A stretch of DNA of 36,967 bases from the NCBI GenBank assembly GCA_022823725.1, contig JAJEHL010000032.1:1-36967 (forward strand), read 5' to 3'. The DNA comes from Candidatus Latescibacterota bacterium (GTDB lineage Bacteria > Latescibacterota > UBA2968). Both the position numbers and the translations under genes were made by a program. Shown one piece after another: positions 1 to 36,967 of the stretch. The notes beneath the pieces are model-generated. The model searched no databases. It was not told the DNA's origin and saw nothing but the letters and a program-made list of their open reading frames with translations. Positions within the stretch are counted from its first letter, which is position 1, and each line of letters begins with the position of its first letter.

Positions 1-1
1 C

Positions 2-136
2 TCCTACATTGAAGGGTGGTATAATCCGCATCGCAGGCATTCTTCCATCGCCTACCAGGCGCCGATAGCGTATGAAAAACTGCATCTATCACAGGCTTGG
101 AACACAAACCCTAAATACTCCACCAAAGCGGGGTAA
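2..136 (+). CDS. IS3-family transposase OrfB (DDE/rve integrase), C-terminal fragment
   Basis: An open frame enters from the left edge and reads SYIEGWYNPHRRHSSIAY, then QAPIAYEKLH, and stops at TAA 134-136. The Y-x-x-x-Y-N-x-x-R-x-H-S-S-(I/L)-x-Y-x-(S/A)-P signature is the hallmark C-terminus of the rve/DDE integrase domain in IS3-family (IS150/IS3 group) transposases. This domain catalyses strand cleavage and transfer. Only about 44 codons are inside the window. The catalytic D, D and E residues would lie upstream and cannot be checked, so activity cannot be judged. The stop codon lies within the inferred terminal inverted repeat, as is common for these elements. Confidence 0.85.
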   Translation, partial: SYIEGWYNPHRRHSSIAYQAPIAYEKLHLSQAWNTNPKYSTKAG

Positions 137-2150
137 CTCCATAACGGAAGATTTTCTGCATGATCTCGGACAACTCGTTCCTCAAGTCATACGCATTTTT
201 AACCGGCAACTCACTCCCTTTATAAAACCAGCGTGGCCCTTCGCTACCCGGCAGAATCAACCGATCAAGGAGTTTTTGAAGATAGCTACGGGCATCATCT
301 GTCATCTGTAGAATTTCAGACAACACCATCGGGTCTGATCCCACCAGCTTATCATCCCCCTGCATCTGAGTTAAACAACACACTTCCAGAGCTGCCTCAA
401 ACAGAGGGACAGGCACCCGGGGCACCACAAAAATAATCCGTTCACTGTGCAGGTAATTGGCAGTCACTCGCTCTGCTTCCTGAAGTTCCTCCGCTGTCTC
501 GGCAATCATATATATAATTTTTCCATCACATCCAACAGGCACATTTAGACATTCGTCCAGTTTTTCGAGACTCCTATACTCTCCCTGTAGAAAACGCCTG
601 ATATGGAAATCACTATTATACCTGACCGGTCGCCAGACAGGGGGACTAGCCTCCTCCGTCAAAAAAGCAAGGAAATCGAATTCCCTTCGCTGCCGTGACT
701 TCTCTTCTTCAAGCCTTCCTCGAAGGTCGGCATCAGTCCCATGCCAAACAGAAACTTCATCGTTGCGTTTTCTGTGTAAAAGGAGTTTCTGGTCTATGAG
801 TTGATCAACAACCGCTTCTTCCTGCTGTGATCCATTACTGACTAATCCCTTATCAGCACATGCATAGCCACGCAGAGCAAATAGCAGCAAATCGCGGGAT
901 GTGCGAGACCGCTCGCCATTTACGCCAAAACCCAACAAACTCACGGTTCTCAGTGCTGTTGCCGCCAGGTCATTATCATCGTCGAGCTTTGAAAGGGCAT
1001 TCTGTGTTTCAAGCCATTGTTTATATGTTCCGCCTACAGCCGTATCTGTACGCATTTCCGGTGAAAAGTATTCGTAGAGATGATCCGGTCTAACATGATT
1101 TTGGAAGTCTATAAAATTGAGAAAACTGAACAACGTCCTTTCATTTTGCGCGACCCGACCAGAAATGCGTGGTAGCAAATACAAAGTAGTGGGTTCCAGG
1201 GGATATGCACGACGCAAGAGCGACTTGAGTTCCGATACAGTAAAGTCGGAAAACAGTCCAAGTTTCTTACACACCGTCGCAGACAACCTTGATTGTTCAT
1301 CAGGCAAGACATTAGAGCCATTCTGTTCGGAAACCACTTCTGATAGCAAACGGTATATTTCTTTACTATCATCGATATACTGAATAGTCTCGAAGCGACC
1401 CTCAATTTTTCTCCATTCTGCACGAACTGAAGCTGGTGAAGTGCTCGCATATTGCAACAACTCCTGGTGCAATAATAAACCGAGCGTTACAGGAATAGCT
1501 ATAGATCGACTCACACACTCAGCTAACAATTGAATTTCACTCAAAGCAGCAGAACGCCCCTCGGCAATCAAAGACTCAATATGGCGTCCAAATTCATCCC
1601 ACAAAATCACAACTCGATCACAGCCTGCTAAACGCGCCTTATCCCGAACCGCGCCGAGCAATTCTATTGCCTGATCAATCGTCTCACACGGCATGGATTC
1701 AATTGTACGCGCTTGACGACCGAGCTTGATGCGCCCCATCCCTTTGAGCGCGGCATCCTTCAGACTTTCGCCCAAATTTTCACAATAGCCCTGCAACGCG
1801 AGTACAAGCCCTTTGTCTTTCCCGTTGCGACGTTCTTTAGAAAACTTGCTCAAATCTGGACTAACTGCTTCCAACTTGTCTTCAATGACAGATAGTATTT
1901 CATCGGCATCGGGACGATTCTCAACCAAATGCAATAAATAGGTCGCTGTAATTGATTTCCCCGTGCCATAGGGCGCAACAACAAAAGACGCCCTGTCTTG
2001 TTCAAAACCGAGCAGAGATTTTATGAGCGGGACACTCTTAGCCGTAGGCTGGTAGTGTACAATCCGATCCGGATATTCTGCATCGTATTGTATGTTGATA
2101 GAACGCAGAAATACTTCAGCATCAAATTTGGCTGTCATTTCAAGCTGCAT
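111..2150 (-). CDS. Large P-loop ATPase of a defence/modification cluster (BrxC/PglY- or Dnd-associated-like), 3' end altered by IS
   Basis: The 679-residue product has a Walker A motif APYGTGKS (residues about 59-66) and a Walker B followed by an acidic pair, VVILWDEFGRH (D186/E187). It is a soluble P-loop NTPase with no membrane segment. The architecture (N-terminal ATPase, long helical remainder) recalls the large ATPases of BREX and phosphorothioation-linked systems; that assignment is by resemblance and context. ATG 2148-2150 is preceded by GGAGAG at good spacing and overlaps the DUF4007 gene by 11 bp, so the two are translationally coupled. The last nine or so residues (GVTPLWWSI) and the TAG stop at 111-113 are encoded by the end of the IS element. 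The native protein was therefore probably longer, and this copy may be inactive. Confidence 0.75.
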   Translation of the reverse strand: MQLEMTAKFDAEVFLRSINIQYDAEYPDRIVHYQPTAKSVPLIKSLLGFEQDRASFVVAPYGTGKSITATYLLHLVENRPDADEILSVIEDKLEAVSPDLSKFSKERRNGKDKGLVLALQGYCENLGESLKDAALKGMGRIKLGRQARTIESMPCETIDQAIELLGAVRDKARLAGCDRVVILWDEFGRHIESLIAEGRSAALSEIQLLAECVSRSIAIPVTLGLLLHQELLQYASTSPASVRAEWRKIEGRFETIQYIDDSKEIYRLLSEVVSEQNGSNVLPDEQSRLSATVCKKLGLFSDFTVSELKSLLRRAYPLEPTTLYLLPRISGRVAQNERTLFSFLNFIDFQNHVRPDHLYEYFSPEMRTDTAVGGTYKQWLETQNALSKLDDDNDLAATALRTVSLLGFGVNGERSRTSRDLLLFALRGYACADKGLVSNGSQQEEAVVDQLIDQKLLLHRKRNDEVSVWHGTDADLRGRLEEEKSRQRREFDFLAFLTEEASPPVWRPVRYNSDFHIRRFLQGEYRSLEKLDECLNVPVGCDGKIIYMIAETAEELQEAERVTANYLHSERIIFVVPRVPVPLFEAALEVCCLTQMQGDDKLVGSDPMVLSEILQMTDDARSYLQKLLDRLILPGSEGPRWFYKGSELPVKNAYDLRNELSEIMQKIFRYGVTPLWWSI
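118..141. repeat. Putative IS3 right terminal inverted repeat
   Basis: The segment begins at the CTCCACCAAAGCGGGG stretch and ends in CA. Read inward from the tip it starts TGGAGTTACCCCGCTTTGG. This matches the general form of IS3-group ends: a TG tip, a CCCCG block, then TTTGGTGGA. The left copy is outside the window, so the repeat is identified by form and by its position just after the transposase stop. Confidence 0.5.
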
Positions 2151-3051
2151 GCTGGTCTCTCCATTGGATCATGTCATAGTGATTTCTCATCCAATCAACG
2201 GGTTGCATTCGCCGAATGCGTATTCTTCTATTTCCTGCGAGACCATCCACTTGGATGTTCTTATTTTTGTCCGCGTTTTCCGCCTGAAGAGCAAGCGATA
2301 ATAGGGATTCACTCGTCAATACAAATGCCTTGCCTGGACCTCCTTCGTGCGTTGCGGCTTCTCTCACGGATATATCGAATGTATCTTTTCCTGTCCTCGC
2401 TTCTTCAAATGCCATGGAGAGGGCATAGCCCAATAAATGAGTGGGAATCTCCTTCTCTCCTTGATGCACCTGGTAATATTTGGACGTGCTAAAATAGCTC
2501 AGTAACCCCAATTCGACGAATGGACATTCAAGCGCATCTTCTGGATCTTTGTCTTCTGCTGGAATAACTCTGGCATAGCTCTGCAACAAGCAAGCAACAT
2601 CTCGCTCAATGGTCTTTTCACTCGGTGTTCGAGACCGTAAGTTTTCTACCTGGCGCAATAGACGCTCTCTGCACATAGACCTTTCAAATCGCGAGTGGCT
2701 AAAATCATTGAAGAACCAGGACCAGGTAAACACCTGACCTCCGGTATTCACCAGATTAACGTGCAGAGCATACCATGTCCCAATATCAACAAAATACAGG
2801 TCTCGTTCATAAACAAGCCTGCCAAGCTCTGTTTCTTCTAACCGAGTCTGACGCCCTTTGCCTTTCACGCGCCGGGCCAATCCCGTTACTTCAAGCCAGT
2901 GACGAATAGAACGGGCCATATTTTTGCCAACGCCGAGCCTATCCGCAACATACTCATCATATAGCAACTCGGGTTCCTTAATAAGTAGCTTGAGTCCTTT
3001 ATGAAGCCATCCCTCTCGAATTGCAAAAGTTTCGTGCCCACTAAATTTCAT
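2140..3051 (-). CDS. DUF4007 family protein (DNA modification/defence associated)
   Basis: The 303-residue protein opens with FSGHETFAIREGWLHKG, the N-terminal signature of DUF4007. After that comes a winged-helix-like segment (VADRLGVGKNMARSIRHWLEV, about residues 36-56). The biochemical function is unknown. From memory, family members sit beside DndA-like cysteine desulfurases, PAPS-reductase-like sulfotransfer proteins and large ATPases in phosphorothioation or BREX-like islands. ATG 3049-3051 overlaps the TGA stop of the desulfurase gene in an ATGA junction, and the 3' end overlaps the ATPase start. The predicted DNA-binding fold suggests a targeting or scaffold role (inference). No truncation is evident. 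Confidence 0.8.
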   Translation of the reverse strand: MKFSGHETFAIREGWLHKGLKLLIKEPELLYDEYVADRLGVGKNMARSIRHWLEVTGLARRVKGKGRQTRLEETELGRLVYERDLYFVDIGTWYALHVNLVNTGGQVFTWSWFFNDFSHSRFERSMCRERLLRQVENLRSRTPSEKTIERDVACLLQSYARVIPAEDKDPEDALECPFVELGLLSYFSTSKYYQVHQGEKEIPTHLLGYALSMAFEEARTGKDTFDISVREAATHEGGPGKAFVLTSESLLSLALQAENADKNKNIQVDGLAGNRRIRIRRMQPVDWMRNHYDMIQWRDQHAA

Positions 3052-4259
3052 GATTTCACCTCTGTCAAACTCGTATTGACATGGTTAAAGTCAATAAGCG
3101 ACAATCGTCGCCGACTAAACCTCCGCAATTGTTCACACAACCGCGCCAGATGTGCAACTGTCTCATCGACATCTTCAACCGTATTAAACTCCGAAAAACT
3201 AAATCGAATACTCGCGTAAGCCTCGGACTCAGACAGACCCATAGCTCGCAACACATACGAAGGTTCGGGCCGCTGATTGGTGCATGCCGAACTCTGAGAA
3301 CATCGAATCCCCTCCTGGTCCAACCGTGCCACAAGTGCCTGACCATCCACATCTCGAAACAGCAAATTTGTCGTATTGCAAACCCGCATATCGGGATCGC
3401 CGTTAATTTCCACATCGGGTATTTGAGCAATGACCGACTGCTCAAAACGATCCCGAAGCGAAGCCATAAGTCCCTGCACATCCTTCAACCGCTCCAACCG
3501 CAACCGAGCCGCAGTTCCCATGCCAACAATACCCGGCAGGTTCTCTGTCCCTGGTCGCAGCCCACCTTCTTGCGATCCGCCCCAGAGCAATGGTAACAAC
3601 TCTTTGGACGGCCTCACATAAAGTGCGCCAATCCCCTGTGGCCCGTGGAATTTGTGTGCAGTAAAAGCTAAAAAATCAACCGGCAACTCTGTTACAGAAA
3701 CGGGCAGTTTACCAACAGCTTGCGCCGCATCCGTGTGACACAACACCTCTCGAGATTGGCAAAGCCGGACAATTCGTTCAACGGGCAAAATCGCGCCTGT
3801 TTCATTATTCACCCACTGCACAGAAACCAGATCGGTATCTGGCGTAACAGCCTCATCCAGTGCTTCCCAAACCAACTGCCCACAGCGATCCACCGGAACA
3901 GATACCACCTCAACCCCTTTTCCACCGAGATAATCACACATCTTCACAATTGACGAGTGTTCTACAGCCGTCGTCACAATGCGAACCCGTTTTCCGATTG
4001 GGGCGCGTTGAACAACAGAATTAAAAACCGTATTATTCGCCTCAGTCCCACTTCCCATAAACACAATTTGATCGGCTTCAGCCCCGACCAACTGTGCAAC
4101 GGCCTCACGCGATGCAACCATTGCTTCGCGCACTCGATCGCCAGCCGAATGGGCGCTCGAAGGATTGCCAAAACCCTCACCCATCACACGCATCATAGCC
4201 TCGCGCACCTCGGACAAAGGCTTTGTCGTCGCATTATTGTCTAAATACACTTCTCGCAT
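3048..4259 (-). CDS. Cysteine desulfurase, DndA/IscS/NifS type
   Basis: This PLP-dependent class V aminotransferase-fold enzyme (403 residues) removes sulfur from L-cysteine as an enzyme persulfide for transfer to an acceptor. Visible features are the N-terminal YLDNNATT, GSGTEANN (about 70-77), the PLP lysine in FTAHKFHGPQG (K203), GGSQEGGLRPGTEN (substrate/cofactor loop), and the catalytic cysteine in SSACTNQRPEPSYVLRAMG (C326). ATG at 4257-4259 is preferred over a TTG two codons upstream because GAGAG lies about 7 bases before it. The downstream DUF4007 gene overlaps by 4 bp and the ATPase follows. A DndA-like role supplying sulfur for DNA phosphorothioation is therefore more likely than housekeeping IscS; no iscU or other Fe-S assembly gene is nearby. 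The assignment of DndA against IscS rests on context. Confidence 0.9.
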   Translation of the reverse strand: MREVYLDNNATTKPLSEVREAMMRVMGEGFGNPSSAHSAGDRVREAMVASREAVAQLVGAEADQIVFMGSGTEANNTVFNSVVQRAPIGKRVRIVTTAVEHSSIVKMCDYLGGKGVEVVSVPVDRCGQLVWEALDEAVTPDTDLVSVQWVNNETGAILPVERIVRLCQSREVLCHTDAAQAVGKLPVSVTELPVDFLAFTAHKFHGPQGIGALYVRPSKELLPLLWGGSQEGGLRPGTENLPGIVGMGTAARLRLERLKDVQGLMASLRDRFEQSVIAQIPDVEINGDPDMRVCNTTNLLFRDVDGQALVARLDQEGIRCSQSSACTNQRPEPSYVLRAMGLSESEAYASIRFSFSEFNTVEDVDETVAHLARLCEQLRRFSRRRLSLIDFNHVNTSLTEVKS

Positions 4260-4349
4260 GATCAACTCTCATAAAAGCAAAATTCGTACCTAAAATTGAA
4301 GTTTTTTCTAAATCCCTGTAAGTTCTCAATCTAAAGCCATCGGTAGATT

Positions 4350-4616
4350 TCAGGCCTTGGACAAATCAGGGCGTTTATGGGTAAAAAGTTTCAACTGATT
4401 TGCATCGGATTGATCAATAGGTTCAATCCGATTGGCAAACTGGCGAATCTCTTCGGCCTCAGCAGAGGTGAAGAGAACGTGCTTATTACGATACCGATGT
4501 CCGAGAGGAACTTTGCCCTCATTCCGCCACCGCCAAAGCGTTTGGCGCGACACATTCAAATCACCTATCACTTCAGTTGCGGAATAATAGGTTACATTGT
4601 CAATCTGAATCGGCAT
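4350..4616 (-). CDS. Small MerR/excisionase-like helix-turn-helix protein
   Basis: The product is 88 residues. It starts MPIQIDNVTYYSATEV and contains an HTH_17/MerR-type motif (SATEVIGDLNVSRQTLWRWR) followed by a wing with YRNKHVLFTSAEAEEI. These proteins read a short DNA site and act as regulators or excisionase-like factors. ATG 4614-4616 was chosen because residues upstream in the frame lie inside the predicted promoter. It is the first gene before the desulfurase-DUF4007-ATPase set, separated by 84-90 bp, and may regulate it. Function beyond DNA binding is not known. Confidence 0.7.
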   Translation of the reverse strand: MPIQIDNVTYYSATEVIGDLNVSRQTLWRWRNEGKVPLGHRYRNKHVLFTSAEAEEIRQFANRIEPIDQSDANQLKLFTHKRPDLSKA

Positions 4617-4676
4617 ATTGATGTCTCGCAATGTTTCAAAGCGTTGTGTATGTCTCTGTATGTAACATCCGGTGCT

Positions 4677-4705
4677 ATCGTAAGAAACGAAAGTGCTGAG
4701 GTCAA
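4677..4705 (-). promoter_or_regulatory. Sigma70-type promoter for the HTH-desulfurase-DUF4007-ATPase set
   Basis: On the minus strand, TTGACC (4700-4705) and TACGAT (4677-4682) are separated by exactly 17 bp. The predicted start is near 4670, about 55 bases before the HTH gene. Confidence 0.6.
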
Positions 4706-4851
4706 CATAAATTTGTATAGCTATGGAAAAGTGAGAAGGCCGGCCTGCCACCACTCCGCCCAGAGGTCAGCAGTCAGAGTGTTCAACCCAAACGCGAGAA
4801 TAGGCTTCAAAATAGCGAATCCAGTCGCATCTACAAGCACTTTTCCGAGTA

Positions 4852-4881
4852 TTGGCGAAAGTATGGAAATCTGAGTATATT
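4852..4881 (+). promoter_or_regulatory. Putative rarA promoter
   Basis: TTGGCG (4852-4857) and TATATT (4876-4881) have an 18-bp spacer. The predicted start is about 12 bases before the rarA ATG, leaving a very short leader that still contains the GAGGTGA ribosome site. Confidence 0.4.
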
Positions 4882-4900
4882 CTGGCGAGAGGTGAGAGCT

Positions 4901-6232
4901 ATGAATGAAGATCTTTTTATTAAACCCGTGTCGCAAGCCGAGCAGGAGATAGCAGGCGCGCCACTGGCAGAACGCCTGCGTCCCCAGGTGCTGGACGATA
5001 TTGTGGGGCAGGATCATCTCGTTGGGCCGGGTGCGCCCCTTCGCGTGCTTATCGAAAGTGATCGCTTGCCGTCCATGATTTTTTGGGGACCACCGGGGTC
5101 GGGCAAGACAACGCTGGCTCGGGTTATTGCGGGCACGACGGAGAGTCGCTTTGTGTCTTTTAGCGCGGTTACTGCGGGTATCAAAGAGGCGCGGGAGATT
5201 ATTGCGCGGGCACGAGAAGAGCTACGCCTGGGCAGGCGTACCATTTTTTTTGTGGATGAGATTCACCGTTTTAACAAAGCGCAGCAAGATGCTTTTTTGC
5301 CTCATGTGGAAAATGGTGTTATTACGCTTATTGGTGCCACTACTGAAAATCCCTCTTTTGAGGTTAATTCAGCCCTGCTTTCACGCACTCGCGTTTTTGT
5401 GCTCAACTTGCTCGATACGTCCCATATTCGCCAGGTGCTGGACCGCGCTATTGCCAATTCGGAACACGGGTTTCCCGATTTGCAGATGGATGAACAGGCT
5501 TTGGATCTCATCGCCGAGACTGCGGAGGGCGATGCCCGCCGATCTCTCAACGCGCTTGAAACGGTTGCTGCGGCTGTTGAAGCTACAGGTTGCGAACCCA
5601 CGCCCGAAACTGTGCGCGAAATTCTCGGTCGCAAAGCTCATCTTTACGATAAAACGGGAGAAGAACACTACAATATTATTTCGGCTTTTCACAAGAGTCT
5701 TCGCGGCAGCGATCCTCATGCTTCGCTGTATTGGCTCGCGCGTATGATGGCGTCGGGTGAGCACCCGCATTATATTTTGAGGCGTATGATCCGTTTTGCT
5801 TCTGAGGATGTGGGCACTGCCGATCCGCGCGCTTTACAAGTTGCGCTCAATGCCCGCGAGGCGTACGACTTTCTGGGCAGTCCCGAGGGTGATCTATCTA
5901 TTGCTCAGGCGACGGTTTATCTCGCTACAGCGCCCAAAAGCAATGCCGTTTATGCCGCGTATAATAATGCTCTATCCGATGTTGAGAAACATCCCAATTT
6001 GCCCGTGCCTCTGCATATTCGCAATGCGCCAACGAAGTTGATGAAAGATCTCGATTACGGCAAGGGGTATCAATACGCGCATGACGATCCGGATGGGTAT
6101 ATTCATCAGGAGTATTTGCCCGATAATTTGAGAGACCGCACCTATTATCATCCCACAGATCGCGGTTATGAAAAACACATTCGCGCACTTATGGATTGGT
6201 GGGATGAATTGAGAAAGAAAAAATCTTTTTGA
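4901..6232 (+). CDS. rarA: Replication-associated recombination protein RarA/MgsA (AAA+ ATPase)
   Basis: This is a clamp-loader-like AAA+ ATPase that acts at stalled replication forks and single-strand gaps. The 443-residue protein shows PLAERLRPQVLDDIVGQDHL near the N-terminus, Walker A WGPPGSGKTT (about 62-71), Walker B FFVDEIHRFNKAQQD, sensor 1 IGATTENPSF, and SRTRVF with the arginine-finger region. The MgsA C-terminal tetramerisation domain follows (DVGTADPRAL, then YLATAPKSNAVY and PLHIRNAPTKLMK). Length is normal for the family. ATG 4901 has GAGGTGA just upstream; a GTG three codons earlier lies inside that site and is rejected. It is transcribed alone and diverges from the desulfurase set. 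Confidence 0.95.
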   Translation: MNEDLFIKPVSQAEQEIAGAPLAERLRPQVLDDIVGQDHLVGPGAPLRVLIESDRLPSMIFWGPPGSGKTTLARVIAGTTESRFVSFSAVTAGIKEAREIIARAREELRLGRRTIFFVDEIHRFNKAQQDAFLPHVENGVITLIGATTENPSFEVNSALLSRTRVFVLNLLDTSHIRQVLDRAIANSEHGFPDLQMDEQALDLIAETAEGDARRSLNALETVAAAVEATGCEPTPETVREILGRKAHLYDKTGEEHYNIISAFHKSLRGSDPHASLYWLARMMASGEHPHYILRRMIRFASEDVGTADPRALQVALNAREAYDFLGSPEGDLSIAQATVYLATAPKSNAVYAAYNNALSDVEKHPNLPVPLHIRNAPTKLMKDLDYGKGYQYAHDDPDGYIHQEYLPDNLRDRTYYHPTDRGYEKHIRALMDWWDELRKKKSF

Positions 6233-6242
6233 GAGATCGCCC

Positions 6243-6264
6243 AAAAGTGCATCCATGCCGGTGT
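6243..6264 (+). repeat. 22-bp direct repeat, copy A
   Basis: The 22-base sequence AAAAGTGCATCCATGCCGGT plus GT recurs at 6971-6992 with 19 of 22 bases identical. Both copies sit about 90-110 bases before a tiny ORF that has a GAAAGGAGG ribosome site. Confidence 0.5.
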
Positions 6265-6283
6265 AAGAGCGAAGAAGTACGTC

Positions 6284-6312
6284 TTGACAATGCAGCGAGA
6301 TTCCCGTAGTGT
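6284..6312 (+). promoter_or_regulatory. Sigma70-type promoter before a leader ORF and the sigma-like regulator
   Basis: TTGACA (6284-6289, full consensus) and TAGTGT (6307-6312) are separated by 17 bp. The predicted start is near 6319, about 36 bases upstream of the 20-codon ORF. The gap between rarA and the regulator (6233-6538) holds this promoter, the repeat and that ORF. Confidence 0.55.
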
Positions 6313-6354
6313 TGCGGGTGATCGTTTACGTATGTCTATTTGAAAGGAGGCAAC

Positions 6355-6417
6355 ATGATGGCTTTAATTTTCGCATTTACGACAAATCACATACCCGGTT
6401 CGCCTCCGGTTAGATAG
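6355..6417 (+). CDS. Possible 20-residue leader peptide
   Basis: ATG 6355 follows GAAAGGAGG (6342-6350) at ideal spacing and is followed by a second ATG. The frame encodes MMALIFAFTTNHIPGSPPVR and stops with TAG at 6415-6417. The N-terminal half is hydrophobic. The strong ribosome site, the upstream consensus promoter and a second similarly built ORF at 7099 support translation; the small size argues for caution. It could be a regulatory leader for the sigma-like gene 121 bases downstream or a small membrane peptide. Confidence 0.45.
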   Translation: MMALIFAFTTNHIPGSPPVR

Positions 6418-6538
6418 CTGCTTCGGTCGTTCACAATCTGTCCGTCGCAGTTTTATCGCTCTTCCGGAGCCGCGGGTCTGGTATGTGTGGTGGTTTTTCG
6501 CCCGACATATTCATTCCCTGGAGGAGACGAACGGACAT

Positions 6539-6913
6539 ATGTACAATCCTGATTTTTGGGAAGTTCAATTAGATCAATCAGACCTGGAAATGATGCCGGA
6601 TGACGTTGGCCTGTGGTACGAATCGCCCGAAGACCAAAATTTGCGCTATAAATATGAAGATCGGATTGGGCGGCTGTTCCCACAGATCGATACGCTCTTA
6701 AATAGATCGCTTACGCAAAGACAATTTGAAGCCGCTGTATTGTATTTCAAATACGGCAAGACCCAGCGGGAAATTTCAGAAATTATGGGTATTTCGCGCA
6801 GGGTGGTCAGCCAGCATTTGTTCGGTATTACGCGAAATGGAAAGTCCGTAGGCGGTGCTGTGAAGAAACTTCGCAAGCTCTGCCGCAAACACGGTATTGC
6901 AATCACAAACTAA
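6539..6913 (+). CDS. Sigma-70 region 4-like helix-turn-helix regulator
   Basis: From MYNPDFWEVQLD the protein has 124 residues. The C-terminal half carries a region-4-like HTH: LTQRQFEAAVLYFKYGKTQREISEIMGISRRVVSQHL, where the GKTQREISEIMGIS part is the classic Q-R-E-I-A turn that contacts a -35 element. A basic tail follows. There is no region 2, so it is not a complete sigma factor; it resembles phage-like or orphan sigma-region-4 regulators. The start is uncertain: ATG 6539 has GGAGGAG only at about 12 bases, and an in-frame ATG at 6485 has no ribosome site. It ends directly in a strong terminator. Confidence 0.75.
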   Translation: MYNPDFWEVQLDQSDLEMMPDDVGLWYESPEDQNLRYKYEDRIGRLFPQIDTLLNRSLTQRQFEAAVLYFKYGKTQREISEIMGISRRVVSQHLFGITRNGKSVGGAVKKLRKLCRKHGIAITN

Positions 6914-6954
6914 AAAGACGCCTGAGTGTTATAGCTCAGGCGTCTTTATTTTTT
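6914..6954 (+). terminator. Rho-independent terminator after the sigma-like regulator
   Basis: AAAGACGCCTGAG (6914-6926) pairs perfectly over 13 bp with CTCAGGCGTCTTT (6935-6947) around an 8-base loop. A T-rich run follows to 6954. It begins right at the stop codon. Confidence 0.92.
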
Positions 6955-6970
6955 AGGGTGCAATCTGCAT

Positions 6971-6992
6971 AAAACTGCATCCACGCTGGTGT
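6971..6992 (+). repeat. 22-bp direct repeat, copy B
   Basis: 19 of 22 bases match copy A at 6243-6264. It lies at the 5' side of a structured region ahead of the 10-codon ORF at 7099. Confidence 0.5.
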
Positions 6993-6999
6993 TTATGTA

Positions 7000-7092
7000 A
7001 CCGGGCCAACAGGTTGGTGCGGTTTGCCGATATATTGGCATCCACCGCGCAAAACGCCTTCCGGAAGCGGAGTCGCGCATATCGAAAGGAGG
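7000..7092 (+). other. Structured leader region before a 10-codon ORF
   Basis: Two mutually exclusive hairpins share the bases GCGGT (7019-7023). One pairs ACCG (7000-7003) with CGGT (7020-7023), with CCAA/TTGG inside. The other pairs GCGGT with ACCGC (7044-7048), with TGCC/GGCA inside. A palindrome CTTCCGGAAG (7058-7067) follows, then GAAAGGAGG (7084-7092). This is consistent with a regulatory or non-coding RNA; no known riboswitch class was recognised. Confidence 0.35.
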
Positions 7093-7098
7093 TTTAAG

Positions 7099-7131
7099 AT
7101 GAAAACTTTAACTTCGGAGGTGAACGCCTGA
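7099..7131 (+). CDS. Possible 10-residue micro-ORF
   Basis: ATG 7099 has GAAAGGAGG 6 bases upstream, and the frame reads MKTLTSEVNA then TGA. The stop overlaps a perfect hairpin GCCTGA/TCAGGC (7126-7140), and a terminator follows at 7159. The strong ribosome site and the hairpin arrangement resemble an attenuator leader, but no plus-strand gene follows. It may be part of a stand-alone small transcript. Confidence 0.35.
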   Translation: MKTLTSEVNA

Positions 7132-7158
7132 TTTTCAGGCTGTGACCCTTCAGACGTT

Positions 7159-7189
7159 GGGTCAGGGACATTGTTCCTGGCCCTTTTTT
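7159..7189 (+). terminator. Rho-independent terminator of the micro-ORF transcript
   Basis: GGGTCAGGGA (7159-7168) pairs with TTCCTGGCCC (7174-7183), 10 bp with two wobbles, and TTTTTT follows. The 5' arm can instead pair with TGACCC (7143-7148), giving an antiterminator-like alternative. Confidence 0.75.
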
Positions 7190-7542
7190 GTCAGTTCCTC
7201 CACTGGTTTATCGCGATTTAACAGGTATTCCTGTCTCGCCATCATTGTCAAAATACCCACCAGAAGACTGAGTAGCAGCACCAATCCCGCGGGCATAAAT
7301 TTTCGCGTGCGGACGAATCGGCTCATAAATATGCCCGTGAGCAACAAGCCGACCAATCCGCCGGTCAAAAACCCAACGGCGGGATCGCTCAGGCTTTGCC
7401 AGTATCCAACGAGCGCAACAATACCGCAGATTGCGCCCGCGAATAGGGATGCGGAACTTCCGGATTTCGCTTTCCCAATAATTCCTCCGACAATTAACAA
7501 TATGCCGTAAATCGCCAGTGCTACTTGTGCTATTTCAATCAT
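7162..7542 (-). CDS. TMEM14/UPF0136-like small membrane protein
   Basis: Starting at MIEIAQVALAIYGILL the protein has 126 residues and four hydrophobic segments: IAQVALAIYGILLIVGGIIG, then AGAICGIVALVGYW, GFLTGGLVGLLLTGIFM, and GLVLLLSLLVGILTMM. Glycine-rich helices and an R-F-x-x-T-R-K-F-M-P-A-G turn match the TMEM14 family, whose bacterial role is unknown. ATG 7540-7542 has AGGA about 8 bases upstream and lies 10 bp after the oxidoreductase gene, so both are probably cotranscribed. Its last codons overlap the opposing terminator. Confidence 0.75.
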   Translation of the reverse strand: MIEIAQVALAIYGILLIVGGIIGKAKSGSSASLFAGAICGIVALVGYWQSLSDPAVGFLTGGLVGLLLTGIFMSRFVRTRKFMPAGLVLLLSLLVGILTMMARQEYLLNRDKPVEELTKKGQEQCP

Positions 7543-7552
7543 GTTTAGATCC

Positions 7553-8803
7553 TCACTCTCCAAAGTATCCCCTGCTTGCCCAGACTTTTTTTGCCAGTGC
7601 TTTGGCGCCATCGGATGGTTCGATTTCTCCCAGAATACTGCTCGGTGGTTGTCCTGGTTTTTTGCGCGTGGGATCGGGCGACCAATCGTCTCGTTCGTAT
7701 TTTTTTCTTATGGATTCATCGCGAAAATCGGGCACTTCCATCGGTGCCGAATCACTGAGTGCCGATCGCCACGCTTGAATGCCGGCGATACTCATGTCGA
7801 TGCCGCGATACACATCGAGGTAGGGTTGTTCGCCCGTGCGAATCGCTTCGGCGAAATGATAACTCGTGAAAAAATCGCCACCGCCATGCCCGGCTTGTGT
7901 TGCGCGATCGTGATGTACTGGAAAATCTGGTCTGTAAACGGTTTCCACGGGTTCTCCTTTTCGCTTTTCCCACGGTTCTTTCCACACGCGTAGCCGATAT
8001 TTATCGCCGTTGCGACAGTTTTCCATTACGCCCTTATTCCCGTGGATTCTGACGTAATTGCCGTGCCCGCGCAACGCGCCGTGCAGGGATTTCATCACGG
8101 CGTCATTGTCCATCCGACAGATGATCACGCCCGCCGTATCGGCGCGGTTCATGTGCAGGGTTTTGGTTATGTCGCCAAAATCGTAGGGTATGACAAATCC
8201 GTTCACTTTTACTGGGCGCGTGTCCGTGATGTACATTACCGGTGCTATCGAATGCGTGCAATAATAGGTCGAGGGAATCCAGTTGCGCCAGTGATTGCGC
8301 CCGCAACTGCGCCCCAATTTTACTTCTGGTGGATCGGGATGTACGTATTCGCCTTCTCCGTATTTAAATTCTCCTACGTGTCCTTTCTGGTAAAGCCGCC
8401 TCATTTCCTGATTGTACGCCGTGTAGGGATAATTTTCGGCAAACATATAAATTTTACCACTGCGCTCTACCGCGCGTGCAAGTGCGACGCCTTCGCCCAA
8501 TGTATGGCATGCAGCGGTTTCGCTCATGACGTGTTTTCCGGCGTTCAGTGCTTCGACGGCAAAGGGCGCGTGTTCGTGAAAATAATTGGCGAGTACCACG
8601 GCATCCATATCGTGTTCTAAAAATGTATGGTAATCTACATAAGTCGATACTCCGAGTGCTTTGCCTTCGGGTCTTAGTCGCTCTTCCCAGGTATCGCAAA
8701 TTGCAACCAGTTCCATTCCCGTCGGTGTTGCCGCCCGCATAAATGATCGCCCGCGTCCCACACCGACGACGCCCACGCGAATTGGTTTGTTTTTTTCGGG
8801 CAT
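7553..8803 (-). CDS. Gfo/Idh/MocA-family oxidoreductase with atypical active-site motif
   Basis: The 416-residue protein has an N-terminal Rossmann fold for NAD(P): RVGVVGVGRGRSFMRAA (about 8-24), then VAICDTWEERL and DAVVLANYFHEHAPFA. A C-terminal alpha/beta dimerisation domain follows. Canonical members carry E-K-P with a catalytic lysine after the second strand; here the corresponding stretch is HVMSETAACHTLGEG, so the lysine is absent. Other family members with this change are often annotated as dehydrogenases of unknown substrate acting on sugars or inositols. No signal peptide is visible. ATG 8801-8803 has GGGGAA upstream. Confidence 0.88.
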   Translation of the reverse strand: MPEKNKPIRVGVVGVGRGRSFMRAATPTGMELVAICDTWEERLRPEGKALGVSTYVDYHTFLEHDMDAVVLANYFHEHAPFAVEALNAGKHVMSETAACHTLGEGVALARAVERSGKIYMFAENYPYTAYNQEMRRLYQKGHVGEFKYGEGEYVHPDPPEVKLGRSCGRNHWRNWIPSTYYCTHSIAPVMYITDTRPVKVNGFVIPYDFGDITKTLHMNRADTAGVIICRMDNDAVMKSLHGALRGHGNYVRIHGNKGVMENCRNGDKYRLRVWKEPWEKRKGEPVETVYRPDFPVHHDRATQAGHGGGDFFTSYHFAEAIRTGEQPYLDVYRGIDMSIAGIQAWRSALSDSAPMEVPDFRDESIRKKYERDDWSPDPTRKKPGQPPSSILGEIEPSDGAKALAKKVWASRGYFGE

Positions 8804-8824
8804 TACAAGTTCCCCAGTTTTGAA

Positions 8825-8855
8825 TAAAATAAAAACCCGGCTTATCTCCGAGTTT
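8825..8855 (-). terminator. Terminator after mqnA (end of the long operon)
   Basis: On the minus strand AAACTCGG pairs with CCGGGTTT (8 bp, one wobble, 7-base loop; stem at 8833-8855), followed by a T-rich run. It lies 8 bases past the mqnA stop. Confidence 0.75.
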
Positions 8856-8863
8856 TTTCAAAT

Positions 8864-9661
8864 TTAAATATAAAAGCGGATATCTGGCACTGCGTCCATC
8901 AACCCCAGTTCTACACCATAAGCATAGAATCGCCTCAAGCCTTCCAGTTCTGCATCGCCCAAATCGTAGAGGATATTTCTGGTTAGATATTCGGCGTAAA
9001 ACGCGGGAGATAAGGTGCGGGTTTCAGCGGCATAGTCCTTTGCGATGTTTGGGATACGCTGCTTGCCTTTTTCCCTGGCTTCGATCAGTTTGGCAGTGTG
9101 ATATGGCGTCAATGCATCAGGGCGTCCGGTCCAGCAGGCATAGACAAAAGGCAACCCTGTCATCTGCGTCCAAATTTCGCCCAGGTCCAGGATTCGATAG
9201 TGTTTGCGGGGCAGTGTCAAGGCGGGATCGCCTATCAACAGAGCGGCATCGGCTCGTTTGAGCATTGATTCTATATCTGGAGGATAAAAAAATATCTGTG
9301 GCCGGCAACCAAATTGTCGCGCCAGGATGATCTGTGCCAGCACGGCTGATGTGCGCGATCCGCGATCTAGGGCGAGTGTTTGAATTTCTTCGGGTTCTTT
9401 GTTTAGTGCGATAAATACACTGCCAACCGGCCCGTTTGAAATAATGCCGACATTGGGTACAATCCGATAAGGGTCTCGTCCGCGTCCAATTTCTACAGCG
9501 GGGATCAATGCCACGTCGGTTTCACCTATGTGCAATCGCTCGGCGCATCGCGAGGGCACGTCGTAGATCAGTTCAAAATCGCGATTAACTGCGTCCGTGC
9601 GCAGCACTTCAACCAGTGGCCGCGTGTTTAAGTATGACACTACGCCCAAACGCACACGCAT
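8864..9661 (-). CDS. mqnA: Chorismate dehydratase MqnA (futalosine menaquinone pathway)
   Basis: MqnA dehydrates chorismate to 3-enolpyruvoylbenzoate, the first step of the futalosine route to menaquinone. The 265-residue protein has the family pattern: RLGVVSYLNTRPL at the N-terminus, DVALIPAVEI, NGPVGSVFIALNK, LALDRGSRTSAVLAQIIL and DAALLIGDPAL. This is the periplasmic-binding-protein-like fold (VitK2_biosynth family) of usual length. ATG 9659-9661 is preceded by GAGG. It is 12 bp after mqnC and is the last gene of the operon. Confidence 0.95.
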   Translation of the reverse strand: MRVRLGVVSYLNTRPLVEVLRTDAVNRDFELIYDVPSRCAERLHIGETDVALIPAVEIGRGRDPYRIVPNVGIISNGPVGSVFIALNKEPEEIQTLALDRGSRTSAVLAQIILARQFGCRPQIFFYPPDIESMLKRADAALLIGDPALTLPRKHYRILDLGEIWTQMTGLPFVYACWTGRPDALTPYHTAKLIEAREKGKQRIPNIAKDYAAETRTLSPAFYAEYLTRNILYDLGDAELEGLRRFYAYGVELGLMDAVPDIRFYI

Positions 9662-9673
9662 CGTTACTTACCT

Positions 9674-10786
9674 CTAATTCAAAATCTCATACCGCGTATT
9701 TCGCCTTACAGGCTCGTATCCCGCATCCCGGATGAGCCGTTGCATCTCCTGAAGTGTCATGGTATCCGTATGGCTCGTGCCCGCTGCGCTGACTACGTTT
9801 TCTTCCATCATTGTGCTGCCAAAATCATTCACGCCGTATTTTAAGCTGACCTGTGCGACCTTGGCGCCCTGCGTTACCCACGATGCTTGAAAGCTTTTGA
9901 TATTGTCCAAAAACAGGCGCGCGATGGCAATGGTTCGCAAATAGTCAAATCCGGTCGCTTTGATGCCATTCCATCGCCCCTGGTCATCGGCAAGGGCCGT
10001 GTAATCCGGCTGAAAATTCCACGCGATAAATGCGGTGAATCCGCCCGTCTCATCCTGCAAATTGCGAATGTGTTCCAGATGTTCTATTCGCTGCTCAATG
10101 GTTTCGACATGTCCATACATCATGGTCGCCGATGTGTGCAGGTCCAATTCGTGTGCAATGCGATGCACCGCAAGCCATTCGTGGACGCGGTCTTTGCGAA
10201 AACCGATGATGTCTCGTACTTCGTCAGACAAAATTTCCGCGCCAGCTCCCGGGATAGAATCCAGGCCAGCATCGCGCAAGCGGCGAATGCATTTTTCAAG
10301 TGACATACGCGAGATATGCGCGATATAAATAATTTCTGTGGCAGATAAACAATGCTGGTGGATTTGTGGGTAGCGATTGCGTATTGAGGAAAAGAGGTCT
10401 TCGTAGTAATCTACGCGCAGTTTTGGGTTCAGGCCCCCTTGCATCAATATTTCGCTGCCTTTTGGCACGTCACCGCCCACGGCAATGAGTTCGTCAATTT
10501 TTTCATAGATCTGTTCTCTGGGCAATGTATAGCCTTCGTCGGACCCCGGGGGGCGATAAAATGCACAGAAATCGCATCTTACCCAGCATACATTGGTGTA
10601 ATTGATATTTCGCCCGATATTATATGTCACCTGGTCTTTGGGCCATTTGCGTCGTCTCACCACATCGGCCAACAAGCCCAATTCGGTCACATTGGGGTGT
10701 GCAAACAAACGCATGGCGTCATCTGTGGAAATGCGCTCCTCGCTATATATTTTTTCAACAATGTCGTCGATCATGTTGTTTTCCAT
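9674..10786 (-). CDS. mqnC: Cyclic dehypoxanthinyl futalosine synthase MqnC (radical SAM)
   Basis: This 370-residue radical SAM enzyme cyclises dehypoxanthine futalosine in menaquinone synthesis. The 4Fe-4S site is visible as CWVRCDFC (C-x3-C-x2-C) within NYTNVCWVRCDFCAFYR. Further family features are ILMQGGLNPKL, GLDSIPGAGAEIL and TSATMMYGHVET. It is paralogous to mqnE next door; the MqnC call rests on the VxCDFCAFYR form and the MQGGL motif. ATG 10784-10786 has AGGA upstream. It is cotranscribed with mqnE and mqnA. Confidence 0.93.
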   Translation of the reverse strand: MENNMIDDIVEKIYSEERISTDDAMRLFAHPNVTELGLLADVVRRRKWPKDQVTYNIGRNINYTNVCWVRCDFCAFYRPPGSDEGYTLPREQIYEKIDELIAVGGDVPKGSEILMQGGLNPKLRVDYYEDLFSSIRNRYPQIHQHCLSATEIIYIAHISRMSLEKCIRRLRDAGLDSIPGAGAEILSDEVRDIIGFRKDRVHEWLAVHRIAHELDLHTSATMMYGHVETIEQRIEHLEHIRNLQDETGGFTAFIAWNFQPDYTALADDQGRWNGIKATGFDYLRTIAIARLFLDNIKSFQASWVTQGAKVAQVSLKYGVNDFGSTMMEENVVSAAGTSHTDTMTLQEMQRLIRDAGYEPVRRNTRYEILN

Positions 10787-10801
10787 TCGAATCCTGGGAG
10801 A

Positions 10802-11950
10802 TCACGAAATCACTGGTATTTCACCTGGGATTCCGATGGGTGTTTCTTCTAAAATTTCTCGCTCGCTCGATAAAATATTGTATAGATTATCCCGCTCGAC
10901 GGGATCGCGTCCGGCTTCTATAACGCGCTCGACCAGTTGCTTGCGCGTGAGCACCTGTCGCGTCTCTGCATAAGAACGGCGCGTAATTTCGTATTCCTGT
11001 ATTGTGCCGTCTATATCGTCTGCGCCGTACCACAAAGCCACCTGTGAAATTTCAATGGTGTTCATAATCCAGAACGTTTTGATGTGGAAGAAATTGTCCA
11101 GCATCAATCGCCCCACGGCAATTTCTCTTAAATCCGCGATGCCTGTCGGGCCGGGCAAATGCTCTAATTCTGTGCGTTCAGGGTGAAATGACAGGGGTAT
11201 ATACGTCAAAAAACCGCCGGTCTCGTCCTGTAATTCGCGCAATCGCACGAGATGATCGATGCGTTCTTGTGGGTTTTCGATATGACCATATAGCATTGTC
11301 GCATTGGTGGGCAGGCCGACTTCATGTGCCGTACGCGCTACGTCGAGCCATTCTTCGGAATCCGCTTTGGTCCAGAATAAATCTTCCTGTACGCGATCGC
11401 TAAATACTTCTGCACCTCCGCCGGGAATAGACGATACGCCAGCCGCTTTTAATTCGGTCATGACATCCTTTAGTGGCTTTTTTGCAATACGCGCAATTTG
11501 CACCCATTCGATTGCGGTAAATGCTTTTACCGCGACATCGGGTCGCACGTCTTTTACCGCGCGCACGATATCGAGATAATACGAATAGGGAAGTTTGGGA
11601 TTGATGCCCGCGACCATGTGGATTTCAGAAATGGGCAGGTCGATGTATTCCAATACGCGTTTTTGAATATCTTCTGGCGATAATACATAGCCCCGCTCGT
11701 CTTTTGGTTTTACATAGAAGGAGCAAAATCGGCACAACTTGTTACAGACGTTGGTATAGTTGATGTGCTGGTTCCGCACGTACCACGCCACATTGCCGCA
11801 CAGGCGTTCGCGCGAGATATTGGCCAAATATCCTACGGCATTGAGGTCGGGCGTCTCGTAAAGCCGCATGCCATCTTCGGCAGAAAGTCGTTGCCCCAGG
11901 TTTACTTTTTCTTCGATGTCTCGGAGGTCGTCGGGAATTATCGGTCTCAC
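10802..11950 (-). CDS. mqnE: Aminofutalosine synthase MqnE (radical SAM)
   Basis: MqnE joins the adenosyl radical to 3-enolpyruvoylbenzoate to give aminofutalosine. The 382-residue protein carries the Fe-S motif CNKLCRFC in NYTNVCNKLCRFCSFY, then HMVAGINPKLPYSYYL, SSIPGGGAEVFSDRV and TNATMLYGHIENP. The HMVAG and FSDRV forms distinguish MqnE from MqnC. GTG 11948-11950 is the start, with GAGGAG about 7 bases upstream. It follows recN by 20 bp. Neither the hydrolase or deaminase for the intermediate step nor mqnD is in the window. Confidence 0.93.
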   Translation of the reverse strand: MRPIIPDDLRDIEEKVNLGQRLSAEDGMRLYETPDLNAVGYLANISRERLCGNVAWYVRNQHINYTNVCNKLCRFCSFYVKPKDERGYVLSPEDIQKRVLEYIDLPISEIHMVAGINPKLPYSYYLDIVRAVKDVRPDVAVKAFTAIEWVQIARIAKKPLKDVMTELKAAGVSSIPGGGAEVFSDRVQEDLFWTKADSEEWLDVARTAHEVGLPTNATMLYGHIENPQERIDHLVRLRELQDETGGFLTYIPLSFHPERTELEHLPGPTGIADLREIAVGRLMLDNFFHIKTFWIMNTIEISQVALWYGADDIDGTIQEYEITRRSYAETRQVLTRKQLVERVIEAGRDPVERDNLYNILSSEREILEETPIGIPGEIPVIS

Positions 11951-11970
11951 ACTATGCTCCTCATTCTTTT

Positions 11971-13674
11971 CTATGGCTTTTCAGTCAGCATCTCGCGGGC
12001 GTGTTGCATGGTCAGTTCAGAAATCTCTTCACCCCCCATCATCAAAGCGAGTTCGTTGGCACGTGTCTCTTCGTTTAGCGGAATTACGCGGGTTACTGCA
12101 CGCTGATCAACCACTTCTTTTCTGACTGAAAAATGCCGATCAGCCATTTTTGCAATTTGTGGCAAATGCGTAATTGAAATGGTTTGATACGTTTCTGATA
12201 GGTCGCGCAATTTCTTGCCTACAACCTCTGCAATGCGTCCAGAAATTCCGATGTCGATTTCGTCAAAAATTAACACCTGCACCGAATCGGTATGCGCCAG
12301 CACGGTTTTCATCGCGAGCATAATACGCGAAATTTCACCGCCCGACGCTACTTTTACCAGCGGACGGATGGCTTCGCCCGGGTTGGTCGAAATAAAAAAT
12401 TCGCCGCGCTCTATGCCTTGTGGTCCCGCTTCAAATCGCTGACCATCGCATTCAATCAGGCCTTCGGGATCTGGCCGCCGATCCAATTGGACGTCAAATT
12501 GCACATCGGGCATGCCCAATTCGCGCAATGCGCGGCATATCGCTTTTGACAATTTGCCAGCGGCTTTGTGTCTTCCTTTTGACAATTTCTCACAACAATG
12601 TGCGAACTTCTGTATCGCATCGTCAATTTTAATTTGGATTTTTTTTATAGATACTTCGAGTTCGTCGGTCAATTCCAGTTCTTTTTGGGCTTTTTTTTCA
12701 TAGGAAAGCACACTTGCCAGGTTGCCGCCGTATTTTTTTTTCAGCGCGTTCAGCGTTTCTAATCGCTCTGTTACTTCTGATAGGCGTTGAGGATTGTGTT
12801 CTACGCGATTGGCGTAATCGCCAAAGGCGCGGGCCAGTTCCTCTGCACCGTACCTCAGACCATTGAGTTCTTCGGCTATCGGCTCCAAACTGCTGTCCAT
12901 TTGTGCGGCTTCATTCAGGAGGTGCGCGCCTTCGCCGAGTTGATCGGCCACGGATTGATCACCTTCATAAAGTACCTGTTCGATCTGATAGGCGATCTCG
13001 AGTAGTCGTTCCGCATGCAAAAGCACGGACTGTTCGCGTTGCAGGTGTTCGTCTTCGCCGGGATCTGGTTTTGCCGCATGGATCTCTTTGATCTGAAAAT
13101 CCAACAGTTCGCGCCTTTCTCGCTGGCGCTGGGCAACGGCAGTTTTTTCGATCAGCCGATTTTGTAATTGCACCACCTGATGATATGATTTTTCGACCTG
13201 TGTGCGTGCTGTTTGCAAGCCGCCAAAGCCATCCAAAAAGTCCAGGTGCTGATCGATATTTAGAAGCGATTGATGGTCGTGTTGACCGTGTAAATCGACC
13301 AACGCACGGCCCAATTCTCGAAGTGTACGCACGGGAATGGACAGGCCATTGGCGTAGCACCGACTGCGCCCTTCTAATAGTACATCCCGCCGCAAAATCA
13401 GCTCACCATCTTCTGTCTCAATGCCCATGTCATTCAGAAGTTTGAGCGCCGGGTGTTGAAGATAGAGTTCAAAAATGGTTTCTACTGTGCATTTTTTTGC
13501 GCCTGTGCGGATCACATCGGGGCTCGCTCGCATACCCAGTATCAGGCCCAATGCCCCGACCAGAATGGACTTACCAGCGCCGGTTTCGCCTGTAATGATA
13601 TTTAACCCTTTACCAAACTCGACTTCCATGTCGTCGATCAGGGCGTAATTTATCACATGCAATTGAGACAACAA
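11971..13674 (-). CDS. recN: DNA repair protein RecN (SMC-like ATPase)
   Basis: RecN is an SMC-family ATPase that binds and holds DNA ends during double-strand-break repair. The 567-residue protein shows INYALIDDMEVEFGKGLN, Walker A ITGETGAGKSIL (about 28-39), a long central coiled coil, the ABC-type signature VASGGEISRIMLAMK, and Walker B VLIFDEIDIGISG followed by ITHLPQIAKMADRHF. The start is TTG 13672-13674 with AAAGGAG about 8 bases upstream, and the family N-terminus (MLxxLxIxNYALID) fits it exactly. Confidence 0.96.
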   Translation of the reverse strand: MLSQLHVINYALIDDMEVEFGKGLNIITGETGAGKSILVGALGLILGMRASPDVIRTGAKKCTVETIFELYLQHPALKLLNDMGIETEDGELILRRDVLLEGRSRCYANGLSIPVRTLRELGRALVDLHGQHDHQSLLNIDQHLDFLDGFGGLQTARTQVEKSYHQVVQLQNRLIEKTAVAQRQRERRELLDFQIKEIHAAKPDPGEDEHLQREQSVLLHAERLLEIAYQIEQVLYEGDQSVADQLGEGAHLLNEAAQMDSSLEPIAEELNGLRYGAEELARAFGDYANRVEHNPQRLSEVTERLETLNALKKKYGGNLASVLSYEKKAQKELELTDELEVSIKKIQIKIDDAIQKFAHCCEKLSKGRHKAAGKLSKAICRALRELGMPDVQFDVQLDRRPDPEGLIECDGQRFEAGPQGIERGEFFISTNPGEAIRPLVKVASGGEISRIMLAMKTVLAHTDSVQVLIFDEIDIGISGRIAEVVGKKLRDLSETYQTISITHLPQIAKMADRHFSVRKEVVDQRAVTRVIPLNEETRANELALMMGGEEISELTMQHAREMLTEKP

Positions 13675-13686
13675 GGGGCAACTCCT

Positions 13687-14547
13687 TTACTCATCTCGCC
13701 GATCCAGACTCCAGTCTAATTTGCGCTGCAACAAATCGTAAAAGGTCAATCCCTGCATATTGATAAAGCGCACGGGTTCGGAGGCTCGTTGTACTGTAAC
13801 GGGTTCTTCAGGGGAAAGCGAACACACAGTGCGTCCATCTGTGGATAACATAATTTCATCGGACTGATCTGCGATTACCTTAACCGTTACCGATTGATCG
13901 CCCGGCATTACCATCGGACGTTGAGATAGCGAATGCGGACATATAGGCGTGGCGACGAGCACGGATAAATTTGGATGTACTATTGGGCCGCCAGAAGACA
14001 GGCTGTAACCCGTGGATCCCGTCGGCGTTGCCAGAATTAATCCATTGCCGTAAAAGGAGCTTACGGGCCGACCTTCAACCAGCATTACGACCTGCACCAG
14101 ACGCGCTTTGACACTGCGTTCAATTACAACTTCATTGAGCGCAAATGCTTTTTGTGTGCGGGTTTGTGCGTGTAGAGCAATGCGCTCTTCGATGGTATAA
14201 TCGCCACATAACAACCGATCCAGCCCATCGTCCAGTTCGCGGGGTTCTGCGCCCGACAAAAATCCCAATCGCCCCAGGTTTACGCCCAAAATTGGCGTGC
14301 TGTGCGGATAAACCACATCGGCCGCGCGCAATAAGGTACCATCGCCCCCCATTGCCACAATGATGTCAGCGCGTATGGGCAACTGATTGACCGGACAAAA
14401 CCATTTGGAATCAGATGTGCAAATTTGCCGCAAGTTATCGGCGATTAGCACCCCAATGCCTCTTTGATGGATGCGTTGGGCCAATTGATCGACTGCAACG
14501 CCCATGCCCGGTTGGGTCGGGTTCGAAAACAAACCGATGGACTTCAT
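13687..14547 (-). CDS. nadK: NAD kinase
   Basis: NAD kinase phosphorylates NAD+ to NADP+ in the cytoplasm using ATP or polyphosphate. The 286-residue protein has the GGDGT motif (MGGDGTLLRAADVV), the conserved NLGRLGFLSG, LNEVVIERS, and the glycine-rich TPTGSTGYSLSSGGPIVHP. Length is normal. ATG 14545-14547 overlaps the TGA of xseB (ATGA junction). The gene lies between xseB and recN, a common bacterial order. Confidence 0.96.
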   Translation of the reverse strand: MKSIGLFSNPTQPGMGVAVDQLAQRIHQRGIGVLIADNLRQICTSDSKWFCPVNQLPIRADIIVAMGGDGTLLRAADVVYPHSTPILGVNLGRLGFLSGAEPRELDDGLDRLLCGDYTIEERIALHAQTRTQKAFALNEVVIERSVKARLVQVVMLVEGRPVSSFYGNGLILATPTGSTGYSLSSGGPIVHPNLSVLVATPICPHSLSQRPMVMPGDQSVTVKVIADQSDEIMLSTDGRTVCSLSPEEPVTVQRASEPVRFINMQGLTFYDLLQRKLDWSLDRRDE

Positions 14548-14798
14548 TCGTCTGCAAACCCTTTGGAATCTATGGATACCAATTCAAATTCACCATCGCT
14601 ATCGCGTATCAACACTTCAACCTGTTGCCGCGCATCTTCTAATAAACTGCGGCATTGATTGGATGCTTTTAGACCTTCTTCAAACACTTTTAGTGCCTCT
14701 GACAAGGGCAGTGCACCTTCTTCTAAACGATCCACAGCCATCTCCAATTGCTTCAAAGCTGTTTCAAATGTGGGCGCTTTTGTTTTATTTTTTGGCAT
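14544..14798 (-). CDS. xseB: Exodeoxyribonuclease VII small subunit
   Basis: XseB is the short helical subunit that binds XseA in exonuclease VII, which degrades single-stranded DNA to oligonucleotides. The 84-residue protein has the family core FETALKQLEMAVDRLEEGALPLSEALKVFEEGLKAS. It lies 5 bp after xseA and overlaps nadK by 4 bp, implying coupled translation. Confidence 0.95.
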   Translation of the reverse strand: MPKNKTKAPTFETALKQLEMAVDRLEEGALPLSEALKVFEEGLKASNQCRSLLEDARQQVEVLIRDSDGEFELVSIDSKGFADE

Positions 14799-14803
14799 TG
14801 AAG

Positions 14804-15994
14804 TTACCTTTTTATTTTTTCTACCCGGCAGGTTGCCTCGCCTTTTGCAAACCGAATGTGCAGATGTTCACGGGGTGTCAAAATCCCTGCATCAGATACG
14901 ACCGAACCGTCTTCGCGTTGTACGAGGCCAAATCCCCGATCGAGCACTGACAACGGACTGAGCGATCCCAATTTGCCGGTCATACGGTGATAGTCGGCTA
15001 ATCGGCTTTCAAATAGCCGCCGCAGGCGCGCGTATAAATCGCGGTTTAATTCATCGACGTGTTGCGCGTTTTGAAAGATCAAATCGGACAACCGCCGCAT
15101 GCCGTAGCTGCTTTCGTACGCTTTTAGCTGGTCTTCATACTCGTCTAACAACCGCTGCATGAACTCCCGAGTGCGAAGTGTGAGCCGTCCGACTTGTTCT
15201 CGCACCTCTAAAACATCGCGTACGGCAATTTCTGCAGCAGCAGAAGGCGTTGGGGCGCGCACATCAGCCGTTAGATCCGATAAAGAGATGTCGATCTCAT
15301 GTCCCACGGCTGAGATAACTGGAATCTCAGAATCCGCAATTGCCCGCACGACCTCCTCATCGTTAAATGCTGCCAAATCCTCAGCCGAGCCGCCGCCTCG
15401 TCCGACAATCAATACATCTACTTTGCCAAAGTCATTGAAATCGGCAATGCCCTGTGCAATATCTTCTGGCGCGTCTAATCCCTGTACCAGCACGGGACGC
15501 AAAACAATGCGAACAGAGGGAAAACGCCGTTTTAATACATCCAAAATATCTTGAAAAGCAGCACCTGTCTGCGAAGTCACAACCCCAATGGCTCTCGGAT
15601 ATTTGGGCAGGGGTCGTTTTCGATCTTCGTCAAAGAAGCCCTCTTCTGATAATTTTTTTTTCAGTTTTTCATAGGCGATTAGCTGTTGTCCCACCCCTGC
15701 GGGAAATAGCTGTGATACATTGAACTGATATTCGCCCCGCCGTTCATATACCGTCAACTGCCCCTGTGCCAACACGGCCATTCCCGCTGTGGGACGAAAT
15801 CCGGTTATGGGACGCGAGCGCCACATCACACAGCGCAATTGGCTGTGAGGGTCTGAGAGCGTGAAATACCGGTGTCCGGATGAAGGCTGAGAAAAGGAGG
15901 TCAACTCGCCGACGATCCACATGGGCGGAAATTGCATTTCAAGGGTTTGCTTGACCGCCTGGGTGACGTCCGATACGGAAAGCGGGTGTTCCAC
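14804..15994 (-). CDS. xseA: Exodeoxyribonuclease VII large subunit
   Basis: This is the catalytic subunit of exonuclease VII. The 396-residue protein has an N-terminal OB fold (VGELTSFSQPSSGHRYFTL, about 24-42) and the nuclease core: IGVVTSQTGAAFQDIL, VLIVGRGGGSAEDLAAFNDE, then PVISAVGHEIDISLSDLTADVRAPTPSAAAE. The start is GTG 15992-15994, preceded by GGAGGG, immediately after the phosphoesterase stop. The C-terminus is short and basic as in the family. Confidence 0.95.
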   Translation of the reverse strand: MEHPLSVSDVTQAVKQTLEMQFPPMWIVGELTSFSQPSSGHRYFTLSDPHSQLRCVMWRSRPITGFRPTAGMAVLAQGQLTVYERRGEYQFNVSQLFPAGVGQQLIAYEKLKKKLSEEGFFDEDRKRPLPKYPRAIGVVTSQTGAAFQDILDVLKRRFPSVRIVLRPVLVQGLDAPEDIAQGIADFNDFGKVDVLIVGRGGGSAEDLAAFNDEEVVRAIADSEIPVISAVGHEIDISLSDLTADVRAPTPSAAAEIAVRDVLEVREQVGRLTLRTREFMQRLLDEYEDQLKAYESSYGMRRLSDLIFQNAQHVDELNRDLYARLRRLFESRLADYHRMTGKLGSLSPLSVLDRGFGLVQREDGSVVSDAGILTPREHLHIRFAKGEATCRVEKIKR

Positions 15995-15995
15995 C

Positions 15996-16787
15996 TTATC
16001 CCTCCTCTAAATCGAGGCATAGTCGCTCGATGTGTTGTGCACGCCCAGAGCGTTCATCCACATCGATGAGCGTCCCGCAGAGTTTTATATCGCCTGTAGC
16101 TGGCTCAAAACGCACGGGCATCTGGTTTATAAATCGGCGAATCGCAGGGTCTTTTTTAGCGCCAATAACCGAATCGTGAGGCCCTGTCATGCCGACATCT
16201 GTCATATACGCGGTTCCGCCGGGCAAAATCTTATTATCGGCTGTTTGAACATGGGTATGCGTGCCTAAAACTGCGCTGACTTTGCCGTCCATATAGTGCC
16301 CAAAAGCGATTTTTTCCGAGGTCGCTTCAGCGTGAAAATCGACGAGAATAACAGGCGTTTTCTTCTGTAATTTCTCCACGGCGCATTGCCCCGTTCTAAA
16401 GGGACAGTCCAGTGCCATTTTCATATATGTTCGCCCAAGCAGACTGAGCACTGCAACCGATGTTCCATTGCGCGCTGAAAAAACCGCTGCACCAACACCT
16501 CCTACCTCTTTGGGGAAGTTGGCTGCACGCAAAATCCGGTCGCCCTTTTGGATATAATCAACCGAATCTTTCTGATCCCAGACGTGATCGCCCAGGGTAA
16601 TTACATCGGCACCGTAAGTGTGAAATTTTTGTCCGATTTTTGCGGTAATACCAAAACCGCCAGCAGAATTTTCGCCATTGACAACGCAGAAATCAATGGC
16701 GTGCTGTGCGATCAGTTGAGGAATCAAATGTGCGGCGGCCCGTCGCCCGGGCTTGCCATAAACATCGCCTACAAATAAAATATTCAT
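15996..16787 (-). CDS. YmdB-family metallophosphoesterase
   Basis: This 263-residue protein belongs to the TIGR00282/YmdB family of dimetal phosphoesterases, which hydrolyse 2',3'-cyclic nucleotides in Bacillus relatives. Metal ligands are visible: FVGDVYGKPGR, VVNGENSAGGFGI, ITLGDHVWDQ, VDFHAEATSEK, and VLGTHTHVQTADNKILPGGTAYMTDVGMTGP. Genes of this family often follow rny, as here (9-bp gap). Membership is clear; the physiological substrate is not. ATG 16785-16787 is used. Confidence 0.92.
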   Translation of the reverse strand: MNILFVGDVYGKPGRRAAAHLIPQLIAQHAIDFCVVNGENSAGGFGITAKIGQKFHTYGADVITLGDHVWDQKDSVDYIQKGDRILRAANFPKEVGGVGAAVFSARNGTSVAVLSLLGRTYMKMALDCPFRTGQCAVEKLQKKTPVILVDFHAEATSEKIAFGHYMDGKVSAVLGTHTHVQTADNKILPGGTAYMTDVGMTGPHDSVIGAKKDPAIRRFINQMPVRFEPATGDIKLCGTLIDVDERSGRAQHIERLCLDLEEG

Positions 16788-16796
16788 TCGCTATTT

Positions 16797-18359
16797 TTAT
16801 CGCGCAAAATTAACGGCGCGCACCTCGCGAATCACGGTCACTTTTATATGCCCCGGATACGTCATCGTTTTTTCCAGCCGTTCGGCAATTTGTGCAGATA
16901 GTCGCTCGGTGTCTTCATCGCTGATTAATCCATAGTTGGCGACTACCCGAATCTCCTGACCTGCTTGAATAGCGTAAACCGCATCTACTCCCTCTATTTC
17001 TCGAGCGGTTTGCTCCAGATGTTCCAATCGGCGCACATAGTTTTCCAGCACCTCGCGCCTCGCGCCTGGACGAACCCTCGAAATGGCATCTGCGGCATCG
17101 ACCAGCACTGCAATTGGCGAGATCGGGTCAGCCTCGCCGTGATGGGCTTCAATAGCGTTGATCACCTCATCATCTTCGTTGTATTTTTTTGCCATATCAG
17201 CACCATTTTGTCCAGGCGTGCCTTCAAATTCGTGGCTAATTCCCTGACCGATATCGTGCAGCAAACCGGCGCGTTTGGCAAGTTGTGCATCCAGCCCCAA
17301 ATGAGTGGCCATCATCCCCGATAGAAAAGCGACCTCTTTGCTGTGGTTTAACATATTTTGTCCATAGCTCGTCCGGAATTTTAATCGCCCAAGACATTCG
17401 ATCAGACGGTCGTGCAGGCCGGGCACTCCCATGTCAAAGGTGGCCTCTTCACCCGCTTGTCGAATCAATTCGTGCATATTTTCTCGCGATTTTTTAACCA
17501 CTTCTTCGATTCGGCCCGGATGAATGCGTCCATCCATTACAAGGTCCTCCAAAGCTGTCTTGGCAATTGCGCGGCGAATGGGATCAAACCCGGACAGCAC
17601 CACGGCTTTGGGGGTATCGTCAACAATCACATCTACGCCAGTACACATCTCAAAAGATCGAATATTGCGCCCTTCGCGCCCGATTATTCGACCTTTCATT
17701 TCATCGGCTGGCAACTCGACAACTGTTACCGTTGATTCTACCGTGTAATCTACTGCCAATCTCTGAATCGCGCTTGCGATAATCTCTCTCGCTTCATCAC
17801 TGGCCCGCGCTTGTGCGTCTTCCCGAATTTCTTTTAAGCGCCAGGCGACTTCGCGCTGGGCTTCGGCCTCCAAATTTTCCATCAATTCGCGTTTGGCCTG
17901 ATGGCGCGTCAGGGCCGCAATGCGTTCCAATCGCGTATTTTGAGCTTCTAAAATCGCTTCCAATTCCAGCTCTTTTACGGATAGTTCGTCCTGCTGTTGT
18001 ACCAATTTTTGTTCCAATTCTTCCATTTGTCCAGCTTTGTGGTTGAGCAGATCTGCACGCCGATTCAGTTCGTTTGACATGCGATCTAACTCTTCTTCTT
18101 TGCGTTCTACTTCACTGTTGCGGTCTTCCAGTGTTTTTTCGGCTTGTACGCGCTCGTGATAAATCTGATCTTTAGCTTCTAAAAGCGCGGTGCGTTTTTC
18201 AGTTTCTGCCTCTCTTCGAGCATCTTCCAAAATTTGTTCTATTGTGGCGTCGGTGCGATAAAATCTCTTGTGAGCAATTTTACTGCTCATCAGCCATCCC
18301 ACAAAAAATCCCAGCACCAACAGCCCGGTAGATAGGGCAATCACAGATACGATTTCCAT
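16797..18359 (-). CDS. rny: Ribonuclease Y
   Basis: RNase Y is the membrane-anchored endoribonuclease that starts mRNA decay. From MEIVSVIALSTGLLVLGFFVGWL the protein has 520 residues, the usual length. It has one N-terminal membrane segment (about 4-24), a long coiled coil (about 35-190), a KH domain (GRIIGREGRNIRSFEMCTG), and an HD domain (RAGLLHDIGQGISHE, then EAHHGE). The start at ATG 18357-18359 has GGAG 7 bases upstream; in-frame ATG 18371 and TTG 18416 are less suitable. The 135-bp leader after zapA is unusually structured. Confidence 0.96.
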   Translation of the reverse strand: MEIVSVIALSTGLLVLGFFVGWLMSSKIAHKRFYRTDATIEQILEDARREAETEKRTALLEAKDQIYHERVQAEKTLEDRNSEVERKEEELDRMSNELNRRADLLNHKAGQMEELEQKLVQQQDELSVKELELEAILEAQNTRLERIAALTRHQAKRELMENLEAEAQREVAWRLKEIREDAQARASDEAREIIASAIQRLAVDYTVESTVTVVELPADEMKGRIIGREGRNIRSFEMCTGVDVIVDDTPKAVVLSGFDPIRRAIAKTALEDLVMDGRIHPGRIEEVVKKSRENMHELIRQAGEEATFDMGVPGLHDRLIECLGRLKFRTSYGQNMLNHSKEVAFLSGMMATHLGLDAQLAKRAGLLHDIGQGISHEFEGTPGQNGADMAKKYNEDDEVINAIEAHHGEADPISPIAVLVDAADAISRVRPGARREVLENYVRRLEHLEQTAREIEGVDAVYAIQAGQEIRVVANYGLISDEDTERLSAQIAERLEKTMTYPGHIKVTVIREVRAVNFAR

Positions 18360-18371
18360 GGCTTTCTCCAT

Positions 18372-18494
18372 TGTAAAAGAAATCCCCACTGCGCTTGTGC
18401 TCACTATTAAGGACAAACGCGGCGGGGTTCACAATCCCGTGAGATAGCTTGTCTCACACTCGCATTGTGCGATTTACTCACTTCCGCTCGTGAG
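18372..18494 (-). promoter_or_regulatory. Structured RNA region between zapA and rny
   Basis: Read on the minus strand, the gap holds consecutive inverted repeats: CTCAC/GTGAG, TCGCA-CAA-TGCGA, GTGAGA/TCTCAC, and GCGTTTGT/ACAAGCGC, the last extended outward by CCCC/GGGG across a 3x3 internal loop. A weak T-rich run (ATTTCTTTT) follows the last stem, just before the rny ribosome site. It could be an rny leader regulating decay of its own message, an attenuator, or a small RNA. In some bacteria 6S RNA lies beside zapA, but this stretch is short and forms separate hairpins. Confidence 0.45.
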
Positions 18495-18773
18495 TTAAAG
18501 GTTGAACGAGTCTGCGAGTTGATCGGCTTTCTCGCGTGAAAGCTGATCAACTCTGCGACCTTCTTCCTCAATCTTAAAAAGCTCATCAGCCAAATTCACA
18601 GCCGTCAATACAGCTACTGTTGATCTGGTGCGGAGTGCAAGGGCACTGGCTATTTCTCGCATTTTCTGATCGATGTAACTCGCCACCTTGCGAATGTGTT
18701 CGGGATCAGTTTCACTGTCAATGCGATATTCTGAGCCAAATATCTGAACGCGCACGTCGGACAAAACAGACAT
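18495..18773 (-). CDS. zapA: Cell division protein ZapA
   Basis: ZapA binds and bundles FtsZ at the division ring. The product of about 92 residues has VRVQIFGSEYRIDSETDPEHIRKVASYIDQKMREI, the family N-terminal domain, and a C-terminal coiled coil (TAVNLADELFKIEEE). ATG 18771-18773 overlaps the TGA of the upstream gene (TGATG), so translation is coupled. A GTG one codon earlier is possible. The partner upstream is a ZapB-like coiled coil. Confidence 0.92.
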   Translation of the reverse strand: MSVLSDVRVQIFGSEYRIDSETDPEHIRKVASYIDQKMREIASALALRTRSTVAVLTAVNLADELFKIEEEGRRVDQLSREKADQLADSFNL

Positions 18774-19258
18774 CACTCATTTTTTTCGGGGTTTAAGGAA
18801 TTGAGGCGCTGCAACATCGCCTCGACCTTATCCAGGATTTCCGCCTTATTGTCTATCAGAAGCACATTGTCGTTGTAAATATCTTGCAGTCGGTCCCGCT
18901 CGCTACACAGAGCCACCCGTTCTTCTTCAAGGCGCGATATATCTGACTGCAATGCCTGATTCTGTTGCTTCAATTCGGCATTTTCACGACGCAAATCTTC
19001 AATGGTTGCAATGGCGCTATTGATTGCTTCAACGAGCCGATCTACTCCCTCCGCCACTGCCCCAGCGTTAGTATCCATCAGAGTTACTTCCTCTGCTTCT
19101 TCGGCGTTTTCCACCGTCTCAGCGTTGCTATCCACTTTCTCTATTTCCTCTACTCCCTCTGCTTCTCCGGCGTCTTCGGATGCTTCGGCGTTGCCATCCA
19201 CTTCTTCTGCTTCCTCTTCTTCTTTCGCATTTCTCACTGTCCAGGGATTAATATCCAT
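18773..19258 (-). CDS. ZapB-like coiled-coil protein with expanded acidic N-terminal repeats
   Basis: The 161-residue protein has two parts. Residues 1 to about 78 are four imperfect units of about 19-22 residues, each opening [MV]D-x-N: MDINPWTVRNAK..., VDGNAEASEDAG..., VDSNAETVENAE..., MDTNAGAVAEGV.... They are rich in Glu and Ala. Residues about 75-155 form a heptad coiled coil (IATIEDLRRENAELKQQNQ and following), as in ZapB-type or division-associated proteins. Coupling to zapA supports a division role (inference). ATG 19256-19258 has AAGGAG 6 bases upstream. The unit-4 ATG at 19076-19078 may mark the ancestral start. Confidence 0.8.
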   Translation of the reverse strand: MDINPWTVRNAKEEEEAEEVDGNAEASEDAGEAEGVEEIEKVDSNAETVENAEEAEEVTLMDTNAGAVAEGVDRLVEAINSAIATIEDLRRENAELKQQNQALQSDISRLEEERVALCSERDRLQDIYNDNVLLIDNKAEILDKVEAMLQRLNSLNPEKNE

Positions 19259-19302
19259 GTCCGCTCCTTAATAAAAAACCGAAAGCTATTAAATATAGGG
19301 GC

Positions 19303-19331
19303 AATTTAACATCATCTTATCCGAAAGTCAA
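19303..19331 (-). promoter_or_regulatory. Promoter of the zapB-like/zapA/rny operon
   Basis: On the minus strand TTGACT (19326-19331) and TAAATT (19303-19308) are 17 bp apart. It lies between the rplT terminator and the zapB-like gene, about 45 bases upstream of its start, and could drive all eleven genes down to mqnA. Confidence 0.65.
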
Positions 19332-19361
19332 GCTCGCCCCAAGAGGATTTCACCTTCATGC

Positions 19362-19399
19362 AAAAAGCGAAATCCACACTGTGCCGGATTTCGCTTTTT
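19362..19399 (-). terminator. Terminator after rplT
   Basis: AAAAAGCGAAATCC and GGATTTCGCTTTTT pair perfectly over 14 bp around a 10-base loop. On the minus strand the T run follows the GC core. It lies 16 bases past the rplT stop and closes the thrS-infC-rpmI-rplT operon. Confidence 0.92.
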
Positions 19400-19415
19400 A
19401 GAATTAATGAGATGC

Positions 19416-19769
19416 TCAGGCGTTTTGCTTAACCCTTTCGGCCAATTCGGCAAATGCATTGGCGTCGGTTACGGCCAGATTAGCCAATACTTTGCGGTTG
19501 ATATCGATACCATCGCGCTTTAAACCCGCCATAAATCGGCTGTAAGTCAATCCGTTTTGTCTGGCTGCAGCATTGATTCGCGCAATCCATAATGCTCTAA
19601 AGTTTCTCTTCTTTTGTCTGCGGTCGCGATAGGCGTATTGCAATGCGCGATCCACTGCATTGCTGGCTGTGCGAAGCAGTTTGCTGCGCCCCCCCCGATA
19701 GCCCTTGGCTTGTTTTAAAATCTTTTTTCGCCTGCGTCTCGATGCAGGACTGTTGGTTACTCTCGGCAT
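19416..19769 (-). CDS. rplT: 50S ribosomal protein L20
   Basis: L20 is an early-assembly 23S rRNA-binding protein. From [20 protein letters not shown] the product has 117 residues, the normal length. It shows [39 protein letters not shown] and the C-terminal [26 protein letters not shown] 19767-19769 is chosen over the longer frame because family members begin MPRV. Confidence 0.98.
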
Positions 19770-19803
19770 TTTAATCTCCAATGAACAGTGACACCAACCC
19801 CTG

Positions 19804-19998
19804 TCAAGACGCCAGCAGGCGATTGACGCGGCTTTGGTCAGAGTCGTGAACATGAGCAGCCAGGCGGAGGCCTCTTTTGCGCTTGCTCGTCTTTTTGGTC
19901 AGGTTGTGCGCTGCAGTGGCCTGGCGACGGCTGATTTTGCCAGAACTGCGCTTTTTGAAACGCTTTTTGGCGCCACTATGGGTTTTCATTTTGGGCAC
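19804..19998 (-). CDS. rpmI: 50S ribosomal protein L35
   Basis: The 64-residue product starts at GTG 19996-19998 and reads [20 protein letters not shown], then [18 protein letters not shown] is preferred over ATG 19989 because AAAGGAG lies 6 bases before it and because L35 typically begins MPKMKTH. It is strongly basic and sits between infC and rplT, the conserved order. Confidence 0.97.
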
Positions 19999-20042
19999 GA
20001 CAAACTCCTTTGAGAACAACGTCACAGATCAGTTGAAGCGGA

Positions 20043-20585
20043 CTACGACTGAGATTTTGGCGCGACAATCATCACGAGCTTTCGCCCTTCGTCGCGGGGA
20101 TGCGTTTCGATCTGTCCAATATGCTGTAAATCGTCTTCAATGCGCTGCAATAAGTCGCGGCCCATATCGCGATGTGCATTTTCTCGTCCATAAAACTCAA
20201 TGACAATCCGCACTTTATGGCGCTGGGTCAAAAATCTCTCAGCATGCCTGAGCTTAAATTGATAATCGTGATCGCTGATACGAACACGCATCCGAATTTC
20301 TTTTAATTGCGAGGTACTCTGACGATTTTTCCTGGCTTTTTTCCCTCGCTCATACCTGTATTTACCGTAGTCCATAATCCGGCAAACAGGCGGGCGTGCA
20401 TTTGGCGCAACTTCGACCAGATCAAGACCAGCTCCCTGGGCCATTGTCAGGGCTTTGCTCGTTTCTACAATACCCACTTGAGCACCTGATTCACCGATTA
20501 AGCGAACTTGTGGAATGCGAATCTGCCGATTCACTCGCGGTCCGATTTCTCGTCTGGTATCTCGACTTCTTGAGCCTCTATTGAT
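20043..20585 (-). CDS. infC: Translation initiation factor IF-3, probable AUC start
   Basis: IF-3 binds the 30S subunit and checks start codon-anticodon pairing. The protein shows VNRQIRIPQVRLIGESGAQVGIV, the linker-side VCRIMDYGKYRYE, the C-domain SQLKEIRMRVRISDHDYQFKLRHAERFL and VRIVIEFYGRE. No ATG is suitably placed. GGAGG (20594-20598) sits 8 bases before ATC 20583-20585, giving (M)NRGSRSRD. A GTG at 20592-20594 overlaps the ribosome site and cannot be used. IF-3 genes classically use AUU/AUC/AUA starts for autoregulation by IF-3 discrimination; this one fits. The length is 180 residues. Confidence 0.95.
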   Translation of the reverse strand: MNRGSRSRDTRREIGPRVNRQIRIPQVRLIGESGAQVGIVETSKALTMAQGAGLDLVEVAPNARPPVCRIMDYGKYRYERGKKARKNRQSTSQLKEIRMRVRISDHDYQFKLRHAERFLTQRHKVRIVIEFYGRENAHRDMGRDLLQRIEDDLQHIGQIETHPRDEGRKLVMIVAPKSQS

Positions 20586-20634
20586 TGCGACCACCTCCAG
20601 GTTAGATATAGGAATCTCACAAACGCATAGTGCG

Positions 20635-22569
20635 TTACGAAAACTGTTTGGATTCGACCTCTTGCTGAATACGCGCGATTAAATTTTCCAGGCTCAGCGC
20701 ACCCAAATCTCCCTGTCCATGACGGCGAACCGACACTGTGCCATTCTCAACTTCTCGCGCGCCAACAATGAGCATATAGGGTACTTTTTGAACTTCTGCT
20801 TCTCGAATTTTATAGCCCAATTTGGCATCCTGATCATCCACTTCAACGCGCACCTGGTCATTTCGAAGCAGTCTGGCAACTTGCTGTGCATAGTCGATAA
20901 AACGATCCGATACAGGTAGAATAACGGCCTGTACAGGCGCCAACCATACGGGAAAATTGCCAGCATAGTGCTCGATGAGTGTGCCAAAGAATCGTTCCAT
21001 TGACCCCAAAAGTGCTCGATGTACCATATAGGGACGGTGCATCTTGCCGTCTTGCCCGGCAAAACTCAAATCGAATCGCTCGGGGAGGTTGAAGTCAAAC
21101 TGAATTGTCGAACATTGCCATTCACGCCCCAATGCGTCTCTAATTTGCACATCAATTTTGGGTCCGTAAAATGCACCACCACCTTCGTCAATGCCATATT
21201 TTAAGCCCTGTGCATCTATCGCGGCCTTTAGGGCATTTGTCGCCATATCCCAATCGCGGGGATCTCCTGAGGCTTTTTCGGGCCGTGTGGAAATATCGAT
21301 CTTAAAATCTTCGAGACCAAATGACCGCAAGATAAACAGCGTAAAATCTATGACCCGTTTAATTTCACTTTCGACCTGGTCCGGGCGACAGAAGATATGT
21401 GCGTCATCCTGTGTAAATCCGCGCGCTCGCAAAAGCCCGTGCAACACGCCCGCTGGTTCATAGCGATAAACCGTTCCCATTTCTGCCCAGCGCAATGGCA
21501 ACTCGCGATAACTTCGACGCCGGCTTTTGTAAATCATGCTGTGAAATGGACAGTTCATGGGTTTGGCGAAATATTCCTGTCCATCGACATCCATCGGTGA
21601 GTACATATTTTCGCGGAAAAAGTCCAGATGGCCGCTCGTTTTCCACAGATTGGACCGCCCAATATGAGGGGAGCCAACGAGTTCATATCCGCCATCGAAA
21701 TGGGCGCTGTGCCAGAATGATTCAATCTCGTGTCGAATTCGCATTCCCTTAGGATGCCAGAGCACCAGGCCTGGACCTACATTGTCATTTATCGAATACA
21801 GGTCTAACTGCACGCCCAGAGTGCGGTGGTCCCGGCGTTTGGCCTCTTCGAGTTTATCGAGATATGCCTGCAATTCTTTTTTGCTGGGAAATGAGATACC
21901 GTAGATGCGTTGTAGCATTTTGTTGTTTTCATCGCCCCGCCAATAAGCCCCGGATGCGTTTAACAACTTGATAGCCTTAATGCGCCCTGTTGACGGCAGG
22001 TGTGGCCCCCGACACAGATCAAACCATTCGGCATTTTTGTAGATGCTTACGGTCTCATCGGGCGCAATGGCATCTAAAAGCTCGATTTTGTAGGATTCAC
22101 CCAAATTTTGAAAACGCGAGGAAGCCTCATCGCGCGAGACTTCCTCGCGAGAAAAGGGCTGGTCTTCTTTGACAATTTCCAACATTCGCGTTTCAATTTT
22201 TTTTAGTTCATCGGGTGTAAACGGCCGATCGATATCAAAATCGTAGTAGAATCCATTTTCAATGGGCGGGCCAATGGTTACTTTGGCATCGGGAAACAAA
22301 TCCTGCACGGCCTGTGCCATCACATGTGCTGTGCTGTGCCAGTAAACCTCTTTGCCGCCATCGTTGGCAAAAGTCAAAATCTCAACCGCAGCATCTGAAG
22401 CAACCGGGTAACTCAAATCCACAGCTCGACCATCAACTCGCCCGGCTAATGCTGCGCGGGCAAGGCCTGCGCCAATGGATTCGGCCACTTGTAGCACAGT
22501 TGTGCCGCGCTCAATTTTTTTGGTTGAGCCGTCGGGTAGTGCAATGGTTATGAAATGGTTTTCAGACAT
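20635..22569 (-). CDS. thrS: Threonyl-tRNA synthetase
   Basis: Class II synthetase that charges tRNA-Thr. The 644-residue protein has the TGS domain (1 to about 65, ITIALPDGSTKKIERG), the editing/SAD domain with HSTAHVMAQAV, class II motif regions including the zinc cysteine in FAKPMNCPFHSMIY, YRYEPAGVLHGLLRARGFTQDDAHIF, GGAFYGPKIDVQIRDALGREWQCSTIQFDF, and HRALLGSMERF. A C-terminal anticodon-binding domain follows. Length is typical. ATG 22567-22569 follows an attenuator-like stem and seven T residues. It heads the operon with infC, rpmI and rplT. Confidence 0.98.
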   Translation of the reverse strand: MSENHFITIALPDGSTKKIERGTTVLQVAESIGAGLARAALAGRVDGRAVDLSYPVASDAAVEILTFANDGGKEVYWHSTAHVMAQAVQDLFPDAKVTIGPPIENGFYYDFDIDRPFTPDELKKIETRMLEIVKEDQPFSREEVSRDEASSRFQNLGESYKIELLDAIAPDETVSIYKNAEWFDLCRGPHLPSTGRIKAIKLLNASGAYWRGDENNKMLQRIYGISFPSKKELQAYLDKLEEAKRRDHRTLGVQLDLYSINDNVGPGLVLWHPKGMRIRHEIESFWHSAHFDGGYELVGSPHIGRSNLWKTSGHLDFFRENMYSPMDVDGQEYFAKPMNCPFHSMIYKSRRRSYRELPLRWAEMGTVYRYEPAGVLHGLLRARGFTQDDAHIFCRPDQVESEIKRVIDFTLFILRSFGLEDFKIDISTRPEKASGDPRDWDMATNALKAAIDAQGLKYGIDEGGGAFYGPKIDVQIRDALGREWQCSTIQFDFNLPERFDLSFAGQDGKMHRPYMVHRALLGSMERFFGTLIEHYAGNFPVWLAPVQAVILPVSDRFIDYAQQVARLLRNDQVRVEVDDQDAKLGYKIREAEVQKVPYMLIVGAREVENGTVSVRRHGQGDLGALSLENLIARIQQEVESKQFS

Positions 22570-22600
22570 AAAAAAATCGCGCTCGGGAATTGCCAGCGCG
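22570..22600 (-). terminator. Leader attenuator immediately before thrS
   Basis: On the minus strand CGCGCTGG pairs with CC-g-AGCGCG (8 bp with one bulged base; 22578-22600), followed by A and seven T residues that abut the thrS ATG. A T-box-like TGGTATCACG (22614-22623) lies just upstream. This suggests transcription attenuation controlled by tRNA charging or another signal. Confidence 0.6.
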
Positions 22601-22613
22601 CGAAATGTGAAAT

Positions 22614-22623
22614 CGTGATACCA
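22614..22623 (-). promoter_or_regulatory. T-box-like motif in the thrS leader
   Basis: The minus-strand sequence TGGTATCACG differs at one position from the T-box form TGGTACCACG, and lies 13 bases before an intrinsic terminator stem, as in T-box leaders. The leader (about 120 bases) is short and I could not draw a convincing Stem I with a Thr specifier, so the call is tentative. Confidence 0.3.
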
Positions 22624-22697
22624 TTCGGTGAGCAGTTTCGCCCGCAGATATCCCTCAGCAATGAGATTAAAAGATAGAAACCTGCCAAAGTCTGATA

Positions 22698-22726
22698 AAT
22701 CTATAATAAGAGTATCGGAGTGTCAA
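22698..22726 (-). promoter_or_regulatory. thrS operon promoter
   Basis: On the minus strand TTGACA (22721-22726, full consensus) and TAGATT (22698-22703) are separated by 17 bp. The predicted start near 22690 leaves a leader of about 120 bases before thrS. Confidence 0.7.
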
Positions 22727-22789
22727 GCGGAAATTACCCAATTGTGGAGATAGAGTCACTCCCTCAATTTATTGAATTTTCAAAACTTA

Positions 22790-23791
22790 TTAGACTTCAT
22801 CTAAACCCAAACCCGTCAAATCTGCAATATGCCCTGCTTGTTCGGCTTCATATAGCCGCCAGATCACGCGCAATCCCTGCAAGCTGCTTCTGCCGTCTGT
22901 CAGTGGTGTTTGTCCGGTTTCAATGCAATCGAGAAAATGGGCCATCTCATTTTCCGTGTGTTTGCCCGGCTCTGATTCGAACAAAACTTTCTCTTGACCG
23001 CGCAGGATATGCACGAGTTTGCCACCTGAGAGATCGGCATCGAGCAGACCTTCTGTGCAATGTGCGTGGATCGAGTACCGCAACCGGGTACCTCGCGCGC
23101 CCCAGGTGCCAAAGTGATATCCCAGACGGCCATTTTCAAATTCCATCGTCACATTGCTCGTGCCTTCCCGCTCCATCCACGGCGTACCAAAATTTGTGCC
23201 CAGGTGCATGCCCTGCACGGGGCGCCCCAAAAACCAGAGCAATAAATCGATATAATGACAGCCGTGACTAAACAACTGCCCTCCGCCCAACCGCTCTTTG
23301 CTCGACGCCCAGTGATCGGGGGGATACCGGGTGAGTTGCTCGGTCCAGATCGACACTTGAAATACATCGCCATAAGCACCTTCATCCAGCAATGCTTTTA
23401 AATGCTGTACAATTGGATGAAAGCGCATGCAATACGCAATCATCAGTACCTTGCCCGAGGTCTCAGATGCCTCAATCAGTTCTTTGCAGGCGACTTCGTA
23501 ATTTGCCATGGGTTTTTCGAGCAAGACATGAACGCCAGCATTGAGACACGCCTGTCCTACAGAGAAGTGCAAATGGTGGGGGAGGGCGAGCAATACGGCA
23601 TCTACCGAGTCTAAAATTTCGCGATAATCTGTTGCCACACAGGCTCCTGGAAATTGCTGCGCGACTGCTTCTGCGCGTTCTGGAACAACATCGACAGCAG
23701 CGGTCAATGTGACCCGATCGCTCAGTGTGTGAAACCGCCGCATGTGGGCACCCCCCATGCCGCCACATCCGATCATACCCAGTTTAATCAT
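22790..23791 (-). CDS. Gfo/Idh/MocA-family oxidoreductase (canonical EKP motif)
   Basis: NAD(P)-dependent oxidoreductase of 333 residues. It begins IKLGMIGCGGMGGAHMRRF (dinucleotide-binding glycines) and has DAVLLALPHHLHF and HVLLEKPMA with the EKP lysine, followed by VLMIAYCMRFHPIVQHLK and the catalytic-domain histidines in GGGQLFSHGCHYIDLLLWF. Substrate is probably a sugar or cyclitol but cannot be read from sequence. It lies 12 bp after queE and is probably read from the queE promoter, although the pairing has no obvious metabolic logic. ATG 23789-23791 is used. Confidence 0.9.
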   Translation of the reverse strand: MIKLGMIGCGGMGGAHMRRFHTLSDRVTLTAAVDVVPERAEAVAQQFPGACVATDYREILDSVDAVLLALPHHLHFSVGQACLNAGVHVLLEKPMANYEVACKELIEASETSGKVLMIAYCMRFHPIVQHLKALLDEGAYGDVFQVSIWTEQLTRYPPDHWASSKERLGGGQLFSHGCHYIDLLLWFLGRPVQGMHLGTNFGTPWMEREGTSNVTMEFENGRLGYHFGTWGARGTRLRYSIHAHCTEGLLDADLSGGKLVHILRGQEKVLFESEPGKHTENEMAHFLDCIETGQTPLTDGRSSLQGLRVIWRLYEAEQAGHIADLTGLGLDEV

Positions 23792-23803
23792 GTATTTGTC
23801 TCC

Positions 23804-24400
23804 TTAAGGCAATTGCAACATTTTGTGAATGCGACACGACAACCGCCAGTTGGGATGCCGCGACAAAATTTCCAATGCCTTATGAATGTATTGGGGTTTG
23901 CTCGATTCGGGTTGTAAATAAATATATTTTGCACGGTTTTCATCGACTATAGTTTCGCAAAATGCTTTGCCCACCACGTATTTGAGTTCGGTGATATGCG
24001 TGAGGCCATCGGCAATTTTTTGCCGTTTGGGCGATACGGTCCAGTGTTCAATCAGGTCGCATAAAATTGGATCTGGATCAATCGTTCCATTTGTCTCGAT
24101 ATGCAACCGAAAACCCGCGCTGACGAGTTCCCTGCACAGTGGCGTGATATTTTGCCCCAGTGGCTCTCCTCCGGTCAAACACACCCACTTTGCCGGGTGA
24201 CGCACGACCTCATCGATAATTTGAGCAATGGTCATTTCCTCAAAAGAATCAAATTCCGTATCGCAAAAGAAGCAGCGCAAGTTACAACGCGCAAGCCTGA
24301 CAAATGTTGTGGGTTGTCCCACGCGCAGGCCCTCGCCTTCTATGGAATAGAAAATTTCATTGACTTGCAATATCGCGCCATCGTCGCGCCAAATGGGCAT
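23804..24400 (-). CDS. queE: 7-carboxy-7-deazaguanine synthase (radical SAM)
   Basis: QueE converts 6-carboxytetrahydropterin to 7-carboxy-7-deazaguanine in queuosine and other 7-deazapurine pathways. The roughly 198-residue product shows VNEIFYSIEGEGLRVGQPTTFVRLARCNLRCFFCDTEF, with the C-x3-C-x2-C cluster, then WVCLTGGEPLGQN, LHIETNGT, and WTVSPKRQK. The start is uncertain. ATG 24400 (MPIWRDDG) is used; GTG 24427, with AAAGG upstream, is an alternative. No queC, queD or queF is in the window, and no dpd (DNA deazapurine) gene is nearby. Confidence 0.92.
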   Translation of the reverse strand: MPIWRDDGAILQVNEIFYSIEGEGLRVGQPTTFVRLARCNLRCFFCDTEFDSFEEMTIAQIIDEVVRHPAKWVCLTGGEPLGQNITPLCRELVSAGFRLHIETNGTIDPDPILCDLIEHWTVSPKRQKIADGLTHITELKYVVGKAFCETIVDENRAKYIYLQPESSKPQYIHKALEILSRHPNWRLSCRIHKMLQLP

Positions 24401-24479
24401 TTGATCTTTGGATGCAGGAGGGTTCACATTCAAGCCTTTATGAAGTTGTGCTCTTTAGCAGTTGTCTATGACTGAAAGA

Positions 24480-24508
24480 AATATATCTCACCTGCGCTGT
24501 CTTTGCAA
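24480..24508 (-). promoter_or_regulatory. queE promoter
   Basis: On the minus strand TTGCAA (24503-24508) and TATATT (24480-24485) are 17 bp apart. It is divergent from the NurA-HerA promoter, with the two -35 elements 26 bp apart. Confidence 0.55.
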
Positions 24509-24534
24509 GTACTGCACCAGGTAAAAGAAAATAC

Positions 24535-24563
24535 TTGACATATCATTTCAGAACACCTAAGTT
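24535..24563 (+). promoter_or_regulatory. Promoter of the STAS-like/NurA/HerA operon
   Basis: TTGACA (24535-24540) and TAAGTT (24558-24563) are separated by 17 bp. The predicted start is near 24570, directly at a 20-bp near-palindrome. Confidence 0.6.
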
Positions 24564-24570
24564 CCGATAA

Positions 24571-24590
24571 CTTAACTGAATTCAATTAAG
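24571..24590 (+). promoter_or_regulatory. Operator-like palindrome at the NurA-HerA start site
   Basis: CTTAACTGAATTCAATTAAG is a 20-bp inverted repeat with nine of ten half-site positions matching. It sits at the predicted +1, where a bound dimer would block transcription. The winged-helix-like C-terminus of the first gene product is a candidate binder (inference). Confidence 0.4.
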
Positions 24591-24659
24591 TAATATCTTC
24601 CCCATCGTTCCCCCAATCCCCACAAATAGAATTTTAACCGAATTTTAAGGGACGATGAG

Positions 24660-25217
24660 ATGCCTGAACAAACCCTCCCTTTCGTTTTTGAGACGCCTAC
24701 GGGTATTCTGAGTGGGCGAGATCGAGGTGAAGTCCTGCTCAATCAGCTTATGGCATTTATGCAAACAGCCGATGACGATGCGGTTACGCCCCTCGATTTT
24801 GCCAATGTCTCGTTTATCGATATCTCCTGTGCCGACGAGTTGCTCTGCAAACTGCTCATGCGTATTGGCAGCGGGGAGCTTGGCAATCGCTTTACCTTTA
24901 TCCAAAATGCCAATGATTCCGTGCGCGAGACCTTCGAGGCAGTGCTCAAATTGCGCGACCTGGCCGCGCTTTTCAAAGATGGCGAAGGCGATATTCACGT
25001 GCTCGGTGTGCTCAAAACGCCGATTCGAGAAGCCCTTGACATTGTACTGATTCGAAAAAAAGGCACGTCTTCTGAGTTTGCCCACGCGCTGCACAAAAAT
25101 ATTAATATCGCATGCAATCGGCTCAATGCCCTTCAAAAAATGGGTCTCGTGTGCCGTGTGCGCGACGGCAGTGTCCCCGGCGGTGGGCGGCAATTTTTTT
25201 ATGAGTCAATTGTATAG
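24660..25217 (+). CDS. STAS-like (DUF4325-type) protein with C-terminal winged helix
   Basis: The 185-residue protein has a STAS-like region (LDFANVSFIDISCADELLCK, about 42-61; FTFIQNANDSVRETFEAVLK, about 79-98) resembling the STAS-like family beside signalling genes. A C-terminal winged-helix pattern follows (FAHALHKNINIACNRLNALQ, then GLVCRVRDGSVPGGGRQFFYES). It is the first gene before nurA (27 bp). Likely a regulator or adaptor of the nuclease-helicase cassette; no catalytic motif is seen. ATG 24660 has AAGGGA 7 bases upstream. Confidence 0.6.
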   Translation: MPEQTLPFVFETPTGILSGRDRGEVLLNQLMAFMQTADDDAVTPLDFANVSFIDISCADELLCKLLMRIGSGELGNRFTFIQNANDSVRETFEAVLKLRDLAALFKDGEGDIHVLGVLKTPIREALDIVLIRKKGTSSEFAHALHKNINIACNRLNALQKMGLVCRVRDGSVPGGGRQFFYESIV

Positions 25218-25244
25218 TCAAGAGCCACCTCACTGGAGCTTTTT

Positions 25245-26465
25245 ATGCTCGATTACGGTTTGCTCAAACGCCAGATTGACCAGATGGCGGTTGATGCCAG
25301 TACTCTGCAAGACGACTTTTTTGCTCGCATTGATCTGGCGTGTTCCGAAATGGACCGCTGGGAAGATGCCTGGGAAACCCTGGGTATTAAAATTGCGCGT
25401 AGCCGCACCTCCTGGCTGGTTGCCCAACTCGGCGGGCCGATTACCGAGGCGTGCCCAAAACCCAGCCGCCCAAAAGAGCTCACTGTTATTGCCGCCGATG
25501 GGTCTCAGATATTCCCTGACCGGCACGAAGTCGCCAATTGTTTTTTGATCAATATTGGCTATGTCGTCATTCATTACGGTACGGGAGAACGCCCTGTGTT
25601 AAACAGCGAACCAACGCTTTTTTACGATGAAGACGACCTCTATCAGGAATGGGCGGGCAAGCGCAGTCCAATCACCCGAGAAGTCGTTGGCGTGCGGCGC
25701 AATGCGATGGAACTCGAAAAGGTTGTCACCCTCTCTGCTCTGGCGCACACAGAGGGCAGAACCTGTGTCGGGCTGACCGATGGTACCCTGATTTTGTGGA
25801 TGCTCGAAGGCAAACCCTACGATTTCCGCCGCGAAACGCTTCAGGCCACGCTCGCCGGTTTGGAGCGTCTGCGCGAACTTCGCGTTCCCATTGCCGGGTA
25901 TATTTCAGATCCCGGCAGTGCCGATGTGCTCAATGCCTTGCGCGTGGGCCTCTGCCCAGAACAGCCCCCCAATTGCGACAAGTGTCCGTGGAAAGCAGCC
26001 GAGGCGCAGCATCTTCTCGACCTTGATGGGGATTCCGAACCGCCTGCCCCCATTCCCTGTGAACCCATTGCCGGCGTTACCGACGATATGCTGTATGCCC
26101 GCAGACTCAAACGCGGCGAGCGCAGTGGCGTTTATCGCAGCGCGTCTAAAATTCTCGAGGACTACGGTCCCCACCGCATCTGCTTTTTTTACGTACATAC
26201 AGGTTGGGAAATTGGGCGCGTCGAAATCCCCGAATGGGTTGCCAAAGACCGCGAGTTGCTCGATCTCGTACACACCACGGTTGTCGATCAGGTCGATAAG
26301 GGACGCGGATATCCCGTCGTCTTATCCGAATCTCACGAACGCGCCATTGTGCGCGGGGCCGACCGCGATATATTTTTTAAGTTCTTAAAAGACGCTTTTG
26401 TCAAAAATAATATCAAAACCGAACAGTCGCTCAAGCAACTCAAAAAAATGGCTGCGGCAGTATAG
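25245..26465 (+). CDS. nurA: NurA-type DNA end-processing nuclease
   Basis: NurA is an RNase H-fold 5'-3' exonuclease/endonuclease that works with the HerA translocase in DNA end resection. The 406-residue protein has the metal-binding aspartates in VIAADGSQIFPDRHEVA (D85) and GLTDGTLILWML (about 176-187), and C-terminal SESHERAIVRGADRDIFF near 365. A cysteine pair set, C-PEQPPN-C-DK-C (about 240-250), could bind a metal and is unlike archaeal NurA. Followed by the HAS-barrel-like gene and herA, which supports the call. Confidence 0.87.
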   Translation: MLDYGLLKRQIDQMAVDASTLQDDFFARIDLACSEMDRWEDAWETLGIKIARSRTSWLVAQLGGPITEACPKPSRPKELTVIAADGSQIFPDRHEVANCFLINIGYVVIHYGTGERPVLNSEPTLFYDEDDLYQEWAGKRSPITREVVGVRRNAMELEKVVTLSALAHTEGRTCVGLTDGTLILWMLEGKPYDFRRETLQATLAGLERLRELRVPIAGYISDPGSADVLNALRVGLCPEQPPNCDKCPWKAAEAQHLLDLDGDSEPPAPIPCEPIAGVTDDMLYARRLKRGERSGVYRSASKILEDYGPHRICFFYVHTGWEIGRVEIPEWVAKDRELLDLVHTTVVDQVDKGRGYPVVLSESHERAIVRGADRDIFFKFLKDAFVKNNIKTEQSLKQLKKMAAAV

Positions 26466-26480
26466 CGAGGTATTTTTTTT

Positions 26481-27077
26481 ATGGCTCTTTCTTCTATCGA
26501 TATCAGCACTGAATATATTGGCGAAATTGTCGAAAGTTCTACTTCGCAGTTTACTTCTGAAAGCCGAGAGCTAAATGGCGCACCGCCATTTGGGTCCTTT
26601 GTCAAGACACTTGGCGCATTGCCCGTATATGGTCTGGTTTTCAATGTGTGTACGCACTCTATTGAACCCAATCGACGCGCCACGGCTTATGGGCTTACGG
26701 AACAAGAATTGCGCGAAGAACAACCGCAAATTTTTGAACTTCTCAAGACTGAATTTGAAGCTGTTATTATTGGGTATGGCAATGATCACGGTCCGCAACA
26801 GGTTTTGCCACCGCAACCGCCCGGCATTCACAGCTTTGTTTTTCCCTGTACCGAATCCGAAATCAAAGCCCTGACCAATAGCGGGGATTTTCTACGCAGC
26901 ATTTTATGTGGTAACCGCCTGCCCGCCGACGATCTCATCATCGCCTCGGTGAGAAATGCATGGGCAGCGCGCGCTTCGGATATGCCCTATTTGGTGAGTA
27001 TTGGCAAAGACCTGTGTCGTCTTATCCGAGACGATTACGACCGTCTGAGTTCTATTATGCGGCGGATTTCGCAATAA
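26481..27077 (+). CDS. HAS-barrel-like protein of the NurA-HerA cassette
   Basis: The 198-residue protein is not assigned with certainty. Its segment GEIVESSTSQFTSESREL, then PPFGSFVKTLGALPVYGLVFNVCTHSI, resembles the HAS-barrel (HerA-ATP synthase barrel) fold found at HerA N-termini. The remainder is helical, without a nuclease or nucleotide-binding motif. It lies 15 bp after nurA and 41 bp before herA. A separate barrel protein could load or regulate the hexamer (inference). Confidence 0.6.
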   Translation: MALSSIDISTEYIGEIVESSTSQFTSESRELNGAPPFGSFVKTLGALPVYGLVFNVCTHSIEPNRRATAYGLTEQELREEQPQIFELLKTEFEAVIIGYGNDHGPQQVLPPQPPGIHSFVFPCTESEIKALTNSGDFLRSILCGNRLPADDLIIASVRNAWAARASDMPYLVSIGKDLCRLIRDDYDRLSSIMRRISQ

Positions 27078-27118
27078 ATGTGAAGTAAGAATAGAAGAAA
27101 GGCTGAAAGCTATCTTTT

Positions 27119-28792
27119 ATGAACGATCTCTGGAATAATCTAAATGGTTCGCCCAATATTCAGGATGGCGGCGAAATCGGCGTTGTCACGCAAGGGTCTT
27201 TGACCGAGGGCGTTGAGATGAAACTCAACCCCGATCGCAGTGTGGAAGACGTCAAAGCTGGCAAATTTGTGGTTATTGAGGGCTATAAAAATCAGTTTTT
27301 CTCCATGATCACCGACCTGAGTTTGGATGCGACCAATCCCGAAATTTTGCTTTATCCGCCGCGCGAGGGCGACCAGTTGTTGCACAGTGTTCTCAATGGG
27401 TCCAGCACCTATGTCACCGTTGCACTGCGCCCCATGCTCATGCTGGAGCAGGGCGAAGAAATCGTCGATGAACCGCGTCCGGTAAAAACTATTCCCAGTC
27501 ATTTTTCTAAGGTTGTTGAAGCTGAAGAAGAGGATGTATCGCGCGTTTTTGGCAGCGAGGAAAAAGACGACCGGTTTTTCAACATGGGCACGCCATTGGA
27601 TATGGATACACCGGTGTGTATCAATCTCAATCGTTTTGTCGAGCGCAGCAATGGCATTTTCGGCAAAACGGGTACGGGTAAGTCCTTTCTCACGCGTCTG
27701 GTATTGTGCGGTCTGATCAAAAACAAGAAAGCCATCAATCTCATTTTTGATATGCACAACGAATACGGTTTTCGCGCTATGAAAGAGGGCGGACAGGGCA
27801 ATAGCTTTGTCAAGGGTCTCAAGCAGCTTTTTGGGAATCAGGTCGCCCTTTTTTCCCTCGATCCCGAATCGTCTCGTCAGCGCGGGATTCAACCCGACCA
27901 CGAGGTGTACATTACCTACGATCAGGTCGCGGTTGAGGATGTTATCGCATTGCAAGACGAACTGCAACTCAATCCCACGGCTTCTGAATCTGCCTATCTC
28001 GTTTACGCGATGTACAAAGACCGCTGGCTGCGCCAATTGCTTTCTATTGACGGTCCCGATGTCGAGCAATTTGCCGAGGATATTGGGGCAAATAAAAGTT
28101 CGCTTTCCGCGCTGCATCGCAAACTCAAACGCCTTGAAAACTTTCCCTTTATGGTCAATAGCCTCAACGGTGCAGATGCCGTTGATACGATGATGGACTA
28201 CATCGACCGTGGCATTCACATTGTGCTCGAGTTTGGTCGGCAGACCGGCATGCTCGCGTATTTGCTCGTGGCGAATATTCTCTCTCGTCGCATTCACGAA
28301 CAATACGTCACAAAAAGCGAAAAGTTTTACGCCTCGCAAAATCCCGAAGATCAGCCGAAGCACCTGGTTATCACCATTGAAGAGGCCCACAAGTTCCTCA
28401 ATCCCGCGACTGCAAGACAAACGATTTTTGGTACGATTGCCAGAGAAATGCGTAAATACTACGTTTCGCTCCTCGTGGTTGACCAGCGTCCATCGGGTAT
28501 TGACGAAGAAGTGCTTTCACAGCTCGGCACAAAAATCACGGCTTTGCTCAATGATGAAAAAGACATCCAGGGAGTACTTACGGGTGTTTCAAATGCCAGT
28601 GGTTTGCGAAGTGTTCTGGCCAGTCTCGATTCCAAACAGCAAGCCCTTGTATTTGGACATGCGGTACCTATGCCCGTGGTTATTAAAACGCGCGATTACG
28701 ATGAAATTTTTTACAAAGCGATGGGCGATTTATCCGATGAAGAAAAAATGAAAAAGGCCGAAGCCGCATCGGCTGCTATTTTTGGCGATTAA
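27119..28792 (+). CDS. herA: HerA-type DNA translocase ATPase (DUF87)
   Basis: HerA is a hexameric FtsK-like DNA translocase that feeds ends to NurA. The 557-residue protein has an N-terminal HAS-barrel (about 17-110, GEIGVVTQGSLTEGVEMKL), Walker A GKTGTGKS (182-189), LIFDMHNEYG, and Walker B HLVITIEEAHKFLNP (about 416-430). The sensor region follows, with VSLLVVDQRPSGIDEEVLSQ and GTKITALLNDEKD. A long acidic linker (VVEAEEEDVSRV) precedes the ATPase core. The glycosyltransferase gene starts 2 bp after its stop. Confidence 0.93.
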   Translation: MNDLWNNLNGSPNIQDGGEIGVVTQGSLTEGVEMKLNPDRSVEDVKAGKFVVIEGYKNQFFSMITDLSLDATNPEILLYPPREGDQLLHSVLNGSSTYVTVALRPMLMLEQGEEIVDEPRPVKTIPSHFSKVVEAEEEDVSRVFGSEEKDDRFFNMGTPLDMDTPVCINLNRFVERSNGIFGKTGTGKSFLTRLVLCGLIKNKKAINLIFDMHNEYGFRAMKEGGQGNSFVKGLKQLFGNQVALFSLDPESSRQRGIQPDHEVYITYDQVAVEDVIALQDELQLNPTASESAYLVYAMYKDRWLRQLLSIDGPDVEQFAEDIGANKSSLSALHRKLKRLENFPFMVNSLNGADAVDTMMDYIDRGIHIVLEFGRQTGMLAYLLVANILSRRIHEQYVTKSEKFYASQNPEDQPKHLVITIEEAHKFLNPATARQTIFGTIAREMRKYYVSLLVVDQRPSGIDEEVLSQLGTKITALLNDEKDIQGVLTGVSNASGLRSVLASLDSKQQALVFGHAVPMPVVIKTRDYDEIFYKAMGDLSDEEKMKKAEAASAAIFGD

Positions 28793-28794
28793 AA

Positions 28795-29784
28795 ATGAAA
28801 CTGATTGTCCAAATCCCCTGCCTCAACGAAGAAGAAACCCTGCCCGCTACGGTTAACGATATTCCGCGCAAAGTTTCCGGTATTGACAAAGTCGAGATTC
28901 TGGTCATTGACGATGGTTCTACGGATCGCACGTCTGAGGTCGCGCGCGATCTCGGCGTGGATCATATTGTCAGATTCCCCAAAAATCGCGGTCTGGGGCA
29001 TGCATTCAAAGCGGGTTTTGACACTTGTCTCAAACTCGGTGCCGATATTATTGTCAATACCGATGGCGATAATCAGTACTACGGTCCCGATATTGCAGCA
29101 CTCGTTCAGCCCATTCTCGAAAAGCGCGCCCATATTGTGATTGGAGATCGACAGACGGGTGGCATCGGCCACTTTTCTTTTTTTAAGCGATGGCTACAGG
29201 GTTTGGGCAGTCGCGTCATCAGTCGCCTCGCCGATATTGAGGTGCCCGATGTCGCCAGTGGTTTTCGCGCTTTTTCAAGGGAAGCGGTTCTGCGTCTGTC
29301 AATGTTTACGGATTTTGATCACACCGCCGAGCATGTTGTGCAAGCTGGTCAAGACCGTCTTGCTGTCGAAACTGTGCCCATTCGCACGAATCCCAAAACG
29401 CGCGAGTCGCGCCTTTTCAAAAATCCGGGTGTATTTGTTTTTAAGTCGGGCATGATCAGTCTGCGGACCTACGCGCGCTACAAAGCACTTCGTATATTTT
29501 CTATTTTTGGTGCTGTTGTTTTCGCTTTTGGCACGTTAATTGGTCTCCGATTTCTCTATTTTTTCTTTTTTACCGACGAAGGCGAACTCCACATTCAATC
29601 GCTTATCCTCGCCGCTATCCTCTTGCTCGCCGGGTTTCAGATGTTTCTCACCGGTATTGTCGCCGATCTCATCGCCACCAACCGCGCCCTTCTCGAAGAT
29701 GTTTCCTCGCGTGTGCGATTTATGGAACTCGGATCGGGATTTTCAGGATTGAAGGATGAACAGGATGAAAGCGGATCTCTATAA
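28795..29784 (+). CDS. Family 2 glycosyltransferase, DPM1/GtrB-like, two membrane segments
   Basis: Transfers a sugar from a nucleotide donor, probably to polyprenyl phosphate. The 329-residue protein has the GT-A fold: VQIPCLNEEETLPATV, ILVIDDGSTDRT, FPKNRGLGHAFKAGF, and the DxD-type VNTDGDNQY. Two C-terminal membrane helices follow (FSIFGAVVFAFGTLIGLRF; LAAILLLAGFQMFLTGIVA). The last 15 or so residues (GFSGLKDEQDESG) are encoded by a short repetitive element rather than conserved sequence. Only 2 bp separates it from herA, but its function is unrelated. Confidence 0.88.
   Translation: MKLIVQIPCLNEEETLPATVNDIPRKVSGIDKVEILVIDDGSTDRTSEVARDLGVDHIVRFPKNRGLGHAFKAGFDTCLKLGADIIVNTDGDNQYYGPDIAALVQPILEKRAHIVIGDRQTGGIGHFSFFKRWLQGLGSRVISRLADIEVPDVASGFRAFSREAVLRLSMFTDFDHTAEHVVQAGQDRLAVETVPIRTNPKTRESRLFKNPGVFVFKSGMISLRTYARYKALRIFSIFGAVVFAFGTLIGLRFLYFFFFTDEGELHIQSLILAAILLLAGFQMFLTGIVADLIATNRALLEDVSSRVRFMELGSGFSGLKDEQDESGSL
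29731..29770 (+). repeat. Dispersed AGGATGAA-type short repeat
   Basis: The stretch contains CAGGATTGAAGGATGAACAG and a further GGATGAA, three staggered copies of a GGAT(T)GAA unit. Very similar sequences are scattered between genes in several environmental phyla (from memory). Here it overlaps the 3' end of the glycosyltransferase gene. Confidence 0.5.
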
Positions 29785-29799
29785 AGGTTCGGAAATTAC

Positions 29800-31086
29800 A
29801 TGAAAAGGTTTGAAAAATCCAGGCGTTTGATCGCCGAAGCCTCGCGCTATTTGCCGGGGGGGGTGAACAGCAATTTTCGACTGGGGATGGTTCCCACGCC
29901 TCTGGTTTTTGAACGGGGCGAAGGGCCGTATCTCCACGATGTGGATGGCAATCGTTTGATCGATTATTATCTGGGTATGGGACCGATGATTTTGGGGCAC
30001 AATCCAGAACCCGTGCTGTCTGCTGTTCGGGAACAACTCGAGTCGGGCATTCTTTTTGCAGGGCAGACAGCGATTGAGCAAGAGGCAGCCAGGATGGTTT
30101 GCGATATGGTGCCATGTGCAGATCGGGTGCGGTTTAACTGCACGGGTAGCGAAGTGGTGCAGGCGGCTTTGCGTCTGGCGCGCGCGGCTACGGGGCGGTC
30201 AATAGTGATCAAATTTGAGGGGCATTATCACGGTTGGTTTGACAATGTACTGTGGTCTGTCGCACCCTCATCCGATCAGTATGGCCCGGTTGATGCGCCT
30301 ATCCCCATTCCCGCGAGTACAGGGCAAGACCTGTTGGTAGGCCAGCATACTGAGGTGCTTCCCTGGAATAATCTGGAGCTTCTGAGTTCGCGTCTGAAAC
30401 GCGGGGATGTCGCGGCTGTTATTATGGAGCCTGTCATGTGCAATGCCAGTGCGATTTTTCCCGCCGAAGGCTATTTGGAAGGGGTTCGAGAGGTGTGTTC
30501 CGATACGGGAACGGTGCTCATTTTTGACGAGGTGATTACGGGGTTTCGCGTGGCGCCTGGCGGCGCACAGCAATACTTTGGCGTAACGCCCGATCTGGCG
30601 ACATTTGGCAAGGCGATAGCCAATGGGTTTCCGGTTTCGTGTTTGGCCGGGCGAGGCGATTTGATGGATATGCTCGTTGCGGGTGTGATGCACGGGGGCA
30701 CTTATAATGCGCAACCCGCTTCTATGGCCGCAGTGATTGCTACGCTAACTGAGTTGGATAAAGAAGAGACGTTTGACGTGCTCAATGCGCGGGGCAATCG
30801 GCTTATGGAAGGTATTGCGCGCGCACTGAAAGAGGCCGATATTCAAGCAAGGATTGCGGGTTTTCCACAGATTTTTCACGTGGGCTTTGGTGTTGATGAC
30901 CCGGTTGTCGATTATCGGAGTTCACTTCAAGCCGATCGCGAGCGGTATATCAAATTTACAGAGGCACTTCATTACAAAGGCGTGCGCGCGCTGGAGCGAG
31001 GCGCGTGGTTTTTATCGACAGCGCATACAGATGACGTGATCGATGCGACGATTGAAGTGGTTAGTGATGTGGCAAAGGGGATATGA
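29800..31086 (+). CDS. Class III aminotransferase, glutamate-1-semialdehyde aminomutase-like
   Basis: PLP-dependent fold-type I enzyme of 428 residues. Visible are YLPGGVNSNFRLG, DVDGNRLIDYYLGMGPMILGH, FNCTGSEVVQAALRLARAATGR, FEGHYHGWFD, LIFDEVITGFRV, and the PLP lysine in ATFGKAIANGFPVSCLAG. Family resemblance is to HemL, but N-terminal GGVNSNFR differs from GGVNSPVR and no heme gene is nearby, so it may act on another amino substrate. It is followed by a strong terminator. Confidence 0.85.
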   Translation: MKRFEKSRRLIAEASRYLPGGVNSNFRLGMVPTPLVFERGEGPYLHDVDGNRLIDYYLGMGPMILGHNPEPVLSAVREQLESGILFAGQTAIEQEAARMVCDMVPCADRVRFNCTGSEVVQAALRLARAATGRSIVIKFEGHYHGWFDNVLWSVAPSSDQYGPVDAPIPIPASTGQDLLVGQHTEVLPWNNLELLSSRLKRGDVAAVIMEPVMCNASAIFPAEGYLEGVREVCSDTGTVLIFDEVITGFRVAPGGAQQYFGVTPDLATFGKAIANGFPVSCLAGRGDLMDMLVAGVMHGGTYNAQPASMAAVIATLTELDKEETFDVLNARGNRLMEGIARALKEADIQARIAGFPQIFHVGFGVDDPVVDYRSSLQADRERYIKFTEALHYKGVRALERGAWFLSTAHTDDVIDATIEVVSDVAKGI

Positions 31087-31144
31087 AGGGAGATGTGGAA
31101 CAGCGTCCAAATATTCTATTCGTTAAAACAAAAATTTAAGCGCT

Positions 31145-31175
31145 AAAATACCCGGTTCTCGCCGGGTATTTTTTC
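31145..31175 (+). terminator. Terminator after the aminotransferase
   Basis: AAATACCCGG (31146-31155) and CCGGGTATTT (31162-31171) pair perfectly over 10 bp around a 6-base loop, followed by T residues. It closes the cassette that starts at 24660. Confidence 0.92.
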
Positions 31176-31220
31176 AGGAATAATTTGTCTTTGGATATCT
31201 GTAATTTATTTTTATCTTTT

Positions 31221-31250
31221 TTGCGATCGTTTGTAAATATGAGATAAAAT
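31221..31250 (+). promoter_or_regulatory. Putative promoter of the propeller regulator
   Basis: TTGCGA (31221-31226) and TAAAAT (31245-31250) have an 18-bp spacer in an A/T-rich stretch after the terminator. The predicted start lies about 25 bases before the gene. Confidence 0.4.
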
Positions 31251-31282
31251 TGCTTTTTTTCCTATCACGAGGATTCTACCCC

Positions 31283-34200
31283 ATGATCAAGCCACTTGAT
31301 CGCACAGGTACCTGGCGGACTTATTCCATGGCCGACGGCCTGGTCGGGATGCGCGTTGAACACATCGTCGAGGACAGTGAAGGCTATCTCTGGTTCGCCA
31401 CATGGGACAATGGCGTCAGCCGCTTCGATGGGGACGCGTTCCAGAATTTTACGCGACGCGACGGTCTTGTTAACGACCGTGTTTATTTTATTAAACAGGA
31501 CAGTCAAAACAGGTTGTGGTTCGGTACATTAAATGGGGTCTGCTGGTACGACGGAGCAGATTTCCACCATTTGGAGGACGAAGGGATCGCAGGGCGTGCT
31601 GTGCAGTTCATCTACGAAGACAGTGAGGGGCGTATATGGTGTGGCGGTCACAGGACTCTGGGGTATTACGATGGCACTGTGTTCCACGACCTGATTCCGC
31701 TCTACCTCCAGCACTACGAGGAGCCACCTTCTCCTCGCTGGCCCAATCAGTGTCGGGGTATTGCTCAGGATCCTGAAGGCCAGATGTGGTTTGGATTTAA
31801 CTACCTCATCCGTTTCGACGGCACATCCTTCCTTCGCTATGAAAAGAAAGATGGTTTTCCGCAAGGCAACACGAGCTATGCTGTGGCGCAGGACTCTACC
31901 GGCCATGTTTGGATCGGTCATCGTAGATACCAGGATAAACTCTGTTACTATGCCGATGGCACCTTCCAATCTGTTGCGGTAGATTTGGGTGACAGCCTGC
32001 GCAAAATTCAGTGCGATCGGGAAGGGCGGATGTGGTTTTGCACTTCAGATGGGGTATTCTATCAGGATGGAGATGGGTTTAGCAGGTTTACCGTTGCCGA
32101 TGGCTTGCCCCATCCCGCAGTTAAAGCTGTGTTCCAGGGCCACGAGCATCAGTTCTGGTTTGCTACCTGGGGTGGCGTCGGGCTTTACGATGCACATAGT
32201 ATCAGTGTTTTTGATCCCAATGCGGTAGTTGAAAACAAAAATATGATTGAGATCTCACAGATCGTGCAAGACAGACGAGGAGATATATGGGTTGGGTATG
32301 TAGCTCCCTTTCTCAACCATGTGAATAAAAGTGTTTTTCGCTTTGATGGCGAGCACTTTGAATTCGTAGGCACTGAGGATGGTTTTGATATCAACAACTG
32401 TTTCGCCATCTACGAGGACTGCGACGGGGACCTGTGGTTTGGAGGTGGCAATGGCTTGTTCTGCTATGATGGAGATAAGCTCAAAAAAATGCAAACAACT
32501 GCAGGTTTAGGCGAAAGTGGTATCAGTGCAATTGCCCAGGATTCGCAAGGGAAATTTCTTTTTGGCCATTGGGGAAACGAAAAAATAAGAAGAAGAGCCT
32601 TTTGGGGCAGCCCAGTGAGGCTCATTTACCAGCGAGACGATCAGTTACAAACTATTTTTGAGGATAATGAACAGAGAGATCCTTTCAGCCGCATCGGCAC
32701 GGTGATTGCCGGGCGTAATGGCGAGTTTTATTTTTTTATTTCTTACCCAAATTTTTTCGACAAAGATAAGGGTTTTGCGCGCTGGCATTCCGAAGACAAG
32801 CTCAAATTTTATGGGATTGAAGATGGGCTGATAGATGACAAAGTCGAGGACCTGCTGGAAGACCTGCATGGGAACGTATGGATTGCTACCCAAAGCGGTC
32901 TCAGTCGCTTTGATGGTAGCACCTTCCACACCTTCACCACTGAAGACGGTTTGCCGAGCAACCGTATCCGCTGCTTGTTAGAAGATCAGCGAGGCCATAT
33001 CTGGATTGGCACAGACGGGGGCGTGGCTCACTACGATGGTCAACTTTTCCAGACCATCAACTCACCGCATATAGGACCTGTTCTTCAAATACTCGAAGAT
33101 CGTGATGGAGCCTTTTGGTTCGGTACAGTCCAAAATTCTCTGGTGCGCTATAGGCAACAAAAAACTCCGCCCCAGATTTGCCTGCTTCAGGTGATTGCCG
33201 ATAAGGTCTATGAGAACATAGAAGAAGGCATCCTATCTACCACAGAGCAGAATGTGATTTTTGAGTACAAGGGCCTGAGTTTTTCCACGCGTCCCCGCGA
33301 CATGCTTTACATTTATCGCCTGAAGGGACACGACCCCGACTGGCAGCCAGCAACCCGAGAAATGCGAGCGCATTACCGGGACTTGCCGCCTGGCGATTAC
33401 ACCTTTCAAGTCAGGGCTGTAGATCGCGACCTCAATTACTCAGAGATGGCACAGGTTCAGATCTCAGTAGAACCGGACTTGCGTATTGAAGCTCTGACTG
33501 CTGCACTCAACAACCAGGGGGGCAACGAGTTTATCGGTCAGAGCGAGGCTCTGAACCAGTTTCAGACCAGATTGATGGAGGTCGCATCCACCGATCTGTC
33601 CGTGCTGATTCTGGGAGAGACGGGTGTGGGCAAGGGATTGGCTGCGCGGGTATTACACGAACAGAGTGTCCATAGCGATGGTCCCTTTATCCAGGTCAAC
33701 TGCGGCGCCCTATCCCAGACATTGATCGATAGTGAACTTTTTGGTCACGAAAAAGGGGCTTTTGCCAGTGCAGTTTCTCGCAGGCTGGGCAAGGTGGAAT
33801 TGGCCAAAGATGGCACGCTCTTTTTGGACGAGATCGGCGATATGACTCTGGAAACGCAGGCCAAACTATTGCGCTTGCTGGAAGAAGGTACGTTTGAGCG
33901 CGTTGGGGGCAGCGAGATACTGAAGGGGCAGACGCGCATTGTGGTATCGACGAATCGCAATATCGAGGAGATGGTCAATACAGGTGCTTTTCGCGAGGAC
34001 CTCTATTATCGCATCTATGTTTTTCCGCTTTATTTGCCGCCTCTACGCGACCGCAAAGAGGATATACCACACCTGGCGGAGTTTTTCAAGGATCGCCTGG
34101 CGGCGCATATAGGCAAGGATATAGCTCCCTTGACGACAGAGGTTATCGAGGAGTTGCGAGCCTATGATTGGCCTGGGAATGTGCGAGAACTGGAGCATAC

Positions 34201-34492
34201 CATACAGCGAGCCGTAACCGTATGCCAGGGGGCTCGGATCGAATTGGAGGACCTCGGGTCGTACCGTTCGCGAATCAAAAGTGCTACTCTCGACCTGGTG
34301 TGGACCTCCTTATCGGATTTTCAAGATCGCGAAATCGTGTCTATGGAAGAATTTGAACGTCTCTATATTCTCGAAGTGCTCGAAATTACCAACTGGAAGG
34401 TAAAGGGAACAAAAGGCGCAGCGGCTCGGCTGGAATTGCCGCCTTCTACCCTGTACAGCCGAATGAAAAGATTGGGTATTAAACGTCCTTGA
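31283..34492 (+). CDS. Reg_prop/Y_Y_Y beta-propeller sensor fused to an AAA+ sigma54-activator domain and Fis-type HTH
   Basis: The 1069-residue protein begins MIKPLDRTGTWRTYSMADGL. A dozen or more Reg_prop units (G-x-L/I-W-F/I-A/G-T-x-x-G-V-x-x-(F/Y)-D-G, about 10-640) form propeller blades, as in hybrid two-component sensors. A Y_Y_Y domain follows (ARG- and PGDYTFQVRAVD, about 690-715). Instead of a membrane helix and kinase, an AAA+ domain starts near 745: FIGQSEALNQF, Walker A GETGVGKG (about 778), GHEKGAFASA (about 825), Walker B LFLDEIGDM (about 846), FREDLYYRI. A Fis-type HTH ends it (KGTKGAAARLELPPSTLYSR). No signal peptide or membrane segment is visible, so it should be soluble. The sigma54 loop reads GAFASA, not GAFTGA. 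ATG 31283 has GAGGA upstream; an upstream TTG at 31250 falls in the promoter. Confidence 0.9.
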   Translation: MIKPLDRTGTWRTYSMADGLVGMRVEHIVEDSEGYLWFATWDNGVSRFDGDAFQNFTRRDGLVNDRVYFIKQDSQNRLWFGTLNGVCWYDGADFHHLEDEGIAGRAVQFIYEDSEGRIWCGGHRTLGYYDGTVFHDLIPLYLQHYEEPPSPRWPNQCRGIAQDPEGQMWFGFNYLIRFDGTSFLRYEKKDGFPQGNTSYAVAQDSTGHVWIGHRRYQDKLCYYADGTFQSVAVDLGDSLRKIQCDREGRMWFCTSDGVFYQDGDGFSRFTVADGLPHPAVKAVFQGHEHQFWFATWGGVGLYDAHSISVFDPNAVVENKNMIEISQIVQDRRGDIWVGYVAPFLNHVNKSVFRFDGEHFEFVGTEDGFDINNCFAIYEDCDGDLWFGGGNGLFCYDGDKLKKMQTTAGLGESGISAIAQDSQGKFLFGHWGNEKIRRRAFWGSPVRLIYQRDDQLQTIFEDNEQRDPFSRIGTVIAGRNGEFYFFISYPNFFDKDKGFARWHSEDKLKFYGIEDGLIDDKVEDLLEDLHGNVWIATQSGLSRFDGSTFHTFTTEDGLPSNRIRCLLEDQRGHIWIGTDGGVAHYDGQLFQTINSPHIGPVLQILEDRDGAFWFGTVQNSLVRYRQQKTPPQICLLQVIADKVYENIEEGILSTTEQNVIFEYKGLSFSTRPRDMLYIYRLKGHDPDWQPATREMRAHYRDLPPGDYTFQVRAVDRDLNYSEMAQVQISVEPDLRIEALTAALNNQGGNEFIGQSEALNQFQTRLMEVASTDLSVLILGETGVGKGLAARVLHEQSVHSDGPFIQVNCGALSQTLIDSELFGHEKGAFASAVSRRLGKVELAKDGTLFLDEIGDMTLETQAKLLRLLEEGTFERVGGSEILKGQTRIVVSTNRNIEEMVNTGAFREDLYYRIYVFPLYLPPLRDRKEDIPHLAEFFKDRLAAHIGKDIAPLTTEVIEELRAYDWPGNVRELEHTIQRAVTVCQGARIELEDLGSYRSRIKSATLDLVWTSLSDFQDREIVSMEEFERLYILEVLEITNWKVKGTKGAAARLELPPSTLYSRMKRLGIKRP

Positions 34493-34544
34493 TTTGGGAA
34501 TCGCTTCGCAAGATCTCGCTTCCAAAGTGAAACAGGAGACTAAA

Positions 34545-35375
34545 ATGATGGAATGGACTCGTAGGGCGTTCATAAAATACAGCAAGATGGTATTGTTTTC
34601 AGTCTCTTTTGGCGGTGTGCCGCTGTTTTTGAGGCAGGCTGTTCATGCGGCGAAGAACCCGATACGTCAACGCATCAGGAGAGGTGTTATGGATAATTTT
34701 GAATTTGGCGAATTGATTTATGATAATCCGCTGTCTTCCGCGTCAGATATTGAAGGGTTTCGGCTGGAGGGAGATGCTGCGATTACTTTTCCGAATGGTC
34801 GCATGCGAATGGAGAACCGCCGCGACCCAGGGGAGGGACAGGCGGCAAATTTTGTTTTTTGGTGTCCCGAAGATTTTCCAGCGGATATTGCTGTGACATG
34901 GGATTTTTGGCCGGTGCGCGAGCCGGGGTTGTGCATTTTGTTTTTTTCTGCTTTGGGACGAGGCGGTGAAGATATATTTGATCCGTCATTGGCGCTGCGG
35001 GCTGGGGAATACAGGCAGTATCACAGCAGCGATATCAATGCGTTGCACGTGTCTTATTTTCGGCGAAAGGCACTTAAAGAACGCGCTTTTCAGGTTTGCA
35101 ATTTGCGCAAGAGTTATGGTTTTCACATGGTCTGTCAGGGGGCTGATCCCCTGCCTTCTGTTGTCGATGCCAGACCGCCATATCCGATTACGCTGATCAA
35201 ATGCGGTGCAGAGGTTGTTTTTTATATTCGCGATTTGAAGATTTTTCACTGGGTTGATGATGGTCAGACGTATGGGCCTTTGCTGGGCGGTGGCAAGATC
35301 GGTTTTCGGCAGATGGCCCCTTTGATTGGCGAATATGCGAATTTGAAGGTGCATGAGGTCAGTGCTCAAGTATAA
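34545..35375 (+). CDS. DUF1961 family protein with Tat signal peptide
   Basis: The product of about 276 residues starts MMEWTRRAFIKYSKMVLF, a twin-arginine motif (TRRAFIK) followed by a hydrophobic stretch, with likely cleavage near VHAA. The mature part has FEFGELIYDNPLSSASDI, AVTWDFWPVREPGLCILFFSALG and a long mid-region typical of DUF1961, a beta-sandwich family linked to glycan-related gene clusters. The biochemical activity is unknown. ATG 34545 has AGGAG 7 bases upstream. Downstream of the propeller regulator (52 bp). Confidence 0.82.
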   Translation: MMEWTRRAFIKYSKMVLFSVSFGGVPLFLRQAVHAAKNPIRQRIRRGVMDNFEFGELIYDNPLSSASDIEGFRLEGDAAITFPNGRMRMENRRDPGEGQAANFVFWCPEDFPADIAVTWDFWPVREPGLCILFFSALGRGGEDIFDPSLALRAGEYRQYHSSDINALHVSYFRRKALKERAFQVCNLRKSYGFHMVCQGADPLPSVVDARPPYPITLIKCGAEVVFYIRDLKIFHWVDDGQTYGPLLGGGKIGFRQMAPLIGEYANLKVHEVSAQV

Positions 35376-35425
35376 AGGTTTACGCCGTCAAAAGATTGAC
35401 GACTGCCTTTTGTGGAAAGTTCAAC

Positions 35426-36967
35426 ATGTCCAGGCTACTTCGCGTGCGATCAATATATGCTTTGCGTTTTGCAATTATACTCATCGTTCTGTTGCGTCAT
35501 CCCTTATCTCTCGCTGCGGAACCTTCCCCTGACTTTGACGGGAGTGGGATTGTCGATTTTCCCGACTTTTTGCTGTTTGTCGGGGCGTTTGGATCTCAGG
35601 AGGGGGAAAAGAAGTATGAGGCAAGATACGATCTAACTGGCGATGGCGCGATTGGATTTGACGATTTTCTGATCCTTGCCAGTAACTTTGGCAAAGCGGT
35701 AAATCAGGTGCCGGTATTCACCTTCGCGTCTCCTGTTATACGCTCAGTGGATGAGAACACCTCGGCTGGCACGCCTATCGGCAAACCTATTTCTGCCACC
35801 GATGCAGATAATCACGCCCTCACATACAGCCTGAGAGGACCGGATGCAAGTGTATTCACGATCGTCCCAGGCAACGGTCAGCTTCTGACACGGGAAGGGG
35901 TCTCTTACGATTACGAAATCAGGCGCGTTTACTCGGTGATGGTGAACGTAAGCGATGGCCATGGGGGCACCGACAGCATCGCGGTGATGATCAGTGTCCG
36001 TTCCCCACATACCTCGAGTACCTATCGACAATTTGTGGAGGCCAGAGAGAATGGGACAGAACCTATCTTACCCGATTTTTCCTACGCGGGATATCACCAC
36101 TTCAGCAAGCCTGTTCCCGATGTCACACATACCATATACGATGTCACATCATATGGTGCCATCCCCGATGATGATCAGTCTGACCAGGCCGCCATTACGG
36201 CTGCCATTGCCGCCGCAGAGGCCAACGGTAGCGGCATTATCTTCTTTCCACCAGGTGAATTTCTCGTCAATACCGATGCCGATACAACTGCAGAGGGTGA
36301 GTTCACAACCATCGCGGTTCGCAGCAGCAATATCGTCCTCAGAGGAAGCGGTAGCCGAGCCGGAGGCACAGTCATCCGGCAGGTGAACAGCATGTACAAA
36401 AGATCTCTGAGTTCCGATGGGGGTTGGCATCCCATGTTTCTGTTCAGGTATAGGGGCAACCCGAGAAAAAGCACCTCTGTTACAGAAGATGCTACCCGCG
36501 AAACCTTTTGGGTCACAGTGGCAAATGCTTCCCTATTCAATGTGGGTGAGTGGGTTACGCTGAAGATGCAAAGCACTGCGGCAATCGCTGATTTTATGGG
36601 CGGTTTCACACCAAGGTCCAATTGGGAAATTAGCAAAAGGGGGGTTATCGTGGAAGAAACGCACCGCATTGCTGAAATCCAAAACAACCGGATGCGCTTT
36701 CAGGAACCCCTGCACGCCACTGTCAACAGCAGCTACGGTTGGGAGGTACACGAATACCGGTTCCTTGAGGAAGTTGGCGTTGAAGACATCAGTTTTCAGG
36801 GATCGTGGACAGGTGATTTTGTCCATCATAAGAATTATATTCACGATTATAGCTGGTATATGCTCCAATTCAGAGGCTGTGTCAATTCCTGGGTTCGGCG
36901 CGTCTCGTTTATCAACACCAGTATCGCACTGGGCATTAATGGATCAGCCATATCGGTTTATCACGTC
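35426..36967 (+). CDS. Secreted multidomain protein: EF-hand (dockerin-like) pair, cadherin-like repeat, pectate-lyase-like beta-helix (3' end outside window)
   Basis: The frame is open for 514 codons to the window edge. It starts MSRLLRVRSIYALRFAIILIVLL, a signal peptide with cleavage near LSLAA. Residues about 36-95 hold two Ca-binding loops, DFDGSGIVDFPDFLLF and DLTGDGAIGFDDFLIL, as in dockerin-type modules. A cadherin-like unit follows (VDENTSAGTPIGKPISATDAD, about 112-205). From about 237, YDVTSYGAIPDDDQSDQAAI marks the start of the pectate-lyase superfamily beta-helix. A polysaccharide lyase or hydrolase role is likely but the catalytic coils lie beyond the window. ATG 35426 has GGAAAG 7 bases upstream. 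Confidence 0.85.
   Translation, partial: MSRLLRVRSIYALRFAIILIVLLRHPLSLAAEPSPDFDGSGIVDFPDFLLFVGAFGSQEGEKKYEARYDLTGDGAIGFDDFLILASNFGKAVNQVPVFTFASPVIRSVDENTSAGTPIGKPISATDADNHALTYSLRGPDASVFTIVPGNGQLLTREGVSYDYEIRRVYSVMVNVSDGHGGTDSIAVMISVRSPHTSSTYRQFVEARENGTEPILPDFSYAGYHHFSKPVPDVTHTIYDVTSYGAIPDDDQSDQAAITAAIAAAEANGSGIIFFPPGEFLVNTDADTTAEGEFTTIAVRSSNIVLRGSGSRAGGTVIRQVNSMYKRSLSSDGGWHPMFLFRYRGNPRKSTSVTEDATRETFWVTVANASLFNVGEWVTLKMQSTAAIADFMGGFTPRSNWEISKRGVIVEETHRIAEIQNNRMRFQEPLHATVNSSYGWEVHEYRFLEEVGVEDISFQGSWTGDFVHHKNYIHDYSWYMLQFRGCVNSWVRRVSFINTSIALGINGSAISVYHV

Follow-up and report, generated by a model that had tools for sequence, protein, structure and literature searches.

At the left end of a contig of Candidatus Latescibacterota, an insertion sequence (IS) adjoins genes for a large ATPase, a DUF4007 protein, a cysteine desulfurase, and a small helix-turn-helix (HTH) protein, which raises the question of which sulfur-dependent system these genes belong to and whether it is still whole. 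The window analyzed here is the entire contig C15 (36,967 bases) of a 5.3 Mb genome (G000; 51 contigs, 98% complete). Reading of the open reading frames (ORFs) gave the minus-strand gene order HTH, sspA, sspB, sspC, at approximately the positions of the original prediction:

1-141 (+): 3' end of an IS3-type element, with its terminal inverted repeat and the C-terminus of its transposase; inside sspC and at the contig end
142-2150 (-): sspC, 5' 669 codons only; Cdc6/Orc-type AAA+ ATPase
2140-3051 (-): sspB; DUF4007, nickase/triple-wHTH DNA-recognition subunit
3048-4259 (-): sspA, ATG start; PLP cysteine desulfurase
4350-4619 (-): gene of a small HTH protein, 89 aa; HTH_17/excisionase-like
4677-4705 (-): promoter-like site ahead of the HTH gene, TTGACC-17-TACGAT, from a consensus scan

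The predicted coupling of the three larger genes agrees with the measured overlaps, 4 nt between the sspA stop and the sspB start and 11 nt between the sspB end and the sspC start. The start of the HTH gene was placed at the ATG at 4619, because this codon is conserved with two same-genus genomes (G004 and G006), and the gene is hence shorter than the listed ORF. In a Pfam profile search, its product matched HTH_17 at 2e-4, under the family cut-off. Orthologues lie directly upstream of sspA in G006 (93% identical) and G004 (88% identical); the gene is absent in G001, G003, and G007 and degraded in G005. As it is present only in some genus members, the HTH gene is an optional part of ssp loci; its product is a likely local regulator. 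The original prediction had given this gene its own promoter. The gene is real, although shorter, and the -35 hexamer TTGACC is invariant across three genomes; the promoter-like site alone is at chance level, the consensus scan having found 2 sites with 1.0 expected.

The genes are those of an Ssp modification operon

SspA matched the PADLOC SspA profile (2.8e-127) and the SspA structure 6m4j, and its catalytic residues are present (Lys203 in AHKF and Cys326 in SQSSACTN). SspB matched Pfam DUF4007 (PF13182; 1.2e-62), PADLOC SspB (1.2e-112), and the solved SspB structures 6juf/6lb9 (1.5e-24). The SspC fragment matched PADLOC SspC at 8.8e-93, covering positions 4-670 of the 1054 in the profile, and retains Walker A (GTGKS) and Walker B (VILWDE). 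Judged by sequence, the locus is the modification half of Ssp, a phosphorothioation defense system already published. The earlier assignment to a Dnd or BREX-like system thus gives way to Ssp, with DUF4007 as SspB and the large ATPase as SspC. The suggestion that the gene order might define a variant, undescribed system is not sustained: the sspA-B-C-(D) order is canonical, the system is already published, and the window defines no new one. The C-terminus of the window SspA (3048-3105(-)) is 10 residues longer than in relatives, reading SLIDFNHVNTSLTEVKS versus SLLAEVG in all other genus members.

In a maximum-likelihood tree of 22 desulfurases, the window SspA joined six same-genus ssp desulfurases (100/100) and then those of the ssp loci of G044 and G191 (99/97). 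The NifS-type paralogue of G000 on C35, 38% identical to the window SspA, grouped apart, as did two further desulfurase types; certain deep joins of the tree involve long branches, of which the close SspA grouping is free. Clustering with the housekeeping NifS/IscS type, named beforehand as the outcome that would speak against the proposal, was not obtained, and the preference for a phosphorothioation-type over a housekeeping desulfurase is borne out, SspA grouping with ssp-locus desulfurases. The best NCBIfam model for SspA is nevertheless NifS, whose 420 bits fall short of the 531-bit cut-off; the DndA and IscS models also remained below cut-off. Given the tree, and given that the sspA/sspB overlap is kept in all genus members, the view that this is a housekeeping cysteine desulfurase beside unrelated genes can practically be dismissed.

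The SspC fragment also matched the BrxC model (9.1e-44), but the SspC model scored double (310 versus 147 bits). These scores bear on a reading of the locus as type-4 BREX, a system that combines BrxC, a PAPS reductase, and DUF4007 with PglZ and BrxL. SspB, SspC, and SspD are indeed homologous to the DUF4007, BrxC, and BrxP proteins of type-4 BREX, 56% of which have a desulfurase (PMC12839542). We consider this reading very improbable, as intact relatives of the locus carry a stand-alone SspD, not a fused BrxP-DUF4007, and neither PglZ nor BrxL is among their identified neighboring genes. In G000, the PglZ profile found only a PorX-like protein outside the locus. This protein, encoded on C44 next to a histidine kinase, is 524 aa long and has the architecture of a response regulator, for which reason it was rejected as a sign of BREX.

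sspC is cut by the IS element

The sspC reading frame and homology run to base 142 and stop at the IS terminus (141/142), whereas the ATPase ORF spans 111-2150(-). The terminus (TGGAGTT...) is the same as in copies at C1:455 and C46:367822 (91-92% identity by BLAST), and the IS end has 13 matches in G000, several of them at contig starts or ends. The assignment to IS3 comes from the transposase C-terminus as read, not from a database match. Since sspC homology ends at a terminus common to other IS copies, this is a real IS end at codon 669, beyond a mere assembly edge, and the original description of the locus as IS-damaged stands. C15 starts at window base 1; therefore, the sequence left of the IS lies outside the contig. 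The SspC fragment is 88-90% identical over 667 aa to the full-length SspC (1102-1129 aa) of G001, G004, G005, and G007. Thus, 669 of about 1,100 residues are left and the C-terminal ~450 are missing. Full-length SspC occurs in the relatives and not in the window; with only the N-terminal 669 residues of SspC, this is a broken rather than a working Ssp locus. On the sequence evidence, we put the probability at roughly 0.93 that the locus is an Ssp operon, HTH-sspA-sspB-sspC-(sspD-effector), in which an IS3-type insertion has interrupted sspC at codon 669.

Intact sspA-B-C-D is found in four same-genus genomes (G001, G004, G006, and G007; SspD 3.2e-94), with sspD directly 3' of sspC, as the earlier expectation of a PAPS-reductase gene next to the ATPase gene had it. 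The order is also kept in G005, where sspB is damaged. This G005 sspB (L036:2933-3190(+)) appears to lack a large internal part, the first 61 residues being followed by the C-terminal end, and is either a pseudogene or an assembly error.

In the window, the contig ends before the place of sspD. An SspC profile search of the G000 assembly found the window copy alone, with no C-terminal part elsewhere, and a PAPS reductase family search of G000 gave no SspD. At the DNA level, a 2.1 kb query of the sspC 3' part and sspD from G005 was absent from G000. The SspD protein search found none in G000 and served as its own positive control, given its strong matches in five same-genus genomes (G001, G004, G005, G006, and G007). 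No SspE orthologue was found in the G000 assembly. However, a failure to find sspD in an assembly says little about its absence from the cell, because G003 also lacks sspD, its contig ending within sspC.

Three sets of candidates were rejected. DUF262 proteins on C7 and C35 matched only about 100 N-terminal positions of the 766 of SspE; CysH in the cys operon (C43) is an assimilatory CysH, not SspD; and a PAPS-reductase match on C20 arose by chance in a stop-containing antisense frame.

The insertion appears recent and the locus inactive

Compared with five or six same-genus loci, dN/dS was 0.09-0.17 for sspA, 0.18-0.32 for sspB, and 0.15-0.17 for the 5' part of sspC. These values equal those between intact loci, and the surviving genes contain no stops or frameshifts. 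This normal purifying selection suggests that the insertion into sspC is recent. As searches of G000 gave neither the 3' part of sspC nor sspD nor an effector of the sspE type, the locus is probably inactive. With SspC lacking its C-terminal part and sspD absent or cut off from its promoter, phosphorothioation by the G000 locus has probably been lost.

The same absence of decay would also be expected if the operon were whole in most cells, with the IS in a minority of them or the right half on a short unbinned contig, and phosphorothioation active. Contigs of the G000 assembly do break at IS copies, and G003 demonstrates that sspD can drop out of an assembly for technical reasons. Nevertheless, it is the consensus sequence that has the IS terminus within sspC, and the sspC 3' part and sspD are on no contig of a genome that is 98% complete. 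We therefore regard a whole operon as unlikely and retain the disrupted one.

The mechanism and gene set of Ssp are published (PMC8092258, PMC7188994). In an intact system of this kind, SspA would take sulfur from cysteine and hand it to SspD, SspB would recognize and nick DNA, and the SspC ATPase would drive the complex, one non-bridging oxygen on one DNA strand being replaced with sulfur. A linked restriction protein would then use the sulfur mark to attack phage DNA.

Known and candidate effector modules beyond sspD in related genomes

The genes beyond sspD vary between genomes. SspE (890 bits) follows in G001, SspF (907 bits) in G123, a DndB protein in G006, and a helicase, a GHKL ATPase, and a phospholipase D (PLD)-fold protein in G004. 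In G007, sspD is followed by genes for a 235-aa protein, a protein resembling DndB, a PbeA-like HKD-helicase, and a GHKL ATPase, with a transposase in between. In G019, the genes immediately 3' of sspD encode PbeA (635 bits) and a PbeC-like ATPase (187 bits), which makes an Ssp-Pbe combination (L039:1211-5815(-)). The features outside the window are as follows:

L073:1989-6618 (G004), L040:15074-19001 (G034), L072:14425-18688 (G007), and plasmid loci L088-L098: trio of SF2 helicase, MORC-like GHKL ATPase, and PLD-fold protein
L031:4855-7149 (-), G007: DndB-like protein, 764 aa
L031:7154-7861 (-), G007: small 235-aa partner of the DndB-like protein
L035:15513-16562 (+), G006: DndB homologue, 349 aa

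Loci that link the trio to ssp genes come from Latescibacterota, Cyanobacteriota, Bacteroidota, and Alphaproteobacteria. G004 and G034 belong to different families of the class. Between these two genomes, the helicase and GHKL proteins are 86-87% identical, whereas SspA, B, C, and D are merely 38, 32, 23, and 46% identical. This difference indicates that the module moved between distinct ssp operons.

We searched 72,556 plasmids at a GHKL query coverage of at least 80%, and 12 records were retrieved, two of them near-duplicate Trichormus plasmids; the hosts are Cyanobacteriota, Bacteroidota, and Alphaproteobacteria, and Pannonibacter p.BB_2 and Roseobacter pROLI83 are among the plasmids with the trio. 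An SspD homologue was present in the same record in all 12, compared with 77 of the 72,556 plasmids overall. SspD lay inside the inspected stretch in nine of the 11 distinct neighborhoods. A Cyanobacterium plasmid has a cysteine desulfurase in the stretch and SspD about 11 kb away, and an Agrobacterium plasmid has SspF-like genes in the stretch and SspD about 3 kb beyond it. The PLD-fold protein is encoded 3' of the GHKL gene, directly or one or two genes on, in 9/11 plasmid neighborhoods.

Two further arrangements were observed near sspD. The DndB-like protein and its 235-aa partner lie between sspD and the trio both in G007 and on cyanobacterial plasmids (L091 and L093), with 46-47% and 34-36% identity. 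A conserved protein of 812-813 aa follows SspE or SspD in two families (L032:672-3113(-) and L038:15241-17679(+)); the two copies are 56% identical, with a weak HATPase_c_3 match and no PADLOC match.

PADLOC labeled no gene of the trio SspE or SspFGH, and a search of largely open-access literature gave no publication that connects the trio with Ssp. Its linkage makes the trio a candidate for a third restriction module of Ssp. In a 2021 survey of Ssp, 2,211 of 2,678 sspBCD loci were without SspE or SspFGH (PMC8092258). A broader proposal is that the Ssp operon is served by exchangeable restriction modules and that the trio, with the PLD-fold protein as a nuclease and often with a DndB-like protein, is an undescribed phosphorothioate-dependent defense module of at least four phyla, which may explain part of these roughly 84% of loci. 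We offer it tentatively, at somewhat less than an even chance.

For the window itself, a claimed undescribed system is replaced by a named one, and a broken one: the fragment is an ordinary damaged member of a known system, and it is the recurrent trio of its relatives that is apparently undescribed. The 2021 survey left open the restriction partners of most sspBCD operons (PMC8092258), and the relatives point to a specific three-gene candidate.

Comparison with known systems

In published descriptions, SspFGH comprises a Walker-A protein, an FtsK-like protein, and one further, unnamed protein, from which the trio differs in composition. The trio recalls the known MORC/GHKL restriction operons (Iyer, Abhiman and Aravind, 2008, PMC2292703), which likewise combine a GHKL ATPase with an SF2 helicase and sometimes an HKD (PLD-fold) nuclease domain; a term search of that paper gave no link to a PAPS reductase or cysteine desulfurase.

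Dnd (DndABCDE, DndFGH) likewise has a cysteine desulfurase feeding a PAPS-reductase-like protein. However, the window has DUF4007 and a Cdc6/Orc-type ATPase where Dnd has DndD/DndE, and PADLOC gave no DndD/DndE match among the window genes. The PAPS reductase of the relatives is SspD (3.2e-94) over DndC (2e-5), and a Dnd system was rejected.

The closest systems are SspABCD, with SspE or SspFGH, of Vibrio cyclitrophicus FF75, V. anguillarum FF-93, and E. coli 3234/A. Their mark is a single-strand phosphorothioate at 5'-CCA-3', and IscS in trans may replace the SspA-type desulfurase. The window has the same sspA, sspB, and sspC in the same order, and its same-genus relatives also have sspD next. 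It differs from these systems in its IS-cut sspC and missing sspD and effector, and, together with some other members of its genus, in the extra small HTH gene before sspA.
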